Source: Thermococcus sp.
GTDB lineage: Archaea; Methanobacteriota_B; Thermococci; Thermococcales; Thermococcaceae
Length of the DNA stretch: 64,000 nt
Assembly: GCF_015521605.1 (NCBI RefSeq)
Contig: NZ_WANV01000038.1
Coordinates: 1-64,000 of the forward strand
Direction of reading: 5' to 3'
Both the position numbers and the translations under genes were made by a program. Below the pieces are notes generated by a model. The model saw nothing but the letters and a program-made list of their open reading frames with translations, searched no databases and had not been told where the DNA came from. Shown here one piece after another: positions 1 to 64,000 of the stretch (within the stretch, counting starts at the first letter, position 1; every line of letters starts with the position of its first letter).

Positions 1-510
1 CGGAATGACGCTCTCGATGAACGCTCCATCGCTGTTGGCTATTATCTTGTGCCACACCTGGTCGGAGTAGCCAAGGTAGCGCATCGGCACGTTCACGCCG
101 GTGGCCTTTACCTCCTCCTCGATTTTTCTTAGGAGTTCGAGCTTCTCCTCGGGGGAGACGTCGCGGAAGTCCTTGCGCATTTTGACCTCATAGTAGACCT
201 CGTGGAAGTCCTCATCGGAAAAGCGAATCGGCTCGTTCCTCACCTTGGAGGCCGCCTTTGCGAGCTTCACAGCCTTCTTAACGGCCTCGGCGATGCTCTC
301 TTTCGTGAGAACATTGGTCGAGGCGAAGCCCATTCCCCCGTCCACGAGAACCCTTATGCCAATGCCCTTCTCGGCCAGTATTGACAGGCCCTCGGGGTTT
401 CCGTTCTTCATCGCCAGAGAAGTGCCGTTCTTTTCTTCAAAGCGCGCTTCGGCGTAGGACGCCCCCAGTTCGAGGGCCTTCTCAACCGCGAACTCTACGA
501 GTTCATGCAT
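1..510 (-). CDS. tldD: TldD/PmbA-family protease, N-terminal part (cut by window edge)
   Basis: The first 170 residues of a TldD-like protein are present; the C-terminal half, which carries the metal site in this family, lies outside the window. The N-terminus has the family's typical start: a short helix, then 'ASYAEARFE', a 'MKNG' strand and 'GIGIRVLVDGGMGFAS'. The family makes TldD/TldE zinc proteases that degrade unfolded peptides and mature some modified peptides. The ATG at 510 follows a GGTGG Shine-Dalgarno, and a TATA-like box reads on the minus strand at 553-561. Whether it is TldD or TldE cannot be decided from the N-terminal half. Confidence 0.85.
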   Translation of the reverse strand, partial: MHELVEFAVEKALELGASYAEARFEEKNGTSLAMKNGNPEGLSILAEKGIGIRVLVDGGMGFASTNVLTKESIAEAVKKAVKLAKAASKVRNEPIRFSDEDFHEVYYEVKMRKDFRDVSPEEKLELLRKIEEEVKATGVNVPMRYLGYSDQVWHKIIANSDGAFIESVIP

Positions 511-607
511 GCACACCACCTCGGTTTACTGCATAGAATAGTGCGCCCGAAAGTATAAAAGTCTTTCCGTTAAGATGGCGGTCGAAAAGGCGGTCAAAAA
601 ATAAAGC

Positions 608-898
608 TCATTTCTCCTCGCATTCGCACGGGTTCTTCCCGCAGTATGGACAGACGCCGGGATACTTCCTCTTTGCCGCCTCCTCGATATCTATTCCGAG
701 GAGGTTCGCCAAACTGGCGAGCCAGGCTAAAACGTCGGCGAACTCCTCTTCCATCGCCTCGCGGTCGTTCTTCCTTATCGCCTCGCTCAGCTCTCCGACT
801 TCCTCGACGAACCAGAGGAAGGTTCTCTCAACGCCCCGCTTAGAGTCCTTGTGGAAATAAATCTCCCTGATCATGTCCTGAAACTCTCTGATCTCCAT
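608..898 (-). CDS. MazG-like nucleotide pyrophosphohydrolase with Cys-rich tail
   Basis: This 96-residue all-alpha protein has the MazG metal-binding pattern: E32, E33 and E36 in 'EEVGEL', then E52 and D55 in 'EEFADVL'. Proteins of this type hydrolyse non-canonical or excess NTPs to NMP and pyrophosphate. The tail carries four cysteines (C83, C86, C91, C93, CxxC-x4-CxC), probably a small zinc knuckle; I recall this tail in other archaeal short MazG proteins. An in-frame GTG lies three codons upstream at 907, but the AGGTGG Shine-Dalgarno sits at the right distance for the ATG at 898. It appears to be a single-gene unit. Confidence 0.85.
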   Translation of the reverse strand: MEIREFQDMIREIYFHKDSKRGVERTFLWFVEEVGELSEAIRKNDREAMEEEFADVLAWLASLANLLGIDIEEAAKRKYPGVCPYCGKNPCECEEK

Positions 899-938
899 CT
901 CTCCCACCTGGAGGAAAGGGAAGAAAAGGGCTTAAAAA

Positions 939-1619
939 TCACTCGCTCGCAACTTCGATGAGCTTTCTCATGTGTATCTCCACCGTGTCGAAGACCTCCG
1001 CCGGCACATCGCCGGATTTGACTATCAGCGGAAGCTCGGTGCAGCCGAGGATGACCCCTTCGATGTTTTCCCGCTCTATGTAGCGGTTGATGAGGTCGAG
1101 CACCCACTCCCTGCTGATGAAGTTCTCGAACATCAGCTCCTCGGTGATTATTCTGTTCAGCTCGTCCATCTCCTCCTCACTGGGAGTGACCACCTCGAAA
1201 CCTGCCTCGCGGAGGGCGTTCTTGTAGAAGTCCGCGGTCATCGTCGTCTTGGTGCCGAGGAGGAGAACTTTCTTAACTCCCTTCCTCTTCATTTCCTCTA
1301 TGAGCGCATCTATTATGCTCACCATTGGAACACCGATGGCGGCCTGAACGTCGGGGAAGACTATGTGCGGGGTGTTGGCCGATAGGGATATTATCTCTGC
1401 CCCCGCCCTCTCAAGCGCCCTGGCGGCGTTTATGAGTATCTCCTTCCTCCCCTCCCAGCCGTTAGGGTTGTGGATGAATTCCTTGAAGTTTATCGAGTAG
1501 ATTATCAGTTCGGGGAAGACGTAGGGTTCGAACTTTTCGCGGCTTATCTCCAGGTATTTCTTATAGTAATAACACGTTGCCTCGGGGCTGGTTCCGCCGA
1601 TTATGCCTATCTTCTTCAT
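939..1619 (-). CDS. Aspartate/glutamate racemase-family protein lacking the first catalytic Cys
   Basis: The 226-residue protein begins 'MKKIGIIGGTSPEAT', the typical N-terminus of the Asp/Glu racemase superfamily, and contains the second signature 'GCTELP' with C193. Racemases of this fold use two cysteines as acid/base pair. Here the first signature reads S80-A81-N82-T83, so the first cysteine is replaced. It may therefore be a one-sided enzyme, use another residue, or have a different substrate. The ATG at 1619 has a GGTGG Shine-Dalgarno five bases upstream, so I prefer it to an in-frame start four codons earlier. Racemase activity should not be assumed. Confidence 0.8.
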   Translation of the reverse strand: MKKIGIIGGTSPEATCYYYKKYLEISREKFEPYVFPELIIYSINFKEFIHNPNGWEGRKEILINAARALERAGAEIISLSANTPHIVFPDVQAAIGVPMVSIIDALIEEMKRKGVKKVLLLGTKTTMTADFYKNALREAGFEVVTPSEEEMDELNRIITEELMFENFISREWVLDLINRYIERENIEGVILGCTELPLIVKSGDVPAEVFDTVEIHMRKLIEVASE

Positions 1620-1670
1620 AAGAACCACCAAAGGGAGGGAGTTTTCCGGGTTTATCAGGCTTTCGGAAGG

Positions 1671-2393
1671 TTAAAAGAAGATTTCTTCAAACGTGTAGGA
1701 AAGCTTGGTTATGACTCCCAGCTCATCCCTCCAGGCGCATATGGGGATGCCGTTGTACGTGCCCTCCAGGATGGAGGGGTCATAAGGAACCGTTCCAAGG
1801 AGCGGGACCTCCAGTTCCTCGGAGATGAACTTTTCCAGGGCTTCGAGGTTTTTCTCAGGTATGAGGGGCTTGTTGAGTATAACCCAGAAGTCCTCGATCC
1901 CGAGATGAAGGAACTTTCTGATTGCCGAATCCACCCAGTCGTTGAGATTCCTCAGGGGGATGGTGCTGGGGTCTATGACCAGTACCTGGTAATCAAGCTC
2001 GGAAACGATGGGGTGGGCGTCTATTGGAAGACCCGATGGAAAGTCAACAAGAACCGCACCGTATGCACTTTTGAAGTATTCAATTAGTGTGTTGAGGCCT
2101 TTAAACGACAGTCTGTGTCTGATGGGGGCGTTTGGGTCGCCAAGGAGGAGGTGGAGGTTCTTGATTTCCAGATAGGGGTACGTCAGCCATTCCAGATCCA
2201 TCCTGGGGTTCTCAAGATAGGAGTGGATGGTGTACTTCGGTGTGACCCCGAACTGGAACGCAAGGTTCGGAAAGTACAGGTCGGCGTCGATGAGAAGAGT
2301 CCTGACGCCTCTCATGGCTAGGCATGCCCCAATATTTGCTGTCAGGGCGGTCTTTCCACTGCCCTCAAAGCCGGTTATCCCTATTACCACCAT
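1671..2393 (-). CDS. MinD/ParA-like P-loop ATPase with altered Walker A
   Basis: A 240-residue SIMIBI-class ATPase. It starts 'MVVIGITGFEGSGKTALTAN', followed by 'TLLIDADLYFPNLAFQFG', the ParA/MinD-type A' motif, and 'VLVDFPSGLP' as the Walker B-like strand. MinD/ParA proteins normally have KGGxGKT with a signature lysine at the first position; here that position is Phe in 'FEGSGKT'. No partner (MinE, ParB, flagellar or iron-sulphur carrier gene) is adjacent, so its role is open. The ATG at 2393 is preceded by GAGTGA. The altered motif suggests different nucleotide-dependent dimer behaviour, but that is inference. Confidence 0.8.
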   Translation of the reverse strand: MVVIGITGFEGSGKTALTANIGACLAMRGVRTLLIDADLYFPNLAFQFGVTPKYTIHSYLENPRMDLEWLTYPYLEIKNLHLLLGDPNAPIRHRLSFKGLNTLIEYFKSAYGAVLVDFPSGLPIDAHPIVSELDYQVLVIDPSTIPLRNLNDWVDSAIRKFLHLGIEDFWVILNKPLIPEKNLEALEKFISEELEVPLLGTVPYDPSILEGTYNGIPICAWRDELGVITKLSYTFEEIFF

Positions 2394-2481
2394 CCCGGCT
2401 CACTCTGTAACGGTTTCTGACAATAATAAAACTGGACGGCAAAGTTCAAAAATCTTTCTTGGCCGCCCAGGAACTGTGGTG

Positions 2482-3294
2482 TCACTTGGGCATCTCCCTC
2501 ACGTGAACGTCGAGCTGCGGGAAGGGAATCTCGATTCCTTCCTTGGTGTAGAGCTCGTAGATACCCTTTGTCAGGTCGCCTCTGACCTCCCAGTAGTCCT
2601 CTGTCCTGGTCCAGGCGCGGAGCTGGAGGTTTATCGACGAATCGGCAAGGGCTGTTATCACAACTCCCGGTTCGGGATCATCGAGAACCTTGGGATGGTT
2701 TTTCAGTAGGTTCATCGCCAGCTTTATCGCCCTGTCGAGGTCAGTTCCGTAGGCGATGCCTATGTCCACATCAACCCTTCTGGTGGGCATCCTCGTGTAG
2801 TTTACAATTATGCTGCCCCAGACGAGCTTGTTGGGTATGGTTATTATCCTGTTGTCCGGCGTCATGAGTACCGTTGACATCAAACCAATGCCGCTGACCT
2901 TTCCAACCTGGCCGGAAACTTCAACAACCTCGTCAATGTCTATCGGTCTGAGTGCGGCGATCCAGACTCCTGCTGCGAGGTTCGTGAGGGTATCCTGCAG
3001 GCCAAAGCCCAAAATCAAGCCCACGACGGCCGAGAGGCCGAGAATGAGCGGGGATACGGAGATACCTACCGCACCTAGGGCTACTATTATGACAATGATG
3101 TACAGGAGTATCGACAGGAACCTGGCAAGGAACTCCATCACAAGAGGCGGGAGCTTTGTTTTCCCTATGCTCTCTTTGAAGAGCGAGATCAGAATCTTTG
3201 ACACAACGTAACCGGCCACCAGAATAATCAGCGCGGAGATTATCTGGAACGGTGTAATCCCTATGTATGAAAGGGGCTCATTCAGAGCCGCCAT
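2482..3294 (-). CDS. mscS: MscS-family mechanosensitive channel
   Basis: A 270-residue membrane protein: three predicted transmembrane helices in the first ~110 residues, the third being the Gly/Ala-rich pore helix ('LGLSAVVGLILGFGLQDTL'), then the MscS beta domain ('RPIDIDEVVEV', 'IPNKLVWGSIIVNYTR') and a C-terminal alpha/beta domain. Such channels open under membrane tension and release osmolytes during hypo-osmotic shock. A longer in-frame start at 3363 would overlap coaBC, but the ATG at 3294 follows GGGGTGAT and gives the usual N-terminus, so I chose it. Confidence 0.92.
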   Translation of the reverse strand: MAALNEPLSYIGITPFQIISALIILVAGYVVSKILISLFKESIGKTKLPPLVMEFLARFLSILLYIIVIIVALGAVGISVSPLILGLSAVVGLILGFGLQDTLTNLAAGVWIAALRPIDIDEVVEVSGQVGKVSGIGLMSTVLMTPDNRIITIPNKLVWGSIIVNYTRMPTRRVDVDIGIAYGTDLDRAIKLAMNLLKNHPKVLDDPEPGVVITALADSSINLQLRAWTRTEDYWEVRGDLTKGIYELYTKEGIEIPFPQLDVHVREMPK

Positions 3295-3355
3295 GGTATC
3301 ACCCCGAATAGTTTTCAAAAAAAGTTGGTTAAAGTGCAGAAAAGGCTTTTCCTTT

Positions 3356-4570
3356 TCAGCCAAGTATTGAAATTATTTCATCAAAGATCCTCTCGGCCAG
3401 CTCGCGTTTGCTCATTCTGGGCAGTTTCTTGGTGAAGTCCCTGCCCACGAGAACGACCTCGTTCTCCTCGCTGCCAAAGGCCCTGAGCGTGTTGGCCACA
3501 ACGAGGTCACTTCCTGCCCGTTCAATCTGTTTTCTCGCTTCTCTAACGAGTTCTTCATCACTCAGACCGGTCTCTGCCTTGAACCCAACCAGAAAAACGT
3601 CCGGCTGGAGTTCCTTTATTCTGTCTATTATCTTCGGCGTTGGTTCAAGCTCAAGGGTCAGAGGTTTTCCGCTCTTTATCTTCACGCTGGCCTTTTCCTT
3701 AACGCGGAAGTCGCTAACCGCCGCTGCGAGGACGACGATATCGTATTTTTTAGACCTCAGCTCGTTCTCTATCGCCCGGAGCATCTCCTCGACGGTCTCG
3801 ACCTCAATCTGGTTCTCCACGAAGCTCGGAACACTCCCCTTCGTCCTGATGAGCGTTACCTCGGCCCCCCTGAAGTCGGCTTCCTCCGCTATGGCCACTC
3901 CCATCCTGCCGCTGCTCGCGTTCGTGATGTAGCGGATGGGGTCTATGTACTCCCTCGTCGCACCGGCCGTTACGAGAACACGCTTTCCTTCGAGCGTTTT
4001 TGGGTGGAGTTTCCTGATCACGCGGTAGACTATTTCCTCCATCGTCGCAACCTTGGCTTTGCCCTCCTCGAATCTCGGCCCTATGAACTCGACGCCGAGT
4101 TCTTTGAGCTTCTCAATGTTCTGAACGACGATCGGGTGCTCGTACATGCTGGAATGCATCGCGGGGGCAATCATGATGGGCGTGTGGGCGAAGGCCGTTG
4201 TCACGACGGTCGTAACAGGCGTGTCGTCTATGCCGCAGGCGATTTTCCCTATCGTGTTGGCAGTGGCGGGGCAGACAAGGATTAGGTCGGCCTTGTTCTC
4301 GTGCTCCCCGGCGAGTTCGACGTGCTCTATGAAGCCTGTAATCTCCGTCACGACCGGATTCCCAGTGGCGAATTCCATCGCGTAGGGGTGGATTATCTTG
4401 GTGGCGTTCTCGCTCATGACGGCGTGTACCTCTGCGCCGTGCCTTATCAGCTCCCTCGCGAGCTTGACGCACTCCACAGCTGCTATACTGCCCGGAATTG
4501 CAAGGACGATTTTCTTCCCGAGAAGCTTCCGGCTCTTGGTGGCGTGAATAAGCTTAACATGATGAAGCAT
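3356..4570 (-). CDS. coaBC: Bifunctional phosphopantothenoylcysteine decarboxylase / phosphopantothenate-cysteine ligase
   Basis: The 404-residue protein joins an N-terminal flavin decarboxylase (CoaC: 'AIPGSIAAVE', 'PATANTIGK', 'PAMHSSMY') and a C-terminal ligase (CoaB: 'TAGATREYIDPIRYITNASSG', 'VGFKAET'). It ligates cysteine to 4'-phosphopantothenate and decarboxylates the product, two steps of CoA synthesis. The substrate-loop motif reads PAMH where many bacterial enzymes have PAMN. The ATG at 4570 has a GGAGGTG Shine-Dalgarno, and a TATA box lies on the minus strand at about 4604-4611, so the transcript leader is only about 12 bases. Confidence 0.95.
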   Translation of the reverse strand: MLHHVKLIHATKSRKLLGKKIVLAIPGSIAAVECVKLARELIRHGAEVHAVMSENATKIIHPYAMEFATGNPVVTEITGFIEHVELAGEHENKADLILVCPATANTIGKIACGIDDTPVTTVVTTAFAHTPIMIAPAMHSSMYEHPIVVQNIEKLKELGVEFIGPRFEEGKAKVATMEEIVYRVIRKLHPKTLEGKRVLVTAGATREYIDPIRYITNASSGRMGVAIAEEADFRGAEVTLIRTKGSVPSFVENQIEVETVEEMLRAIENELRSKKYDIVVLAAAVSDFRVKEKASVKIKSGKPLTLELEPTPKIIDRIKELQPDVFLVGFKAETGLSDEELVREARKQIERAGSDLVVANTLRAFGSEENEVVLVGRDFTKKLPRMSKRELAERIFDEIISILG

Positions 4571-4622
4571 GATGGCACCTCCAGAAGGGGTTGCACTAAC
4601 TCATATATAATACTTAGGAGGC

Positions 4623-5379
<757 letters not shown>

Positions 5380-5482
5380 TTTTCTCACCCTGCGTTCTAG
5401 CCTTCCCGTTTCCCGAGGGTGCGTCGTGTGACCCCTACTTAAGATTTTGGGATGTCAAGGATAGGGCCCTCACAGAAAAGCT

Positions 5483-5923
5483 CTAGTCTGAGCTTTCATC
5501 ATTTTTTCCGCCGAAGTTGAGGTAGTAGTGTATCTTCTCCTCGACTTCGCTGTAGTCCCTCTTCGGAAGCCCCAGCTGTTCCCGGAGCCTTTTGTTCTCG
5601 GCGATCATGGCCGAAAGCTGTATCGCAAGGTTCTGGTTGTCCATCGCAATATAGTATGAGCGGAACTTTAGGGGGGACCATTTGCCTTCCAGCTCGTAGA
5701 GCTCCCCATCAAGCCGGGCTATTTCCTCCTGGAGCTTTTTAAACGTCGTCTCGTTGGCTTCGGGGTCGTCATCAATGTAGCCGTGCAGGAGGATTATCCT
5801 GATCGCCTCCTCAACCCGGAAATCGTAGCGTTCACAGAGCTCCCTAATTTTCTCAAAGGTCTCGTCCGCAATCTTGAACGTTACCCGTCGCCAGCCCCTC
5901 TTTGGCCTCACGGTGATCTTCAT
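5483..5923 (-). CDS. Unknown protein: basic N-terminal domain plus coiled coil
   Basis: I do not recognise this 146-residue protein. Residues 1-50 ('MKITVRPKRGWRRVTFKIADETFEKIRELCERYDF') resemble a ribbon-helix-helix style DNA-binding segment: a basic beta strand followed by two helices. The rest is helical, with heptad-like stretches around residues 60-80 and 100-120, and an acidic tail. It overlaps the upstream coiled-coil gene by four bases (ATGA), so translation is probably coupled. Its place between the riboswitch-like element and crcB suggests a role in fluoride response. A local transcription regulator is possible but unproven. Confidence 0.7.
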   Translation of the reverse strand: MKITVRPKRGWRRVTFKIADETFEKIRELCERYDFRVEEAIRIILLHGYIDDDPEANETTFKKLQEEIARLDGELYELEGKWSPLKFRSYYIAMDNQNLAIQLSAMIAENKRLREQLGLPKRDYSEVEEKIHYYLNFGGKNDESSD

Positions 5924-6222
5924 TTCTTCATCGCCTCCAGCTCCGCTCTAAGCCTCTTGTTCTCCTCGCTGAGCTCTTTCCGGAATGCCATCAGAAATTC
6001 CTTGTCTCGCTTTGCCATCTTTTCAAACTCCACGAGTTCGGCATAGCTTGCCCTCATCTCAGCAAGTTTTTTCTCCACCCTGTCCTTTCCTTCGAGAAGG
6101 AGGCGGAGCTTCAGAACCCTGAGCGTCCTCTCCAGCCCCTCCAGGTCTCGGAACCTTCTCTCTATCTCGTGTTTGTTCTCCCTTATCGCCTTCAGTTCCT
6201 CGTTTGTGACCTCTATCTCCAC
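5920..6222 (-). CDS. Small all-helical coiled-coil protein
   Basis: A 100-residue protein, almost entirely charged heptad-repeat helix ('EELKAIRENKHEIERRFRDLEGL', 'RKELSEENKRLRAELEAMKK'). No catalytic motif, signal peptide or membrane segment is visible. The start is GTG at 6222 with GGAGGG upstream; it overlaps the end of the DUF6062-like gene by ten bases and the next gene by four, so the three are translationally coupled. It may heterodimerise with the helical product of the following gene. Function unknown. Confidence 0.7.
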   Translation of the reverse strand: MEIEVTNEELKAIRENKHEIERRFRDLEGLERTLRVLKLRLLLEGKDRVEKKLAEMRASYAELVEFEKMAKRDKEFLMAFRKELSEENKRLRAELEAMKK

Positions 6223-6902
6223 GGGAACACCCTCCTTGACTTTTTGTTGCCGGTTCTCTTCACTGTCACGCCCGTTTCAAGACCCTTCAGGGCTTCTATC
6301 GTCAGTGGAAGTGCCGATATCTCCTCCTTCGTTGGCCGCTCCTTGGCCCTGTAGTCGAACTTGTCAATGAACGCACCAAGCCTTTCCCTGAGTATCTTCA
6401 GCTTTTCAATTTGGACCATCTTCAGCCTTTCAGCCGCAGTGGGATCCCCCCGCTGGAGAATTTGCAGGAGCATTCTGTAATGATGCCTGCACAGTACCGA
6501 TTCGGAGCGCTCGTATTCGGGGAGGAGTTCTTCAATCCTTTCCGCAAATGCCTCTACTGTGCTTCTCTCCTTCTCCTCCATTAACCTGCAGAGGAAGCAT
6601 TCTCCCTCCTCCGGAGTCTCGCCCCGCTCAAGGTACGTTATGTACGTCCTGAGCATGTGCTCGTAGATTATGGCCACACCCAGCGGCCCCAGCAGCGGTT
6701 CCGAATACGCTTTTCCCAGGGTCTTCCATGCGTGGTAGGTGCAGAGACCGAGGCTCTCCTTGAACTTCTCCCTCACGCCCGGGTTGTTCACGTGTTCGTA
6801 CAGGATTGTGTCTATCTCGGACTCCTCGTATTTGCGGAGTATTCTGCAGACGGGACACCCCTCTCCGAGGGCATCCCTTAGATACATACCTATCAAGTCC
6901 AT
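6213..6902 (-). CDS. DUF6062-like Cys-rich helical protein
   Basis: A 229-residue helical protein with three cysteine pairs or sites: 'GCPVCRIL' near the start, 'LGLCTYHAW' about 50 residues on, 'GECFLCRLM' near the middle and 'SVLCRHHY' after it. This arrangement of CPxC, CxxH, CxxC and CxHH matches my memory of the DUF6062 family and would suit one or two metal sites. Nothing is known of the function. An in-frame GTG lies at 6911, directly after the stop of the upstream gene, but the ATG at 6902 is better placed. Second gene of the riboswitch-headed operon. Confidence 0.75.
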   Translation of the reverse strand: MDLIGMYLRDALGEGCPVCRILRKYEESEIDTILYEHVNNPGVREKFKESLGLCTYHAWKTLGKAYSEPLLGPLGVAIIYEHMLRTYITYLERGETPEEGECFLCRLMEEKERSTVEAFAERIEELLPEYERSESVLCRHHYRMLLQILQRGDPTAAERLKMVQIEKLKILRERLGAFIDKFDYRAKERPTKEEISALPLTIEALKGLETGVTVKRTGNKKSRRVFPWR

Positions 6903-6911
6903 GCCTACCAC

Positions 6912-7778
6912 TCAGATGAATCTCTTCATGAAATCCAGTACCGCTAGGGCCCTATACGTGTTCTGGAAGTTTGAAATGCCCAGTTCCAGCGAACGCCTGA
7001 AGCCGCCGTTGGGGTTCTGGAGTGTCCGAATGAACCTTATGTGCCTCTTGGGGCAGTTCGGTCTTTCACCCTGCAGTTCCAGACCCCTCGTCGCGTAGAA
7101 TGTCGGCTCAAGGTATGGTGGAAGGCTGTAGGGAACCTCCGTAAACCCGCCCCAGTCGCCGCAGAGCTCGCAGTTTCTAAAGTGGGGGCTCTTTGGCGGC
7201 CTGTACCCAAGGGCGTTCAGGGTATAGAGCGCCTGATACGTCATCGTCGTCGTTGGCTGCCTCACCCCGAATCCGTTCCCGTTCCTAAAGCGCATTACGA
7301 ATTCCCTTATTTTCTCTCTTGTTTCACTGTCAAAGCGGTATCCTATGGCCTTAAATGCCTTGACGACCCAGTACGTTGCCTCCAGCGGTGTTGCCGTTCC
7401 AAACTCCTCGCTCCCGCCCAGACCCACGGCGAACCTGTCCTCCAGGGGGTTGTACTTGGTGAAGATTATGTCCACATGCTTCATCGCCACGTCCTTTGCA
7501 CCGAGGATCGCCAGGCCTTCCATAGCCATGGCTATCGCAACGACCGCCGTCTGGGGCTGTATTGCGTTTTCAAAGAATTCGATGGTCTTTTCCTTCTCTG
7601 GAACATCCAGACCCAGGAGATCGTGGATTTTTACGGCGTAATACGTGTCGTTGACGTTGGTGTCGTTGAGGACACTGACAAAACAGTATCCTCCGTCCTC
7701 ATGGCGCCTCTCCTTCGTATACCGGATGATCAGATCGACGTTAACGAACCTTCCAATTTCATAAAGCTTCGAGCCCAT
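6912..7778 (-). CDS. Alpha/alpha-toroid (prenyltransferase/squalene-cyclase-like) repeat protein
   Basis: A 288-residue protein built from repeats typical of the terpenoid cyclase/protein prenyltransferase toroid: 'EDGGYCF.......DTYYAV', 'TPLEATYWVVKAFKAIG', 'GFGVRQPTTTMTYQALYTLNALGY', 'PTFYATRGL', 'NPNGGFRRSLELGISNFQNTYRAL'. The QW-like GGF/GGY turns and helix pairs are clear; a catalytic DxDD motif is not. 'CELCGDWGGF' could bind zinc. It is the first gene after the fluoride-riboswitch-like leader, with ATG at 7778 behind GGAGGCGG. I cannot name a substrate. A binding or scaffold role is as likely as catalysis. Confidence 0.75.
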   Translation of the reverse strand: MGSKLYEIGRFVNVDLIIRYTKERRHEDGGYCFVSVLNDTNVNDTYYAVKIHDLLGLDVPEKEKTIEFFENAIQPQTAVVAIAMAMEGLAILGAKDVAMKHVDIIFTKYNPLEDRFAVGLGGSEEFGTATPLEATYWVVKAFKAIGYRFDSETREKIREFVMRFRNGNGFGVRQPTTTMTYQALYTLNALGYRPPKSPHFRNCELCGDWGGFTEVPYSLPPYLEPTFYATRGLELQGERPNCPKRHIRFIRTLQNPNGGFRRSLELGISNFQNTYRALAVLDFMKRFI

Positions 7779-7803
7779 TCTACCGCCTCCTCAAGCTTTT
7801 GAC

Positions 7804-7870
7804 GGAGAACAGGCGTCATCAGCCCCTGGCGGGCGGTTCGGCTCGAAGCCCGGGCGGACGCCATCGCCCG
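7804..7870 (-). promoter_or_regulatory. Fluoride (crcB-motif) riboswitch
   Basis: The minus-strand RNA from 7869 reads GGGCGATGGCGTCCGCCC, a short GGCT/AGCC hairpin, GAACC, a GCCC/GGGC hairpin and then CTGATGACGCCTG. This follows the crcB motif: a GGCGATGG..CGCC stem-loop, an AAC-hairpin segment and a UGAUGACNCC 3' strand. GGCGTC (7857-7862) is exactly complementary to GACGCC (7812-7817), the expected pseudoknot. A TTTAAA-type TATA sequence at about 7889-7897 would start the RNA close to 7868. GACGCCT can instead pair with the Shine-Dalgarno GGAGGCGG (7783-7790), which suggests translational control. The extra GGCT/AGCC hairpin is unusual. Confidence 0.85.
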
Positions 7871-7970
7871 AAAAACCATCTGAAAGACGTTTAAAAACGT
7901 TTGTGGTGCAATTACCTAATAACCTAAAAATTTAATAAGCATAAAACGGCCTTTCATTTGTGATGAAATC

Positions 7971-8675
7971 ATGGAATTCATAGCCTTCACCTACGCTGGA
8001 AACTTCGTGAAGGAGGAGGTAATAAAGGAAGTTGTGTTCACCGTATTTGATGAGGCGAATCGTTTCTTTGAGGAGAACGGCCTTCCGCTCAGGTTTCTCT
8101 ACATCGGAAAGCTAAAGCTGGAGCCCGGTTACCTGATAAACATATACACCTCAGGGGGGAAGATACGGGCTTATCCCATCGAAGTCCTTGTGGAGGTTCT
8201 CCACGCCAAGCTCCTCAACGAGATAGAGGAGAGGCCGAACATAAAGATGAACAAGATATTCGCCCTGACCACGTTCCCCCTCGTTTCCCGCAATCCGTAT
8301 TTTGACTTCTACGAGAAGTTCTTGGGGATACACGAGACCTTGATCGGGTTGAGGGTAATGGTTCTGTCAATGAAGCCCTTCGAACCGCCTGAACTCTCCG
8401 AATTCCTGAAAAGGGCTGATGAGGAGGGTGTATCTGAAGAAGAAAAGGCCCTCATAAAAGGGGAGCTTGAGCTCTTCAAAAACCGCCTCCTCAAGGGTGT
8501 CCTCCACGAGGTTGGCCACAGCTTCGACCTCGGCCACTGCTCAAACCAGTGCGTCATGAACTCCCCATCAACGATGGAAGAATGGGACTCCAGAATGCTC
8601 GGCTACTGCGATTCCTGCTTTATCAGCCTCAAGAGGGCAGTCGAGTGGTCCGAACGCAGTCCCCGTGGGGAGTAG
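7971..8675 (+). CDS. amzA: Archaemetzincin zinc metalloprotease
   Basis: The 234-residue protein has the archaemetzincin signature: H179-E180, H183, H189, then C190, C194 and the pair C213/C216 that bind a second zinc. The methionine of the Met-turn is in 'CVM'. The spacing HExxH-x5-HC is right, but the glycine expected at the turn (HxxGxxH) is Asp186. The protein is longer than usual for the family, with an added acidic helical stretch around residues 140-170. Archaemetzincins cleave peptides; natural substrates are not known. The ATG follows GTGATG, and an AT-rich TATA stretch lies at 7924-7936. Confidence 0.92.
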   Translation: MEFIAFTYAGNFVKEEVIKEVVFTVFDEANRFFEENGLPLRFLYIGKLKLEPGYLINIYTSGGKIRAYPIEVLVEVLHAKLLNEIEERPNIKMNKIFALTTFPLVSRNPYFDFYEKFLGIHETLIGLRVMVLSMKPFEPPELSEFLKRADEEGVSEEEKALIKGELELFKNRLLKGVLHEVGHSFDLGHCSNQCVMNSPSTMEEWDSRMLGYCDSCFISLKRAVEWSERSPRGE

Positions 8676-8714
8676 GGTAAAAAGTTTTAGGCCCTTGGGC
8701 GTTAGTTCACACTG

Positions 8715-9761
8715 ATGTGGCTCGGCCGTGGTTCCAAGTGGGAAGACGAAGGAGCAAGGGAGGCGCTGCCACGCTACTTCTCGATTCTTGAAGGGACGGA
8801 AGAGCCCGTATTTTCCATCTCAAAACGGGTTGAGGTCAGGTTTGAAGATAATCTCCCGCTTGATGAGCTGTGGAACCTCCATGCCGAGGGTATGGACAGG
8901 TTAAGGGAAAACGACCTGAGGGAGAAACCCGAGAACAACCTCCTGGAGCTCAAGGCGTTGATTGCCAGCAGGATTATGGAATCCTGCACACTGTGCGAGA
9001 TAAAGTGCCGCGTGGACAGGAGGGAGTACATTGGCTACTGCCGCGTGGGGGAGAGCCTCGTGGCGAGCGACTTCCTTCACTACGGTGAAGAACCGGAGCT
9101 AGTGCCTTCCTACACTGTCTTCTTCTCCGGCTGCAACTTCCGCTGCGTCTTCTGCCAGAACTGGGACATAAGTCAGTACCGCGTTGGGATTGAGCACGTC
9201 CCCGAGTTCATGGCGTTCAAAATCGAGGAGGCGTTCAGGAGGGGTGCCAAGAACGTCAACTTCGTCGGCGGCGAACCGACGCCGAATCTGCCTTTCATCG
9301 TTGAGACTTTGAGGCACGTCAGCGTCCCCATCCCTGTCGTCTGGAACTCCAACATGTACATGAGCGAGGATGCCATGAGGCTCCTCGACGGCGTTGTTGA
9401 CGTTTATCTGGCTGACTTTAAATGGGGAAACGATGGGTGTGCCATGAGGTATTCCAAGATTCCCCGCTACTGGGAGGTCGTGACGAGAAACTTCCTCCTT
9501 GCCGCGGAGCACTTTGGGGCTGAGTTCATCGTAAGGCATCTGGTCCTTCCGGGCCATCTTGAATGCTGCACGCGGCCAGTGCTGGAGTGGATAGTGGAAA
9601 ATCTCGGAAAAGACGTCAGGGTAAACGTCATGTTCCAGTACCGGCCGGAATACCAGGCTGGAGAATATCCGGAGATCAGCAGGATGCTGGAAGGCAAAGA
9701 AAAGCAAAAAGCGGCTCGGATTGTCGAGGAGCTTGGTTTCAGAAACGCCCTTGTTGGCTAG
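8715..9761 (+). CDS. Radical SAM protein of the PflX/COG1313 group
   Basis: A 348-residue radical SAM enzyme. The SAM cluster motif C140-x3-C144-x2-C147 sits in 'SGCNFRCVFCQNWDIS', and the glycine-rich strand 'NFVGGEPTPNLP' follows. Upstream, C91, C94, C98 and C109 form the family's second cysteine set. The pattern matches PflX-type proteins, related to pyruvate formate-lyase activases. The biological substrate is not known; glycyl-radical activation cannot be assumed because no glycyl-radical enzyme is nearby. It starts 39 bases after the archaemetzincin stop; a TATA-like sequence is in the gap. Confidence 0.85.
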   Translation: MWLGRGSKWEDEGAREALPRYFSILEGTEEPVFSISKRVEVRFEDNLPLDELWNLHAEGMDRLRENDLREKPENNLLELKALIASRIMESCTLCEIKCRVDRREYIGYCRVGESLVASDFLHYGEEPELVPSYTVFFSGCNFRCVFCQNWDISQYRVGIEHVPEFMAFKIEEAFRRGAKNVNFVGGEPTPNLPFIVETLRHVSVPIPVVWNSNMYMSEDAMRLLDGVVDVYLADFKWGNDGCAMRYSKIPRYWEVVTRNFLLAAEHFGAEFIVRHLVLPGHLECCTRPVLEWIVENLGKDVRVNVMFQYRPEYQAGEYPEISRMLEGKEKQKAARIVEELGFRNALVG

Positions 9762-9958
9762 CCGCCAGCTCTGGCGAGTCTCAGGGTTTCCATAAAGCGC
9801 TGGATCTCATCCTCCACCCCTTCGATGAGGACACTCCATCGCGGCATGCCGTGGAACTCTTCCGTCTCTTCCACGCTGATGGAAACCCTAGCCCCTGACT
9901 TTCTGAGTATCTCCCCCAGCTCCCCGGGGGGAATTGCGGTTGTTATCTGCAGCCTCAT
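9758..9958 (-). CDS. Small conserved-looking protein of unknown function
   Basis: A 66-residue alpha/beta protein ('MRLQITTAIPPGELGEILRKSG', 'RWSVLIEGVEDEIQRFMETLRLA') with beta-alpha-beta character like a small ferredoxin-fold or ACT-type domain. It overlaps the end of the radical SAM gene by four bases in a tail-to-tail arrangement. A GGAG lies just before the ATG, closer than ideal. I do not recognise a family. It is kept because the composition is protein-like and no other gene claims this space. Confidence 0.55.
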   Translation of the reverse strand: MRLQITTAIPPGELGEILRKSGARVSISVEETEEFHGMPRWSVLIEGVEDEIQRFMETLRLARAGG

Positions 9959-10005
9959 ACTCCAAACTCGACACGACCTGTTTTATGATTTCCGGAACCG
10001 TAAAG

Positions 10006-10037
10006 TTTATAAAGAATTGCACATATGTAATATTACA
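10006..10037 (+). promoter_or_regulatory. Promoter with palindromic operator candidate
   Basis: A TATA box (TTTATAAA, 10006-10013) stands 50 bases before the start codon of the exported protein gene. A perfect 12-base palindrome, TGTAATATTACA, occupies 10026-10037, where the transcription start is expected. ACATATGT just before it (10021-10028) is also a palindrome. An operator overlapping the start site is the usual position of archaeal repressors; the bound protein is unknown. Confidence 0.55.
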
Positions 10038-10062
10038 ATTACACATGCAGAGGTGATGTGAC

Positions 10063-10524
10063 ATGAAGAAGTTGCTGGCTGGATTTATGGCATTGGCCGT
10101 GTTTGGCCTTGTATTTGGGGCCGTTGCGGCCTATCAGGGCACCCCGGGGCCGAACCCGGAGGTTGAGAGAAGCGCCACACCAATGGCCTACGCCAAGGGC
10201 TACGGGCAGGGCCACGGCGGCATGATGGCTGGAGAAGGCACACCCTACATGGGGCTCGGTGTAAGGTCCGCCAACCTAACCGAAGTGAGCGTTGACCCGG
10301 CCGAGGTAACCGACTATCTCGCCCAGGTTTCAATTGAAGAGTTCACGAACAACCGCGGCATAACCGTCCAGAAACTCGTCTACGACGGCGACTACGTTGG
10401 AAAGGTCGTCGGTGACTACAACCTCGGCGAGCTGGACGTTTATGCCGCCTACGAGACCCTGCATGGGGTTAAGGTCTTCCTGGCCTATGATGGCAACATA
10501 GTGGGCTTCGTTCTTATGAAGTGA
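10063..10524 (+). CDS. Small exported protein with Gly/His/Met-rich linker
   Basis: A 153-residue protein with a clear signal peptide ('MKKLLAGFMALAVFGLVFGAVAA') and likely cleavage after about residue 23. The mature part opens with a flexible stretch rich in Gly, Met and His ('KGYGQGHGGMMAGEG') that could bind metal, then a compact alpha/beta domain ('VTDYLAQVSIEEFTNNRGITVQKLVYDGDYVGKVVGDYN'). No known domain is recognised. The ATG follows AGGTGATGTG. Its promoter carries a palindromic operator candidate, so it may respond to a metal or redox signal. It stands alone between the radical SAM and Bcp genes. Confidence 0.75.
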   Translation: MKKLLAGFMALAVFGLVFGAVAAYQGTPGPNPEVERSATPMAYAKGYGQGHGGMMAGEGTPYMGLGVRSANLTEVSVDPAEVTDYLAQVSIEEFTNNRGITVQKLVYDGDYVGKVVGDYNLGELDVYAAYETLHGVKVFLAYDGNIVGFVLMK

Positions 10525-10572
10525 GCCCACTGCCTCCTTCACTTTTTGTTTTTAAGTTCTGAAATATATCTT

Positions 10573-11034
10573 CTATGAACCGCCGACCAGCCTTTTCGCT
10601 TCCTCCAGAACCTTTGCCGCGTGCCCTTTTGCCCGGACGTTGAGCTTCTTCCAGACAACCTCACCGTCTGGGTTGAATATGAACGTGCTCCTGATCACTC
10701 CCTCGTACTCCTTGCCATAGCGCTTTTTCTTGCCCCAGGCACCGAGGGCCTTTATGAGTTCCCCTTCCGGATCGCTGAGCAGCCGGATTCTTAGGCCGTG
10801 TTTCTCCTTGAATTTTATGTGGCTCTTTACTGAGTCCTTTGAAACTCCGATAACCTGAAAGCCCAGTTTTTCGAACTCTGGGAGGAGCTCCGTAAACTCT
10901 TTTGCTTCCGCTGTGCAGCCGGGCGTGTTGTCCCTGGGATAGACGTAGAGAACGGTCCATTTCCCGAGGACAGCATCCTTAAGACTTATCTCTTCCCCAT
11001 TCTCATCGAAGACCCTGACATCCAGCGGGTTCAT
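10573..11034 (-). CDS. bcp: Bcp/PrxQ-type peroxiredoxin
   Basis: A 153-residue thiol peroxidase with thioredoxin fold. The peroxidatic cysteine lies in 'DNTPGCTAEAKEF'; the preceding 'WTVLYVYPRDNTPG' is diagnostic. Many PrxQ enzymes carry a resolving cysteine five residues later, but here that position is Lys, so this looks like a one-Cys form needing an external thiol. It reduces hydrogen peroxide and organic hydroperoxides. A shared spacer of about 98 bases separates its start from the divergent pyruvate kinase gene. Confidence 0.93.
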   Translation of the reverse strand: MNPLDVRVFDENGEEISLKDAVLGKWTVLYVYPRDNTPGCTAEAKEFTELLPEFEKLGFQVIGVSKDSVKSHIKFKEKHGLRIRLLSDPEGELIKALGAWGKKKRYGKEYEGVIRSTFIFNPDGEVVWKKLNVRAKGHAAKVLEEAKRLVGGS

Positions 11035-11132
11035 ACGACCACCGAAGTAATTAGGGTAACCTAACTCATAAACGTTTCGGGTGGGATAAGGTTATTTAGG
11101 AGTTAGTCTGAATTGTACTTCCAGGTGGGAAC

Positions 11133-12569
11133 ATGAGGCTGCCATCTCATAAGACCAAGATAGTTGCCACGATAGGCCCATCCTCAATGAAGCGAAAAAC
11201 CATCGAGGCGATGATAAAGGCCGGGCTGAGCGTCGCGAGGATAAACTTCGCCCACGGCGACCTGGAACAGCATGCGAAGACTGTTGAGCTTGTGAGGGAG
11301 GCCTCGCAGAGGTTGAACCGTCCCGTGGCCATCCTTGGAGACCTTCCGGGGGTAAAAATCCGCGTGGGGGAGATACAGAACGGCTCGGTCACGCTAAGGC
11401 GCTGGCAGACGGTTGTCCTGACAACGAGGGACATCATCGGAACCGAAGCGGAGATACCAGTGGAGTTCAAAGAGTTTCCCAGGATGGTGTCAAAGGGGGA
11501 TGTGATTTATCTAAGCGACGGATTCATAGCGCTCCGGGTGGAAGATGTCCGCGGACAGGACGTTGTCTGCAAAGTCCTTGTGGGTGGGACGCTCTTCTCG
11601 CACAAGGGCATCAACGTCCCGAAGGCCAGGATGGCCATTGATGCGGTGACCGACAGAGACTTAAAGTTCATTGAGTTCGCCATCGAACACGGCATCGACG
11701 CCGTCGGGATAAGCTTCGTCGGCTCTGCCTACGACGTTCTCAAAGTCAGGAGGTTCGTAGAAGATAAGAACGGAAGCCTCTTCATAATAGCCAAGATAGA
11801 AAGGCCCGACGCCGTGAAAAACTTTGATGACATTCTCTGTGCCGCCGATGGGATAATGATAGCAAGGGGGGACCTGGGCGTTGAAATGCCCATTGAAAAG
11901 CTCCCGGTTCTTCAGAAGAAGCTGATACACAAGGCCAACGCTGCCGGTAAGCCCGTGATAACGGCCACCCAGATGCTGGAGAGCATGACAGAGGAGAAGC
12001 TGCCAACGAGGGCTGAAGTTACAGACGTGGCAAACGCGATCCTCGATGGAACGGACGCCGTGATGCTCTCAGAGGAGACTGCCGTTGGGAAGTATCCCGT
12101 CGATGCGGTCAGGATGATGGCAAAGATATCAAAGACGATAGAGGCGTACCGTGACTCCCAGTGGTCTACCCGCATAATCGAATGGAAGATGACTCGCTGG
12201 AGCGAGAAGAGTCCCAGAAAAGGCACCATAAAGGACACGATAGCCAGGAGCATAATAGAGGCCCTGAACTCGATGGACATTAAGTACATCCTGACCCCGA
12301 CGAGAACCGGAGAGACTGCGAGGCTTATCTCCCGCTTCAAGCCCAAGCAGTGGATTCTGGCATTTGCAACCGATGAACACGTTGCGAGGAACCTGATGTT
12401 CTCCTACGGTGTATATCCATTCGTTGTGGAGGAGACCAGCGAACGGGAGATACTGGGGCTGATCAAGGGGTTAGGTATAGTGAAGGAAAACGACCCGGTT
12501 CTCCTCACGAAGGGGACACCGATAGGAAAGACCGCCGGAACGAACACCATCAGGATATTCTTGGTTTGA
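11133..12569 (+). CDS. pyk: Pyruvate kinase
   Basis: The 478-residue enzyme has the full family pattern: 'TKIVATIGPSS' at the start, 'NFAHGD', 'IAKIERPDAV', 'GIMIARGDLGVEMP' at the active site, and the C-terminal domain ending in 'GTNTIRIF'. It converts phosphoenolpyruvate and ADP to pyruvate and ATP. The ATG has an AGGTGGGA Shine-Dalgarno. I looked for the Thermococcales glycolytic motif (TATCAC-N5-GTGATA) upstream and did not see it. Confidence 0.97.
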   Translation: MRLPSHKTKIVATIGPSSMKRKTIEAMIKAGLSVARINFAHGDLEQHAKTVELVREASQRLNRPVAILGDLPGVKIRVGEIQNGSVTLRRWQTVVLTTRDIIGTEAEIPVEFKEFPRMVSKGDVIYLSDGFIALRVEDVRGQDVVCKVLVGGTLFSHKGINVPKARMAIDAVTDRDLKFIEFAIEHGIDAVGISFVGSAYDVLKVRRFVEDKNGSLFIIAKIERPDAVKNFDDILCAADGIMIARGDLGVEMPIEKLPVLQKKLIHKANAAGKPVITATQMLESMTEEKLPTRAEVTDVANAILDGTDAVMLSEETAVGKYPVDAVRMMAKISKTIEAYRDSQWSTRIIEWKMTRWSEKSPRKGTIKDTIARSIIEALNSMDIKYILTPTRTGETARLISRFKPKQWILAFATDEHVARNLMFSYGVYPFVVEETSEREILGLIKGLGIVKENDPVLLTKGTPIGKTAGTNTIRIFLV

Positions 12570-12621
12570 CCCTAAATTTTTTAGAGCCCCTATGCGATAC
12601 ACCCCTAGTTGAGGTGTGTCT

Positions 12622-12816
12622 ATGAACGGAGACCAAATTATCGGCATGGTGATTATTGTTGGTGCCTACGGTTTAATGCTCTACCTTCTCCACGCATCCA
12701 ATCACGCAATAGCTGAAATGAAAAGGCGCAGAATTGAGCGTCGAAGAAGGTACGCCAAGAAGAGGGTGGGGCATGTCCTTGAAGTTCAAAGGACTACGAG
12801 GCATAGGAGGAGATAA
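12622..12816 (+). CDS. 64-residue single-span membrane protein with Arg-rich tail
   Basis: This short protein has one hydrophobic segment ('IIGMVIIVGAYGLMLYLLHAS', residues 5-25) followed by a strongly basic helix ('KRRRIERRRRYAKK', then 'TTRHRRR' at the end). Its ATG follows GAGGTG and its stop is one base from the ATG of the APC transporter; the transporter's GGAGG Shine-Dalgarno lies inside this gene, so the two are coupled. An accessory subunit or membrane anchor for the transporter is a reasonable guess. I do not recognise the family. Confidence 0.7.
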   Translation: MNGDQIIGMVIIVGAYGLMLYLLHASNHAIAEMKRRRIERRRRYAKKRVGHVLEVQRTTRHRRR

Positions 12817-12817
12817 A

Positions 12818-15064
12818 ATGGAGAACGGGGAAACGATCGAGCTTTCCAGAGGGCTCTCGCTCATGCATCTAATGATGATGGGTATGGGGATGATGATAGG
12901 AGCTGGCGTCTTCGTTGCGACTGGTTATGCCATTGGTTTTGCAGGCTCAGGAGGAATACTGGTTGCCTTCGCTCTCAACGGTCTCATCGCTTTCTTCTCA
13001 GCGATGTCCTTTGCCGAGCTCGCCTCGGCCCTTCCTACAGCGGGAGGTGCATACACATACATCGACGAGGCCTTCAAGGGGCTGGTTGGCTTTATCTCTG
13101 GCTGGATGAACTGGTTCGCGCTGACGGTAGCTGGCAGTCTCTACGCCATAACCTTCGCAACTTATACGGTTTTTCTCTTTGAGGGAACGGACTGGTTCAC
13201 CAGCATCAACCTCGAGCACGAGCTCATCATCAAGCTCCTCGCGCTGGCCATAGCACTCGTGTTCATTGCCATAAACTACATCGGCGTCTCCGAGACTGGG
13301 AGTATAGAGAACTTAATAACCCTCGGCCAGATGGGGACGCTTGCCTTCATCGGGCTGTTCTCAGTCTACTACATCTTCGTTCACCCCGAGAAGCTCGCCC
13401 ACTTTAACGACTTCGTTCCCAATGGCTGGGACAAGATACTGATGGCTATGGGGTTCACCTACGTCGGATTCGAGGGCTACGAGGTCATAGCACACGCCGG
13501 CGAGGAAGCAGTCAACCCGAAGGAGACCGTTCCGAAGGCCATACTCTACTCAGTCGCAGCAGTTACCGCCACGTACCTCATCTTCGCCTTCGCGGCTATA
13601 GTGGGTGCAGAGCCGGGCAACGTGCCGGTTCACGAGTGGTTTGCCGAACTCGGAGCAGTGGGGATGGGTGAGGCCATAAAGGACCTGATGCCCTACGGCG
13701 GCCTTCTAATAACCCTCGCCGCGATATTCTCCTCGACGTCTGCTCTAAACGCAACCATCTATTCTTCCACGAGAGTTCTCTTCGCGATAAGCAGGGACGG
13801 TAGGCTCCCCAGAATCTTTTCAAGGATACACCCTGTCAGGAGGATTCCCCATTATGCTCTCTTTGCTTCTTCTATCATTGTCCTCACCATCGCTGCAATC
13901 TTTCCCATAGAGGATGTCGCTGCTAGTGCCGACATAGTCTTCCTCTTAATATTCCTCCTCGTCAACGCGGCGGTGATAAAGATAAGGAATGAAAGGGGAG
14001 ATGAGCTTGACTATGGTTTCCTTATGCCATATTTTCCATACATCCCCCTGCTCGCGATACTCTTCCAGGCGATACTTTCGCTCTGGGTCTTCAACGTCAG
14101 CCCAACCGCTTGGGCCATCACGATAGCTTGGGTCGTCATCGGGCTCATCGTATACAGGAGTTACGAAGGGGCCAGGGTCGAGCCCTTCAGGTTCGAGCGT
14201 GAGACGGTCTTTGAGGAAGCCAAGCCCGCGAGATACCGCATAATGGTGGCTGTTTCCAACAAGGAAAATGCAGGGGTTCTGACGAAATACGCGGAGGCAA
14301 TAGCCGAACGCGTCGGTGGTGAGCTGCTCATAGTGAGCGTTGTCACTGTCCCAGAACAGACTCCACTTGAAGAGGCCAGACACTTCGCGAATGAGGCTAT
14401 AGAGGCGATCAAAGAGGCCAGGGCCCACACCTCTGGAAGGGTCGGCGTCGAGGGCATCATCTACTATTCTCACAGCGTCTACAGGGGAATAATGAGTGCC
14501 GTCCGGGATAAAAAGGTCGACCTCCTCATCCTTGGCTGGGAAGGACGCTCCCGGTGGGGCAAGTACGTCCTCGGGAGCAATCTCGACAGGATAGTCAAGA
14601 ACGCGCCCTGCAACGTCGTTGTTGTAAAGCCTGGTGATACGGAGGAGCGGGAGAAAATCGAGAACATACTCTTCCCGACGAGGGGAGGTAAACACGCCAG
14701 AATGAGCGCCGAGCTGGTATCCCTTCTAGCGGAGATATACAATGCCCAAGTCACTGTTCTCACAGTCAAATCCGGAGAGGATGAGAAGAAACTCAGGGAA
14801 AGACTCACACCCATAGTGGAGAAGATATCAAGGGCCAATCTAAGGATTGTGGAGGGGGAACCGGTTCACGCAATACTGGAAGAGTGCAGGAAGCACGACT
14901 TAGTTGTCATGGGTGCCACGAGGGAACCGCTCTTCAAAAGGCTCATCTTCGGGGAAGTTCCTGAGAAAGTGGCCGGAAAGTGCAGGAGGACGGTGTTGCT
15001 TGTCAAGATAAACCGGGGCATAAGGGCTAGGATAAACCGTCTTGTGGGCAGGCGCGTGGAGTAA
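12818..15064 (+). CDS. APC-superfamily amino acid transporter with two C-terminal UspA-type domains
   Basis: A 748-residue protein. The first ~460 residues form a 12-helix APC permease ('[20 protein letters not shown]', '[22 protein letters not shown]', '[23 protein letters not shown]'). The rest is two tandem UspA-like nucleotide-binding domains ('[35 protein letters not shown]', then '[25 protein letters not shown]'), each with a G-rich loop. Archaeal ApcT-like transporters share this permease; the UspA tail may sense ATP or AMP. In-frame starts up to 28 codons upstream lie inside the small membrane-protein gene; the ATG at 12818 follows GGAGGAGAT and is preferred. Confidence 0.92.
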
Positions 15065-15112
15065 AACAGAATTTTTTAGCCTTTCATTTTTTGTGTTTTG
15101 CCTTAACAATCA

Positions 15113-15142
15113 TTATAAATCCCTTCCTCTCATTATCCCATA
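15113..15142 (+). promoter_or_regulatory. Promoter of trmY, leaderless transcript predicted
   Basis: A TATA box (TTATAAAT, 15113-15120) lies with its centre 26 bases before the trmY ATG at 15142. Transcription should therefore start at or next to the start codon. No Shine-Dalgarno is present in CCTTCCTCTCATTATCCCAT, which fits a leaderless mRNA. Confidence 0.7.
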
Positions 15143-15753
15143 TGAGGACGTTTATAGTCAAAGCCAACAAAGCTCATACCGCCCCGGACTTCAATCTCAG
15201 GGATCTCCCGGGGACGAGCGGCAGAATAGACCTCCTGTGCAGGGCTCTCAACTCGGCCTTCCTCCTATCCCACGGCTTCAGAAAAAACGTCAGGGTGTGG
15301 TTGAGCCTCTACGGCCCACCGGACCCGCCCAAGGCAATAAGGTTCGAGGGAAGTGAGATAAAGCCGAAGACCCTCAACCCCGATGAGCTCAGCACCGCCA
15401 AGCTGATAATTCGTGCGCTTAAAGCCTCCAAAGGCTTGAAGGAACCGAGCAAAGAGGTCCAGGTTCTGCCAGGCATCTATGTGAGCAACATGACCTTCGA
15501 GGACATCGTCAGAAGAACGCTCAAGGGTTCTGCCCTCTACTACCTCCACGAAGAGGGGAAGCCGATAACCGGCGAGCGTTTCCCTCAGAACGTTGCCTTC
15601 GTCCTTGGTGACCATGAAGGCCTGAGAGAAGAAGACGAGGCCTTCCTTGCGGGAATAGCACAAAAAATAAGCGTTGGGAAGAAGAGCTATCTGGCATCCC
15701 ACGTGATTGCCTACGTAAACATTTTCCTCGATTCCCTCACTCCTCCGCCCTGA
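15142..15753 (+). CDS. trmY: tRNA pseudouridine(54) N1-methyltransferase TrmY
   Basis: A 203-residue SPOUT-class methyltransferase. '[35 protein letters not shown]' is the typical TrmY N-terminus, and '[17 protein letters not shown]' forms the knotted SAM site. The enzyme methylates N1 of pseudouridine 54 in the T-loop of archaeal tRNA, a thermostabilising mark. In-frame codons upstream to 15091 have no suitable start signal and lie upstream of the predicted transcription start. Confidence 0.92.
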
Positions 15754-16183
15754 GCTTCAGCGATGTGTGCTCCTGCTTGAGTTCCTCCAGTTTCTCAAGT
15801 ATCTTTTCGCTGGTCTCCCTGAGCTGCAGCGCCAGCTCTTCAAGCTCTTTTATCTGCTCTTCCAGCGCCCTCTCGCGCTCCTCGATTTCCTCCATAGCCA
15901 TTGCGAGCTTCTCCTCCTCGCTCTTCCTGTAGACTTCGATGCTCAGTCCCTCGTAGTCCCACTTGATGGTTCCATCTTCGATCCTGAACGGAACGGTTAT
16001 CCTGATGACGTCGCTCTTCTCGACGCCGAGCTCCTGGAGCTTCTCGAAGATTTTCTGGTTCAGCTCTCCCGCCGCTCTGACGACCTCTCTGGGGTCAACT
16101 TTCTTCCGCGTCAGTGCGAAGAGAACGCGTCTCACCTTGTAGGCGTAACCGGAGGCACGGACAAAGCCAGTACTCAGCCTCAT
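15737..16183 (-). CDS. ThermoDBP-like/DUF2258 protein, probable ssDNA-binding
   Basis: A 148-residue protein. The first ~95 residues ('[46 protein letters not shown]...') match my memory of DUF2258, the family to which the ssDNA-binding ThermoDBP proteins of Thermoproteales and their Thermococcales relatives belong. The C-terminal third is a leucine-zipper-like coiled coil ([17 protein letters not shown]) that likely drives dimerisation. The start at 16183 follows GGTGGTGG. It overlaps the trmY end by 17 bases, tail to tail. Nucleic-acid binding is inferred from family recall, not from a visible motif. Confidence 0.75.
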
Positions 16184-16239
16184 GGCCACCACCATAAGTG
16201 TTTTATTCTTTGGGAAATAAATAACTAACGGTGAGAAAA

Positions 16240-16914
16240 ATGAACATCCTGATATTTGGCCCTCCCGGAAGCGGCAAGTCCACCCACTCCAGAACAATAA
16301 CCGAGCGCTATGGTCTGACGTACGTCTCTTCCGGAGACATGATACGTGCTGAAATAGAACGTGGGAGCTCTCTCGGCAGGGAACTGGAGCGGTACCTTGC
16401 GCGGGGAGACCTGATACCTGACACGGTTGTCAACACGCTGATAATCTCTCGGCTGAGGCGTGACAGGAGGAACTTCATCATAGACGGCTATCCAAGAACC
16501 GCGGAACAGGTTCTGGCCCTTGAGAACTACCTCTACGACCATGGCATGAGCATAGACGTCGCCATGGAGATATCCATCTCCAAGGAGGAGAGCGTTGAGA
16601 GAATCTCGGGAAGAAGAATCTGCTCCAAGTGTGGCGCGGTCTATCATCTAAGATATCGCCCTCCGAAAGTTCCGGGAAAGTGTGACGTTTGCGGCGGAAG
16701 ACTCGTGCAGAGGGAAGACGACAGGCCGGAAATAGTTGGAAGACGCTACGACCTCTACATAAGAAACATGGAGCCGATAATCAAGTTCTACAAGAAACAG
16801 GGCGTGTATGTAAGAATAGACGGGCACGGCGGTATAAACGAGGTCTGGGAGAGGATAAGACCCCTCCTGGATTACATCAGGAACCGGGAGTCCCTTTCCG
16901 GAGGAGGCCCATGA
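16240..16914 (+). CDS. adk: Adenylate kinase with zinc-binding LID
   Basis: The 224-residue enzyme has the P-loop 'GPPGSGKST' at residues 7-15, 'SSGDMIR', 'FIIDGYPR' and a LID domain with two CxxC pairs ('CSKCGAVYH', 'CDVCGGRLVQR') that hold zinc, followed by 'RPEIVGRR'. It interconverts AMP, ADP and ATP. It is the long bacterial-type enzyme rather than the short trimeric archaeal AdkA. The ATG at 16240 follows GGTGA; a GTG three codons upstream overlaps that Shine-Dalgarno. Its last 38 bases overlap the end of the opposite-strand gene. Confidence 0.95.
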   Translation: MNILIFGPPGSGKSTHSRTITERYGLTYVSSGDMIRAEIERGSSLGRELERYLARGDLIPDTVVNTLIISRLRRDRRNFIIDGYPRTAEQVLALENYLYDHGMSIDVAMEISISKEESVERISGRRICSKCGAVYHLRYRPPKVPGKCDVCGGRLVQREDDRPEIVGRRYDLYIRNMEPIIKFYKKQGVYVRIDGHGGINEVWERIRPLLDYIRNRESLSGGGP

Positions 16915-17635
16915 GCTCCCGAACTTCCTCACTCTGGGCGAGTTCCTCGGCTTCTTTCTCTATCTCAACCTTTCTTTTGAGAATCGAGGCCAGAGCCTTG
17001 TCCTCCGGGTCTATGATCTTGACCTCAAGCGGAAAGACCCTCTTGGTTAGGGTTTTGATGTATGTCCCCGCCTTGTATCTAATTTTCTTTTCAAGCTCGC
17101 CCTTTTCCTCCGGGGAAAGAAGACGGTCCGTTCTCAGGACTATCGTTAGCACGTGGGGCTCCTCGAAGGGCACCGTTACCGCAAGGGCTGAGAACTCCAC
17201 GTTCCACTCCCTTAGGGTTATTACGAGTCCTTTTCCAAGACGTTCCAGGGTTTCCTTTATTTTTTCAGGTCCATTGACGATCAGCTTTGGAGTCTTTTCG
17301 GGGCGGGCCTCCTCGGGTCCTTCGTCGACCACCTTGAACCCCGAGATTGAAAACCTCACCCCGTAGACCTTACCGAGGGTCTCCGTGGCGTCCGATGCCA
17401 GCTTTTCCAGGAGGCCATAGACAAAAGGGTCGACCTCCATTGAGAGAAACCTCCGGAGCCCCCGAACCTTTAAAAGGAAGACCAAGTTCAGCACCCGTTC
17501 CTCGGGCTGAACCAAAACTGTAAGCTCTTCCAATGACGCCCCAAAGGCCTCTACGGCCTCTCTAATCCTTCCCGCAAAGAGCTTATCGATAATCGGATAG
17601 TATTCAGGTGGATTGACGTTCAGCAATCTCAACAC
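16877..17635 (-). CDS. Unknown protein, three-part alpha/beta layout
   Basis: I do not recognise this 252-residue protein. It begins 'MLRLLNVNPPEYYPIIDKLFAGRIREAVEAFGASLEEL', has two beta-rich halves ('FLSMEVDPFVYGLLEKLASDATE', 'NVEFSALAVTVPFEEPHVLTIVLRTD') and a charged helical tail ('ILKRKVEIEKEAEELAQSEEVRELMGLL'). No membrane segment or catalytic motif is visible. GTG at 17635 is possible; TTG codons at 17632 and 17626 would also suit the GGAG upstream, so the start is uncertain by up to three codons. Confidence 0.7.
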   Translation of the reverse strand: MLRLLNVNPPEYYPIIDKLFAGRIREAVEAFGASLEELTVLVQPEERVLNLVFLLKVRGLRRFLSMEVDPFVYGLLEKLASDATETLGKVYGVRFSISGFKVVDEGPEEARPEKTPKLIVNGPEKIKETLERLGKGLVITLREWNVEFSALAVTVPFEEPHVLTIVLRTDRLLSPEEKGELEKKIRYKAGTYIKTLTKRVFPLEVKIIDPEDKALASILKRKVEIEKEAEELAQSEEVRELMGLLRKGTPGS

Positions 17636-17700
17636 TCCGTAACGAAACTACGGCGAAATCACTTTAAGGGTTTCCCATCAATTAATACCGGTGATTCTTT

Positions 17701-17982
17701 ATGAGAGTCAAATTTTATGCAACCTTCAGGGAGCTCATAGGGAAGAAGGAAGTGGAAGTTCACGGGGTGAAAACGGTTCGCGAGCTTGTAGAATACCTGG
17801 CCGAACACTACAGCCCGGAGATCAGAAAACAGCTCCTGGAAACGGAACGCGTTGCGGAAGGGAAGCCCATTGACGGTATGATCCTTGTTAACGGGCACAA
17901 CGTGCTTCACCTGAGGGGACTAGATACCGAGCTCAAAGACGACGATGAGGTTCACATATTCCCGCCGGCCGGTGGTGGGTGA
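17701..17982 (+). CDS. MoaD/ThiS-family ubiquitin-like protein
   Basis: A 93-residue beta-grasp protein ending in Gly-Gly-Gly, as needed for C-terminal adenylation and thiocarboxylate formation or isopeptide conjugation. 'MRVKFYATFRELIGKKEVEV' and 'DDDEVHIFPPAGGG' are typical. Such archaeal proteins act as sulphur carriers for molybdopterin/tungstopterin and thiolated tRNA, and some as SAMP protein modifiers. It has GGTGAT upstream and shares one base with the next gene's ATG. A second MoaD-like gene is at 61165-61395 beside FOR; that one is the better tungstopterin candidate. Confidence 0.9.
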   Translation: MRVKFYATFRELIGKKEVEVHGVKTVRELVEYLAEHYSPEIRKQLLETERVAEGKPIDGMILVNGHNVLHLRGLDTELKDDDEVHIFPPAGGG

Positions 17983-18263
17983 TGGCGGTTGCCGAGATAT
18001 GCCTCTTTCCGCTCGGGACGGAGAGCCCAAGCGTCGGGAAATACCTTGAGCCGGTCATGGACGTTATAAGGGAGAGCGGACTGAAGCACCGGCTCTGCCC
18101 GATGGGCACGGTCGTTGAGGGCTCGGTGGAGGAAATTCTTGAGCTGGTAAAGGCCTGCCGGGAGGCCATCTTCAAGGCAGGGGCAAAGAGGGTCGTCATA
18201 AGCCTCAGGATAGACGATAGACTCGACAAGCCCCTGACGATCGAGGGCAAGATGAGGGTGTAA
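17982..18263 (+). CDS. MTH1187-family (DUF77) thiamine-binding-type protein
   Basis: A 93-residue protein: 'MAVAEICLFPLGTESPSVGKYLEPVMDVIRESGLKHRLCPMGTVVEG' and 'AGAKRVVISLRIDDR' are characteristic of the MTH1187/YqgV family, small ferredoxin-like tetramers of which some bind thiamine or HMP. The ATG at 17982 overlaps the MoaD stop by one base (TGATG), so translation is coupled. Its biochemical role is unclear; the neighbouring MoaD gene hints at sulphur or thiazole chemistry. Confidence 0.85.
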   Translation: MAVAEICLFPLGTESPSVGKYLEPVMDVIRESGLKHRLCPMGTVVEGSVEEILELVKACREAIFKAGAKRVVISLRIDDRLDKPLTIEGKMRV

Positions 18264-18264
18264 G

Positions 18265-18936
18265 ATGGCGGAGTACTTCGACAGAATAGCCCGCAGGTAC
18301 GATGACTGGTACGGAACAGAAACCGGGAGGTACGTTGACAGAACTGAGAAGTGGCTCGTTTTTTCCATGCTGCAGTCGAAATCGGGGAAAGCCCTCGACC
18401 TCGGCTGTGGGACGGGCAACTACACCCTTGAGCTGAAGAAGAGGGGCTTCGACGTGATCGGTCTGGATGCCAGCGAGGGCATGCTCCAGGTGGCCCGCTC
18501 CAAAGGGCTGAACTGCATAAAGGGCGACGCCTACAGTCTGCCCTTTCCCGACCGGAGCTTTGATCTGGTTCTCAGTGTCACGATGTTTGAGTTTATTTAC
18601 GAGCCCGAGAGGGTTGTGGCGGAGATAAACCGTGTCTTGAAGCCGGGAGGTGAGGTTCTTATAGCGACGATGAACGGACGGAGTGCCTGGTTCGTCTTCA
18701 AAAGATTTAAGAGCCTTTTCGTGGAGACCGCTTACAGGTACGCTCGCTTCTATACTCCAGGGGAGCTTGAGGACCTGCTCAGGAATGCCGGCTTTACCGA
18801 TGTCCGGAGCGGTGGAGTGATATTCTTCCCGTCTTTCTGGCCGTTCCACGGCCTTGCCGAGCGCCTCGACAAAAAGCTTCACAACCGCTGCAAGGGCATC
18901 GCGGCTTTTATAGCGGTCAGGGGCGTGAAGCCTTGA
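18265..18936 (+). CDS. Class I SAM-dependent methyltransferase, substrate unknown
   Basis: A 223-residue Rossmann methyltransferase with motif I 'ALDLGCGTGNYTLELKKRGF', acidic 'VIGLDAS', motif 'GDAYSLPFPDRSFDLVLS' and 'EINRVLKPGGEVLIATMN'. This is the Methyltransf_11/UbiE-like group, small-molecule or lipid modifying in most cases. It starts one base after the DUF77 gene and overlaps the following ParB-like gene by four bases, so the four genes from 17701 form one operon. No substrate can be named. Confidence 0.88.
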   Translation: MAEYFDRIARRYDDWYGTETGRYVDRTEKWLVFSMLQSKSGKALDLGCGTGNYTLELKKRGFDVIGLDASEGMLQVARSKGLNCIKGDAYSLPFPDRSFDLVLSVTMFEFIYEPERVVAEINRVLKPGGEVLIATMNGRSAWFVFKRFKSLFVETAYRYARFYTPGELEDLLRNAGFTDVRSGGVIFFPSFWPFHGLAERLDKKLHNRCKGIAAFIAVRGVKP

Positions 18937-19337
18937 AAAAGATACGCCTGGTGACCCGGGAGGAGGCCTGGAAGAGGGCGGGGAGAATAAAACGGGAGTA
19001 CGAGGCGATTTACGGCATCGAGTTTGAACTTGAAGCGGCATTTATACCGCTCACCCGTGTTGTGCCCACCCAAGCGGCGCTGAGTGAGGTCAAACTTCTG
19101 GTTGTTCTTCAGGAGATAAAGCACGGCTACAACGCCCCCATCATAGTCATACCCTACGGAGGCAGGTACTACCTCATAGACGGTCACCACAGGGCTTTTG
19201 CCCTGAAGAAACTGGGCTTTGACGAGATTGAGGCCATCCTCATCAGGCCAAGGGGAGAATTTGTCCCGGGCGTTATCAAAACAACAGAAAAAGAGGGACT
19301 AAAAAGACTCGAAGACATAAAAATCGTGAGGGATTAA
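18933..19337 (+). CDS. ParB/Srx-fold domain protein
   Basis: A 134-residue single-domain protein with the ParB/sulfiredoxin core: 'LLVVLQEIKHGYNAPIIVIPYGGRYYLIDGHHRAFALKKLG'. The 'DGHHRAFAL' box corresponds to the GxxR nucleotide-binding motif. Such domains bind CTP or ATP; in Thermococcus a ParB-like protein (SerK) is a free-serine kinase, but that one is longer. The start is a TTG overlapping the upstream stop (TTGA), which is unusual. It could be a kinase or a nucleotide-dependent DNA-binding domain. Confidence 0.75.
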   Translation: MKKIRLVTREEAWKRAGRIKREYEAIYGIEFELEAAFIPLTRVVPTQAALSEVKLLVVLQEIKHGYNAPIIVIPYGGRYYLIDGHHRAFALKKLGFDEIEAILIRPRGEFVPGVIKTTEKEGLKRLEDIKIVRD

Positions 19338-22198
19338 CCCTCCCATATCACGTACTCCTTCTTTGTTATGAAGACAGGTTCTATCCTCTTCCTGACGATG
19401 ACGACCTTGTCCTCACCGTACTTCTGGTAGAGCTTCTGGATGTATGTATCAAAGACTCCCTGTGGCATCGAAGCCTGGACGGTTATCTCGTTGTCCCCGG
19501 GGGCGACGCTTATGCCCTCCTTGACCGGGACGTAGGTTATGATGTCCTGGTGGGGCTCGAGGTAAAACTTCTCCTGGTAGATGTCCTTTCCGTTGGGCGC
19601 GATGTAGTAGACGACGCTTTCCCTAAGGTAGAGGTCAACGGTGCGCTCCTCCCTGAACGCGGCGGTGAGTTTGAGCTCCCCGTTCTCCCCTTCGTCGAGA
19701 ACGTAGCTAGGGTCGACGTTCTTGCCGTTGACGTAAACTGGCCCATCGAGGACCCCTACCGGCCCGTCCTGAACGAGGATGAAGCGGTACTTGGTGGCGT
19801 TGGGTACTGTCAGGTTGAACTCGATGGGTGTCTCGTTGAGGTGGTTCATGGTGATGCCCTCGGCCAGGATCTCCCTCTTTACCAGCACGCTGCCGTTGTA
19901 GGCTTCAAAGATGAGCGTTGCGTCTTTGATGTCCCTTCCAAAGGCCGATATCCATAGCCTCAGCTTCTGCTCTCCCAGCGGAAGCTTTCCACCGCCGAGG
20001 GTGCTGTAGAAGGCTTTCCATGTTCCGTTCTCGAATTTGTCAATCCTGTAAACCGCGAAGGGCCTGAACTCGTAGGTTGAAACGCCTCCATCCCGGTGGA
20101 CTGGTCTGAAATTGGCAAAGAGCATCTGGGCGTCCCATGGATCGAATGAGAAGGGTATCTGGAACGCCAGCCTCACGAAGTTGCTGAAGGCTATTTTCTG
20201 GTAGGCCAGAAGCCCGTAACCCTGGAAGATGTAGAGAACGTATGGTATATCTCCCCTGCCCTGTATGACCTGTCCCTTGGTGAGGTCTATCGTGAGCACC
20301 GGCTGATAGGCGTATTTTCCGGTGTTTATGTAAACCACAGTCTTTCCGCTCTCGTTGGCGTGCTGAATGTACTGTGCTGGGATGACCTGGAACATCGGGC
20401 TGCTCCTGTACTCGCCGTAGGTTATCGCACCGCCGAGGTAGCTTATGGCGTTGAACTTGTAGATGTCCTGCTGCCAGACTATCATGTAATTCAGCTCCCA
20501 GGCCTCGAAGTCCTGCTCGCTCTCGTTGCCGTAGTGGGAGAAGAAGTCCGCCACGATGTAACGCCTGTCATAGGCGTGACCTCCATCCGTTGCCGAGCGT
20601 CTGTGGCTGAGCAGGCTGGATTCAATCCAGTAGCCGTAGTCCCACCAGCTCGTGGCGCTGTCGAGGGGGTTGCTGTTCTCCTTGAGCCAGTTGAGGGAGT
20701 TGACCCAGTCTGCCGGGACTGAACCCTGGCTCTTTGCGGTGTTCGTGGCTATGCTGCCCATGTACTGGGCCCCGATAATCGGTAGCGGCAGGAACAGGAG
20801 CATCAGGAGGACTGCATAGAGTGCCTTGGTGGTCATGCTCTCCTTCATTTCCTCTATGAAGAGGAATATTTCCCCTACGGCGACTCCCGCTAGGAGCAGT
20901 ATGGCTCCCGAGGCCTGGAACACGAAACGAACCGCCAGGAGGAGCAGGTAGAGGGAGCCGATGTAGTAGGTGACCAGGAATATCTCCTTGTGACCTGTCA
21001 GGTCGTTTTTGGTAAGCTTCCTGACGAACCTCGCGGCGACTATGATGAATCCCACCGCGGAGAGGATGAATATTATTGCGTCCTTGGTCTTGACGCTGTA
21101 GTATGCGGTTATCGTGTTCCAGTCAGTCTTCGCAAGCTCCGCAACCGTCTGGTAGAGGGGGTTGGACTGATATGCTGCCCCCATGAACTTGAGGAGATCC
21201 CTACCGAAGTAACCGTAAAATGCAAGGGCTGCCAGAATCGCTATGCCCGCAACCATTCCAAAGCGGTGTTTTTTGTCCGAATAGTTGAGACCGAACCTTT
21301 CCCCGTAGAGCATTATTGAGACCAGAACGCTGAGGGCAATGAATGCCTCAATGGCAAAAACCAGGAACCACCTTATGCCGATGAATCCTGTATAGGAAAG
21401 GACTACTCCTAGTATGAGGGAAGCGCCGTAGAGCGGGAAGAAGTCCCTGACGAACCTCTTCAGGACGTCAACCATTCCGAAGATGAAGAACACCACCGTG
21501 GTGATGCCCGCGAAGAGGAGCAGTATGCTGACACCGAACGTGCTTCCTGTCCATGCCGCCATGTAGAGGAGGCTGGCCAGCAGGAACAGGGCCCCGGAGA
21601 GCATTTTCTTCAGGTTCCATTCCTTCTCATCGAGGTACACCATGAGGAGGAACACTGCATAGATGAAGAACATCATGAAGGGGCCTTCACCACGGTTGTT
21701 GCCGGAGTATGTCTTGCTGAAGTTGGCGTAGGAGAACATCATGAACGCCGCCGCCCAGAGGCCGGCCCAGTTGGAGTGGAGCTTCTTTCCGAGAAGGTAG
21801 ACTCCTATGATGGTCATTGCTCCCACGAACGGCGGCCAGAGTTTGAACGCCCCCAGCTGGTCGTAGCCAAATACGGAGACGATTTTGTAGAATACGGCCT
21901 GGATAGTATAGAGACCCAGGTAACCGCCCGCCTTTATTCCAGTGGGAGGGTCAGCGTAGGCAAAGTATTTGGGAACCCACTCGTTGATGGCTATCCTGTA
22001 CATCTCGTAGTGGAAGAAGGTGTCCGGGTCGAGGAAGGTCTTGTAGTTCGAGGTGATGTTCCTTATCCTGAAGCCAACGTAGGCCAGTATGAGGACTATC
22101 AGGGGGAGGCCGTAGGCCTTGAACTTCTGATAGTACTCGGGGAGGGAAGTCTTTTCCCCTTTTTTCTTTCGTTTCTCTTTAATTTTCGTTTTTACCAT
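19334..22198 (-). CDS. aglB: Oligosaccharyltransferase AglB (STT3)
   Basis: A 954-residue enzyme with a short basic N-terminal tail, about a dozen transmembrane helices in the first ~480 residues and a large external C-terminal domain. The catalytic signature 'WWDYGYW' is at residues 518-524; 'DPDTFFHYEMYRIAI' is the first external-loop acidic motif. It moves a lipid-linked oligosaccharide onto Asn of N-x-S/T sequons. The ATG at 22198 follows GAGGTGG, which overlaps the glmS stop. The upstream ATG at 22216 lies inside glmS and was rejected. The gene pair supplies glucosamine and uses the glycan. Confidence 0.96.
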   Translation of the reverse strand: MVKTKIKEKRKKKGEKTSLPEYYQKFKAYGLPLIVLILAYVGFRIRNITSNYKTFLDPDTFFHYEMYRIAINEWVPKYFAYADPPTGIKAGGYLGLYTIQAVFYKIVSVFGYDQLGAFKLWPPFVGAMTIIGVYLLGKKLHSNWAGLWAAAFMMFSYANFSKTYSGNNRGEGPFMMFFIYAVFLLMVYLDEKEWNLKKMLSGALFLLASLLYMAAWTGSTFGVSILLLFAGITTVVFFIFGMVDVLKRFVRDFFPLYGASLILGVVLSYTGFIGIRWFLVFAIEAFIALSVLVSIMLYGERFGLNYSDKKHRFGMVAGIAILAALAFYGYFGRDLLKFMGAAYQSNPLYQTVAELAKTDWNTITAYYSVKTKDAIIFILSAVGFIIVAARFVRKLTKNDLTGHKEIFLVTYYIGSLYLLLLAVRFVFQASGAILLLAGVAVGEIFLFIEEMKESMTTKALYAVLLMLLFLPLPIIGAQYMGSIATNTAKSQGSVPADWVNSLNWLKENSNPLDSATSWWDYGYWIESSLLSHRRSATDGGHAYDRRYIVADFFSHYGNESEQDFEAWELNYMIVWQQDIYKFNAISYLGGAITYGEYRSSPMFQVIPAQYIQHANESGKTVVYINTGKYAYQPVLTIDLTKGQVIQGRGDIPYVLYIFQGYGLLAYQKIAFSNFVRLAFQIPFSFDPWDAQMLFANFRPVHRDGGVSTYEFRPFAVYRIDKFENGTWKAFYSTLGGGKLPLGEQKLRLWISAFGRDIKDATLIFEAYNGSVLVKREILAEGITMNHLNETPIEFNLTVPNATKYRFILVQDGPVGVLDGPVYVNGKNVDPSYVLDEGENGELKLTAAFREERTVDLYLRESVVYYIAPNGKDIYQEKFYLEPHQDIITYVPVKEGISVAPGDNEITVQASMPQGVFDTYIQKLYQKYGEDKVVIVRKRIEPVFITKKEYVIWEG

Positions 22199-22208
22199 CC
22201 AAACCACC

Positions 22209-24017
22209 TCATTCAACGGTGACCGATTTGGCCAGGTTTCTCGGCTTGTCGGGGTCGTTACCCCTCAGGACAGCCAGATGATAAGCGAGTATCTGGAGCG
22301 GAACAACGTAAACTATCGGGGTGAGAAGCTCGTCCATTTCTGGCATTTTGATGAAGACATCGGAGATCCTCTCCAGTTCATCCCTGTCCCCGATGCTTAT
22401 TATATACGCCCCCCTCGCGCGGGACTCCTCTATGTTGCCCACCATCTTGTCAAAGGTCTTTCCGCCCGGTGCTATGGCAACCACGGGGACGCCATCCTCA
22501 AGAAGTGCCAGGGGCCCGTGCTTCAGCTCGCCCGCGCTTAGACCTTCTGCGTGGATGTAGCTTATCTCCTTGAGCTTGAGTGCCCCCTCAAGGGCCGTTG
22601 GGACGCTTATGCCTCTGCCGATGTAGAAGAAGTCCCTCTTTTCCTTGAGCCCCTCGGCCAGCTCTCTCAGTGATTCATCGTGCTTGAGAACGTCCTCTAC
22701 AAGTTCTGGGACTGCGTTGAGCTCCCTCTCCAGCCTTTCGAGGTATTCCTCCCCGACGGTTCCAAGAACCCTTGCCAGTTCGATGGCGAGCATCGTGAGA
22801 ACCGTCAGCTGGGTCGTGTAGGTTTTGGTGGCAGCGACGCCTATCTCCGGCCCGGCGTGTGTGTACAGGGTGAGGTCAGCTATTCTGGTCGCCATGCTCC
22901 CGACAACGTTGACTATCGCGAGAACCTTTGCCCCCTTCCTCTTGGCCAGTTTCATAGCCGCCAGGGTATCGGCGGTCTCTCCGCTCTGGGTTATTGCTAT
23001 CACGAGGGTGTCCTCGTCCACCAGATCCTCGAACTCATAGCGGAACTCGCTGGCGTCCTCAACTATCGGGACCTTCCTGGCGAGCCTCTGGAAGAGGTAC
23101 TTGGCAACCAAACCGGCGTGATACGAGGTGCCCATGGCTATGATGAATATCTTCTCGTATTTGGCCACCTCCTCTGCTATCGAACGGATTATCCCGGCAT
23201 TCCCATGGAGGGCGTCCCTTATGGCCCTTGGTTGCTCGTATATCTCCTTGAGCATGAAATGGGGGTAGCCGGCTTTTTCCGCCATCTCAAGGCTCCATTC
23301 TATCTCCTGGACTGGCTTTTCGACGATCTCCCCACTGTCGAGGTTCTTAACGACCCAGAAGTCCTTTCCTACTACGGCGTACTCCCTGTCGTCCAGAAAC
23401 ACGACACGGTTCGTGTACTCAAGGAAGGCCGGAACGTCGCTCGCTCCAAAGTTTTCCCCTTCTCCGATTCCAAGGACGAGCGGGCTCTCGTTCCTGACGA
23501 AGTAGAGTCTGTCAGGCTCACCCGTGTAGATTATGCCGAGGGCGAATGAGCCCTTGAGCCTGAGAAGGGCCCTCCTCATGGCCTCCTCGAAGGTGCCCCC
23601 CGATTTGAGCTCCTCCTCGATGAGATGGGCTATAACTTCGGTGTCCGTGTCGCTGTTAAAGCGGTGACCGCGCTTAAGAAGCTCCTCGCGGAGCTCGCGG
23701 TGGTTCTCGATTATGCCGTTGTGGACGAGGGCAATCCTGCCTGTGCAGTCCCTCTGGGGATGAGCGTTAATATCGTTCGGAACCCCATGGGTGGCCCAGC
23801 GGGTGTGTCCTATTCCCCTTTTGCCGGGCATTTCGAGAAAGCCTAGCTTCTCAGCGAGTTCGTCTATCCTTCCGGTTCCCTTCTTTATGTAAAGCCTCCC
23901 GCCGTCTTCCGTGACTATTCCCGCGGAGTCATACCCCCTGTATTCGAGCCTTTTGAGGCCCTTGACGATAATCTGGGAGGCTCTGCCGTCTCCGATATAG
24001 CCGATTATACCGCACAT
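22209..24017 (-). CDS. glmS: Glutamine-fructose-6-phosphate aminotransferase
   Basis: The 602-residue enzyme begins with Met1-Cys2 ('[11 protein letters not shown]'), where Cys2 is the glutaminase nucleophile, followed by '[10 protein letters not shown]'. Two SIS isomerase domains follow ('[14 protein letters not shown]', '[12 protein letters not shown]', '[22 protein letters not shown]') and the protein ends '[13 protein letters not shown]'. It makes glucosamine-6-phosphate, entry to UDP-GlcNAc. It lies ten bases ahead of aglB on the same strand, an arrangement that links hexosamine supply with N-glycosylation. Confidence 0.97.
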
Positions 24018-24178
24018 TACCTTCCACCCGCCTCTCTTACTCTTTCCCTAAATAAATGCCGGAAGTTAAAAGCGTTTCTCAACGGTGGTTTTCTGGTGGG
24101 TTCATATGGCCTTTGGTTCAACCCTCGATGGGAGGAAAAGCCTTTATACCCTGCCGTCTATCCACTCCGGGTGTGCCG

Positions 24179-24382
24179 ATGAACAGGAAGCTCGACGAGT
24201 TCCTTGAGGCGGTCTCATCGAAAGCCCCGGGAGACGCTGATAACGGCGGGAGAAGAAAAAGAAAAAAGCGCCTGAAGGCCACCAGCCTGGAGTCTTTCCT
24301 CCCCGAGGAATACGTGAACTATTTCAGGGAACTCCGCATAGGGTCAAAGAAGATAAGAAACGCCAGAATAGAGGAGCTATAA
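24179..24382 (+). CDS. Small basic protein of unknown function
   Basis: A 67-residue protein: '[14 protein letters not shown]', a basic linker ('[11 protein letters not shown]'), and a C-terminal helix ('[23 protein letters not shown]'). A TATA box at 24143-24150 and GGGTGTG before the ATG support the start at 24179 over a longer in-frame reading. Its 3' end overlaps the methyltransferase gene by six bases, tail to tail. The basic linker suggests nucleic-acid contact; no family is recognised. Confidence 0.65.
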
Positions 24383-25522
24383 CCCCTCTGCTATTATCGC
24401 CAGCTTTCCGAACTGGAATACAAAGGCCCTTCTATCTCCCTTCAGGTTCGCCTCTATCCTTCTCCTGACCTTCCAGTACTCCCCCTCCGGCACGCTTATC
24501 CTGAGAGTTGCCCTTCCAAAGCCTTCTCTCCTGAGAAAGTCGTTTATTCTGACCGGATGGAAGGGCACAACGCCCACAACGGCGTAGGTTCTCTTGAGGT
24601 ATGGGCTTCTGATTTCCCCGTCTCCGGTTGCTAAAATGCGCCTCTTCTCGCGAAGGAGCATCCTGACATCTGCGTTTAAGGCATGGAACAGCTCGTTTAT
24701 TAAATCGGCGTAGTCAACGCTCTGGGGAATCTCGTAGAGGTACTGGCCGGGCTTTTCCGTCCACTCGACTATGTTCTCTAGGTCAGGGGCGCTCTCAAGC
24801 CTCGCCCCGGCAGGCAGTATGACGGCGCTCCTCTCGGCCCGCGCCAGGGGTTCGGTGTAAAAGGTCAGCCGGTTGAGTGCGCCGAAGAGGTCTATATACT
24901 CGAACTCTCCCCTCCATGGAACCCTCTCGCGCCTCATCTGGGGCGGCAGGTCGAAGATAAAGGCATCCGTTTTGGATCTGTACGCCTCATACACCTCCAG
25001 GGGGCTTGGCAGGAGGTCTTCCAGCCTCCTCTCGGGCATCTCCGGGGGACGAGCTGGGTCCGAGAATATTACATCCGCGTCTATCATCTCAATGACATCC
25101 CTGCTGAGTGAGTCGGCGTTTATGAACTCGATGTTGTCCACTCCGTACTTTTCGGCGTTTCTCCGCGCGAACTCCACTTTTAGAGGGTCGATATCGATCC
25201 CGTATGCCTTATCGACCTTCATCGCGTAGAAAATCAGCTGAATTCCGATTCCGCAGGAGACGTCCGCTATGCTCCTGACTCCAAGCTCTCCCAAGCGTTC
25301 GGCACGGTATCTGGCCACTGCCTCGTGGGTGGCGTAGCGGAGGCCTTCCAAGTCCATCCAGAGGTCATCGCGGGAGAACTTGTCCCTTGCCCTTATCCTG
25401 GCCCTCGCTATCTCGGCTATGAGCTTCCACTCATCACCGAGTTTGGCTCGGAGCTTTCTCTCGTCGAGCCCCCTTCTTATCATGTCCACCGCGAGTTGAA
25501 CCTGCTCCTCGGTTATCATCAT
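24377..25522 (-). CDS. Class I methyltransferase with THUMP-like C-terminus
   Basis: A 381-residue protein. A helical N-terminal domain precedes a Rossmann methyltransferase ('[43 protein letters not shown]', '[16 protein letters not shown]', '[14 protein letters not shown]'). The C-terminal 100 residues resemble the THUMP-like domain of related proteins. The motif 'SDPARP' takes the place of the NPPY-type motif of N-methyltransferases. An RNA substrate is likely but not shown. It runs divergently from the GT-C gene with a 58-base spacer. Confidence 0.8.
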
Positions 25523-25580
25523 GTTCGAACCTCGGGGAGAGGCTTAAAAACGTTGCCGCGCTAATCTACCCGGTGATAAA

Positions 25581-26966
25581 ATGGACTGGAAAAGGGTCCT
25601 CTTCATCGCGATTTCGGCCGTTATACTGATCGGTTCATTCTGGTATCTCTACGATTTCGCCTCCCGTCCCGACCTCAGGGATTACATCGGAGACGAGGTC
25701 TGGTACGTCCCCGCGAGCAGGAACATCCTCCACAGGCTTGGCGTTGAGCTTCGCTACGTGAATGAAACGACGAATTCCGCCGGGATAAACGTTATTTTCT
25801 CAGACACGAGCACGCGAATAAAATACCAGTACGACGTTGAAAAGATAGCCCTCCAATACAACGCAACCTACGAGATGGAGTACCTCAAGTTTCCGGGCGT
25901 TTACTTTGAGATACCTGTGGGCAACGTGGAGGACTTCCTCAATGCCCTGTCCGCAGAAATACCGGCGGATGCCTACTACGTAGTTCCCGGCTACAGGTAT
26001 CCCGACAAGGAGAACATCCAGAACTACCTCAACACAGAGCACCCCTTCCTGGGGAAGGACCTCATAATGCTGGGCATGCTTGTCGAGGACAGGCCTATAA
26101 ACTGGCGGCTGCCCGGAATATTCGCCTTCGTCCTGATAGGCGTTCTGGTCGTTCTTGCAACTTATAGGATAAGCGACAGCTACCTTGCGGCGCTTATAGC
26201 CCTTATCTTTACGGTCGCAGACCCAACGCTCGAAGCCACCGCCGTAACGGCCATGCTGGACATCCACGTGGCGCTCTTCGTGTCGCTGTTCACAACGTTG
26301 CTGGTCTATGATCGGGAAAAGTCTTCCGCCTTTGCGGTGGGCCTTGCCGCCGCCGCCAAGCTCAGTGGAGCGTTCGGCTATCCCGTGCTCCTCGTAAAGG
26401 CTTTTAAGGGTGAACGGAAGCTGATGGGCTTCATCCTCACCATAGCAGTTATTCCCGCACTGGGATTCCTCATCCCAAACCTGGTGGCCGTAAGGGCGGT
26501 GGGATTCGAGCAGTGGGTGGACGACATACTGGGCAGCTTCCGCTGGCACCTCTCAAATAAGGGCGGCCATCCTGCGGCCTCACCTGTTTGGGACTGGTTC
26601 ATAAACAAGAAGGCCTTTCCCTTCCACTACAACCCCAACGTGTTCGCCCAGACAGACCCGTTCCTGCTCCTCAGCATGGTTCTGTTCATACTTGCCCTTC
26701 CCTGGCTCTACAGGAGGAGAGGGAAGCTGCTGATACCGTACGGTGTCTTCTGGAGCACGGTGGGGTTCTTTGTCCTCCAGTACATCCTCGGTGGGACGAC
26801 CCAGTTCAGCTTCTACGCCACGGTTCTCGTCCCGCCGGCCGCTATCGTCATGGGCGTTGCGTTGAAGGAGCTCCTCCGCTGGGAGGCGTTCACCTATTCA
26901 CTCTGGCTGTACCTTGAGTGGTTGCTGGAGGCGAAGGACAGGATAAGGCTGAGGCTGGGCCGTTAG
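25581..26966 (+). CDS. GT-C fold membrane glycosyltransferase (PMT/ArnT-like)
   Basis: A 461-residue protein with an N-terminal helix, an external loop bearing the acidic motif 'GDEVWYVPASRNIL', a long loop rich in Tyr and charged residues (70-170), and about eight further helices starting at 'DRPINWRLPGIFAFVLIGVLVVLATY'. The DE motif and 'PTLEATAVTAMLDIHVALFVS' resemble protein O-mannosyltransferases and ArnT, which use dolichol- or polyprenyl-linked sugars. It probably takes part in surface glycosylation, as does aglB nearby. The exact acceptor is unknown. Confidence 0.8.
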   Translation: MDWKRVLFIAISAVILIGSFWYLYDFASRPDLRDYIGDEVWYVPASRNILHRLGVELRYVNETTNSAGINVIFSDTSTRIKYQYDVEKIALQYNATYEMEYLKFPGVYFEIPVGNVEDFLNALSAEIPADAYYVVPGYRYPDKENIQNYLNTEHPFLGKDLIMLGMLVEDRPINWRLPGIFAFVLIGVLVVLATYRISDSYLAALIALIFTVADPTLEATAVTAMLDIHVALFVSLFTTLLVYDREKSSAFAVGLAAAAKLSGAFGYPVLLVKAFKGERKLMGFILTIAVIPALGFLIPNLVAVRAVGFEQWVDDILGSFRWHLSNKGGHPAASPVWDWFINKKAFPFHYNPNVFAQTDPFLLLSMVLFILALPWLYRRRGKLLIPYGVFWSTVGFFVLQYILGGTTQFSFYATVLVPPAAIVMGVALKELLRWEAFTYSLWLYLEWLLEAKDRIRLRLGR

Positions 26967-27011
26967 ACTTTGTTCTTTCATAGGAGGAAATCTTTGCCCT
27001 CTATGTTCTTT

Positions 27012-27353
27012 TTATGCAAGACTGATCCTGAAGTCCTCATCGAGCGTCGCAAGCTTCTCACAGTTGTATTCCAGTGCCGTCGCGGGTATCCTGGCATCCG
27101 GGGGAAGGAGCGAATAATCATGAACCAGCGTGGCAATCATGAGCCAGTCCCTCGAATTAGAAACGAGGAGAATGTTTTTCACCTCAAGCAATGCGAAGAT
27201 CGTCGATATTACCTCGGAGGCGCGCTTCCTGAACTTCCCATCCCTTCTGAGAAGCTTCTTGACTCCCCATACTGAGGATACACCGTATTCTCTCTCGGCG
27301 AGCTTTCTAATCAGGACGTAGAAGAGCTCATTGAAGTGAGAAACCTCGAACTC
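27012..27353 (-). pseudogene. 5'-truncated PIN-domain (VapC-like) toxin remnant
   Basis: Reading the minus strand from 27353 gives 113 uninterrupted residues of a PIN domain: 'HFNELFYVLIRKLAEREYG' with the second acidic residue, 'KFRKRASEVISTIF', and the end 'DARIPATALEYNCEKLATLDEDF' with the DAxIxATA and LxTxDxDF motifs. A TAG precedes it and the first strand with the catalytic Asp (MxxxDTxxL) is missing. The 5' part has been replaced by plus-strand sequence of another remnant. This looks like a decayed toxin locus. Confidence 0.7.
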
Positions 27354-27440
27354 CTAGGCCTTTACTCCACCGTCGCTCTCTTCCTGAGAAACGGGAGATT
27401 TAAGAAAGCTGAAGAGTTCTTGAAAAAGCTATCCGGTTAG
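27276..27440 (+). pseudogene. C-terminal remnant of an unrecognised small protein
   Basis: The plus strand reads openly after a TGA at 27273-27275 to a TAG at 27438-27440: 'GYTVFSLGELSNQDVEELIEVRNLELLGLYSTVALFLRNG', then 'RFKKAEEFLKKLSG'. The composition is protein-like, but no start codon or Shine-Dalgarno is available. It overlaps the PIN remnant on the other strand and the rnhB end by four bases. It may be the tail of an antitoxin or a helical-repeat protein whose front was lost. The two remnants together account for the 470-base gap between the GT-C gene and rnhB. Confidence 0.45.
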
Positions 27441-28138
27441 GCTTTCCCCCTCAGGAACTCCTCCAGGCTCCTCTGTCCCTTCTTTTCCTTCGGCTTTCCC
27501 TCGGCCTTCAGCTTCTCCTCTATCTTCCTCAGCGTCTTCCAGCTCCTCCTCACTATTGGCGGGAACTCGCCGTGCTCGCGATAATAGCTCTCAAGAAACG
27601 CCCTCGTCCTCGGGTCGCTCGGGTATCCAGAGCCTATCTCGCCGTACTGTTCCTTCAGCCCATCTATCGCCCTGTCGCGGGTCACCTTGGCCAGGATTGA
27701 TGCGGCTGAGACGGGCACGAACTTGTCATCTGCCCTGTGCTCTGCTATTATCTCGGCCTCGAAGTCCAGCTTTGCCTTTATCTCTTCGCCGAAGCGGGCC
27801 TCTTTGACATCGGCCGCATCTATGTAAACGATGTCAGGTTTGACCTTGAGCGAGTTTAGAGCTTTAACGAAGTTCTCCACCTCGAACTCGTTGAGCGTTC
27901 CTCCGCGGGAGTCTATCTCCTTGGGCCATAATTCGAGAATTACATAATCGTCTAAAAGTGCAATTATCTCATCAAACAGCTTCTCTCTCCTTTTTGGGGT
28001 TAACCTTTTGGAGTCCTTAACGCCGAGCTCTTCGAGTTTAGGGATGTTGTCCTCATCAACAACGACCGCGGCTATAACCATCGGGCCAATTACCGGCCCT
28101 CTGCCTGCCTCATCAATTCCAGCGAGTTTTCTGCCCAA
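27437..28138 (-). CDS. rnhB: Ribonuclease HII
   Basis: The 233-residue enzyme has the RNase HII active-site pattern: 'AGIDEAGRGPVIGPMVIAAV' (DEAGRG), 'IVYIDAADV' and 'ADDKFVPVSAASILAKVTRD'. It cuts RNA in RNA-DNA hybrids and at single ribonucleotides in DNA. A GGAGGTGAAACC Shine-Dalgarno fixes the start at TTG 28138; the longer in-frame reading to 28165 lies inside the upstream permease gene. The C-terminal tail carries 'GQRSLEEFLRGKA', similar to a PIP-box (QxxLxxFL) for PCNA binding. Confidence 0.95.
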   Translation of the reverse strand: MGRKLAGIDEAGRGPVIGPMVIAAVVVDEDNIPKLEELGVKDSKRLTPKRREKLFDEIIALLDDYVILELWPKEIDSRGGTLNEFEVENFVKALNSLKVKPDIVYIDAADVKEARFGEEIKAKLDFEAEIIAEHRADDKFVPVSAASILAKVTRDRAIDGLKEQYGEIGSGYPSDPRTRAFLESYYREHGEFPPIVRRSWKTLRKIEEKLKAEGKPKEKKGQRSLEEFLRGKA

Positions 28139-28142
28139 GGTT

Positions 28143-28964
28143 TCACCTCCTGAAGAGCAGGACACCGTAGATGACGCCCAGCATTATCGTTGCCAGACCG
28201 CTCGGCGGTATGTCTGTGAAGTAGGCGAGCACCACCGATGAGAGCTGTACCGCGAGGGTCAGCAGGAGGCTAACGGCAAGGACCTTCCTCACGTCCGAAC
28301 TCACCATCAGCGCTATTGCACCGGGAAGGACGGCCACAACCTGCAGAGTAATCAGCCCGACGGTCTGCACTATCAATGCCCCGATTGCACCGACGAGGAC
28401 GTAGAGGATAGTCAAATAGGCCCTCGCGTTGCCCCCGTAGCTCTCCACTCCCTCCGGGTCGAAGCTGAGATAGAGAAAGTCCCTGTACAGAAAGAGCATG
28501 GTGAAGAAAAGTAGTGCGCCGCCGAGGACGAGCGCCGTGAGGTCGTTGAGGGTTATCAGGAATATTTCGCCCGTGAGGTACGAGACTATGCTCTGGCTGA
28601 GGGGGAAGTACGGCCTGTCCGCCATGACCTTGTACAGAACGCCGAAGCCGAGAACGGTTAATCCAGCCACGAAACTGGCAACGATCCCCACCGCCGAGTC
28701 CGGAGAGAATCCGGCCTTTTCAAGCTGGGCTATGATGAGAACTACGGTGACCGTCACGGCCAGGGCTGTGAGCATGACAAGTGAGAGGTTCTCGAAGAGC
28801 AGTCCGAGGATCATCCCCAGAACCGCCCCGAAGAGAAGCGCGTGGAAGAGGGCGTGGGTGAGAAAGGCCAGTCCCTTTGCGTTGATCAGTGGACTGAGCA
28901 TCCCAAGGAGAACGCTGACCATGATGCTCGCAAGTACGGCGCGCAGGAGGTATTCCGGAATCAC
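28143..28964 (-). CDS. znuB: Metal ABC transporter permease, ZnuB-like
   Basis: A 273-residue membrane protein with about eight helices and the ABC-3 family pattern: 'PEYLLRAVLASIMVSVLLGMLSPLINAKGLAFLTHALFHALLFGAVLG', 'VYRD..' type cytoplasmic loop ('FLYRDFLYLSFDPEGVESYG') and 'VGLITLQVVAVLPGAIALM'. These permeases carry Zn, Mn or Fe. It overlaps the ATPase gene by four bases. No substrate-binding protein gene lies next to the pair, so either it is elsewhere or the metal remains undecided. Confidence 0.88.
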   Translation of the reverse strand: MIPEYLLRAVLASIMVSVLLGMLSPLINAKGLAFLTHALFHALLFGAVLGMILGLLFENLSLVMLTALAVTVTVVLIIAQLEKAGFSPDSAVGIVASFVAGLTVLGFGVLYKVMADRPYFPLSQSIVSYLTGEIFLITLNDLTALVLGGALLFFTMLFLYRDFLYLSFDPEGVESYGGNARAYLTILYVLVGAIGALIVQTVGLITLQVVAVLPGAIALMVSSDVRKVLAVSLLLTLAVQLSSVVLAYFTDIPPSGLATIMLGVIYGVLLFRR

Positions 28965-29755
28965 AGGGCTCCACCCCCATGGTCGTGGAGGTGTGCGTCG
29001 CCGGTTATGCAGAAGAGTCTGCCCTCGACCGGCACCACCCTGGCCAGTGGGCCGTAGACAGATTTGATAATGCTGTCCCGGATGACGTCTTCGGGCCTTC
29101 CGAAGGCGACGAGACGCCTGCTGAGGAGCATTACCCTGTCTCCAACCTCAAGGAGGGGGTTTATATCGTGGGTGGTGATTATCATCGTTATGCCCCTCTC
29201 GTGCTTTATCCTCTCAAGAACGTTTGCAACCTCTACCCTCGCGCTTGGGTCGAGGGCCGAAAGGGGTTCATCGAGGAGGAGAAGCTTCGGGTCGCTTATG
29301 AGTGCTCTCGCGAGAAGAACCCTCTGCTTCTGCCCTCCGCTCAGCTCGCGGAAGAGCCTGTTCTCAAGGCCGGACAGCCCGACAAAGCCGAGAACCTCCA
29401 CCGCTTTCTCCATAACCTCGCGGGGTATTTTAAAGTGCGCGAAGCCCCTCCTGTAGATGCTCCCCATCGCGACTACCTCTAAAGCCGTTAGCGGAACCTT
29501 CTCGTTGAGGCTGTGGCTCTGGGGGACGTAGCCTATCATGTCCCTCGCATCGCACGGGGGCCTGCCAAAGACCCGGAGCTCCCCGGAGTACTCCCTGTGG
29601 AAGCAGGCTATGGTCTTGAGGAGGGTGGTCTTTCCGGCACCGTTCGGCCCGAGGAGGAGCAGCGTCTCGCCCTCTTCAAGCAGGAAGTCAACCCCCTCAA
29701 CTGCGGGCTTGCCGTCGTAGGTTATCGTGAGGTTCTCGGCGATTACCGCTGCCAT
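28961..29755 (-). CDS. znuC: Metal ABC transporter ATPase, ZnuC-like
   Basis: A 264-residue ABC ATPase: Walker A 'LLGPNGAGKTTLLK', Q-loop 'GYVPQSHSLNEKVPL', signature 'ELSGGQKQRVLLARAL' and Walker B 'LLLLDEPLSALDPSA'. The Q-loop sequence matches the ABC-3 metal group. The C-terminus has histidines ('GDAHLHDHGGGAL') that could sense or bind metal. The ATG at 29755 is preferred to 29761. First gene of a transporter unit that continues into rnhB. Confidence 0.9.
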   Translation of the reverse strand: MAAVIAENLTITYDGKPAVEGVDFLLEEGETLLLLGPNGAGKTTLLKTIACFHREYSGELRVFGRPPCDARDMIGYVPQSHSLNEKVPLTALEVVAMGSIYRRGFAHFKIPREVMEKAVEVLGFVGLSGLENRLFRELSGGQKQRVLLARALISDPKLLLLDEPLSALDPSARVEVANVLERIKHERGITMIITTHDINPLLEVGDRVMLLSRRLVAFGRPEDVIRDSIIKSVYGPLARVVPVEGRLFCITGDAHLHDHGGGAL

Positions 29756-29827
29756 AAACATCTCCGGACTTCAGATTGAACCGCGCGCTTTTAAACCTTC
29801 ATGTGTTATTTGTGAAGGGGATAAGGG

Positions 29828-30130
29828 ATGGAGTCCATATCGAGGTGGTCCCGGTTTACAAGGCTTGCATTCCTTGCCGGCCTCGTGGGGGTAGTGGTCG
29901 GCATTCTCAGCCGCGATTCCCGGGGAACTGTGCTGATGGCCTTTGTCACAGTGTCGATCGTGCCGGAGAACGTTCTCTCCAGAACCGAGGTGCTGATTAA
30001 GTACTTGGCCGTGGGAGTCTTGGCAATCCTGGTGTGGTACGTTTCCCCGGGCCGGTTGCGCTGGGCGTTTCTGATACTCGGTGCTGCCCTAATCGGTTAT
30101 TCCATCAGGAACTTTGTGCAAAAATTTTAA
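29828..30130 (+). CDS. Small membrane protein, four predicted helices
   Basis: A 100-residue protein with hydrophobic segments at about 11-27, 33-45, 57-70 and 78-95 and basic loops ('MESISRWSRFTR', 'SPGRLRW', 'RNFVQKF'). A GGGGATAAGGG run lies before the ATG. No family is recognised. It is divergent from the metal transporter and followed, after a separate promoter, by the aIF1A operon. Confidence 0.65.
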   Translation: MESISRWSRFTRLAFLAGLVGVVVGILSRDSRGTVLMAFVTVSIVPENVLSRTEVLIKYLAVGVLAILVWYVSPGRLRWAFLILGAALIGYSIRNFVQKF

Positions 30131-30215
30131 AAGCACAGACCTGTACTCCCATTAGAAAATTTTTGCAAGGCTCAAGTTTATAAGGGCTCGAACCTACTCG
30201 CTGGAGGTGATGCTC

Positions 30216-30581
30216 ATGGCGTACCATAAGGGTGGAAGAGGAGGAAAGAAAAAGAACAGGCAGGTTCAGGGTGATGAGGTTATCCGCGTCCCCCTGCCAA
30301 AGGAAGGACAGCTCTTTGGGGTGATAGAGCAGGCCCTGGGCTCCGGCTGGATGGACGTCCGCTGCGAGGACGGAAAAATCAGGAGATGCAGGATCCCGGG
30401 CAAACTGAAGAGGCGCATGTGGATGCGCGTTGGCGACGTCGTCATAGTCCAGCCTTGGCCAGTTCAGACTGACGAGAGAGGCGACATAGTGTACCGCTAC
30501 ACCAGAACCCAGGTTGACTGGCTCCTGAGGAGGGGCAAGATAAGCCAGGACTTCCTCACCGGCGGCGAGATGCTCTTCTGA
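30216..30581 (+). CDS. eif1A: Translation initiation factor aIF1A
   Basis: A 121-residue S1/OB-fold protein: basic N-terminus '[16 protein letters not shown]', '[30 protein letters not shown]', '[26 protein letters not shown]'. It binds the A site of the small subunit during initiation. The ATG at 30216 follows GGAGGTGAT; a TATA box (TTTATAAG) lies at 30177-30184. First gene of a long operon reaching to 37352. Confidence 0.97.
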
Positions 30582-30602
30582 GCATGGCTCTGCGTGATAG
30601 CG

Positions 30603-31376
30603 ATGCGCGAGGACATCATCGAGCGAGAGATCGAGGACATGCTCGGCCTCAGGGAGAGGCGCGAAAAGGACAGTGAGCTCTATAAAATAGCCAACGAGGT
30701 CTTCGACAGAACTACCAAAGAAACCCTGGCGTATCTGCACCGGAGGGGAAAAGTCGAGGCGCTTTACGGTGTGATCAGCACGGGGAAAGAAGCGAACGTC
30801 TTTGCCGGAATCGACAGCGAGGGCAAGAGGGTGGCGGTGAAGATATACAGGACATACACCACCGAGTTCAGGCGCATATGGGAGTACCTCGCCGCTGATC
30901 CGAGGGTGGGATACCTCCCCAAGGACATGAGAAAGCTCGTCTTTGTCTGGACGCGGAGGGAGTTTAAGAACCTCCAGCGGGCGATAAAGTACGCGGTTCG
31001 CGTTCCCGAGCCCGTGATCTTCCGCAACAACGTCCTTGTGATGGAGTTCATAGGTGACGAGCTGCCCGCTCCAAGGCTCAAGGACATAGAGCGCGAGCTT
31101 GAGCCCAGAGATTTCGAGGAGCTCTACGACTTCACAATGCGGGTCATCGAGAGGCTCTGGAAGAGGGGTGATATGGTTCACGGAGACCTGAGCGAGTACA
31201 ACATACTGCTCCACGACGGGCCGGTGGTCATAGACTGGTCCCAGGCGACCGTTAAGAGGAACAGGATGAGCGTCGAGTTGCTGAAGAGGGATTTGAGGAA
31301 CGTCATCAATTACTTCGGTAGGAAAGGCGTCGATGTTGATGATTTCGATGATAAGTTCCGTGAGCTGATAGAGTGA
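30603..31376 (+). CDS. rio1: RIO1-type atypical serine kinase
   Basis: A 257-residue kinase with a helical N-terminus, 'VISTGKEANVFAG' (STGKEA loop), 'RVAVKIYR' (catalytic Lys), 'VLVMEFIGD' hinge, 'DMVHGDLSEYNILLHDG' catalytic loop and 'VVIDWSQATV' metal-binding loop. RIO1 acts in late maturation of the small ribosomal subunit. The ATG at 30603 is preceded by GTGATA; an earlier GTG three codons up is possible. It fits the neighbours aIF1A and Dim2. Confidence 0.95.
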   Translation: MREDIIEREIEDMLGLRERREKDSELYKIANEVFDRTTKETLAYLHRRGKVEALYGVISTGKEANVFAGIDSEGKRVAVKIYRTYTTEFRRIWEYLAADPRVGYLPKDMRKLVFVWTRREFKNLQRAIKYAVRVPEPVIFRNNVLVMEFIGDELPAPRLKDIERELEPRDFEELYDFTMRVIERLWKRGDMVHGDLSEYNILLHDGPVVIDWSQATVKRNRMSVELLKRDLRNVINYFGRKGVDVDDFDDKFRELIE

Positions 31377-31386
31377 GGGTGAGAGT

Positions 31387-32085
31387 ATGGACGAGTTTGA
31401 GAGACTCCTTAAGAAGTACGAGCGCGTTGACAAGGACGGCAGACCCATCAGGGAAACTCCGGAGGAGGAGATAACCTACGCGGCCTTGGGAGAGCAGGAG
31501 GAGTTCGTGAGGATCCCCCGCGACAGGGTGGCGGTTGTCATAGGGAAGAAGGGACAGACCAAGAAGGAGATAGAGAGGAGAACGAAGACCAAGATAGAGA
31601 TCGACAGCGAGACCGGTGAGGTGTTCATAACCGCCACGAAAGAGACCGACGACCCCCTGGCGGTGTGGAAGGCACGCGATGTTGTCATAGCCATCGGGAG
31701 GGGCTTCTCGCCGGAGAGGGCGTTCAGGCTCTTCAACGAGGGTGAAGTCCTTGAGGTGGTCAACCTTACCGACATAGTCATTGGCAATGACAAGAATGCC
31801 CTTCCGCGCGTCAGGGGAAGGATAATCGGGAGGAAAGGCAGAACGAGGGAGATAATCGAAGAGATGAGCGGGGCGGATGTGAGCGTTTACGGTAAGACGG
31901 TAGCCATAATCGGCAACCCAATTCAGGTTGAGGTTGCCAAAACCGCCATAGAAAAGCTCGCCAAGGGCTCTCCACACGGTGTCGTTTACAAATACCTGGA
32001 GCGCAGGAAGAAGGACCTTGAACTGGAAAGCATAAGCTATTACGAGGCCCTTGGCGGCGAACTGGAGAAAAACGGGGAGGAGTGA
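31387..32085 (+). CDS. KH-domain ribosome biogenesis protein, Dim2/Pno1-like
   Basis: A 232-residue protein with two KH domains: 'EFVRIPRDRVAVVIGKKGQTKKEIERRTKTKIEID' with the GKKG loop, and 'LPRVRGRIIGRKGRTREIIEEMSGADVSVYG' with GRKG. This matches archaeal Dim2p, which binds the 3' end of 16S rRNA and interacts with initiation factor aIF2alpha. It lies ten bases after rio1. The operon order aIF1A-RIO1-Dim2 groups small-subunit maturation and initiation. Confidence 0.92.
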   Translation: MDEFERLLKKYERVDKDGRPIRETPEEEITYAALGEQEEFVRIPRDRVAVVIGKKGQTKKEIERRTKTKIEIDSETGEVFITATKETDDPLAVWKARDVVIAIGRGFSPERAFRLFNEGEVLEVVNLTDIVIGNDKNALPRVRGRIIGRKGRTREIIEEMSGADVSVYGKTVAIIGNPIQVEVAKTAIEKLAKGSPHGVVYKYLERRKKDLELESISYYEALGGELEKNGEE

Positions 32086-32087
32086 AA

Positions 32088-33782
32088 ATGGCTGAAGCAA
32101 GTCAGCTGTTTAAGGAGTTCAAGATTCAGAGTGTCAGCGAGTTCTTCAGACGGAACGCGGCCATGCTTGGCTACACCGGCAAGATACGCTCCCTCACCAC
32201 GGTCGTCCATGAGGCGGTGACCAACTCCCTCGACGCCTGTGAGGAGGCCGGAATTCCCCCCTACATCCGCGTCGAGATAGAGGAGCTCGGGAGGGAGCAC
32301 TATAAAGTTATAGTCGAGGACAACGGCCCGGGAATCCCGGAGAAGTACATAACCCACGTCTTCGGCAAGATGCTGGCAGGAACCAAGGCGCACAGGAACA
32401 TACAGAGCCGCGGCCAGCAGGGTATAGGTATAAGCGGTGCCGTCATGTTCGCACAGATAACGAGCGGAAAGGCTACTCGCGTCATAACCTCCACCGGCGG
32501 CGATAAAACCATTGAGGCCTGGGTTAAGATCGACGTTGACAAAAACGAGGGTAAAATAGTCAAAAAAGAGAAGCACCCAAACCCCAAGGGCTGGCGCGGC
32601 ACCAGGATAGAACTCGAGGTGAAGAACGTCCGCTACATACGCTCGAAGCAGGGCGTTTACTGGTACCTCAAGCTGACCGCCATAGCTAACCCCCACGCCC
32701 ACATCGAGCTCATAGAGCCGGACGGAAAGCTCATAGTCTTCCCGAGGTCGAGCGACTACATTCCGGAGCCGCCGGTTGAGATGAAGCCCCACCCGCGCGG
32801 CGTCCTCACCGACGACGTCTACCGGATGGCCAAGAAGACCCGGAGGAACACCGTGAAGCGCTTCCTCATCGGTGAGTTCTCAAGGATAAGCGACAAGAAG
32901 GTCGATGAGCTCATTGAGTACATAGCGGCTCTGAGGCTCATAAAGACTGAGGAGGACAAGAACGTCCAGGAGCAGCTCTACGAGAGGCTCATGAAGGGTG
33001 AGGTCAAGGCCGTTCTCCGCTCCTTCAGGGGATACACGAAGGTGGTCAAGCAGGTGGCAAAGCTCATGGAGAAGCCGCCGGAAAAGCTCACCTGGCACGA
33101 GGCGGAGGAGATAGTCGAGGCCTTCAAGTACATGAAGTTCCTAGCCCCGCCGACCCACGGTCTCAGGCCCATCGGCGAGGAAAACATCGAGAAGGGCCTG
33201 AAGGGTATCCTCAAGCCGGAGTTCGTCACCGCTGTAACGAGGTCACCCAAGGTTTATTCAGGAGGTATCCCATTCCAGGTCGAGGTTGGCCTCGCCTACG
33301 GTGGTGAAATTCCTGCCGGCTTCGAGCTTTTGAGGTACGCCAACCGCGTTCCGCTACTCTTTGATGCTGGCTCGTGTGTGACGACCCTCGCGGCGCGCTC
33401 GATAGACTGGAGGCGCTACAAGGTCGACGACCTGGAGAGGGCACCGGTGGTTCTCATGATAAACGTCATCAGCGTCCACGTCCCGTACACCGGTACTGGA
33501 AAGCAGAGCATAGCCAACGTCGAGGAGATCCAGAACGAGATAAGGCTGGCAATAATGGATGCCGCCAGAAGGCTCCAGACGTATCTCAGCGGCAAGCACA
33601 GGAAGCTCTACCAGGTCAAGAGGAAGAAGACCTTTGAGAAGTACGTGCCCGAGATAGCGAGAGCCCTGAGCATCCTGACGGGAGAGGAGGAGGACGCCGT
33701 TAAAAGCTACTTCCTGACTTTCATAGAGAGCCGCTTTGCATCCAAAGAGGGTGAGCTTAAAGAGGTGAGCGAGAATGCCTAA
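32088..33782 (+). CDS. top6B: DNA topoisomerase VI subunit B
   Basis: The 564-residue ATPase subunit has the GHKL pattern: '[19 protein letters not shown]' (N box), '[13 protein letters not shown]' (G1) and '[21 protein letters not shown]' (G2), then the H2TH and transducer domains. With Top6A it passes one DNA duplex through another and relaxes both supercoil signs. The ATG at 32088 is two codons after an in-frame GTG and follows GGAGGAGTG. It overlaps top6A by eight bases. Confidence 0.97.
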
Positions 33783-34935
33783 ATCCAAAGCCGTCAAACG
33801 AGAGAAGCCCAGGGAGCGCTTTTCCTACGACCCAACGAGGGTGCTCACCAAGCTTGAGGAGTACGGAAGGAGGGTCCTTGAGGACATAAAGGCCGGGAAG
33901 AACCCCTACTTCGACATCCCTATGCGCGGACTGAACAACGTCTACTTCGACGAGAAGAGGCGCGTCATCAGGATGGGCGACAAGCTCTCCAGGAGGTACT
34001 TCCTCAACGTGGCCCACGCCAGAAAGTTCATGCAGACGCTCCTCATAATGGCCTACGTTAAAAGGCTGGTAAGCGAGGGCAAGCACGCGAGCCTTCGTGA
34101 AGCCTACTACGCCAACAAGCACACCATCCCCGGGACGAAGGAGAACACCTTCGAGGACCAGCGCGAGAGCGACCCCATAATCGAGGATCTGGAGAGGATG
34201 CTCGGCGTTCTGCGTGAGGAGATGCACCTCACCGCCGACAGGCGCGGCTACATCTACGGCGACATAGTCATACGCGACGGCGAGGACGAGTTCAATACTT
34301 CAAAGCTCGGTATGGGCGGCTGGGCCGTCCCCGGAACCGTCGAGCACCTCCAGTTCGTTGAGGTCAACGTCGACTACGCCCTCGTCGTCGAGACTGCCGC
34401 TATGGCCGACCGTCTGATAGAGGAAAAGTTCCCGAAGAAGGAGAACGCCCTCATCATAGCAACGCAGGGACAGGCCTCGCGCGGCGTTAGGAGGCTCATC
34501 CACAGGCTCCACTATGAGGAGGGGCTGCCGATTATAGTCTTCACCGACGGAGACCCCTACGGTTGGTACATATACTCCACAATAAAGCAGGGCTCCATCA
34601 ACCTTGCCTACCTGAGCGACAAGCTGGCAACGCCCGAGGCGAAGTTCGTGGGAATGACAATGGACGACATAAAGCGCTACGGCCTTGAGAACGTCACTGA
34701 AAAGCTTAAGGGCATTCCCCCGAACAAGAAGGGCGGCCCAACCGGCGACTACAAGCGTATCCTGGAGGAGATGGAGTACCCGTGGTTCCAGAACAGGGAG
34801 TGGCAGAGACAGCTCAAGATGGCCGTTAAGATGGGAGTCAGGATAGAGCAGCAGGCCTTAGCGAATAAGAGCCTTGAGTTCGTGGCGAAGAGGTACCTGC
34901 CTGAAAAGATAAACAACGGTGAGCTCCTGCCATGA
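33775..34935 (+). CDS. top6A: DNA topoisomerase VI subunit A
   Basis: The 386-residue DNA-cutting subunit. The catalytic tyrosine lies in '[10 protein letters not shown]' (Y111 or Y112), and the TOPRIM metal residues are in '[13 protein letters not shown]' and '[14 protein letters not shown]'. It is the archaeal relative of Spo11. The gene is coupled to top6B in front and to the next gene by a four-base overlap. Confidence 0.97.
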
Positions 34936-36179
34936 CGACGACGGAGGAACTCGTCGCGCAGGTGAACAAGATACTGGACGACATCGGGATAGACATGGAC
35001 GGGTTATTTGAGACTTTCGACGTCCCGTCCATTTCTTATCGCCTTAAAGAAAACCTCTCCCTCCTCCAGGAGCTTGAGGACGACCTTTCGAGGAGGGTTG
35101 GTGAGACCACCCCTTCCGTCAGGGGCGTGAGCAAGCGCGACCGCGATCCCCACATCCAGTGGATTTATAAGAAAAAGCGCAACAGGGTTCTTGCCCTCGA
35201 AAGGCTCCGCGCGGCAATAACCGCCCACAAGATGGCCCTTGCCCTCATCTCCGCCAACTACACCTTCTTCCTCGGAAAGAAACCTGTGACCCTCAAAGAG
35301 CTCACGAGGGAAAACGTTGAGGACGTCGATGCCGTTCCGAGAAACGTTGGACTCGGCAGGATAGAGATTCTACCACACCTGGCCTACTCCGGCGACGTCC
35401 TGAGGCTTCTCGCCAGGGAAAGCATAGCGGTCAGGGAGTCGTTCAAGTTCATAAAAGGCAAGCTCCGCGAGAAAGGGACGGTAAGGACGCGCGGGCTCAG
35501 GATAGAGGTCGAGTACTGGGAGAACAACAGGCTCAAAAAGGCGAGGCTCGACCTCCCTGCGGACGCCGACATAGAGGGGGAGCTGAGAAAACGCTACGGA
35601 AGGCGCTTCCGCTGGCGCGTTCTCAGCTTCGTCAAGACGAAAGGGGTGCTCATAAACAACCACTACACAGTTGACAATCTCTCCCTAGCCTACTCCGTCC
35701 TCGACCCGGAGGCAGGTGCCGAAAAACTCGGCCTCGACCTCTTCCGCTACTACTTCCTGACCTCCGAGAATGAGAGGGAAACCCTCGGCCTTTATCCCAA
35801 CATAAAGCTCTGCATAGACTGCCACTACTCGATATTTGACCTTCCCTTCCGGAACGAGCCGGGCTTCAGAACCGGCCACGGCAGTATGCTCATCATAAGG
35901 AAGTGCGAGATGGAGAATGCCCTCGTTGGAAAAAGGAAGGACATAACCAACATCCCCAACTACCTGCTGGGTGCTGTTCTCCTCTATGGGATGAGTGAGT
36001 ACAGCGAGGACAGAGTTGCCGAGCTTCTCGGCGTTCCGAGAGACGAACTTGAGGAGGCCATCAGGAAGTTCGTGATTTCCGGCCTCCATAGAACCCTTTT
36101 TGCCAACACGAAGAAGTTTGAGAAGTTTCTGCCGAGGAGCGATAAGGCCAAACAGTTTTTGGCCCTCCTTCAGGGGTGA
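34932..36179 (+). CDS. DUF530-like archaeal protein
   Basis: A 415-residue protein I associate with the archaeal DUF530 family, though only from memory. Visible traits: a basic, helical N-terminal half ('[41 protein letters not shown]'), a central region with '[15 protein letters not shown]' where Cys-x2-Cys-His could bind zinc, and a C-terminal '[25 protein letters not shown]' HTH-like segment. Tight coupling to top6A suggests a DNA- or ribosome-related role. Confidence 0.7.
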
Positions 36180-36183
36180 GTCT

Positions 36184-36594
36184 ATGAGGGTGGAGGTTAA
36201 GGCCCGTAACAATTCCGAGCTCATAAGGAAGCTCAACGAAGTTCTGAGCGAGGAGGTTACGGAGGTCTACGTGAACCTCCGTCCGACGAAGGAGATACTC
36301 GTGAGAATTCTTGAGCGAGCCCCCAACGTCAGGCGCATAAGCTGTCCCCCGAGCCTCTACCCCAAGGTCTCCAAGAAAGCAATTAACGCCCTCGCGCAGA
36401 TGGGTATAGAGCTCGTCCCCGAGGGCTACCCCCGGGGAAGGCCCAGAAAATACGATGAGAAGACCATTAAGGAGGTTCAAAACCTCATAATGAACGGCGT
36501 TCCTCCAAAGGAGATAAGCGCCAGAATGGGCATCCCGCTCCGGACTGTTTACTACATGATCGAGCAGCTGGGTGTCCGGCAATGGAGAGAGTGA
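36184..36594 (+). CDS. DUF1699-like protein with C-terminal HTH
   Basis: A 136-residue protein. The N-terminal part ('MRVEVKARNNSELIRKLNEVLSEEVTEVYVNLRPTKE') is a small alpha/beta domain. The C-terminal 50 residues ('GRPRKYDEKTIKEVQNLIMNGVPPKEISARMGIPLRTVYYMIEQLG') form a resolvase-type helix-turn-helix with an AT-hook-like GRPRK just before it. It probably binds DNA. The ATG at 36184 lies two bases after the previous stop region; it overlaps the next gene by 13 bases. Confidence 0.75.
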   Translation: MRVEVKARNNSELIRKLNEVLSEEVTEVYVNLRPTKEILVRILERAPNVRRISCPPSLYPKVSKKAINALAQMGIELVPEGYPRGRPRKYDEKTIKEVQNLIMNGVPPKEISARMGIPLRTVYYMIEQLGVRQWRE

Positions 36595-37352
36595 GGAACC
36601 TGTACCTGGTTCTTTTTGCGTCTTTTATCGTGGTCTCCGCACTCCTGGGCAGGACGGCGGTTCACGGGGGCACTACGGTTTTCAACTTCGAATGGGTCTT
36701 TTTCTTCGCGAACCTGTTTCTGTTTGCGGCCGCAGGTTACGTGCTGAAGATGCTTCTTGAGGGAAACTTCGAGAGGGGAGCGCGTGAAACCAGGAGGGGC
36801 AACATTCTCGCCGGTGCGATAACCCTGCTGTCGATTTTCGTTGCCCTCAAACTGCTCTTCGAAAAGAAGCCGGAAGAACTCGTAAACGGCGGCAGGGTTG
36901 GAGAAACCCTCTCGGGGATTTGGTACAACGTTACCTCCGGAGACTTCGTCGTCACACTGAGGGAGCTCCCGGGGATATTCTACTTCATCCCCTTCATGGT
37001 CTTCGTCCTGTTTCTTCTCACCGTAAAGAGGCGGAAGAGGGACGTCACACCCTTTGAGGTCAAGTTTGAGCCAGCGCTAACGTACGACTCCATAGAGGGC
37101 ACCCCCGCGGAGAGGGTAATAAGGATGTACAAGAACGTCGTGGCCGGCCTCGTTATGAGGGGCTATCCGTATCAGAAGAGCTGGACGCACTGGGAGCACG
37201 AGGAAAAGCTGAGGGAAATCTTTCCTGACCTTGAAGACCTCGACGTCCTCACGAGGATATTCGAGAAGGCTAAATACGCCCGCAGGCTGGACGAGGCCGA
37301 TGTCACCGCCGCCAGAAGGAGCTATGACCGTCTCATGGAGCTGCTTAGGTAG
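36582..37352 (+). CDS. Membrane protein with C-terminal DUF4129 domain
   Basis: A 256-residue protein with helices near residues 7-23, 33-55, 70-88 and 128-145 and a soluble C-terminal domain: 'ERVIRMYKNVVAGLVMRGYPYQKSWTHWEHEEKLREIFPDLEDLDVLTRIFEKAKYA'. That tail is typical of DUF4129, often attached to transglutaminase-like or secreted-protein processing systems. Last gene of the operon that starts with aIF1A. Its link with topoisomerase VI is positional only. Confidence 0.75.
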   Translation: MERVRNLYLVLFASFIVVSALLGRTAVHGGTTVFNFEWVFFFANLFLFAAAGYVLKMLLEGNFERGARETRRGNILAGAITLLSIFVALKLLFEKKPEELVNGGRVGETLSGIWYNVTSGDFVVTLRELPGIFYFIPFMVFVLFLLTVKRRKRDVTPFEVKFEPALTYDSIEGTPAERVIRMYKNVVAGLVMRGYPYQKSWTHWEHEEKLREIFPDLEDLDVLTRIFEKAKYARRLDEADVTAARRSYDRLMELLR

Positions 37353-37410
37353 GTTTAAAAAGCGGTCGAATTAGAAGTCCCTAAACACAACGAGTGGAGA
37401 GGGTGATGTC

Positions 37411-38214
37411 ATGCTCGTTGAGACACAGGAGGAGACTCCCGAGATAATGGAACGTCTTCACCGCGTTGGGATAACCAACCTGCGCACCGTGGCGAGAATA
37501 AACTGGAAGGGCAGGGTCTATACCTTCCTTCCCGTGTTCGAGATAACCATCGACGTCCCGGAGGAGAAGAAGGGCATCCACATGAGCAGGCTCGTGGAGA
37601 GCATAACCGAGGCCATGAGCGAGGCCGTCGAGGAGGAAGTTAGGGAGGCCCACACCTCGCTTGAGGAACTCGGAAGGGCGATAATCGGACGCCTTGAGGG
37701 CAAGCACCCGCACAAGAGGGCGGAGGTCTGGATAAGGACACACCTGATAGTCCCGCGCGAGACGCCGGCGAGCAAGAGGGTTTCCTACGAGCCCTACGAC
37801 GTCGAGGTCGGAGTCATAAAGAACTACGACGGCTCCTTCGAGAAGACCCTCCGCGTCAAGGTCATCGGAAACACCGCCTGCCCCCACGCGATGGCCAACA
37901 ACAACGGGAAGACGCACATACAGCGCGCTGTGGGAGAGCTTGAGGTGAGGACTGCCTTCGACGAGGAGATAGCCCTTGAGGACATGATTGATGTGGTCGA
38001 GAGTTCCTTCAGCCATCCGACCTACACCCTGCTCAAGACGGTGGACGAGAACGCGGTGGTTCAGGGCATGTTCGCCAACCCAAAGTTCGTCGAAGACGTC
38101 GCGAGGGAGATATTCGCCAAGGCAAAGGAGCGCTTCAAGGGCAGGATACACGTGAAGGTCATCAGCAACGAGAGCATCCACAAGCACGACGTTATCGCGG
38201 AAACGTGGAGCTGA
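37411..38214 (+). CDS. mptA: GTP cyclohydrolase IB (MptA/FolE2)
   Basis: The 267-residue enzyme is the type IB GTP cyclohydrolase: '[14 protein letters not shown]', '[11 protein letters not shown]', '[20 protein letters not shown]', '[23 protein letters not shown]' with the metal-binding Cys, and '[11 protein letters not shown]'. It opens GTP to a dihydroneopterin cyclic phosphate, first step to methanopterin-type cofactors and to preQ0/archaeosine in archaea. The ATG follows GAGAGGGTGATGTC. It is relevant to the transglycosylase operon at 51-61 kb, which would need preQ0. Confidence 0.95.
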
Positions 38215-38499
38215 AGGTTCGAACTTCGATATCCCCTCACCCCAATTTTGGCAGCCGAAATTTTTTCGCGTTGATGGAACGTTTTGTTAAATTATTTTGT
38301 TAATTCTGGCATAACTTGGTTATTAATGTGGAATAACTAACCCAATTACTTTCACTATGTCATGTCCACACCGCAGTATGACCGATTTTTTTTGGAATTT
38401 GTACTTCCACTCCGAAGTAAAAGTTAAATATCAATTCAATGTATTATCAATCGCCCGTATGGGCGTATCGATAGCCCCTCGGGCAGGAGGGTCGGCATC
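38215..38499 (+). promoter_or_regulatory. AT-rich leader/promoter region of the secreted-protein cluster
   Basis: The 285-base gap holds no gene I can support. It has AT-rich tracts at 38283-38345, TATA-like candidates at about 38429-38448, a perfect CGCCC-GTAT-GGGCG hairpin at 38452-38465 and a CCCTC/GAGGG hairpin just before the first start codon. The second hairpin would bury the Shine-Dalgarno GGAGG (about 38486-38490). The layout suggests post-transcriptional control of the first gene. Confidence 0.5.
38481..38497 (+). repeat. 17-bp direct repeat, left copy
   Basis: GGGCAGGAGGGTCGGCA occurs here and, identically and in the same orientation, at 45107-45123. In this copy it contains the Shine-Dalgarno of the small secreted protein. 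CCCCTC lies just upstream in both copies and can pair with the GAGGG part. Confidence 0.75.
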
Positions 38500-38838
38500 A
38501 TGAAGAGGCTGGTTGCCGTGCTGTTCGGCCTGTTAGTAGTGGCGGCAGGGTTCGCGGCAGCGACAATATGGAACACCACGGTTGTCAAGGACTACAGCTC
38601 GGGCCAGTATGGATGGGCCTATGCTGAGATCGGAGTCAAGTACGATGTCAGCAATCCATACACCAACTATGAGATAACCTACAGGTACGGAGATGGTGGC
38701 CTGATTAACAAGCTTGATCCATACTCCTATGGGGTCTACAAGTACCCAGACAGCACGGGAATTACCGTGAAGACCGTAGTCCTTGCTCCTGATGCTCCAG
38801 AGACCGTGGTGGCGTCTGCCCACTGGCCGGCATATTGA
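38500..38838 (+). CDS. Small secreted protein of unknown function
   Basis: A 112-residue protein with a signal peptide ('MKRLVAVLFGLLVVAAGFAAA', cleavage near residue 21) and a mature part of ~90 residues rich in Tyr, Thr and Val ('GVKYDVSNPYTNYEITYRYGDGG', 'GITVKTVVLAP'), so probably all beta. It lacks a C-terminal anchor and cysteines. It opens the cluster of surface proteins and the ABC exporter. No family is recognised. Confidence 0.7.
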   Translation: MKRLVAVLFGLLVVAAGFAAATIWNTTVVKDYSSGQYGWAYAEIGVKYDVSNPYTNYEITYRYGDGGLINKLDPYSYGVYKYPDSTGITVKTVVLAPDAPETVVASAHWPAY

Positions 38839-38887
38839 GAGTACTATCCTTTTTTCTTTTTCCGTTAAAATATTTGGAGGTGATGTC

Positions 38888-39916
38888 TTGAACAGCAAAA
38901 ACCTGAAACTCCTTATGATTCTTTTGATCGTGATAATTGCCGCGCATCCGGTTAAAGCTATGCCATACTGGGCCAAGCCCGGGGTTTATGTTAAGTACGC
39001 CGCATTAAGACACGAAGAAATTGCCCAGAAGTATGCATCAGCGGGTGCATCCTTCTCAACGGGTGACGTTGTTCTTGAGGTTAATGGCACCTACATCCAG
39101 ATGTCTGCCTTGGGAGACACGTATTTGACGTTCACCATCATGGGCGACGAAGGGGACTACCTGCTCATGAAGCTGAGTTTGGAAATGTTTAACGTAACAA
39201 TAAAGCAGTTTGGCGACAGGACGGTGGTGTTGTGGCCGGAGTCCGCTTTGATCTCAAAGAAGAACCTTAACAACGAGACGTTATTCAACGTCACAGAGGC
39301 AAGATACTCGTGCACATACAAGATTAGAAAGGAGGACGGCATGGTCTTCGATACCGCGGGCACAAACTACGGCCACACAATCCTCTGGGACGATCTGGGC
39401 AACGCCCCTATAGCGGTAGATCAGCCGTTTCAGCTTGTTGGCTTCGCGGGCAATTCCGTTTCAAAGGTGGTGAACGTTACTCCTCTTGACGTGACCGTGA
39501 TCACCAAAACTTCCAATTTCACGAAGCCGGTAATCTACGTCAGAACCGCAGGGGGTGGGAGTGTAAAGACTCCAGTCGGGGAGGTTTCTTTCTCGGGAAC
39601 CGATGCGATCCTCTATTTCGACGGATCCACCGGTATGTTCGTTACTGGCTTTTTCCCGACAGCACCGGATCTCGCGGCGTGCGGTGTTAAGCTGGTATAC
39701 TTTATGGACCAGTGGGGCATGTACATGAGCAGGAACCACAAGGAGGAAGGGAAGTTCTACACCTACGGGATAGGGTTTTACGACACCAACGCAGAGTTTG
39801 GGGTCGCTGAGACTGTACAGTTTTCAAAATCTGAAACGGACACGAGGTACCTATACGCGGCCGTTGCCCTTCTCTTGGTGCTTGCACTGTTTGTGGTGTG
39901 GAGGAAGAGGCGATGA
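38888..39916 (+). CDS. Membrane-anchored surface protein, paralogue 1 of 4
   Basis: A 342-residue protein: signal peptide ('LKLLMILLIVIIAAHPVKA'), the family opening 'PYWAKPGVYVKYAA', a beta-rich external domain with several N-x-S/T sequons, the motif 'YGHTILWDD', then 'YDTNAEFGVAE', and a C-terminal helix with basic stop ('YLYAAVALLLVLALFVVWRKRR'). The start is TTG at 38888, fixed by a GGAGGTGATGTC Shine-Dalgarno. It overlaps the next gene by four bases. Function unknown; topology places nearly all of it outside the cell. Confidence 0.75.
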   Translation: MNSKNLKLLMILLIVIIAAHPVKAMPYWAKPGVYVKYAALRHEEIAQKYASAGASFSTGDVVLEVNGTYIQMSALGDTYLTFTIMGDEGDYLLMKLSLEMFNVTIKQFGDRTVVLWPESALISKKNLNNETLFNVTEARYSCTYKIRKEDGMVFDTAGTNYGHTILWDDLGNAPIAVDQPFQLVGFAGNSVSKVVNVTPLDVTVITKTSNFTKPVIYVRTAGGGSVKTPVGEVSFSGTDAILYFDGSTGMFVTGFFPTAPDLAACGVKLVYFMDQWGMYMSRNHKEEGKFYTYGIGFYDTNAEFGVAETVQFSKSETDTRYLYAAVALLLVLALFVVWRKRR

Positions 39917-41010
39917 AGGTCTCCTGGGGTTTGGGACTTTTATTTACGATATCCCTTCTTGTTTTCCCTGCATATGCATACCCGTACTGGGTCAAGCCAG
40001 GAGTTTATGTTAAATACGCCGCCCTTTCATATGAACCGTATGTGCAGTATATGGAGTCGCAGGGTGTTAAGGAGCGGCCGATGACAATGATACTGTTCTA
40101 CAACCACAGTGGGGCTTTGTTCAACATCCACGCAACGGGGGACGTTTTTCTCACCTTCAAAATAGAGCGCGACAACGGAACCCATTTTGAGGTGGCCTTC
40201 CGGCTAACGGCCCACAACGTTACCGTCGATGTCGTGCTGGAGAACGGTACCGACCTGCCGACCTTCTGGAACGAGTCGGAAGTGGTTTCGTTCAGTGCCC
40301 GCGAAGCCTGGTGGCCCGGAGGGGTGGAGTACAAGATTGTCCTGAAATCGCTGGAGATTACGGGGAGTTACTATATACGAAAGCGAGACGGCGTGGTCAT
40401 CGGACGGGACGGGAGGACTTACGGGCACACGTTCCTCTGGTACGATCCCACCGAAAACCTTGAAGGTTCCCCTTACATGAATCTCACCCCGGTTGCGCCA
40501 CCCTTCTACCTCAACGGAACTATCGGGATAGACAAAGAGCTCGTGACGTACTACGGTACCTTTGGCCCACCAATCGGCAGAATTGTGCTGGTTCAGAGGA
40601 ATCCCGGCCCAATTCAGGTATGCTTTTCCGCCGGCAACCGGAGGGTGTGTCCCTTTGGAACGGGCGGCCATGAAATCGTCGGTGGATTCACGTACGACCC
40701 CGACAGCGGAATAACCCTCGCAGGCGACATGCTGGTACCCCCCACTGACATCAGGGCCACTGGCGTGGTCTACGCGCTCTTCAGCGACCTCAAGGGGTGC
40801 TACTTCAACGAGGTGAAGGAGGACTACTCTGTGTATCCTGTCCTTCAGCTCTACGACACCAACGCCGAGTTTCAGGTAGGAGAGGAGGTGCCGTTTTCAA
40901 GGCCAGGAACTAAGCTCAAATACGTTTTCTACGGCTCACTGGTACTCTTTGGACTGGCGGTCGTTTTAAACCTCTGGAGAGTGAGGAGGCATGAAGACAA
41001 ACGCACTTGA
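39913..41010 (+). CDS. Membrane-anchored surface protein, paralogue 2 of 4
   Basis: A 365-residue relative of the previous gene: 'YPYWVKPGVYVKYAALSYEPYV' after the signal peptide, 'IRKRDGVVIGRDGRTYGHTFLWYDP', 'LYDTNAEFQVGEEVPFSRP' and a C-terminal membrane helix ending 'NLWRVRRHEDKRT'. It adds three cysteines in the second half that may form a disulphide. ATG at 39913 overlaps the preceding TGA; it overlaps the third paralogue by 20 bases. Confidence 0.75.
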   Translation: MKVSWGLGLLFTISLLVFPAYAYPYWVKPGVYVKYAALSYEPYVQYMESQGVKERPMTMILFYNHSGALFNIHATGDVFLTFKIERDNGTHFEVAFRLTAHNVTVDVVLENGTDLPTFWNESEVVSFSAREAWWPGGVEYKIVLKSLEITGSYYIRKRDGVVIGRDGRTYGHTFLWYDPTENLEGSPYMNLTPVAPPFYLNGTIGIDKELVTYYGTFGPPIGRIVLVQRNPGPIQVCFSAGNRRVCPFGTGGHEIVGGFTYDPDSGITLAGDMLVPPTDIRATGVVYALFSDLKGCYFNEVKEDYSVYPVLQLYDTNAEFQVGEEVPFSRPGTKLKYVFYGSLVLFGLAVVLNLWRVRRHEDKRT

Positions 41011-42076
41011 AATGGTCATTGTCAGGTGGACGCTTCCCCTGCTCATATCCCTCCTCTTTGTGCCTTTGTTAAATGCCCTCAACTTCTATGAGACTGATTA
41101 TTTGACTTACACAGCTTTAAGATATAACCCATATGTCAATTATCGGCTTTCCCATGGGGACAAACCCGAGTGGGTAACCACATCTTTAATGTTCTACAAC
41201 TACTCTGGAGTGCTCTACCGGATAAATGCGTACAACGACACGGAGATAACCTTCAAACTTAAGGACAAAGGCGAGTACATAATCTCGCACGTTACCGTTC
41301 TTTTGAGCAACGTCACAGTCATGACGTTCCTCCCCAAGGGTGTATCTCCCCCAATTTTCTGGAACGAGTCAGAGTTGATCTCCAAGAAAACCGAAAAGAG
41401 TCACGATACGAGCTTCAAGGACTGGATGTGGTACGTGTTCAAATTGAGAAGGGTCAAAATAAGCGGGGAGTATCTCATTAGAAAGAGTGACTTGACAGTG
41501 ATAAAGGACAAATTGAGCTACGGTCACACAATGCTTTTTGACGACCCTGGAAATCCGCTCAAGGAAGGAGAAACCTTTACGATGTATCCCTTTTCCACGA
41601 CCATAGACAAAATCACGATCAACAACGAGGATCCCCTAAAATGGAGGAACATCACCTATTACCCTCCAATAAAGACCGTGGTTACCAATCACTACTCCTT
41701 TAATCTGACCCAGCCGTTTGGGAAGGGATTTCCAGTTGAGATTGTACAACTGGCCACGTTGATTTATACGTTCGATGCCTCTGATGGAAAACTTATAGCA
41801 ACACCCAATGGCGGCCCGGATCTGTGGGCGATTGGCATCCTGGATGCCCAGTTTATGGACGAATACGCCGAGTACAGAGTGGAGGTTGAACACGATAATT
41901 CATATGCCACTGGACTCGTCCTTAAATCGTTTAGAATTAATGAGAGAACGACAGAAGAGGTTATTTTTAATAAACCAAAAACCGAAGTCGCTTACCTTTT
42001 CTACGGCTCTCTCATACTCGTTGGTTTGGTGATAGTGTCCAAGTCCAGGAGGGGGACAAGCCATGACAAAGATTAG
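40991..42076 (+). CDS. Membrane-anchored surface protein, paralogue 3 of 4 (divergent)
   Basis: A 361-residue member with the same build, but the most diverged: the opening reads 'NFYETDYLTYTALRYNPYVNY' and the YDTNAEF block is replaced by 'SFRINERTTEEVIFNKP'. 'YGHTMLFDDPGNPLKEGETF' is retained and the C-terminal helix with basic end is clear. Its DNA is noticeably more AT-rich than the copies on either side, which may reflect a different origin or relaxed selection. Confidence 0.72.
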   Translation: MKTNALEMVIVRWTLPLLISLLFVPLLNALNFYETDYLTYTALRYNPYVNYRLSHGDKPEWVTTSLMFYNYSGVLYRINAYNDTEITFKLKDKGEYIISHVTVLLSNVTVMTFLPKGVSPPIFWNESELISKKTEKSHDTSFKDWMWYVFKLRRVKISGEYLIRKSDLTVIKDKLSYGHTMLFDDPGNPLKEGETFTMYPFSTTIDKITINNEDPLKWRNITYYPPIKTVVTNHYSFNLTQPFGKGFPVEIVQLATLIYTFDASDGKLIATPNGGPDLWAIGILDAQFMDEYAEYRVEVEHDNSYATGLVLKSFRINERTTEEVIFNKPKTEVAYLFYGSLILVGLVIVSKSRRGTSHDKD

Positions 42077-43163
42077 GATTTCCAGTATTATTGTCCTGTT
42101 GTTGGGGCTTGGCCTGCTCCTTTCACCTACCGTACAGGCGGCACCATACTGGGTTAAGCCAAGAGTTTACATCGAGTACGCGGCCCACAGGTACGACCCC
42201 TACTTTCCCCTCGTTACCGGTGCCAGGCCGGACATGATCAACACCGCTATGCTCATCTACAGCGTGAACGGCACGCTGTTCAGAATAGAGGCCCACAACG
42301 ACACGAGGATTCGCTTTGAGTTCCTCGGGGTGGAGGAAGGCTCCCTCCGGGTGCGGGGAATCATCGAAATGGAGAACGTCACGGTCACGTCGATAGGCCT
42401 AAACTCCACAGAGTTTCCGAAGTTCTGGGACGGTGGGGACGTCATCTCCGAGAAGCTCGAAAAGAGCCACGACGTCGGCTTTCTCGACTGTGTATGGCTC
42501 GTAGTGAACCTCCGAAAACTCACCCTGGTGGGAGAATACAGGATACGGCTGAACGACAGCGCCGTGTTGGGCATGGACGGGGCCTACTACGGCCACACTT
42601 TCCTGTGGGTGGACACCTCGAACCCACCAAAAACCGGGACGATTTTTTCGGAGGCCGGGACCTTTGAGATTGCGTTCTACACGCTAAGGTCCATCAACAG
42701 ATCCATGATGACGTACTACGGGCAGTTTGGCCCTCCGCTCGTTGCCCTTTCCACCAACTTCACCAGGGGCGACATCTCCTTTGCCCAGCGTATAGACAGC
42801 AGGAGAAAGTACACGCTGATGGACATTTCCCTCCATGGGCCGGGTCCTTCACTGATATATGACCCGTCCACCGGACTCGCGGTGTATCCAAACTCGATAG
42901 GCATGGCCCCCTACGCCGACTTTATGGCGATAGGTATTCTCTGGGCGGAGTTCGTGGACGAAAAGGCCGCTTACCGCATGATGGCCGAAAAGGACGACTC
43001 CTGGGGCTACGGCCTTGTCCTTTACGACACCAACGCCGACTTCGGGGCAACGGAAGAGGCCCAGTTCCCCCGTCCGGAGGCCCCGTCCGAATACGCTTAC
43101 TACGCTTCTCTTGGGCTCCTCGTCCTGATGTTTGTCCTTACCACTGCCAGAAAACGGAGGTGA
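42063..43163 (+). CDS. Membrane-anchored surface protein, paralogue 4 of 4
   Basis: A 366-residue member: signal peptide, 'APYWVKPRVYIEYAAHRYDPYF', 'AYYGHTFLWVDTSNPP', 'LYDTNADFGATEEAQFPRP' and a C-terminal helix ending 'TTARKRR'. It overlaps the previous gene by 14 bases and is followed four bases later by the ABC permease. All four genes keep the same order of parts, so tandem duplication is the simplest origin. Confidence 0.75.
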   Translation: MTKIRISSIIVLLLGLGLLLSPTVQAAPYWVKPRVYIEYAAHRYDPYFPLVTGARPDMINTAMLIYSVNGTLFRIEAHNDTRIRFEFLGVEEGSLRVRGIIEMENVTVTSIGLNSTEFPKFWDGGDVISEKLEKSHDVGFLDCVWLVVNLRKLTLVGEYRIRLNDSAVLGMDGAYYGHTFLWVDTSNPPKTGTIFSEAGTFEIAFYTLRSINRSMMTYYGQFGPPLVALSTNFTRGDISFAQRIDSRRKYTLMDISLHGPGPSLIYDPSTGLAVYPNSIGMAPYADFMAIGILWAEFVDEKAAYRMMAEKDDSWGYGLVLYDTNADFGATEEAQFPRPEAPSEYAYYASLGLLVLMFVLTTARKRR

Positions 43164-43167
43164 TGAG

Positions 43168-43935
43168 ATGGGAAAGCTCTACACGCTCTTCAGGTGGGAG
43201 ATGAACGACCTGATAAAGGCCATCCTGCTGTTCCTGGGAGTACTGCTGGCAGGGATGTCGATGAAGCAGTCGCTGATGCACGTTGGAGGCGCAATGGGCT
43301 TCGCCTCGGGAACGGATATAATGCTCTTCGGTGCTTCACGATCCAGTGGTGTTTCGACGTCTATCCAGGGGCTCCTTTCCCTCGACGACGTCTGGACACT
43401 TCTGAGCTTCCTCCTCCTGCTCCTCGGCGCACTCACCTTCCGCTACGACAGGGACAGCGGCGTGGCGCGTTCGGTCTACTCCCTGCCCTACTCGAACGAC
43501 GAAATCTTCGGGGTCAAGCTGCTCTCATTCCTGATCTACGGGTTCCTGATGGTCCTGTTGCCCTTCGTCTACGTCGCCCTGACCACCTACGCCAGCATAG
43601 CGGGTCATCTGCCAGAAATAACCTCCCCATTCATCGGCGACGCGCTGACCCTGCTCGTCTTCCTCGTGCTCTACCTGATAGCGGTTGCCACACTCGCCTC
43701 TCTCGCCTCTCCCAATGCCTTCCTCGCATTCATGGTGGGCTTTGCGGTGATATACGCACCCAGAATTCTGGGGAACTCCAGCATACCCCCTCAGCTCTTT
43801 ATCGATGCCATCTCGAGGAGCGGCAGCACCAACTTCACCCCCTTCACGGCACAGTACCTCGGCTGGGGCATTCTCGTCCCGCTGGTACTCTTCGCCCTTT
43901 CGTGGGTTCTCATCAGGAGGAGGGATGTGGTGTGA
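43168..43935 (+). CDS. ABC-2-type exporter permease
   Basis: A 255-residue membrane protein with six predicted helices. 'MGKLYTLFRWEMNDLIKAILLFLGVLLAGM' is the usual cytoplasmic start of ABC-2 permeases, and 'FRYDRDSGVARSVYSLPYSNDEIFGVKLLSF' resembles the elbow-helix coupling region. The start at 43168 follows GGAGGTGATGAG. With the ATPase at 44390 it forms an exporter or membrane-remodelling unit. Confidence 0.82.
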   Translation: MGKLYTLFRWEMNDLIKAILLFLGVLLAGMSMKQSLMHVGGAMGFASGTDIMLFGASRSSGVSTSIQGLLSLDDVWTLLSFLLLLLGALTFRYDRDSGVARSVYSLPYSNDEIFGVKLLSFLIYGFLMVLLPFVYVALTTYASIAGHLPEITSPFIGDALTLLVFLVLYLIAVATLASLASPNAFLAFMVGFAVIYAPRILGNSSIPPQLFIDAISRSGSTNFTPFTAQYLGWGILVPLVLFALSWVLIRRRDVV

Positions 43936-44393
43936 GGTTCTGGGCAGCTCTCCTTACTGCAATGCTGATGCTCTCCATTGGCTCTCTCTGGGTCTACAGC
44001 TCCTACGAGGACAGGGTCGGCTCGATAGGGCCGGTCTTCCTCTCCCCTGTGGAGCATCAGGGAAACGTCACCAGCCTCAGCACTGTGACGGCACACACCC
44101 CCACCAGCTCGCTGGTTGAGGCTTCCTGCAACGGCAACGGAATCGTCGAGGTGTACGACATCATCACCGGAGCGCAGGTGGACAGACACGCCGTCTATGG
44201 CCATGCCAGGTACCAGTTCGTCCTTCCCAGGGAGGGGGACTACCTGATAATCAACAACGGGACTGAAAAGGTCACCTGCTCCTTCCGCTTCATCAAGAAC
44301 TATCCCACCAAGGAGGTTCAGAACGCGGTCTACGTGAGCGGTTCGGCATTCGCCCTTCTCCTCGCCCTCGTGGTCTGGAGGTGGGTCAGATGA
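43932..44393 (+). CDS. Membrane protein with small external domain between two helices
   Basis: A 153-residue protein starting with GTG inside the permease stop (GTGA). It has an N-terminal helix ('FWAALLTAMLMLSIGSLWVYS'), an external ~95-residue beta domain with two cysteines ('EASCNGNGIVEVYDIITG', 'TCSFRF') and a C-terminal helix ('YVSGSAFALLLALVVWRWVR'). It overlaps the ATPase gene by four bases. It is likely an accessory subunit of the exporter. No family is recognised. Confidence 0.7.
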   Translation: MRFWAALLTAMLMLSIGSLWVYSSYEDRVGSIGPVFLSPVEHQGNVTSLSTVTAHTPTSSLVEASCNGNGIVEVYDIITGAQVDRHAVYGHARYQFVLPREGDYLIINNGTEKVTCSFRFIKNYPTKEVQNAVYVSGSAFALLLALVVWRWVR

Positions 44394-45142
44394 TGCTGAT
44401 AGAGGCGAAAGAACTTAAGAAAATCTTCGGGAGCATCAGGGCGCTCGACGGGGTGACCGTTGAGATTCCCGAAGGGATAACCCTCATCCTCGGCCCGAAC
44501 GGCGGCGGAAAGAGCACCTTCCTCAAGCTGGCAACCGGGGTTTACAGACCTACGAGCGGCGAAATACTGGTGTTCGGGGAAAGACCCTGGAACAACGGGA
44601 AGCTGAAGGCCCGCTTCGGAGTCGCCTACGACCCGCCTGCCTTTCCGCAGTTCGTGACGGGAAGGGAGTGGCTTTCCCTGTTTGCCAGGAGCAAGGGATT
44701 TGACGAGGAAGACGCCGAGAGGGCCGCCGAGCTCTTCGACGCCAGAGAATTCCTCGACAAGAGGATAAATGGATATTCCTCGGGAATGCTCAAGAGGCTG
44801 AGCCTCGCCCAGGCCTTCGTGGGGAGGCCGGAGCTCATATTCCTCGACGAGCCCCTCGCCAATATAGACTTCGACAGCATGGAGAGGGTCATCGAGACCA
44901 TCGAGGAGATGAAGAAGGGGACGAACTTCGTGATAATCAGCCACATCTGGGAGCCCCTGATGCCGATAGTGGACTGGGTGGTGGTTATAGGCAACGGAAA
45001 GCTTGTTCTGGCCGGGAAAGCGGAAGAAGTCCAGGAAGACGTCGAGATGCTGTTCAAACCGCGCGTGAGACGTAAGAAGGGAGGGGCCCCGGAAGACCCC
45101 TCCCTGGGGCAGGAGGGTCGGCAAACTCCTGCCAACGGTTGA
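44390..45142 (+). CDS. ABC exporter ATPase
   Basis: A 250-residue ABC ATPase: Walker A 'LILGPNGGGKSTFLKLATG', Q-loop 'VAYDPPAFPQFVTG', signature 'YSSGMLKRLSLAQAF', Walker B 'LIFLDEPLANID'. The signature has SSGM rather than LSGGQ, common in ABC-2 drug/antibiotic-type exporters. The last ~20 residues ('GAPEDPSLGQEGRQTPANG') run through the right copy of the 17-bp repeat and look unlike normal protein, so the natural end may have been altered. Confidence 0.88.
   Translation: MMLIEAKELKKIFGSIRALDGVTVEIPEGITLILGPNGGGKSTFLKLATGVYRPTSGEILVFGERPWNNGKLKARFGVAYDPPAFPQFVTGREWLSLFARSKGFDEEDAERAAELFDAREFLDKRINGYSSGMLKRLSLAQAFVGRPELIFLDEPLANIDFDSMERVIETIEEMKKGTNFVIISHIWEPLMPIVDWVVVIGNGKLVLAGKAEEVQEDVEMLFKPRVRRKKGGAPEDPSLGQEGRQTPANG
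45107..45123 (+). repeat. 17-bp direct repeat, right copy
   Basis: Identical to 38481-38497. Here the repeat sits in the last codons of the ABC ATPase gene. It is followed by CTCCTGCC, which is the perfect complement of GGCAGGAG in the repeat, so an 8-bp stem can form. Confidence 0.75.
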
Positions 45143-45189
45143 GTTTTTCAGGGACTACATTTATTAATTTTTCCTTCCACGTTGGCGTG

Positions 45190-46275
45190 ATGAATATGAA
45201 GCTCATCCACGACCCCATACACGGCCACATTGAACTCGATGACTTCGCGGTTAGACTCGTGGATACGCCGGAGTTCCAGAGGCTCAGGAGGATAACCCAG
45301 CTTGGCCTGGCCTTTTTTGCCTACCCATCCGCCAGGCACACCCGCTTCGAGCACTCGCTCGGGACCTTCCACCTCGCCAAAAGGATACGCGAGCACAACT
45401 CTGAAATTGAGGAAGGCGCAGTTTACGCGGCCCTGCTCCACGACCTTGGCCACTACCCCTTCAGCCACACCCTTGAGGCCCTCTACCCGAGGCATGAGGA
45501 GAACACGAAATGGTTCATAAGGCACGGCGAAATCGGCGACGTGGTGAGGGAACGCTATTCCATTGAGGAGTTCCTCAAGCTCCTCAAGCACCCCCTCGTG
45601 AGCGGAGACATCGATGCCGACCGGATGGACTACCTCGTGCGTGACGCTTACTACACCGGCGCCGCCTACGGAGTCGTTGACCTGGACAGACTCGTGAGAA
45701 ACCTCTGCTACGATGGGGAAAAGCTGGTGGTCGGGGAAAAGGGCATCATAGCGGCGCAGAGCCTCCTCCTAGCAAGGAGCATGATGTACCCCACCGTTTA
45801 CCAGCATCACGTTTCGAGGATAGCCAGCTCGATGCTGGTGAAGGCGGTGGAGCTTGAGGGAATACCCTATAGAGAAATAAGAGCCATGGACGAGGTTGAC
45901 TTGGTTGCGAGGCTCAGGAAGAGCGAGAAACCCGAGGTCAGGGAGCTGATAAACGCCATAGACAGCAGGAGGCTCTACAAGCGCGTTCTTTACAGCGGTG
46001 ATGACCCGGGCAGGGAGTTCTTTGAGGAACTCGGGAGGGAACTCGATGCCGAGTTCGGTCATCTGGTCTTACTGGACTATCCCCCAAAGCCGAAGTTCGA
46101 GGAGAAGAACGCTTTTGTAGTTGTGGGAGGGATGTTCAAACGATTGAGCGAGGTATCGCCCCTCGTCCGCTCCCTTGTTGAGCTGAAGGACACCCACTGG
46201 CGCTGGGGCGTCTACGCGAGGGCGGACGTGGTGGAGAGGGTTGAGAAATTCCTGCGGGCCGGGTTCATTCCATAA
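45190..46275 (+). CDS. HD-superfamily phosphohydrolase (dGTPase/SAMHD1-like)
   Basis: A 361-residue protein with 'IHDPIHGHIELDD' at the N-terminus, 'RLRRITQLGLAFFAYPSARHTRFEHSLGT', 'LLHDLGHYPFSHTLE' (the HD pair) and 'SGDIDADRMDYLVRDAYYTGAAYG'. These are the residues of the metal-dependent dNTP/oligonucleotide phosphohydrolase family. A TATA-like TTTATTAA at 45163-45170 places the RNA start near 45190; an alternative ATG at 45196 is possible. Confidence 0.9.
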   Translation: MNMKLIHDPIHGHIELDDFAVRLVDTPEFQRLRRITQLGLAFFAYPSARHTRFEHSLGTFHLAKRIREHNSEIEEGAVYAALLHDLGHYPFSHTLEALYPRHEENTKWFIRHGEIGDVVRERYSIEEFLKLLKHPLVSGDIDADRMDYLVRDAYYTGAAYGVVDLDRLVRNLCYDGEKLVVGEKGIIAAQSLLLARSMMYPTVYQHHVSRIASSMLVKAVELEGIPYREIRAMDEVDLVARLRKSEKPEVRELINAIDSRRLYKRVLYSGDDPGREFFEELGRELDAEFGHLVLLDYPPKPKFEEKNAFVVVGGMFKRLSEVSPLVRSLVELKDTHWRWGVYARADVVERVEKFLRAGFIP

Positions 46276-46396
46276 CCCAAAACCTTAAGTAGTTTGAACG
46301 TCCGGAGCACCTCTCCATTTCTCCACTGGGAAAGATTTATAACCGGCCTTCTTAAGTGAGTGGTGAACAAGCTCATCAGGTTAGAAGGTGGTGTAG

Positions 46397-48595
46397 ATGG
46401 GAAGAAGGGAAGAGATGATTGCGAAGATCAAGGAGCTTATGACCCAGCCTGAGAGGATCAGGAACATGGGTATCGCCGCTCACATTGACCACGGTAAGAC
46501 CACGCTGAGCGACAACCTGCTCGCCGGTGCTGGAATGATAAGCGAGGAGCTCGCCGGAAAGCAGCTCGTCCTCGACTTCGACGAGCAGGAGCAGGCGAGG
46601 GGTATCACCATCAACGCGGCCAACGTTTCGATGGTTCACAACTACGAGGGTCAGGACTACCTCATCAACCTCATAGACACCCCGGGTCACGTCGACTTCG
46701 GTGGTGACGTTACCAGGGCCATGCGTGCCATCGACGGTGCGATCATAGTCGTTGACGCCGTCGAGGGGGTCATGCCGCAGACCGAGACCGTTCTGAGACA
46801 GGCGTTGAGAGAGTACGTCAAGCCCGTCCTCTTCATCAACAAGGTTGACCGTCTTATCAAGGAGCTCAAGCTCGGCCCGAACGAGATACTCCAGAGGTTT
46901 GCCAAGATAATAACCGACGTCAACAGGCTCATCAAGAAGTACGCCCCGGAGGAGTTCAGGAGCCAGTGGATGGTCAGGGTTGAGGACGGTAGCGTTGCCT
47001 TCGGTAGCGCTTACTACAACTGGGCCCTCAGCGTCCCCTACATGAAGAAGACCGGCGTCTCCTTCAAGGACATAGTCGAGCTCACCAACGCCGGTGACCT
47101 CAAGACCCTCAGGCAGAAGGCCCCACTCCACGTCGTCGTCCTCGACATGGTCGTTAAGCACCTGCCGAACCCCCTTGAGGCCCAGAAATACAGGATTCCG
47201 CACCTCTGGAGGGGCGAGGTCGAGAGCGAGATTGGGCAGGCCATGCTCAAGTGTGACCCGAAGGGCAAGATGGTCATGGTCGTTACCAAGATCATCCTTG
47301 ACAAGCACGCCGGTGAGGTCTCGACCGGCCGTGTCTGGAGCGGTACCGTGAAGACCGGCCAGGAGGTCTACCTCATCAACGCCAAGAGGAAGGCCAGAAT
47401 CCAGCAGGTCGGCATTTACATGGGTCCCGAGAGGGTCAACATGGAGGCCGTTCCGGCAGGAAACATAGTCGCAGTCACCGGTCTGAGGGATGCCATGGCC
47501 GGTGAGACCGTCGCTCAGGAGCAGATCGAGCCGTTCGAGGCCCTCCACTACACCAGCGAGCCGGTCGTTACCGTTGCCATTGAGGCCAAGAACGTCAAGG
47601 ATCTTCCGAAGCTCATCGAGGCGCTTAGACAGCTCGCCAAGGAGGACCCGACCCTGCACGTCAAGATCGACGAGGAGACAGGCCAGCACCTCCTCAGCGG
47701 CATGGGTGAGCTCCACCTTGAGGTCAAGCTCGTCAAGCTCAAGGAAGACTGGAAGCTCGACGTCGACGTTTCCCCGCCGATCGTCGTTTACCGCGAGAGC
47801 GTCAGCAAGATGAGCCCGATAGTCGAAGGAAAGAGCCCGAACAAGCACAACAGGTTCTACATCACCGTCGAGCCGCTTCCGGACGAGATATACCAGGCCA
47901 TCCGCGAGGGCCTCATCCCCGAGGGCAGACCCAAGAACCCGAAGGAGGTAGCCAAGAAGCTCGCCGAGCTCGGTATGGACTACGAGGTCGCCAAGGGCAT
48001 CGTCGACATCTACAACGGCAACCTGTTCCTCGACAACACCAAGGGTATCCAGTACCTCAACGAGGTCATGGATCTGCTCGTTGACGGATTCCACCAGGCC
48101 ATGGACGAGGGTCCGCTCGCCAGGGAGCCTGTCATGAAGGTGATGGTAAGGCTCCACGACGCCAAGATTCACGAGGATAACGTCCACCGCGGCCCGGCCC
48201 AGATCTACCCGGCCATCAGGGGCGCCATCCAGTGTGCCATAATGAAGGCCGGACCGATACTCTACGAGCCGTACCAGAAGGTCATCATCAACGTGCCCTA
48301 CGAGTACATGGGCGCCGTCAGCAGGGAGATCAACCAGAGGCGCGGTCAGCTCATCGACATGCGCCAGGAGGGCGAGGTCATGATCATCATCGCCGAGGCC
48401 CCGGTCGCCGAGATGTTCGGATTCGCCGGAGCCATCCGTGGCGCCACCAGTGGAAGGGCCCTCTGGAGCACCGAACATGCGGGCTTCAAGCGTGTCCCGA
48501 ACGAGCTGGCAGTCAACATCATCAGGCAGATCAGGCAGAGGAAGGGCCTCGACCCGAACCCGCCGAAGGAGCAGGACGTCTGCCCGCAGCAGTGA
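46397..48595 (+). CDS. fusA: Elongation factor 2
   Basis: The 732-residue translocase has '[20 protein letters not shown]', 'ARGITINAA', '[12 protein letters not shown]', 'NKVDRL' and, near the C-terminus, the diphthamide loop '[13 protein letters not shown]' with its modified histidine. It moves tRNA and mRNA after peptide transfer. The ATG follows AAGGTGGTG; the TATA box (TTTATAAC) is at about 46336-46343. Strong codon bias also produces long open frames on the opposite strand, which are not genes. Confidence 0.98.
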
Positions 48596-48831
48596 GGGCT
48601 TTTCGCCCTCCAAGCTTTTCTCTTCCGGCTTTTACCTTTCACACGTTCATTCCTGCCAGATCATCCTTAACCAAACACGGAGTTTATGGTTGACCGTGAG
48701 ATACTGGCATTATGGCCTCTGAGGGATGGATACTGGCGATGAAGGCTGAACTTGCGAGTTCGCCCTAAAAATTGACAGATTCCTGCCAACTCTCATTAGT
48801 TAACTTTTTAAACCCGCTTCGTAACTTAGGG
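48596..48831. other. Intergenic stretch between fusA and the structured RNA
   Basis: This 236-base stretch has no supported gene. GATACTGGC occurs twice (around 48700 and 48729), and GAACT-TGCG-AGTTC forms a small hairpin near 48750. A TATA box (TTTTTAAA, 48805-48812) closes it and points at the RNA candidate that follows. Confidence 0.5.
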
Positions 48832-48895
48832 TCGGAACTCATGAGGCCTCCCCGAGAAACGGCGGGTTTCCCGCCCGAGGGGGCCGAGGTTCGAA
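48832..48895 (+). ncRNA. Candidate structured small RNA upstream of tef1
   Basis: TCGGAACTC (48832-48840) pairs with GAGGTTCGA (48886-48894) with one A.G mismatch and one G.U. Above a four-base bulge, GGCCTCCCC pairs with GGGGGCC, then an internal loop GAGAAAC/CGA leads to a perfect GGCGGG-TTT-CCCGCC hairpin. A TATA box at 48805-48812 places transcription start near 48832, exactly at the first paired base, and the TATA of tef1 follows at about 48898. It may be an H/ACA-like or other independent RNA. No target was identified. Confidence 0.55.
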
Positions 48896-48953
48896 AGATT
48901 TAAAAGGCCATCCTAGTCAACGAGACTAGACCAAAATATGGAGGTGTATGAAA

Positions 48954-50240
48954 ATGGCTAAGGAGAAGCCGCACGTTAACATCGTCTTTATAGGCCACGT
49001 CGACCACGGAAAGAGCACCACCATCGGAAGGCTGCTCTTCGACACCGCCAACATACCGGAGAACATCATCAAGAAGTTCGAGGAGATGGGTGAGAAGGGT
49101 AAGTCCTTCAAGTTCGCCTGGGTCATGGACAGGCTCAAGGAGGAGCGCGAGAGGGGTATCACCATCGACGTCGCCCACACCAAGTTCGAGACCCCGCACA
49201 GGTACATCACCATCATCGACGCTCCGGGCCACAGGGACTTCGTTAAGAACATGATCACCGGTGCCAGCCAGGCCGACGCTGCAGTTCTCGTCGTCGCCGC
49301 CACCGACGGTGTCATGCCGCAGACCAAGGAGCACGCCTTCCTTGCCAGGACCCTCGGTATCAACCACATTATCGTTGCCATCAACAAGATGGACATGGTC
49401 GACTACGACGAGAAGAAGTTCAAGCAGGTCGCCGAGCAGGTCAAGAAGCTCCTTATGATGCTCGGCTACAAGGACTTCCCGATCATCCCGATCAGCGCTT
49501 GGGAGGGTGACAACGTCGTTAAGAAGAGCGACAAGATGCCCTGGTACAACGGCCCGACCCTCATCGACGCTCTCGACCAGATCCCCGAGCCGCCGAAGCC
49601 GACCGACAAGCCGCTCCGCATCCCGATTCAGGACGTCTACTCAATCAAAGGTGTCGGTACCGTCCCGGTCGGCCGTGTCGAGACCGGTGTCCTCCGCGTC
49701 GGTGACGTCGTCATCTTCGAGCCTGCTTCAACGATCTTCCACAAGCCGATCCAGGGTGAGGTTAAGAGCATCGAGATGCACCACGAGGCCATGCAGGAGG
49801 CCCTTCCGGGTGACAACATCGGATTCAACGTCCGTGGCGTTGGTAAGATCGACATAAAGCGCGGTGACGTTGCCGGACACACCAACAACCCGCCGACCGT
49901 CGTCAGGCCGAAGGACACCTTCAAGGCCCAGATCATCGTCCTCAACCACCCGACCGCCATCACCGTCGGCTACACCCCGGTTCTCCACGCGCACACCCTC
50001 CAGGTCGCCGTCAGGTTCGAGCAGCTCCTCGCCAAGCTCGACCCGAGGACCGGCAACATCGTCGAGGAGAACCCGCAGTTCATCAAGACCGGTGACTCCG
50101 CCATCGTCGTCCTCAGGCCGACCAAGCCGATGGTCATCGAGCCGGTCAAGGAGATACCGCAGATGGGCAGGTTCGCCATCCGTGACATGGGCCAGACCGT
50201 CGCCGCCGGTATGGTCATATCCATCCAGAAGGGCGAGTGA
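48954..50240 (+). CDS. tef1: Elongation factor 1-alpha
   Basis: The 428-residue GTPase has '[17 protein letters not shown]', '[12 protein letters not shown]', '[22 protein letters not shown]' and '[12 protein letters not shown]', then domains II and III. It carries aminoacyl-tRNA to the ribosome. The ATG at 48954 follows GGAGGTG. The gene's own TATA (TTTAAAAG, about 48899-48906) is next to the structured RNA candidate. It is followed after 52 bases by S10 and then tRNA-Ser. Confidence 0.98.
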
Positions 50241-50292
50241 AGCCCTTCTCTGACCTTTCCTTTACTTCCTGGAACTTTTAGGAGGGACGGAA

Positions 50293-50601
50293 ATGCAGAA
50301 GGCAAGGATTAAGCTCGCAAGCACCAACATTAAGGCCCTCAACGAGGTCACCGACCAGATCAAGCAGATAGCCGAGAGGACCGGCGTCAGGATGAGCGGC
50401 CCGATACCGCTTCCGACCAAGAGAATAAGGATCACCACCAGGAAGAGCCCGGACGGCGAGGGTACCGCAACCTTCGACAAGTTTGAGCTCCGCGTCCACA
50501 AGAGGCTCGTTGACATCGAGGCCGACGAAAGGGCCATGCGCCAGATCATGCGCATCCGCGTTCCGGAAGACGTCACCATTGAGATCGAGCTTATCTCATG
50601 A
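50293..50601 (+). CDS. rps10: Ribosomal protein S10 (uS10)
   Basis: The 102-residue protein has '[55 protein letters not shown]' and '[25 protein letters not shown]', the standard S10 sequence. It is part of the small-subunit head. AGGAGGGACGG precedes the ATG. It is cotranscribed with tef1 in most Thermococcales, and tRNA-Ser follows 16 bases downstream. Confidence 0.98.
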
Positions 50602-50617
50602 TTCTCCTCCTTTTTGC

Positions 50618-50704
50618 GCCGGGGTAGCCTAGCCTGGGAAGGCGCGGGCCTGGAGAGTCCGTGGGCGTTAGCCCGCCAGGGTTCAAATCCCTGCCCCGGC
50701 GCCA
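50618..50704 (+). tRNA. tRNA-Ser (anticodon GGA)
   Basis: The acceptor stem is GCCGGGG/CCCCGGC, the D-arm GCC/GGC and the anticodon stem CGGGC/GTCCG, with loop CTGGAGA giving anticodon GGA. A long GTGGGCGTTAGCCCGC variable arm marks it as serine. The T-loop is TTCAAAT between CAGGG and CCCTG. Discriminator G and an encoded CCA end it at 50704. The AT-rich island starts immediately after. Confidence 0.96.
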
Positions 50705-50898
50705 AACTCTTCTAAAGAAACTTGAATGACGCCAATGGTTTAATTCTGTACAGATGGCGTATTTGGTTCGGCAATGTGGAGGATAATTGCTTCTTTCCTA
50801 TCAGACCGGCTCATTCGTCCAATCTTTCGAGGCAACAACAAATTACCCAAGAAATTTTAGTCATGATGCTACAAATTATTTTCGATAGTTTAGACATA

Positions 50899-51354
50899 CT
50901 ACTCTCTCTTTGTGGATTTCCGTAGTCTTTTGGCGCAGTTAATGACGTCTTCTATCTTATTAATGTCTCCCATGTTTGCGTATCCAAAAATAATTAGATC
51001 CTTGTTTAATTTTCCTGCAGCTAGTTGAATGAGTGTTTTGTAACTTTTTCTGGCTCCCCCGGCATAATATATCACAACATCATACTGTTTGAGAGCCTCC
51101 AAAACTTGGGGAAGAAGTTCTTGCACCTTATCTTCATTCAAAATTTCATTGTATGGTTCAATAATGGTCTCTGCATGAATGAGGCCATACTTAGCGCTAA
51201 GAACATAGAACGAATACCCTAGCTCTTGAGATTTTCTGTAAAGATATCGTATCCGAGAAGATTTATACACTTTCCATGCGGGTCCTGGTTCAGTGCTTTT
51301 TTTGTTTCCACAAGCAGTTATCACTATTATCCTATTACTTCTGTGAGCATTCAC
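50899..51354 (-). CDS. YaaA/DUF6884-like protein of the 7-deazaguanine system
   Basis: A 151-residue protein. 'IIVITACGNKKS' at the start, 'PAWKVYKSSRIRYLYRKS', 'SFYVLSAKYGLI' and 'PYNEIL' are the DUF6884/YaaA-like signature, with an invariant Cys and Lys-Lys near the front. Some bacterial Dpd systems have, as I recall, a YaaA-type protein (DpdC) that converts inserted dPreQ0 to the amide form; this one is a candidate for such a step. The start is GTG at 51354 behind GGGGGT. It is the last gene of the operon and follows the transglycosylase by 15 bases. Confidence 0.8.
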   Translation of the reverse strand: MNAHRSNRIIVITACGNKKSTEPGPAWKVYKSSRIRYLYRKSQELGYSFYVLSAKYGLIHAETIIEPYNEILNEDKVQELLPQVLEALKQYDVVIYYAGGARKSYKTLIQLAAGKLNKDLIIFGYANMGDINKIEDVINCAKRLRKSTKRE

Positions 51355-51369
51355 AAAAATACCCCCATT

Positions 51370-52422
51370 TTAGTAGTTTAGATAATGGATAATTTCAAGC
51401 TGGGATCTTTGTTTTAAAATGTATTCGAAAATCTTTTTGTATACTTTATGTCCCTTGATTATGCTTCTAACGTATTCCTCGTAAGTACCTTCTTTTATAT
51501 GAGCACGTATTTTGTATATTTCTTTCTGGTAAACCCACGCATTATGAATTGCTCTCAATGTGAATTTTGTTCTTAGACCCTCCAATCCATGCTCTCTGCA
51601 GGCCGGACACTGGCATCTCTTTACAATATCGACTTCGTTAGGAGACAAGTCAGGGTACTTCTCACTTGTTTTTCCGGTTATGTATCTATCTCCTATCCCA
51701 GGTAGTTGAATTGCACCAAATGCTGCTTTGGATCTCCAAGAGGAACTGTCAATTGAATCGGCCCCTGACAAGAACATAATGTGCATTGTTAAAGAGCTCC
51801 CGACACCAAATACATGAAGCTTTCTGTCAGGAATTAATTTTTTGATGAACATTATTACATCTATGGCCTTATACAATCCACCCTTGCCCCCTTTAATTCC
51901 CTTCGCTAAAGGCACTAAGCTTCCGATACCATAGATATCAAACTCACCGATTTTCTCCAATTCTCGTATATACCATTCCAGGGATTCCTTGTTGTATCCA
52001 TGGATTACAGGTATTAATACAGGGTTATCTCCCCTTTTGATTTCAACCATTGTTTTTAGATTCTCTAGACTATTACGTTGTCTTTTTCTAATGATATTCT
52101 CAGGAAGAGATGGAAAAATCGGATGATCAAGAGAAACTGCAAAGTTTGGTTTCCATTCTTCATAAACTTCAACTAACTTCTCAGGGGATATTGGAACCTC
52201 ATTGTGTTTCATGAATAGAAATCCACCAGAATCTATAGCCACAACTCCATCGAACTTTAAATAATTATGAACTTTTTGTTTTTTGATCCTTTCTGAGATC
52301 ATAGGTTTTTTCAAGATGTCATATGCATTTAGCATAACTCCCTCGATGTCGAAATATTTCCATGGCTTTGGACTAGCCTTTGCTTGTTGAGTTAACCATA
52401 AAAATGGAAACTCAAGTTTCAT
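51370..52422 (-). CDS. DpdA-like transglycosylase (TGT superfamily)
   Basis: A 350-residue TIM-barrel TGT. The two catalytic aspartates are conserved: D64 in 'AIDSGGF' and D225 in 'GADSIDSSSW'. The zinc site is C270, C272, C275 and H293 ('CQCPACREHG', 'AIHNAW'). 'HVFGVGS' is the strand-7 motif. It has no PUA domain and differs from archaeal tRNA-TGT, which carries long C-terminal domains. The SIDSSSW version and the neighbourhood point to the DpdA branch that swaps guanine in DNA for preQ0. The ATG follows GGTGAT and overlaps the ArcS-like gene by 11 bases. Confidence 0.85.
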   Translation of the reverse strand: MKLEFPFLWLTQQAKASPKPWKYFDIEGVMLNAYDILKKPMISERIKKQKVHNYLKFDGVVAIDSGGFLFMKHNEVPISPEKLVEVYEEWKPNFAVSLDHPIFPSLPENIIRKRQRNSLENLKTMVEIKRGDNPVLIPVIHGYNKESLEWYIRELEKIGEFDIYGIGSLVPLAKGIKGGKGGLYKAIDVIMFIKKLIPDRKLHVFGVGSSLTMHIMFLSGADSIDSSSWRSKAAFGAIQLPGIGDRYITGKTSEKYPDLSPNEVDIVKRCQCPACREHGLEGLRTKFTLRAIHNAWVYQKEIYKIRAHIKEGTYEEYVRSIIKGHKVYKKIFEYILKQRSQLEIIHYLNY

Positions 52423-53206
52423 TTGAAATCACCTTCGTTATGGCTTTAATTAGATAGTGCTTGAGGTATTCTTGAGCATCTGGGTGTGCTATACCATACA
52501 TATCCCATGCGAATCTACCATGCTTACTAACGATGCTCTCAATCATCTGCTTGGTGGGTAGTATTTCGACATCAACTCCTGACGTCTTAACTGCAAGCTC
52601 CATCATTCTCCTGTGAGTGTGATACGGCTTTTGTTTTAATGTGGATGAATATGTCCTAATAAATGCAATTCTAAAAACATAGTGGTTCTTTGTCCTTTTA
52701 AGATATTTTGCAATGCTTGAACTTATCATCTCGATACTTCTATCAACACATTCTCTTTCATAAGGAAGCTTGTATTTTCTAACCCACCATTCAAATAATC
52801 CTGGAACATCATACCATTCGTCCTTCCAATTAAACCATGTTCCTTTCTTTCCATAAAATTCTTCAGGAACTAGCCCAAATGGCTCAGATATTGTTACTAA
52901 GTGAATATATTTACTATACTTTCCTAAACTATTTAATGTCTTGAAGAGAACTCTATATGACCGAGACTCCCAAAAGGGTTTTACAGTTGAACATGGGTAC
53001 AATAGCAAAATCTTTTTTTCAGATGGGGGCAAGTATTCTGTAGATATGAATTGAAACCAATTTTGAATCCTGGAATTGTTTTGAATCAGCTCACAGACTT
53101 CCTTGGGAGTGTATGCACACAATTCAGGCAATATTTTCACATTTTTTGCATGTCGTAGTGACACATTTTGATAAAGCCATGCTCTTATTTTATCGTCCGT
53201 CTTCAT
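52412..53206 (-). CDS. ArcS-like (DUF5591) protein
   Basis: A 264-residue protein with the ArcS/TgtA2 core: 'LLLYPCSTVKPFWESRSYR' (PCSxxKP at residues 71-77), 'HLVTISEPFGLVPEEF' and 'WYDVPGLFEW'. Archaeosine synthase ArcS converts preQ0 in tRNA to a lysine adduct on the way to archaeosine; full-length ArcS also has zinc and PUA domains for tRNA, which are missing here. Lacking them, it could act on another nucleic acid. It shares an operon with the DpdA-like protein. The ATG follows GGGGGA. Confidence 0.78.
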   Translation of the reverse strand: MKTDDKIRAWLYQNVSLRHAKNVKILPELCAYTPKEVCELIQNNSRIQNWFQFISTEYLPPSEKKILLLYPCSTVKPFWESRSYRVLFKTLNSLGKYSKYIHLVTISEPFGLVPEEFYGKKGTWFNWKDEWYDVPGLFEWWVRKYKLPYERECVDRSIEMISSSIAKYLKRTKNHYVFRIAFIRTYSSTLKQKPYHTHRRMMELAVKTSGVDVEILPTKQMIESIVSKHGRFAWDMYGIAHPDAQEYLKHYLIKAITKVISNET

Positions 53207-53230
53207 GAAGATTCCCCCTCACTCTTGCGC

Positions 53231-54334
53231 TTATCTTATCCAAAGGTTAAATATCGGGGATGTTGCTGATTCTTTGGTTATAATCTCCTCATATAATACT
53301 TGTGCACATCCTTCTCGTATAGTACATTTCTCATGGGCTAACAATGCAGGAATTGGCAATCCATGCCCCGGGATTGTCCAGTAGTTCAAAACTTCGATAA
53401 CATCGTTGAGTTCCTCTTGGGTTAATTGGCTCTTCGTGGCGATCTCTATCCGTAGAATTGGAGATCTGGCGTTTCTCTGATAGAACAAATAGTATATCTT
53501 AATACCCTTTTCTGAGTATTTAAGCTCAATTTCATTTTGGGGGATTTCTTCAGTTAACATTGTCGATAGTGGTCCTACATAATTTGGATTTAATTTGAAT
53601 CTGTAGAATTTAAACATTGTAGCGATTAAATACAAATCATTATGGAATTTATTTAACATGCTATTTAACTCTGGAAATTCTTGGGAAATATGTTCAATAA
53701 GCTTCCGGTCTCGTATTCTTTTTACACATCCCAGAACCCGATTTCCATTTTTCAAGACTTCATAAATAGCGCTGGTTCGATAGCTGGTATATTCCCTAGG
53801 ATCTACATAGGGATTATCAACCATAAATGGGGGATCAATTATCGGCCCATCAAGAAAAATATTGGAATCTGATATTTTCTCATCGGCAATTGTCCTGATT
53901 TCACTGCTTTCTAGATATAACATTAAATAAGAGGCATATTTCTTTGCTTGGGATTCATCTATAGCTTCAATCTTCCTTATCGTTGCGAAGTACTTTGAAT
54001 CGACATCTCTATCAAGCCCATTTTTGAAAACAATCCTCACTGAAGATAGAGGGACATACCAAATACCACCCATCCCTCCAATTACTTGAAAACTTCCATC
54101 AATGCCAATAGCTGTGTGAGAAAAAGATGAGGCATTTGTGTTTTTTACAATGAAATATGACGGCAAAGTATCTAAGATTGACTTAACTGCATTGTCCAAG
54201 ATCCTAAATAGTTGTTTAGTTTCATTACTAAGTTTGTGGGCATCATGAACTAACTTATTTAGTATTTCTCCCTCAGTCATATTGAACTCTAGACGCTTTT
54301 TCTCTTCTATGATTTCCTTATATAGTTGCTTCAT
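53231..54334 (-). CDS. nurA: NurA-family nuclease
   Basis: A 367-residue NurA-domain protein: 'HTAIGIDGSFQVIGGMGGIWYVPLSSVRI' with D79, 'IFLDGPIIDPP' with D162, and 'PALLAHEKCTIREG' near the end, the three NurA metal-site blocks. NurA with HerA resects DNA ends; here it lies two genes after HerA, separated by the large ATPase. It is likely a dedicated copy rather than the recombination NurA of the core genome. The start at 54334 suits AGAGGTG better than the ATG two codons earlier, which is too close to it. Confidence 0.85.
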   Translation of the reverse strand: MKQLYKEIIEEKKRLEFNMTEGEILNKLVHDAHKLSNETKQLFRILDNAVKSILDTLPSYFIVKNTNASSFSHTAIGIDGSFQVIGGMGGIWYVPLSSVRIVFKNGLDRDVDSKYFATIRKIEAIDESQAKKYASYLMLYLESSEIRTIADEKISDSNIFLDGPIIDPPFMVDNPYVDPREYTSYRTSAIYEVLKNGNRVLGCVKRIRDRKLIEHISQEFPELNSMLNKFHNDLYLIATMFKFYRFKLNPNYVGPLSTMLTEEIPQNEIELKYSEKGIKIYYLFYQRNARSPILRIEIATKSQLTQEELNDVIEVLNYWTIPGHGLPIPALLAHEKCTIREGCAQVLYEEIITKESATSPIFNLWIR

Positions 54335-54357
54335 AACCATTTCACCTCTAAGGCATG

Positions 54358-57300
54358 CTAGATATACAAAATAATGATATCTCTCTCAACTAATCGGAAA
54401 AAGGTATCTTTGACATCTTTGCCCAGACGTTCAGAAGCTATCTCAATGAATTGTTTCAAGGTTAGTTTCTTGACACTACTCTTAATTTTGAGATACTCAA
54501 AGAATACTTCCTGTTCCTCTACTGTGAGATAACAATTTACCAGTTCTTGGAGCGTTTTCGTATAAGTTTCGAGATTCTCCAAGTATTTTTCAACTTTAGA
54601 ATACTCCCCATTACTGAGTGCTTGATCGATGAGTCTTGAGATACTGCTTAGTTCTTTGCTTATGTTCTTATATTCTTCTCTTATTCTCCATTTAGTACAG
54701 GCTCCTCCAGAGCTTCTAAGTGGATTGAGATCTATTAGCTTCTCCAATGCAATAACTAGATTTTTAGAAGTATTCATCTTGGGGTCTATTAATTTCTTAT
54801 GAATTCTTGAATTTATTTTGTCGATAAGCTCTCCGAGCTTCTGTTTTATCTCATAGTATTTGCTTTCATTTGAATCTATCTCTCTTTGGTATTCGTTTAG
54901 AAGGTCTTTAATAGTTTTTAGTCTCTTGTATGGATCTGTTATTGTACTCAGTTGCTCCTTTAACTCCGGGAGAACGACACTAGCGTTTAGCCCATTTTCT
55001 ATATCGTCTACGTCTTTTGACAACTGATTTAATGACTCAATTTCAGTATTTAGAACTTCTTTTATTGTCCTTGTAGATTCAAGATTTGAGAGTACGTATT
55101 CAATTTCTTTCTTCATCATGGATTTAGTGGAAAATATTCTCTGTTTTGATTCATTGATCTTGTTTATACTTTCCTCAAGTTGCTCCATTAAAGCTAAGAA
55201 CTTATCTATCCTAATTCGTTCTTTCCAGTGTTTAACGAGCTCTCGTATTTCCTTAAGGGAGGTATACTTATCTGAATACGCCCTAACTTTGAGGGATTTT
55301 ATGTCAGGAATATAGACAGATAGATCTGCTAACTCTGCTATTTTTTTGAGTTTATCCCTGATTTCTTGGGACTTTCTGTTTAATTCCATTGATTGATCTA
55401 TTGTATCATCAATCTCCTGTATTAATGCGAGTATTCCTTCGTTAATACTTGGTCGAATTATTTTGTTCTTCCTATCTACTTGCCTTAAAATCTCTTTTAG
55501 TTCCTCAGATGTGAGAGGGGGATGCCTTTTCAGTAAGAACGTTCCTATCTGTTCATACATCTTGTAAATCTTGTAATTGAACTTTAGTTCATCTGCTATG
55601 TCTTTATTATAATAAAATGGGAATCTTCTATGCTTATCTTGTTTTGAGGGCACTAAAGAGGCCCATAGATGAGTTAACACTTGCTCATATTCTGCTAGAT
55701 CATATTCTTCTTGGTAGATGTCCTTTAGGGTATTATGTAATTGTTCTATTGTTGAAATTTCCTTGAGTTCCACGGATATAGGGTTTGTGAGAACTGTAGA
55801 GTTCAATCTCTCTTCTAGGAGTTTTTGAGATTCAGATGCTGATTCCAGGATTTCCCCGTATCCTGTTAAGATACTCCTCATGAAGTTGTCACTTTCATGT
55901 ATTAATGCCCTATACCTTCGTTGCCCTTTCTTGGACTTGGCGTCACCATCGTATAACAACAATAAATCATAAGACAATCGTGTGAAAACCATGGCTTTGC
56001 TTAAGGACTCAATTGATGTACTGGAATTTAAGTATTCTTCGGCTTTTTCAAGGAACCTTTCTATCACCTGCAGATATGTAGGGACATGTTTGATCCGTAT
56101 ACCCCTCTCTTTACTATCGCAGAAATATCCTGTGGTCTTTATTAAACCCAAATCTGAATTTTTGATATCATTGAGTTTTTCAGTTATTTGTTTGTACGTC
56201 TCTGTAACAAGTTCTTTGTTAACTTGTGATATCCTTACGTAACTCCCTTCTTGGTGGACTATGATTAACCCTTTTTCTTCCATGATCTCCAAGAGAAAGT
56301 TTAATGTTCCTTTTTGTTCTTCGATGAAGTAATTCTCTATTAGTGCTTTTGAGACCCCTGTACTAGATGATTCATATCTTTGGATAAATTTGAGAATTTT
56401 ATCTTCCAGTTCAGTAATGGGGACTATTTTGTAGTTTATCCCTCCTCCTCTGGGAATTTTGATCAAGTATCCGTTACGATATAAGAGTTCTGCTCTTTTT
56501 TCTAATTCCCTCTCACTTTCAATATCTTCTCCTAATAGCCCTCCTTTTTGGGAAAAGAAATACCATCTTCTAATTGAACTATCCGAATACAAGAGCACTT
56601 TCTCTAACGAAACTCCTTTCTCATGTGCATCTGGAACAACCAAAAAATGTTTTAATCCCGCTTTTAAGCTCTTTTCGGGTAATGACTTATCATGCCTTCC
56701 GATTGCACGGGTTATAGGTGGAATGAGGATGTGGAATCTTTCAAGGATTTCAATTATCCTATCCGGCTTCAATCTTAAGCTTGCTCTGAGTGTGTCATTA
56801 ATTGCTAGTAGTTTTTGTATATTTAAAACTTCTTTCTCTTCCTGCGGAAGGGAACCTTCCATTATCTCTAACATCTTTTTGTAAACGTCATGAGGCGTTT
56901 CCGCTCCGAATTCTTGTAAGAGCAAACCTAGACTAATAAGCTGGAGCTTGGAGATCTGGGTAGCAGCATTTATAAAGAGTGGTGCTGAGAGAAACTCTTC
57001 AGGAAGTTCTGTAACTCTTTTTCTGGCACGTTCAAGCATATCTCCTTGGTATACGAATATTACAACTTGTGGGATTATCCCTTTTTCTTGGTTTAATTGC
57101 CGTAGCAGTTTATATGTTTGTTCTACTTGCTCCTCGGTTAGATTTGCAGTAGTAATTGAAAAGACAATATTTACTGGGATTGCGCCTGATTTGTTTTTAT
57201 ATGGAACTTTTGATTTCAATGCTACTATATATGCTCCATTTTGAGTTGCTGAGCGAGTTGACAATACCTTTTCGACTACTAGTCCTGACTGAACAAGAAT

Positions 57301-59109
57301 TGCAAGAATGCCATTGAACATGTGTTTGGGTTCCGTACTTTGAAGAGCATATTTCCAAATCTTAAATCTCAAGTTCCTGTCAGAGATAAAGTCGATATAC
57401 ATGAGCTCTGGAGAGAAGTATAGCGAATTAATGAGCGCTGGGGAAACTAGATAATATCCTTTCACCTCCTTAAGTTTACCACTTTCAGTAAGTTCTGTGA
57501 GAGTCTCATCAATTGACCTATATACCTCTTCTAGGTCTGTTTCATCCTTTTTCAACATCTCTGCTAAATACTGGGTGTGACTATGGGACCAATCAGGATC
57601 TACTTGGGGCCAAAAGAGAGATAGTTTTCCATGTTCATCAATCCACAAAAAACTGTCAATGAATTGCCTAATAAGAACATCTTTTCCGACTAGGCTATCT
57701 TTTGTGGAATCTAACATATCACTTTCTTCTAAGACTTTGTACAACGTACTGGCTAGTCTTGTGAAGAAAGACTCTTGATCTAGAATTTCATATTTCCTAC
57801 CTTTGTATACGAAGCTGTTAGTCCCAATCGATGCTCCTAGGGGTTTGCTACGTCTGAATATTTTATTTAATCTTTCTAAGTAATATTTTACCTTGAAGGA
57901 CTCTAATCCATATTTGCGAAGGTACCTTTCCGTGTTTTCTAGGGGAACTGCTCCAAATGTGGATATAATGAATTCAAACACTTTCCTTATTTCCGCTGGA
58001 TTTTCTTGGTCCTCCTGAAGTTTATCAATTTCCGCATATATTGTTGTTAGCATTTCACTATTTATGAGAGTAGCTTCTACTCCAGCAACTACAATAGAAC
58101 TTTCTTTGAGGAAGTTCATCATTTCAGTGTATTCTATTGGGGATCCACCCTTTGAAAGCTCTCTACGTAATAATGCAGTCATCGCTTGCTGAAGAGCTCG
58201 TGTATTCCCTATGGTGCTGTGAACCACTGGATTGAGCACGCTTGGAGGTAAGAATATAGTGTCTATATTTATATTTTGATTATTCCACATGTATTTGAGT
58301 AACTCGTTGGCAAATTTTAGTCTCTCTTCTTTGGAGAGAGGGTATAGGTGGATGCGCTTTACTCTTTGCATGAATCTCCCTTCGATATCTCCAGCTAAGG
58401 CACGAACTCTTGCAAAGGCTGGAGGAGTTATAGAAAATATAAAATGTAACACACTAGTTTTATTCTCAAAAAGAGAATTTATTTTTCCATTGATTATCTT
58501 AGTCAGACCTTCAATTATAAACTCTTTTAATATTTCATCTTCAGCAACCAACGCAAATGTCTCAAATTCATCAATAAATATAACCAATGGATATATCATG
58601 TTCTTTTTGATTGCTGATCTTTTTATTAGGGTGAGACATTTGTTAACATAGTCTCTCAAGGACTGATAACTCCTTTCTCCTGGAAATGGTTCGCCAAGTA
58701 GTTCTTTAAGCTCATTATAATGATCGTGACGAAGAGCTAGGAATAATGCTGCTAGTAACCTATACCCTGGATCAATATTCTCTGAAGGAAATAGTTCCTT
58801 TTTAAATATCATCTTTGCGTATTTGACCAAAATATCTGTTTGAACATCAAGAACGTAAAACCCTCCAATTTCCTCTTGAACCTCCTTTGATCTTAAGTAT
58901 CGGTCATACAAGGTCGTCTTACCCTCCCCCCACTCTCCTATCAGAAACAGGACCAATGGTTGGTTTTCTTGTTTTTTGGCAGTAAGTAATAGGGTCTTAA
59001 TTTCCTCGGAGACTTTAATTCTGCTGGGGATCTTTCCAAATTCTATACCTTTTCCTGTTTCACTGGGTAATCTCACATAGGGAGGGACTCTAATCTGGGA
59101 AGTTTCCAT
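54358..59109 (-). CDS. Giant AAA+/STAND-type ATPase with coiled-coil tail
   Basis: A 1583-residue protein. Walker A 'GEWGEGKTT' is at 58-66, Walker B 'LVIFIDEFET' at 175-184, then a sensor-like 'HFIFSITPPAF' and 'DIEGRFMQRVKRI' with candidate arginine finger. Winged-helix-like stretches follow and the C-terminal third is long coiled coil ('NESKQRIFSTKSMMKKEIEYVLSN...'). The fold suggests Orc/BrxC-like P-loop ATPases used in defence systems. It sits between HerA and NurA and overlaps the HerA stop by one base (TAATG). ATG follows GGAGGTG. No close family is recognised. Confidence 0.75.
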   Translation of the reverse strand: METSQIRVPPYVRLPSETGKGIEFGKIPSRIKVSEEIKTLLLTAKKQENQPLVLFLIGEWGEGKTTLYDRYLRSKEVQEEIGGFYVLDVQTDILVKYAKMIFKKELFPSENIDPGYRLLAALFLALRHDHYNELKELLGEPFPGERSYQSLRDYVNKCLTLIKRSAIKKNMIYPLVIFIDEFETFALVAEDEILKEFIIEGLTKIINGKINSLFENKTSVLHFIFSITPPAFARVRALAGDIEGRFMQRVKRIHLYPLSKEERLKFANELLKYMWNNQNINIDTIFLPPSVLNPVVHSTIGNTRALQQAMTALLRRELSKGGSPIEYTEMMNFLKESSIVVAGVEATLINSEMLTTIYAEIDKLQEDQENPAEIRKVFEFIISTFGAVPLENTERYLRKYGLESFKVKYYLERLNKIFRRSKPLGASIGTNSFVYKGRKYEILDQESFFTRLASTLYKVLEESDMLDSTKDSLVGKDVLIRQFIDSFLWIDEHGKLSLFWPQVDPDWSHSHTQYLAEMLKKDETDLEEVYRSIDETLTELTESGKLKEVKGYYLVSPALINSLYFSPELMYIDFISDRNLRFKIWKYALQSTEPKHMFNGILAILVQSGLVVEKVLSTRSATQNGAYIVALKSKVPYKNKSGAIPVNIVFSITTANLTEEQVEQTYKLLRQLNQEKGIIPQVVIFVYQGDMLERARKRVTELPEEFLSAPLFINAATQISKLQLISLGLLLQEFGAETPHDVYKKMLEIMEGSLPQEEKEVLNIQKLLAINDTLRASLRLKPDRIIEILERFHILIPPITRAIGRHDKSLPEKSLKAGLKHFLVVPDAHEKGVSLEKVLLYSDSSIRRWYFFSQKGGLLGEDIESERELEKRAELLYRNGYLIKIPRGGGINYKIVPITELEDKILKFIQRYESSSTGVSKALIENYFIEEQKGTLNFLLEIMEEKGLIIVHQEGSYVRISQVNKELVTETYKQITEKLNDIKNSDLGLIKTTGYFCDSKERGIRIKHVPTYLQVIERFLEKAEEYLNSSTSIESLSKAMVFTRLSYDLLLLYDGDAKSKKGQRRYRALIHESDNFMRSILTGYGEILESASESQKLLEERLNSTVLTNPISVELKEISTIEQLHNTLKDIYQEEYDLAEYEQVLTHLWASLVPSKQDKHRRFPFYYNKDIADELKFNYKIYKMYEQIGTFLLKRHPPLTSEELKEILRQVDRKNKIIRPSINEGILALIQEIDDTIDQSMELNRKSQEIRDKLKKIAELADLSVYIPDIKSLKVRAYSDKYTSLKEIRELVKHWKERIRIDKFLALMEQLEESINKINESKQRIFSTKSMMKKEIEYVLSNLESTRTIKEVLNTEIESLNQLSKDVDDIENGLNASVVLPELKEQLSTITDPYKRLKTIKDLLNEYQREIDSNESKYYEIKQKLGELIDKINSRIHKKLIDPKMNTSKNLVIALEKLIDLNPLRSSGGACTKWRIREEYKNISKELSSISRLIDQALSNGEYSKVEKYLENLETYTKTLQELVNCYLTVEEQEVFFEYLKIKSSVKKLTLKQFIEIASERLGKDVKDTFFRLVERDIIILYI

Positions 59110-60794
59110 TAGTTTTCACCTCCGTGGTATAAACTGTGTAGTCTTTTCATGACATTAGTCTCTCCCATCTTGTGTTCTATACTTCTCTTTCCAACTTCCA
59201 CTAGAACAGGATATCCAAGCGGATTCATTTGGCCGACTACAATCGCTTTTCCTCTTTCGAGAGTGGTGAGTTTTGACTCGATACTTTTGGGAAGTCCTCC
59301 GCTGATTTTTCTGATATAATTCGCATCATCGGGAGAGACCCTATGGATAATATATGTATTTAGCATGGATACTACGACTGGATCAACAAATGCTGGTCTT
59401 TGAGAGACAAGGCCTAGGCATATCCCGAACTTTCTACCCTGCGTTGCTATAAGAGATAAATAGTCTTTTGTCAGTGTGGCATGGACAGGATAATTGCTTG
59501 TATTTGGAATATAGTTTTGACATTCCTCAATTATGAACAGTAGATACCTATCATCGCCCTTTATTTTGTAGTCGGTAAATGTTTTATACAAGATTCTAGA
59601 AAGATACGCAATAACTAACTGTTTTTCGAGCGCAGAGACTCCTGGAGCACCCTCTGCTGAAAAATCAAATATGACTAATGAGGGATTACGGGTTATATCG
59701 TCAATAAATGTTGCATCTATCGAGGGATTTTTGACGATTAGGTTATGATTGTCAATAATATCACTTTTGAACTTTGTCAGAGCAGAAATAATGGCTTTTT
59801 TTGTTGCAAAGTGTATTGGAGAATCTTTTTCTGAAGACAACTTTTCTAGTGTTGCTTTTATTTCGTCAAAGTGGTTTAAGAATAACTCAGTATAGCTAAT
59901 ATATTCGAGTTCTTTAAGTGCCATCTCCAACCCTGCTACCTGTAGCTCATTTAGTTCTTTTCCGGCCGTTTTATATGCCACGACAAACTCGGCTAATTCT
60001 CGTGGACTGAAAATATCTAGATCAATTGTGATCTCTTTAAAAGGCCATTTTCGAACCCGATAGGGAGCGTTTTTGAATATCATGCGATACACTTTATAAA
60101 AGCTGCCTAACTGTTGTTCTGAACTGAAATATTCATGATAATCAAGATAGTCTCCATTTGCGTCTATTATTATCGTAGGTAGTGCCAAGTATTCTATATT
60201 ATTCCCTGTATTGTAAGGAATTTTTGAGAGGAGTTCTAGTAAGTATCCGACACCGTATGACTTGCCAGACCCCGTAACTCCAAATATGCCAAGATGCATG
60301 GTTATATTTTCGACATTTAATGGAAGCGCTAAATTTTTATACCCGAGAATACTCCCATACCAGATATATCCGCTCTGATTTGGTTTTATGCCAAAGATCT
60401 TTTCCCCATATCCCTCTAGATCGCTTATCATAAACACATAATCCCCAGGCTCGGGGGGATACCTTACATCAGACAGTCCATTTTTACCAAGAGTCCCAAG
60501 TAAGGAGACCTCCGCCACAACGTATCTTCTGCCCAAGTCTGCAATACCTTCCAAAGACCGCCCTTCCCTCCGGGCTTGACTCCACGGATCTCCCACTTGA
60601 TAGAATTCATTTATTGGTTTAAGTGAATCAACTCGACCTAGGAACTCTATGTTCCGGTTTTTAGAGGTTATTAGTACCAACATTCCCTCAAATACAACTC
60701 GTTCTCCTATGCTTGTTAATTGTATCTTTGCAACAGACGTTGTGGATCCACTAAGAACGAATCCAATATGGTCTTTTGTGATGTTATCCCCCAT
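59109..60794 (-). CDS. herA: HerA-family hexameric helicase
   Basis: A 561-residue HerA: N-terminal HAS-barrel ('FLGRVDSLKP', 'AEVSLLG', 'PPEPGDYVFM'), Walker A 'GVTGSGKS' (172-179), Walker B 'LLFIIEECQNYI', and the end with 'RPAFVDPVVVSMLNTYIIHRVSPDDANYIRKISGGLP' carrying the arginine finger region. HerA pumps DNA for NurA. The predicted transcription start coincides with the ATG at 60794; an in-frame start at 60884 lies upstream of the TATA box and was rejected. First gene of the island operon. Confidence 0.9.
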   Translation of the reverse strand: MGDNITKDHIGFVLSGSTTSVAKIQLTSIGERVVFEGMLVLITSKNRNIEFLGRVDSLKPINEFYQVGDPWSQARREGRSLEGIADLGRRYVVAEVSLLGTLGKNGLSDVRYPPEPGDYVFMISDLEGYGEKIFGIKPNQSGYIWYGSILGYKNLALPLNVENITMHLGIFGVTGSGKSYGVGYLLELLSKIPYNTGNNIEYLALPTIIIDANGDYLDYHEYFSSEQQLGSFYKVYRMIFKNAPYRVRKWPFKEITIDLDIFSPRELAEFVVAYKTAGKELNELQVAGLEMALKELEYISYTELFLNHFDEIKATLEKLSSEKDSPIHFATKKAIISALTKFKSDIIDNHNLIVKNPSIDATFIDDITRNPSLVIFDFSAEGAPGVSALEKQLVIAYLSRILYKTFTDYKIKGDDRYLLFIIEECQNYIPNTSNYPVHATLTKDYLSLIATQGRKFGICLGLVSQRPAFVDPVVVSMLNTYIIHRVSPDDANYIRKISGGLPKSIESKLTTLERGKAIVVGQMNPLGYPVLVEVGKRSIEHKMGETNVMKRLHSLYHGGEN

Positions 60795-60820
60795 GGGAAG
60801 TACCCCTAAAGGTATATAAT
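60794..60820 (-). promoter_or_regulatory. Leaderless promoter of the HerA-to-DUF6884 operon
   Basis: On the minus strand a strong TATA box (ATTATATA) reads from 60820 to 60813. Its centre is about 23 bases before the herA ATG, so transcription should start at the start codon. AGGGGT is also present but would lie inside the spacer. All six genes are likely driven from here. Confidence 0.65.
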
Positions 60821-60884
60821 TTTGGATATTAAAAATCTGTTGGTAAGTTTTCTTGGACAAAATTTGATGTCCTAGAAAAAGCAT

Positions 60885-61164
60885 TATTATTCTAATGACT
60901 CTTGTGTTAGTGACTTTTTGATATCAAAATACCTATCTAAAGAGTAGATGTGCTTCCTTTTTATCTCATCTGTTACTATATTTCCTGGCTATTTTGATAA
61001 TTCTACATTAATAAGCTCATAAACAAGAAACGGGGCGGCTGGAGAGTCGTGGACATCCGTCAATTTCCGAAGGGGTTTGCCGTTTAATTAGCGGTCTTGC
61101 AGAGTTTCATTCTCACAGAAAAGTTTGAACTCAATGAATGGCATTGTCAAAGAAACAAGAAATC
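60885..61164. other. Intergenic island edge
   Basis: Between herA and the MoaD-like gene no coding sequence is supported. The first ~130 bases are AT-rich; composition then rises from about 61030, where the tRNA-like fragment lies. The remaining bases to 61164 show nothing distinctive. Confidence 0.5.
61029..61060 (+). repeat. Degenerate copy of the tRNA-Ser anticodon arm (possible att remnant)
   Basis: CTGGAGAGTC at 61039-61048 is identical to the tRNA-Ser anticodon loop region at 50650-50659, and the flanks (CGGGGCGG before, GTGG after) also resemble the tRNA. CGGC/GTCG can still form a short stem round TGGAGA. It lies in direct orientation 10.4 kb from the tRNA. It may be a worn attachment site; chance cannot be excluded. 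Confidence 0.35.
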
Positions 61165-61395
61165 TCAGCCCCCGCTCAAAACCGGCATCACCTTGATCTC
61201 ATCGCCGTCGGTGACCTCGGCGTCGCCCCTCGCGGGATGGCCGTTGATCATGATTATCTTCTCGTGGAACTCGTCGTACCTCGGTATGAGCTCGCGGAGG
61301 ATTTCGTCAACCTTCCTCTTCCCCTCTATCTTTACGTTGAGCTCTCTTGCCTTTGCGAGGTGTGCGAACGCGCCCATAAGCCTTATCCTGACCAT
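61165..61395 (-). CDS. MoaD-like sulphur carrier beside FOR
   Basis: A 76-residue beta-grasp protein ('MVRIRLMGAFAHLAKARELNVKIEG', 'IIMINGHPARGDAEVTDGDEIKVMPVLSGG') ending in Gly-Gly. It is expected to carry the dithiolene sulphur for the tungstopterin of the neighbouring oxidoreductase. The ATG at 61395 has GGTGA at the correct distance; ATG at 61401 and GTG at 61404 are alternatives. It lies about 70 bases after the FOR stop on the same strand. Confidence 0.9.
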   Translation of the reverse strand: MVRIRLMGAFAHLAKARELNVKIEGKRKVDEILRELIPRYDEFHEKIIMINGHPARGDAEVTDGDEIKVMPVLSGG

Positions 61396-61465
61396 TTCCA
61401 TCACCGGTGGAGGTTCTCAGGGAGGGCTAAAAAGCTTGTTGGAAGTTGGGAAGAAAAAGAGGGAA

Positions 61466-63331
61466 TCACTCGAGCTTGGTGACCTGTTCGAGCTCTGGAA
61501 TGACCTCCTCAAGGCCGAGCTCCTTGAGAGTCTCCTTCTTCGGGATTCCACGCTCGTCCCATCCGCGGAGCCTGTAGTACTCGCTGAGCAGTTCGTCGTA
61601 CTTCTCCTTGTCGAGGTGCTGGCCCTTGTACGGCCCGCTCTTGAGGCCCTCGATGAACCACCTCTTGGGCGGGTAGTCCATGTGCCTGCCCCACTTCTCG
61701 CCGAGCTCTCTGACCCAGTAGGCCCTGATGAGGGCGTAGACCCTGTCGGCGGCCTTGTAGAGGTCGTCCCAGGTGTACCTGACGCCGGTGATGGCTTCGA
61801 GGAGCTTCGGATAGTAGTCGAGGCTCAGGCCGACCTCGACCCACGGGAGCCTGCACGCGGTGAGCATCTCAAAGAGTCCGCCCCTGAGGCGCTGGAGCTC
61901 GATGACCTTGGCGGCTTTCTCCGGGTCGTAGGTTATCTTGTATTCGACCTTCTTGGCCTTCTCGCCCTCGATCGGCGCGGTACCGATCTCCCAGGCGATG
62001 ACCCAGGCCTCCTTGTGGTGGGCGCCGATGGAGCTGGTGGCGAATGCTAAGGCCATGGCCGGGTAGATGTAGCTGTTGTATCCGCTGACCTCAAGCCCCT
62101 TGGCATGCATGGCGAAGCTGTCATCACCGAGCTTTTCGGCCATCCTCATGACGCCCTCTGCCGCGAAGTTGCCGAGCTCGCCGCGCCTGAAGGCGATGTC
62201 CTCGACGAGTTGCTTGGCGCCCTCGAAGTCCCCGAAGGTCGGGCCTTCCTTGAGGAGTCCCCTCTCAACGGCCTCCATCACGAAGGAAATCGAGACGCCA
62301 AGGGAGATCGTGTCAATGCCGTACATGTCGGCGAGTCTGTTGAGAACCGAGACCTCGTTGAGCTTTCCAATGCCCAAGTTGGAGCCAAGAAGGGCAACGT
62401 TCTCGTAGTCAAGCTCGCTCTCTTTTCCTTCAGCGTCAAGGACGACGTTTCCACACGGCATGTTACAGTAGGGGCATCCCCTCTGCTTGACCTTCATGCC
62501 CTCCATGGTGTACCCGTCTATGGAGCGGGCGAACTCGAATGAACCGTCCTGGAAGTTCCTGGTGGGCAGTGCCGAGTTCTCGTTCGTCCACTCAACCGCT
62601 GCCATCGTCCCCTGCCTGTGCCAGAACGGGTATGCGGGGGAGTTGAGTATTGCCTGGTAGGCCTCCCTTGAGAGCTCGCTCAGCTTCTTCTTGTCGGCGA
62701 CCGGAATCTCCTTTGTGCCCCTTATGACGACGGCCTTGAGCTTCTTGCTTCCCATGACCGCACCCATGCCGGGCCTTCCGGCGGCCCTTCCCTCCTGGGA
62801 CATGACGACGGCGTAGCGGACGAGGTTCTCTCCGCCGGGGCCGATGCTGAGGATTCCGACGTTTTTGCCGTGTATCTTTTTGAGCTCCTCCTCTGTCTTG
62901 AAGGTGTCGAGTCCCCAGAGGCCTTCGGCGCTGAGTATGCTGACGTTGTCGTTTTCGATGTAGAGGTAAACGGGCTTCTTGGCCTTGCCCTCAACGACTA
63001 TCGCGTCATAGCCTGCCTTCCTCAGGTGGACGGTCGCCATGGTACCGAGGTTGCCGTCACCGTAGCCGCCGGTGAGCGGGCTCTTGGCCGCGACGACGAG
63101 CTTACCGCCGCTCGGAGTCGGGAGGCCGTTGAAAGGTCCGGCAGCAAAGACGAGCTTGTTGTCCGGACCGAGCGGGTCGGCACCCTTAACTTCGTCCCAG
63201 AGGATCTTGACGGCGAGACCCCTTCCACCGATGAACTGCTGCGCTATTTCAGGGGAATACTCCTGCACGTGAACCTTGTTGTTGGTCAGGTCGACCCTGA
63301 GGATTCTTCCCCACCATCCTTTCATTGCCAT
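61466..63331 (-). CDS. for: Tungsten formaldehyde:ferredoxin oxidoreductase
   Basis: The 621-residue enzyme belongs to the AOR family and is close, from memory, to P. furiosus FOR along its whole length. '[18 protein letters not shown]', '[11 protein letters not shown]', '[25 protein letters not shown]', '[21 protein letters not shown]', the [4Fe-4S] motif 'CPYCNMPC' with a later Cys in 'LTACRLPW', and the pterin motif '[11 protein letters not shown]' are all present. It oxidises short aldehydes with ferredoxin as acceptor. AGGTGAT precedes the ATG, and a minus-strand TATA (CTTATATCC) lies near 63366-63374. Confidence 0.95.
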
Positions 63332-63503
63332 ATCAGAATCACCTCGAAAGATTTTCGGCTTGAAGGATATAAGGTCTTCGCAAAAGGAAGCGTTTCATAC
63401 TCAATATGGAGTTAAGTTCATTTGTTAACTGCGCTGCTCGCGGCGGTGCAGATGTGTCCAAAAGTTTATGTGCCCTGTTCTCAAAGATGCACCGGTGGAC
63501 GGA

Positions 63504-63659
63504 ATGAAAGAGGAGCTGAAGGCCTGTAAAAACTGCCGCTGGTTCGGTGCAATAGACTCGTACTTCCCGACGCATGGAATATGCAGAAGGCACGTGAAAA
63601 CTGTCCATATGAACTTCGTATGCGACGACTGGGAGCCCCTGTGGGGCGGGATCGAATAG
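63504..63659 (+). CDS. 51-residue Cys-rich protein
   Basis: A small protein with CxxC at the front ('ACKNCRWFG'), 'GICRRH' in the middle and 'VCDDWEP' at the end. Four cysteines and two histidines suit one zinc or an iron-sulphur site. GGTGGACGGA stands before the ATG, and a TATA-like AAAGTTTATG upstream near 63455-63466 makes the longer reading from 63468 unlikely. Such short CKNC..CRR..C proteins occur widely in archaea; the function is unknown. Confidence 0.7.
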   Translation: MKEELKACKNCRWFGAIDSYFPTHGICRRHVKTVHMNFVCDDWEPLWGGIE

Positions 63660-63663
63660 GAGC

Positions 63664-64000
63664 CTATTTTTTGAAGACCCTCACGTCAACGACGACGTGC
63701 CAGACACCGGGGGCGTAGCGTTTGATGACCAGCTCGTTGAGCTTTTCCGCCTCACAGCCGTGCTCTCTGGCTATATCCCGGAACGTCCTGAAAGGCTCAT
63801 CAGGCATCAGCCTCTCGGGCACGGTGTTGTGGTAGTGGATCACAGCCCCATCCTTCGCTATGCTGAGCGCCTTGGGGATGAACTCGTGGGTTGTAACAAC
63901 GTAGCCCATGATGACCCTGTCCGCTATGTCCTCGCCGGGGAAATCGCGGTTGTCGAGGTTGTAGGCCGTCATCCTGTCCTGAACCCGGTTCAGCTCAATG
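63664..64000 (-). CDS. taw2: TYW2/Taw2-type tRNA wyosine methyltransferase-fold enzyme, C-terminal part
   Basis: The last ~111 residues of a class I Rossmann enzyme are present, running off the window edge at 64000. 'IADRVIMGYVVTTHEFIPKALSIAKDGAVIHYHNTVPE' and 'KRYAPGVWHVVVDVRVFKK' match, from memory, archaeal TYW2 (Taw2), which transfers the 3-amino-3-carboxypropyl group of SAM to 4-demethylwyosine at tRNA-Phe G37. The related Trm5 family has NPPxR-type motifs instead. The start lies outside the window. Confidence 0.82.
   Translation of the reverse strand, partial: IELNRVQDRMTAYNLDNRDFPGEDIADRVIMGYVVTTHEFIPKALSIAKDGAVIHYHNTVPERLMPDEPFRTFRDIAREHGCEAEKLNELVIKRYAPGVWHVVVDVRVFKK

Follow-up and report, generated by a model that had tools for sequence, protein, structure and literature searches.

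Introduction

Three described systems come closest to the locus analyzed here. Dpd (genes dpdA-K) is a bacterial restriction-modification system of the dPreQ0/dADG type. BRC (BREX-Related Capture) is built on PglZ, DUF6079, a STAND NTPase and DUF4007; its components include HerA, a BrxC-like ATPase and PglZ, with a TGT in a subset of systems (PMC12839542). BRIGADE is a haloarchaeal Dpd/ARMADA hybrid (PMC12458937).

The protein families of the locus are also known from other settings. HerA and NurA act with Mre11-Rad50 in end resection. The canonical HerA-NurA of T. kodakarensis cuts both strands of dsDNA, and an antiviral role was proposed by the authors of that study (PMC12977600). ArcS belongs, together with TgtA, to the archaeosine pathway of tRNA; the T. 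kodakarensis enzyme adds lysine onto the preQ0 nucleoside and does not require tRNA structure (PMC11298593).

Results

The six-gene island

The window, i.e., the whole 64-kb stretch of DNA that was analyzed, comes from a member of Thermococcales as judged by gene content and genome kinship. The ORF list showed six minus-strand ORFs at positions 50899-60794, in the order and on the strand given in an earlier, preliminary description of this DNA. The intergenic gaps of -1, 17, 24, -11 and 15 nt agree with its view of one coupled operon, and the DNA is AT-rich as it had stated: the GC content of the island is 0.37 within a high-GC genome, and its GC3 is 0.34-0.35 compared to 0.82-0.84 in the flanking EF-2 and oxidoreductase genes. 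A second local GC dip (0.44) was seen outside the island, at 41001-42000 of the window.

Pfam searches returned the protein identities that had been proposed for the six genes. In the direction of transcription, the operon encodes a HerA-type translocase that belongs to a separate 'system' subfamily (59109..60794, minus strand; 561 aa from the 60794 start; DUF87, 2.2e-25), a 1583-aa AAA+ ATPase whose long C-terminal part is probably helical (54358..59109, minus strand; AAA_22, 3e-5, a match below the Pfam cut-off; AAA_16, 6e-4) and a NurA-type nuclease (53231..54340, minus strand; PF09376, 4e-11). These are followed by a stand-alone DUF5591 (ArcS core) protein of 264 aa (52412..53206, minus strand; PF17884, 1e-11), a short TGT of 350 aa with the catalytic domain only (51370..52422, minus strand; PF01702, 1e-29) and a DUF6884 protein (50899..51354, minus strand; PF21818, 6e-13; PADLOC PDC-M57A, 1e-12).

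The longest HerA ORF begins at 60884. The start at 60794, chosen in the preliminary description, matches the start of the relative in another Thermococcaceae genome (G075). Upstream of it, a putative operon promoter (60795..60840, minus strand) can be read from the sequence, whose TATA-like element TTATATA lies some 18-24 nt before the HerA ATG. A leaderless promoter, as proposed earlier, is plausible with this element ending 18 nt before the start; AGGGG, a candidate Shine-Dalgarno sequence, is also present there.

The left edge of the island adjoins a tRNA-Ser(GGA) gene (50618..50704, plus strand; ARAGORN), a possible insertion site. No integrase was present among the island ORFs. A search for att direct repeats at the island edges gave a sole match of 10 nt at 61039, about chance level, and we discarded it.

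The short TGT

The window TGT aligns to residues 43-352 of the 582-aa ArcTGT 1iq8, and the C-terminal ArcTGT/PUA parts are absent. Its motifs IDSGGF and GADSIDSSSW hold, by homology, the catalytic aspartates and are kept in most relatives. The scores were 118 bits for TIGR00432 (TgtA; cut-off 350) and 59 bits for the NCBIfam DpdA model (cut-off 200).

The comparison with tRNA enzymes and DpdA that the preliminary description had called for was made in a tree of 49 TGT sequences, including host, viral and plasmid proteins, E. coli Tgt, and the DpdA proteins of cyanobacteria and of phage 9g. The TgtA sequences formed a single clade (97/91), with which E. coli Tgt branched (97/99). On the opposite side, the system TGTs grouped with those of STSV1, SIRV2, Ignisphaera-type and Thermoproteales-type genomes and a cyanobacterial plasmid (90/90). 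The DpdA proteins of cyanobacteria and phage 9g, both long branches, fell outside this group, and the earlier label 'DpdA-like' was not supported by the comparison with the bacterial DpdA tested. A search for phage DpdA with the cyanobacterial query matched one record.

We found full-length TgtA (about 500-580 aa) besides the short TGT in nearly all system genomes checked. In the window genome it is split across two contig ends; a contig end truncates it in the Desulfurococcales metagenome-assembled genome (MAG), and no copy was found in the Sulfolobus MAG (L026). Since the hosts carry full-length TgtA as well and the tree separates the two, the short TGT is, judged by sequence, distinct from TgtA and not the tRNA enzyme. 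A reading of the island as part of the tRNA archaeosine pathway was rejected on these grounds and with a 571-aa ArcS present besides.

DUF5591, DUF6884 and the supply of preQ0

In an alignment of 14 DUF5591 members, the P, C, K and P of the PCx3KP motif and a SEP triplet were invariant. The window motif, PCSTVKPFWESRSY, fits the ArcS motif, which we take to be of the PCx3KPYx2Sx2H type, with F and Y in two places; the exact form is present in the DUF5591 proteins of STSV1 and Sulfolobales. Against the model of full-length ArcS, which has TGT-like and PUA parts, the 264-aa protein scored 48.6 bits (cut-off 600).

The window protein gave a confident AlphaFold2 model (pLDDT 89.4), which had a single PDB match below 1e-3, AF0587 (2q07), and a single match below 1e-3 among viral structures, the DUF5591 protein of Vibrio phage nt-1 (8.6e-6). 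The DNA of this phage was found by Hutinet et al. to contain dPreQ0, dADG and dG+ (PMC6884629). With this structural match, the deazaguanines of nt-1 and the tRNA-independent action of ArcS, DNA is a plausible substrate of DUF5591.

Besides the canonical 571-aa ArcS, the window genome encodes QueC and, therefore, has a preQ0 supply. The Sulfolobales QueC protein has 466-484 aa, a size that would fit the known Gat-QueC route.

The match of the DUF6884 protein to PADLOC DpdC was weak (1.5e-6 over 63 residues). Its gene is kept beside those of TGT and DUF5591 in the two other Thermococcaceae islands described below. Within the operon, DUF6884 was found only in Thermococcales; elsewhere it was seen in haloarchaeal plasmids and, as a weak match, on a cyanobacterial plasmid. 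Thus, the six-gene system of the preliminary description exists as such in Thermococcaceae, but the widespread core has five genes.

A Rhizobium plasmid ORF (L009, 14932-15948) was similar to the DUF5591 protein (6e-8); it lies in a catabolic neighborhood, near an 8-oxoguanine deaminase gene.

HerA, NurA and the large ATPase

With a HerA profile built from the systems, the window HerA had an E-value of 9e-247 compared to 1e-19 for the canonical HerA of the same host. All system HerAs were at 1e-60 or below (most from 1e-128 to 1e-249), while the canonical HerAs were at 1e-27 or weaker. We therefore rejected the reading of the pair as the ordinary end-resection HerA-NurA. The features of a HerA-NurA pair are present, namely the HerA ATPase core and the NurA catalytic aspartates, D81 and D164 (DGP), which were invariant in 8/8 system NurAs compared.

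The N-terminal AAA+ domain of the 1583-aa protein has the Walker A motif GEWGEGKT and the Walker B motif VIFIDEFE. In profile-profile comparison, the window-type ATPase matched the type found in Desulfurococcales and in G021, a genome of the window's genus, over 810 columns with 99.6% probability; the Sulfolobales type had detectably little in common with them beyond the AAA+ region. The structure predicted for the Sulfolobales ATPase had a pLDDT of 55.7; DnaA/Hda/IstB-type AAA+ proteins were its top probable matches, and no PDB match was found at 1e-3. Since this pLDDT is low and the matches are too weak, we did not accept an initiator-type fold as evidence.

System-type HerA-NurA pairs with no large ATPase nearby were seen in G268 and G276 (L164 and L165). 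These may represent one of the extra HerA-NurA pairs noted in Pyrobaculum (PMC3396285).

Related islands in Thermococcaceae

Among 94 Thermococcaceae genomes, one other genome (G075) had a full-length relative of the ATPase; a match in G078 (L012) proved spurious. In G075, all six genes are present in an unchanged order, with identities to the window proteins of 73% for HerA, 69% for TGT, 64% for DUF5591, 62% for DUF6884, 51% for NurA and 36% for the ATPase. A third island, found via its TGT in G021, has the order NurA-HerA-ATPase-DUF5591-TGT-DUF6884. This island has low GC in a high-GC host and a genomic place different from that of the window island; in all three Thermococcaceae, the low-GC islands occupy different sites. 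With the same order in G075 and all six genes reordered in G021, the set is more than a chance assembly.

Restriction-modification systems commonly swap their attack module while the marking module stays constant. Between the window and G021, the marking trio is conserved (TGT 68%, DUF5591 64% and DUF6884 53% identity) and the attack genes are far less so (HerA 41%, NurA 24% and ATPase 17%). The G021 HerA is nearer to a Desulfurococcales HerA (46%) than to the window HerA (41%). The attack module thus appears to have been exchanged behind a constant marking module.

Distribution in other orders

A TGT scan of about 85,000 species genomes gave two complete relatives. A Desulfurococcales MAG (L018) has TGT, DUF5591, NurA, HerA and a 1478-aa ATPase; the Sulfolobus MAG (L026) has TGT, DUF5591, HerA, a 1015-aa ATPase, a 235-aa coiled protein and NurA. 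The five-gene core was found in G094 and in Sulfolobales, and 4/5 of its genes precede a contig end in G175 (L141: TGT, a 255-aa protein, DUF5591, HerA and an ATPase akin to that of the window, 2.5e-40). The differences in gene order argue against the linkage being simply one arrangement passed on by descent. No partner genes were nearby at most other TGT loci of the first scan (Ignisphaera-type, Methanomicrobia, Thermoprotei).

The Sulfolobales-type ATPase was present in 18/229 Thermoproteia genomes, and all 18 were among the 19 genomes with the strongest TGT matches; the nineteenth was the Desulfurococcales genome with its own type of ATPase. In nine of the 18, the genes all cluster together, in most cases at a conserved location on the chromosome. 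Seven others have a HerA-ATPase-coil-NurA operon elsewhere, with TGT and DUF5591 in their own place.

The neighborhood search and co-occurrence scoring suggested in the preliminary description showed that the set recurs in several orders. System HerA and short TGT occurred together in 36 genomes, i.e., in 36 of the 43 with system HerA; 26 genomes had TGT only and seven had HerA only (Fisher p=1.9e-18, uncorrected for kinship). The seven were counted as genomes with no TGT match at 1e-20, some of the assemblies being fragmented. G295 retains an intact DUF5591 gene and only a C-terminal remnant of TGT, and it has neither the ATPase nor system HerA; such coupled loss fits host protection.

Several Ignisphaera-type genomes have no system HerA. 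For example, G219, one large contig, carries TGT and DUF5591 at separate places, so that the marking half can live alone. The preliminary description had named, as a result that would speak against it, grouping of the TGT and ArcS-like proteins with tRNA enzymes and their occurrence apart from HerA, NurA and the ATPase. Such occurrence is in part what we see in genomes like G219, which have no system HerA, while in the tree the TGT lies apart from the tRNA enzymes.

The G219 TGT gene adjoins an apparent anaerobic ribonucleotide reductase gene, an arrangement of the short TGT seen in Ignisphaera-type genomes (L086, 9314-10288; L019-L023). The 255-aa protein between TGT and DUF5591 in L141 (4735-5502) had sub-threshold Hus1/Rad9/PCNA matches, and in phage 9g the TGT (DpdA) gene adjoins a replicative clamp gene (L173, 2006-3960); a clamp beside a TGT would point to DNA as the substrate. 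Another arrangement, in G316 (L087, 1745-6066), has TGT, HerA-like, NurA-like, PAPS-reductase-like and DUF5591-like genes. On an Aulosira laxa plasmid (L149, 1523-12999), DUF6884, a HerA-like DUF87 protein, SbcD, SbcC and a short TGT are encoded in one run, which is a bacterial parallel with SbcCD replacing NurA. Plasmids of Halorientalis (L150) and Haloferax (L151) encode a 967-aa TGT-DUF6884 protein, a 344-aa TGT, a 298-aa unknown protein and a BrxC/D-type ATPase, with preQ0 synthesis genes beside the TGT genes (queC, folE, queE and queD in L150).

Viral copies

The short TGT was present in 35 Sulfolobales virus records, covering S. islandicus rudiviruses, Stygiolobus viruses and STSV1, 2 and 4. 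In the STSVs, DUF5591 adjoins TGT, and the two are 53-55% identical to the Sulfolobus pair. The STSV1 TGT is nested among host copies in the tree (97/86 with G287). No HerA or NurA accompanied the viral TGT within the viral stretches read; the marking half alone is what an escaping virus would need. The modification published for STSV1 DNA is, as cited in PMC11208441, on cytosine; this neither supports nor excludes a deazaguanine.

Discussion

Given the gene content and co-occurrence, the module swap, the split from the tRNA enzymes, the catalytic motifs and the marking genes of viruses, we consider it likely that the locus is a two-module system of self-marking and DNA destruction, a Dpd-like restriction-modification with a new effector. 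The preliminary description had assigned three genes to marking DNA and three to attacking unmarked DNA; this division agrees with the swap in G021, with the unlinked halves in Sulfolobales and with the place of the TGT apart from tRNA enzymes. That DNA is the substrate, which base is made, how sensing works and that the purpose is defense are our inferences, and the scheme would run as follows. The preQ0 would come from the host archaeosine (tRNA) pathway, and the short TGT would swap guanine in the cell's DNA for it; the stand-alone ArcS core, joined by DUF6884 in Thermococcales, would turn preQ0 into a further 7-deazaguanine. The AAA+ ATPase might sense DNA that has no mark, or be kept off by the mark, and would load the HerA hexamer with NurA on unmarked DNA. 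HerA-NurA would then translocate, pull the DNA in and degrade both strands, a step proposed because the canonical T. kodakarensis pair cuts both.

For a wider reading, we see roughly even chances. Here, a 7-deazaguanine would be the self-mark of Sulfolobales chromosomal DNA, and a second HerA-NurA machine, equipped with an AAA+ ATPase of its own, would enforce it; rudiviruses and STSV-type viruses would have the marking enzyme(s) so as to be taken for self, and the Thermococcales islands would be mobile versions.

Several observations count against the two-module reading. TGT and DUF5591 occur in Ignisphaera-type genomes that have no system HerA, seven system-HerA genomes gave no TGT match at 1e-20, and in many Sulfolobales the set has a single conserved chromosomal location, which is not typical of a mobile defense island. 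The ATPase families are also barely alike across orders. That conserved site, shared by many Sulfolobales, would suit a role in genome maintenance, where the mark would let the second HerA-NurA-ATPase tell chromosomal from broken or extrachromosomal DNA in Sulfolobales repair or segregation, the Thermococcales islands being transferred copies. The initiator-type AAA+ fold suggested, with low confidence, for the ATPase points the same way. Still, we find this explanation unlikely in view of the low-GC islands at different sites in three Thermococcaceae, the TGT in many Sulfolobales viruses, and an effector half that evolves far faster than the marking half, as in arms races.

Somewhat less probable again is that TGT and DUF5591 modify RNA (tRNA or other), with HerA-NurA-ATPase as an unrelated or RNA-guarding defense module. 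Both enzymes derive from tRNA enzymes, and Ignisphaera-type genomes keep them without HerA. However, the island TGT has no C-terminal ArcTGT/PUA parts, the genomes tested encode TgtA as well (and, in Thermococcales, ArcS), HerA and NurA act on dsDNA, the TGT strongly co-occurs with the ATPase and system HerA, and the DUF5591 structure matches a protein of a deazaguanine-modified phage. It would take a reversed, type IV-like logic for the attack module to destroy DNA bearing a viral deazaguanine, with TGT and DUF5591 serving another end. The many Sulfolobales viruses with a TGT could make modified viral DNA worth recognizing, but TGT and DUF5591 would also mark the DNA of the host, and the coupled loss in G295 fits host protection, which makes this very improbable.

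Should the self-marking and destruction system be real, it would place a 7-deazaguanine in the chromosomal DNA of one of the best-studied archaeal orders, for which we found no report. It would also give the extra HerA-NurA sets a function, and the so far unexplained 'queuine tRNA-ribosyltransferase' genes in rudiviruses could be read as counter-defense.

Comparison with known systems

With the archaeosine tRNA pathway (TgtA, ArcS) the island shares homologous domains and motifs and a common preQ0 supply, but its enzymes have no C-terminal/PUA domains and come in addition to a tRNA pathway that is itself complete in that genome. With end resection it shares the HerA and NurA families and likely the same chemistry; the island HerA, however, is a distinct subfamily, separated by more than 100 orders of magnitude when E-values for the system profile are compared, and its partner is an AAA+ ATPase and not Mre11-Rad50.

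An open-access text search gave no description of a TGT with NurA, in line with the earlier statement that this combination was not known as a described restriction-modification system. Like Dpd, the island has a TGT-family protein with a preQ0-derived mark as proposed. The Thermococcales DUF6884 protein, with its weak similarity to DpdC, may be a further link. On the other hand, its effector is HerA-NurA-ATPase, its second enzyme is the ArcS core, and its TGT is outside the DpdA clade tested; domain searches of the six proteins showed no DpdB, no YprA-type helicase and no PLD nuclease. BRC has a HerA/FtsK translocase, an ORC/Cdc6-type ATPase and, in a subset, a TGT, and the island has HerA and TGT. 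NurA and DUF5591 are, however, unmentioned for BRC (PMC12839542), and we rejected BRC membership since PglZ, DUF6079 and DUF4007 had no Pfam match in the six proteins. BRIGADE is likewise archaeal with deazaguanine genes, and a Haladaptatus plasmid resembling it has TGT-DUF5591 fusions and a DUF6884 gene; its two YprA helicases and PLD or PD-(D/E)xK nuclease (PMC12458937), not found among the six proteins, stand in place of HerA-NurA-ATPase. Because each of the three fails at a defining feature, we place the island outside Dpd, BRC and BRIGADE, as a further variant of restriction-modification based on deazaguanine. Next to these three, a HerA-NurA effector linked to base exchange would represent another architecture.
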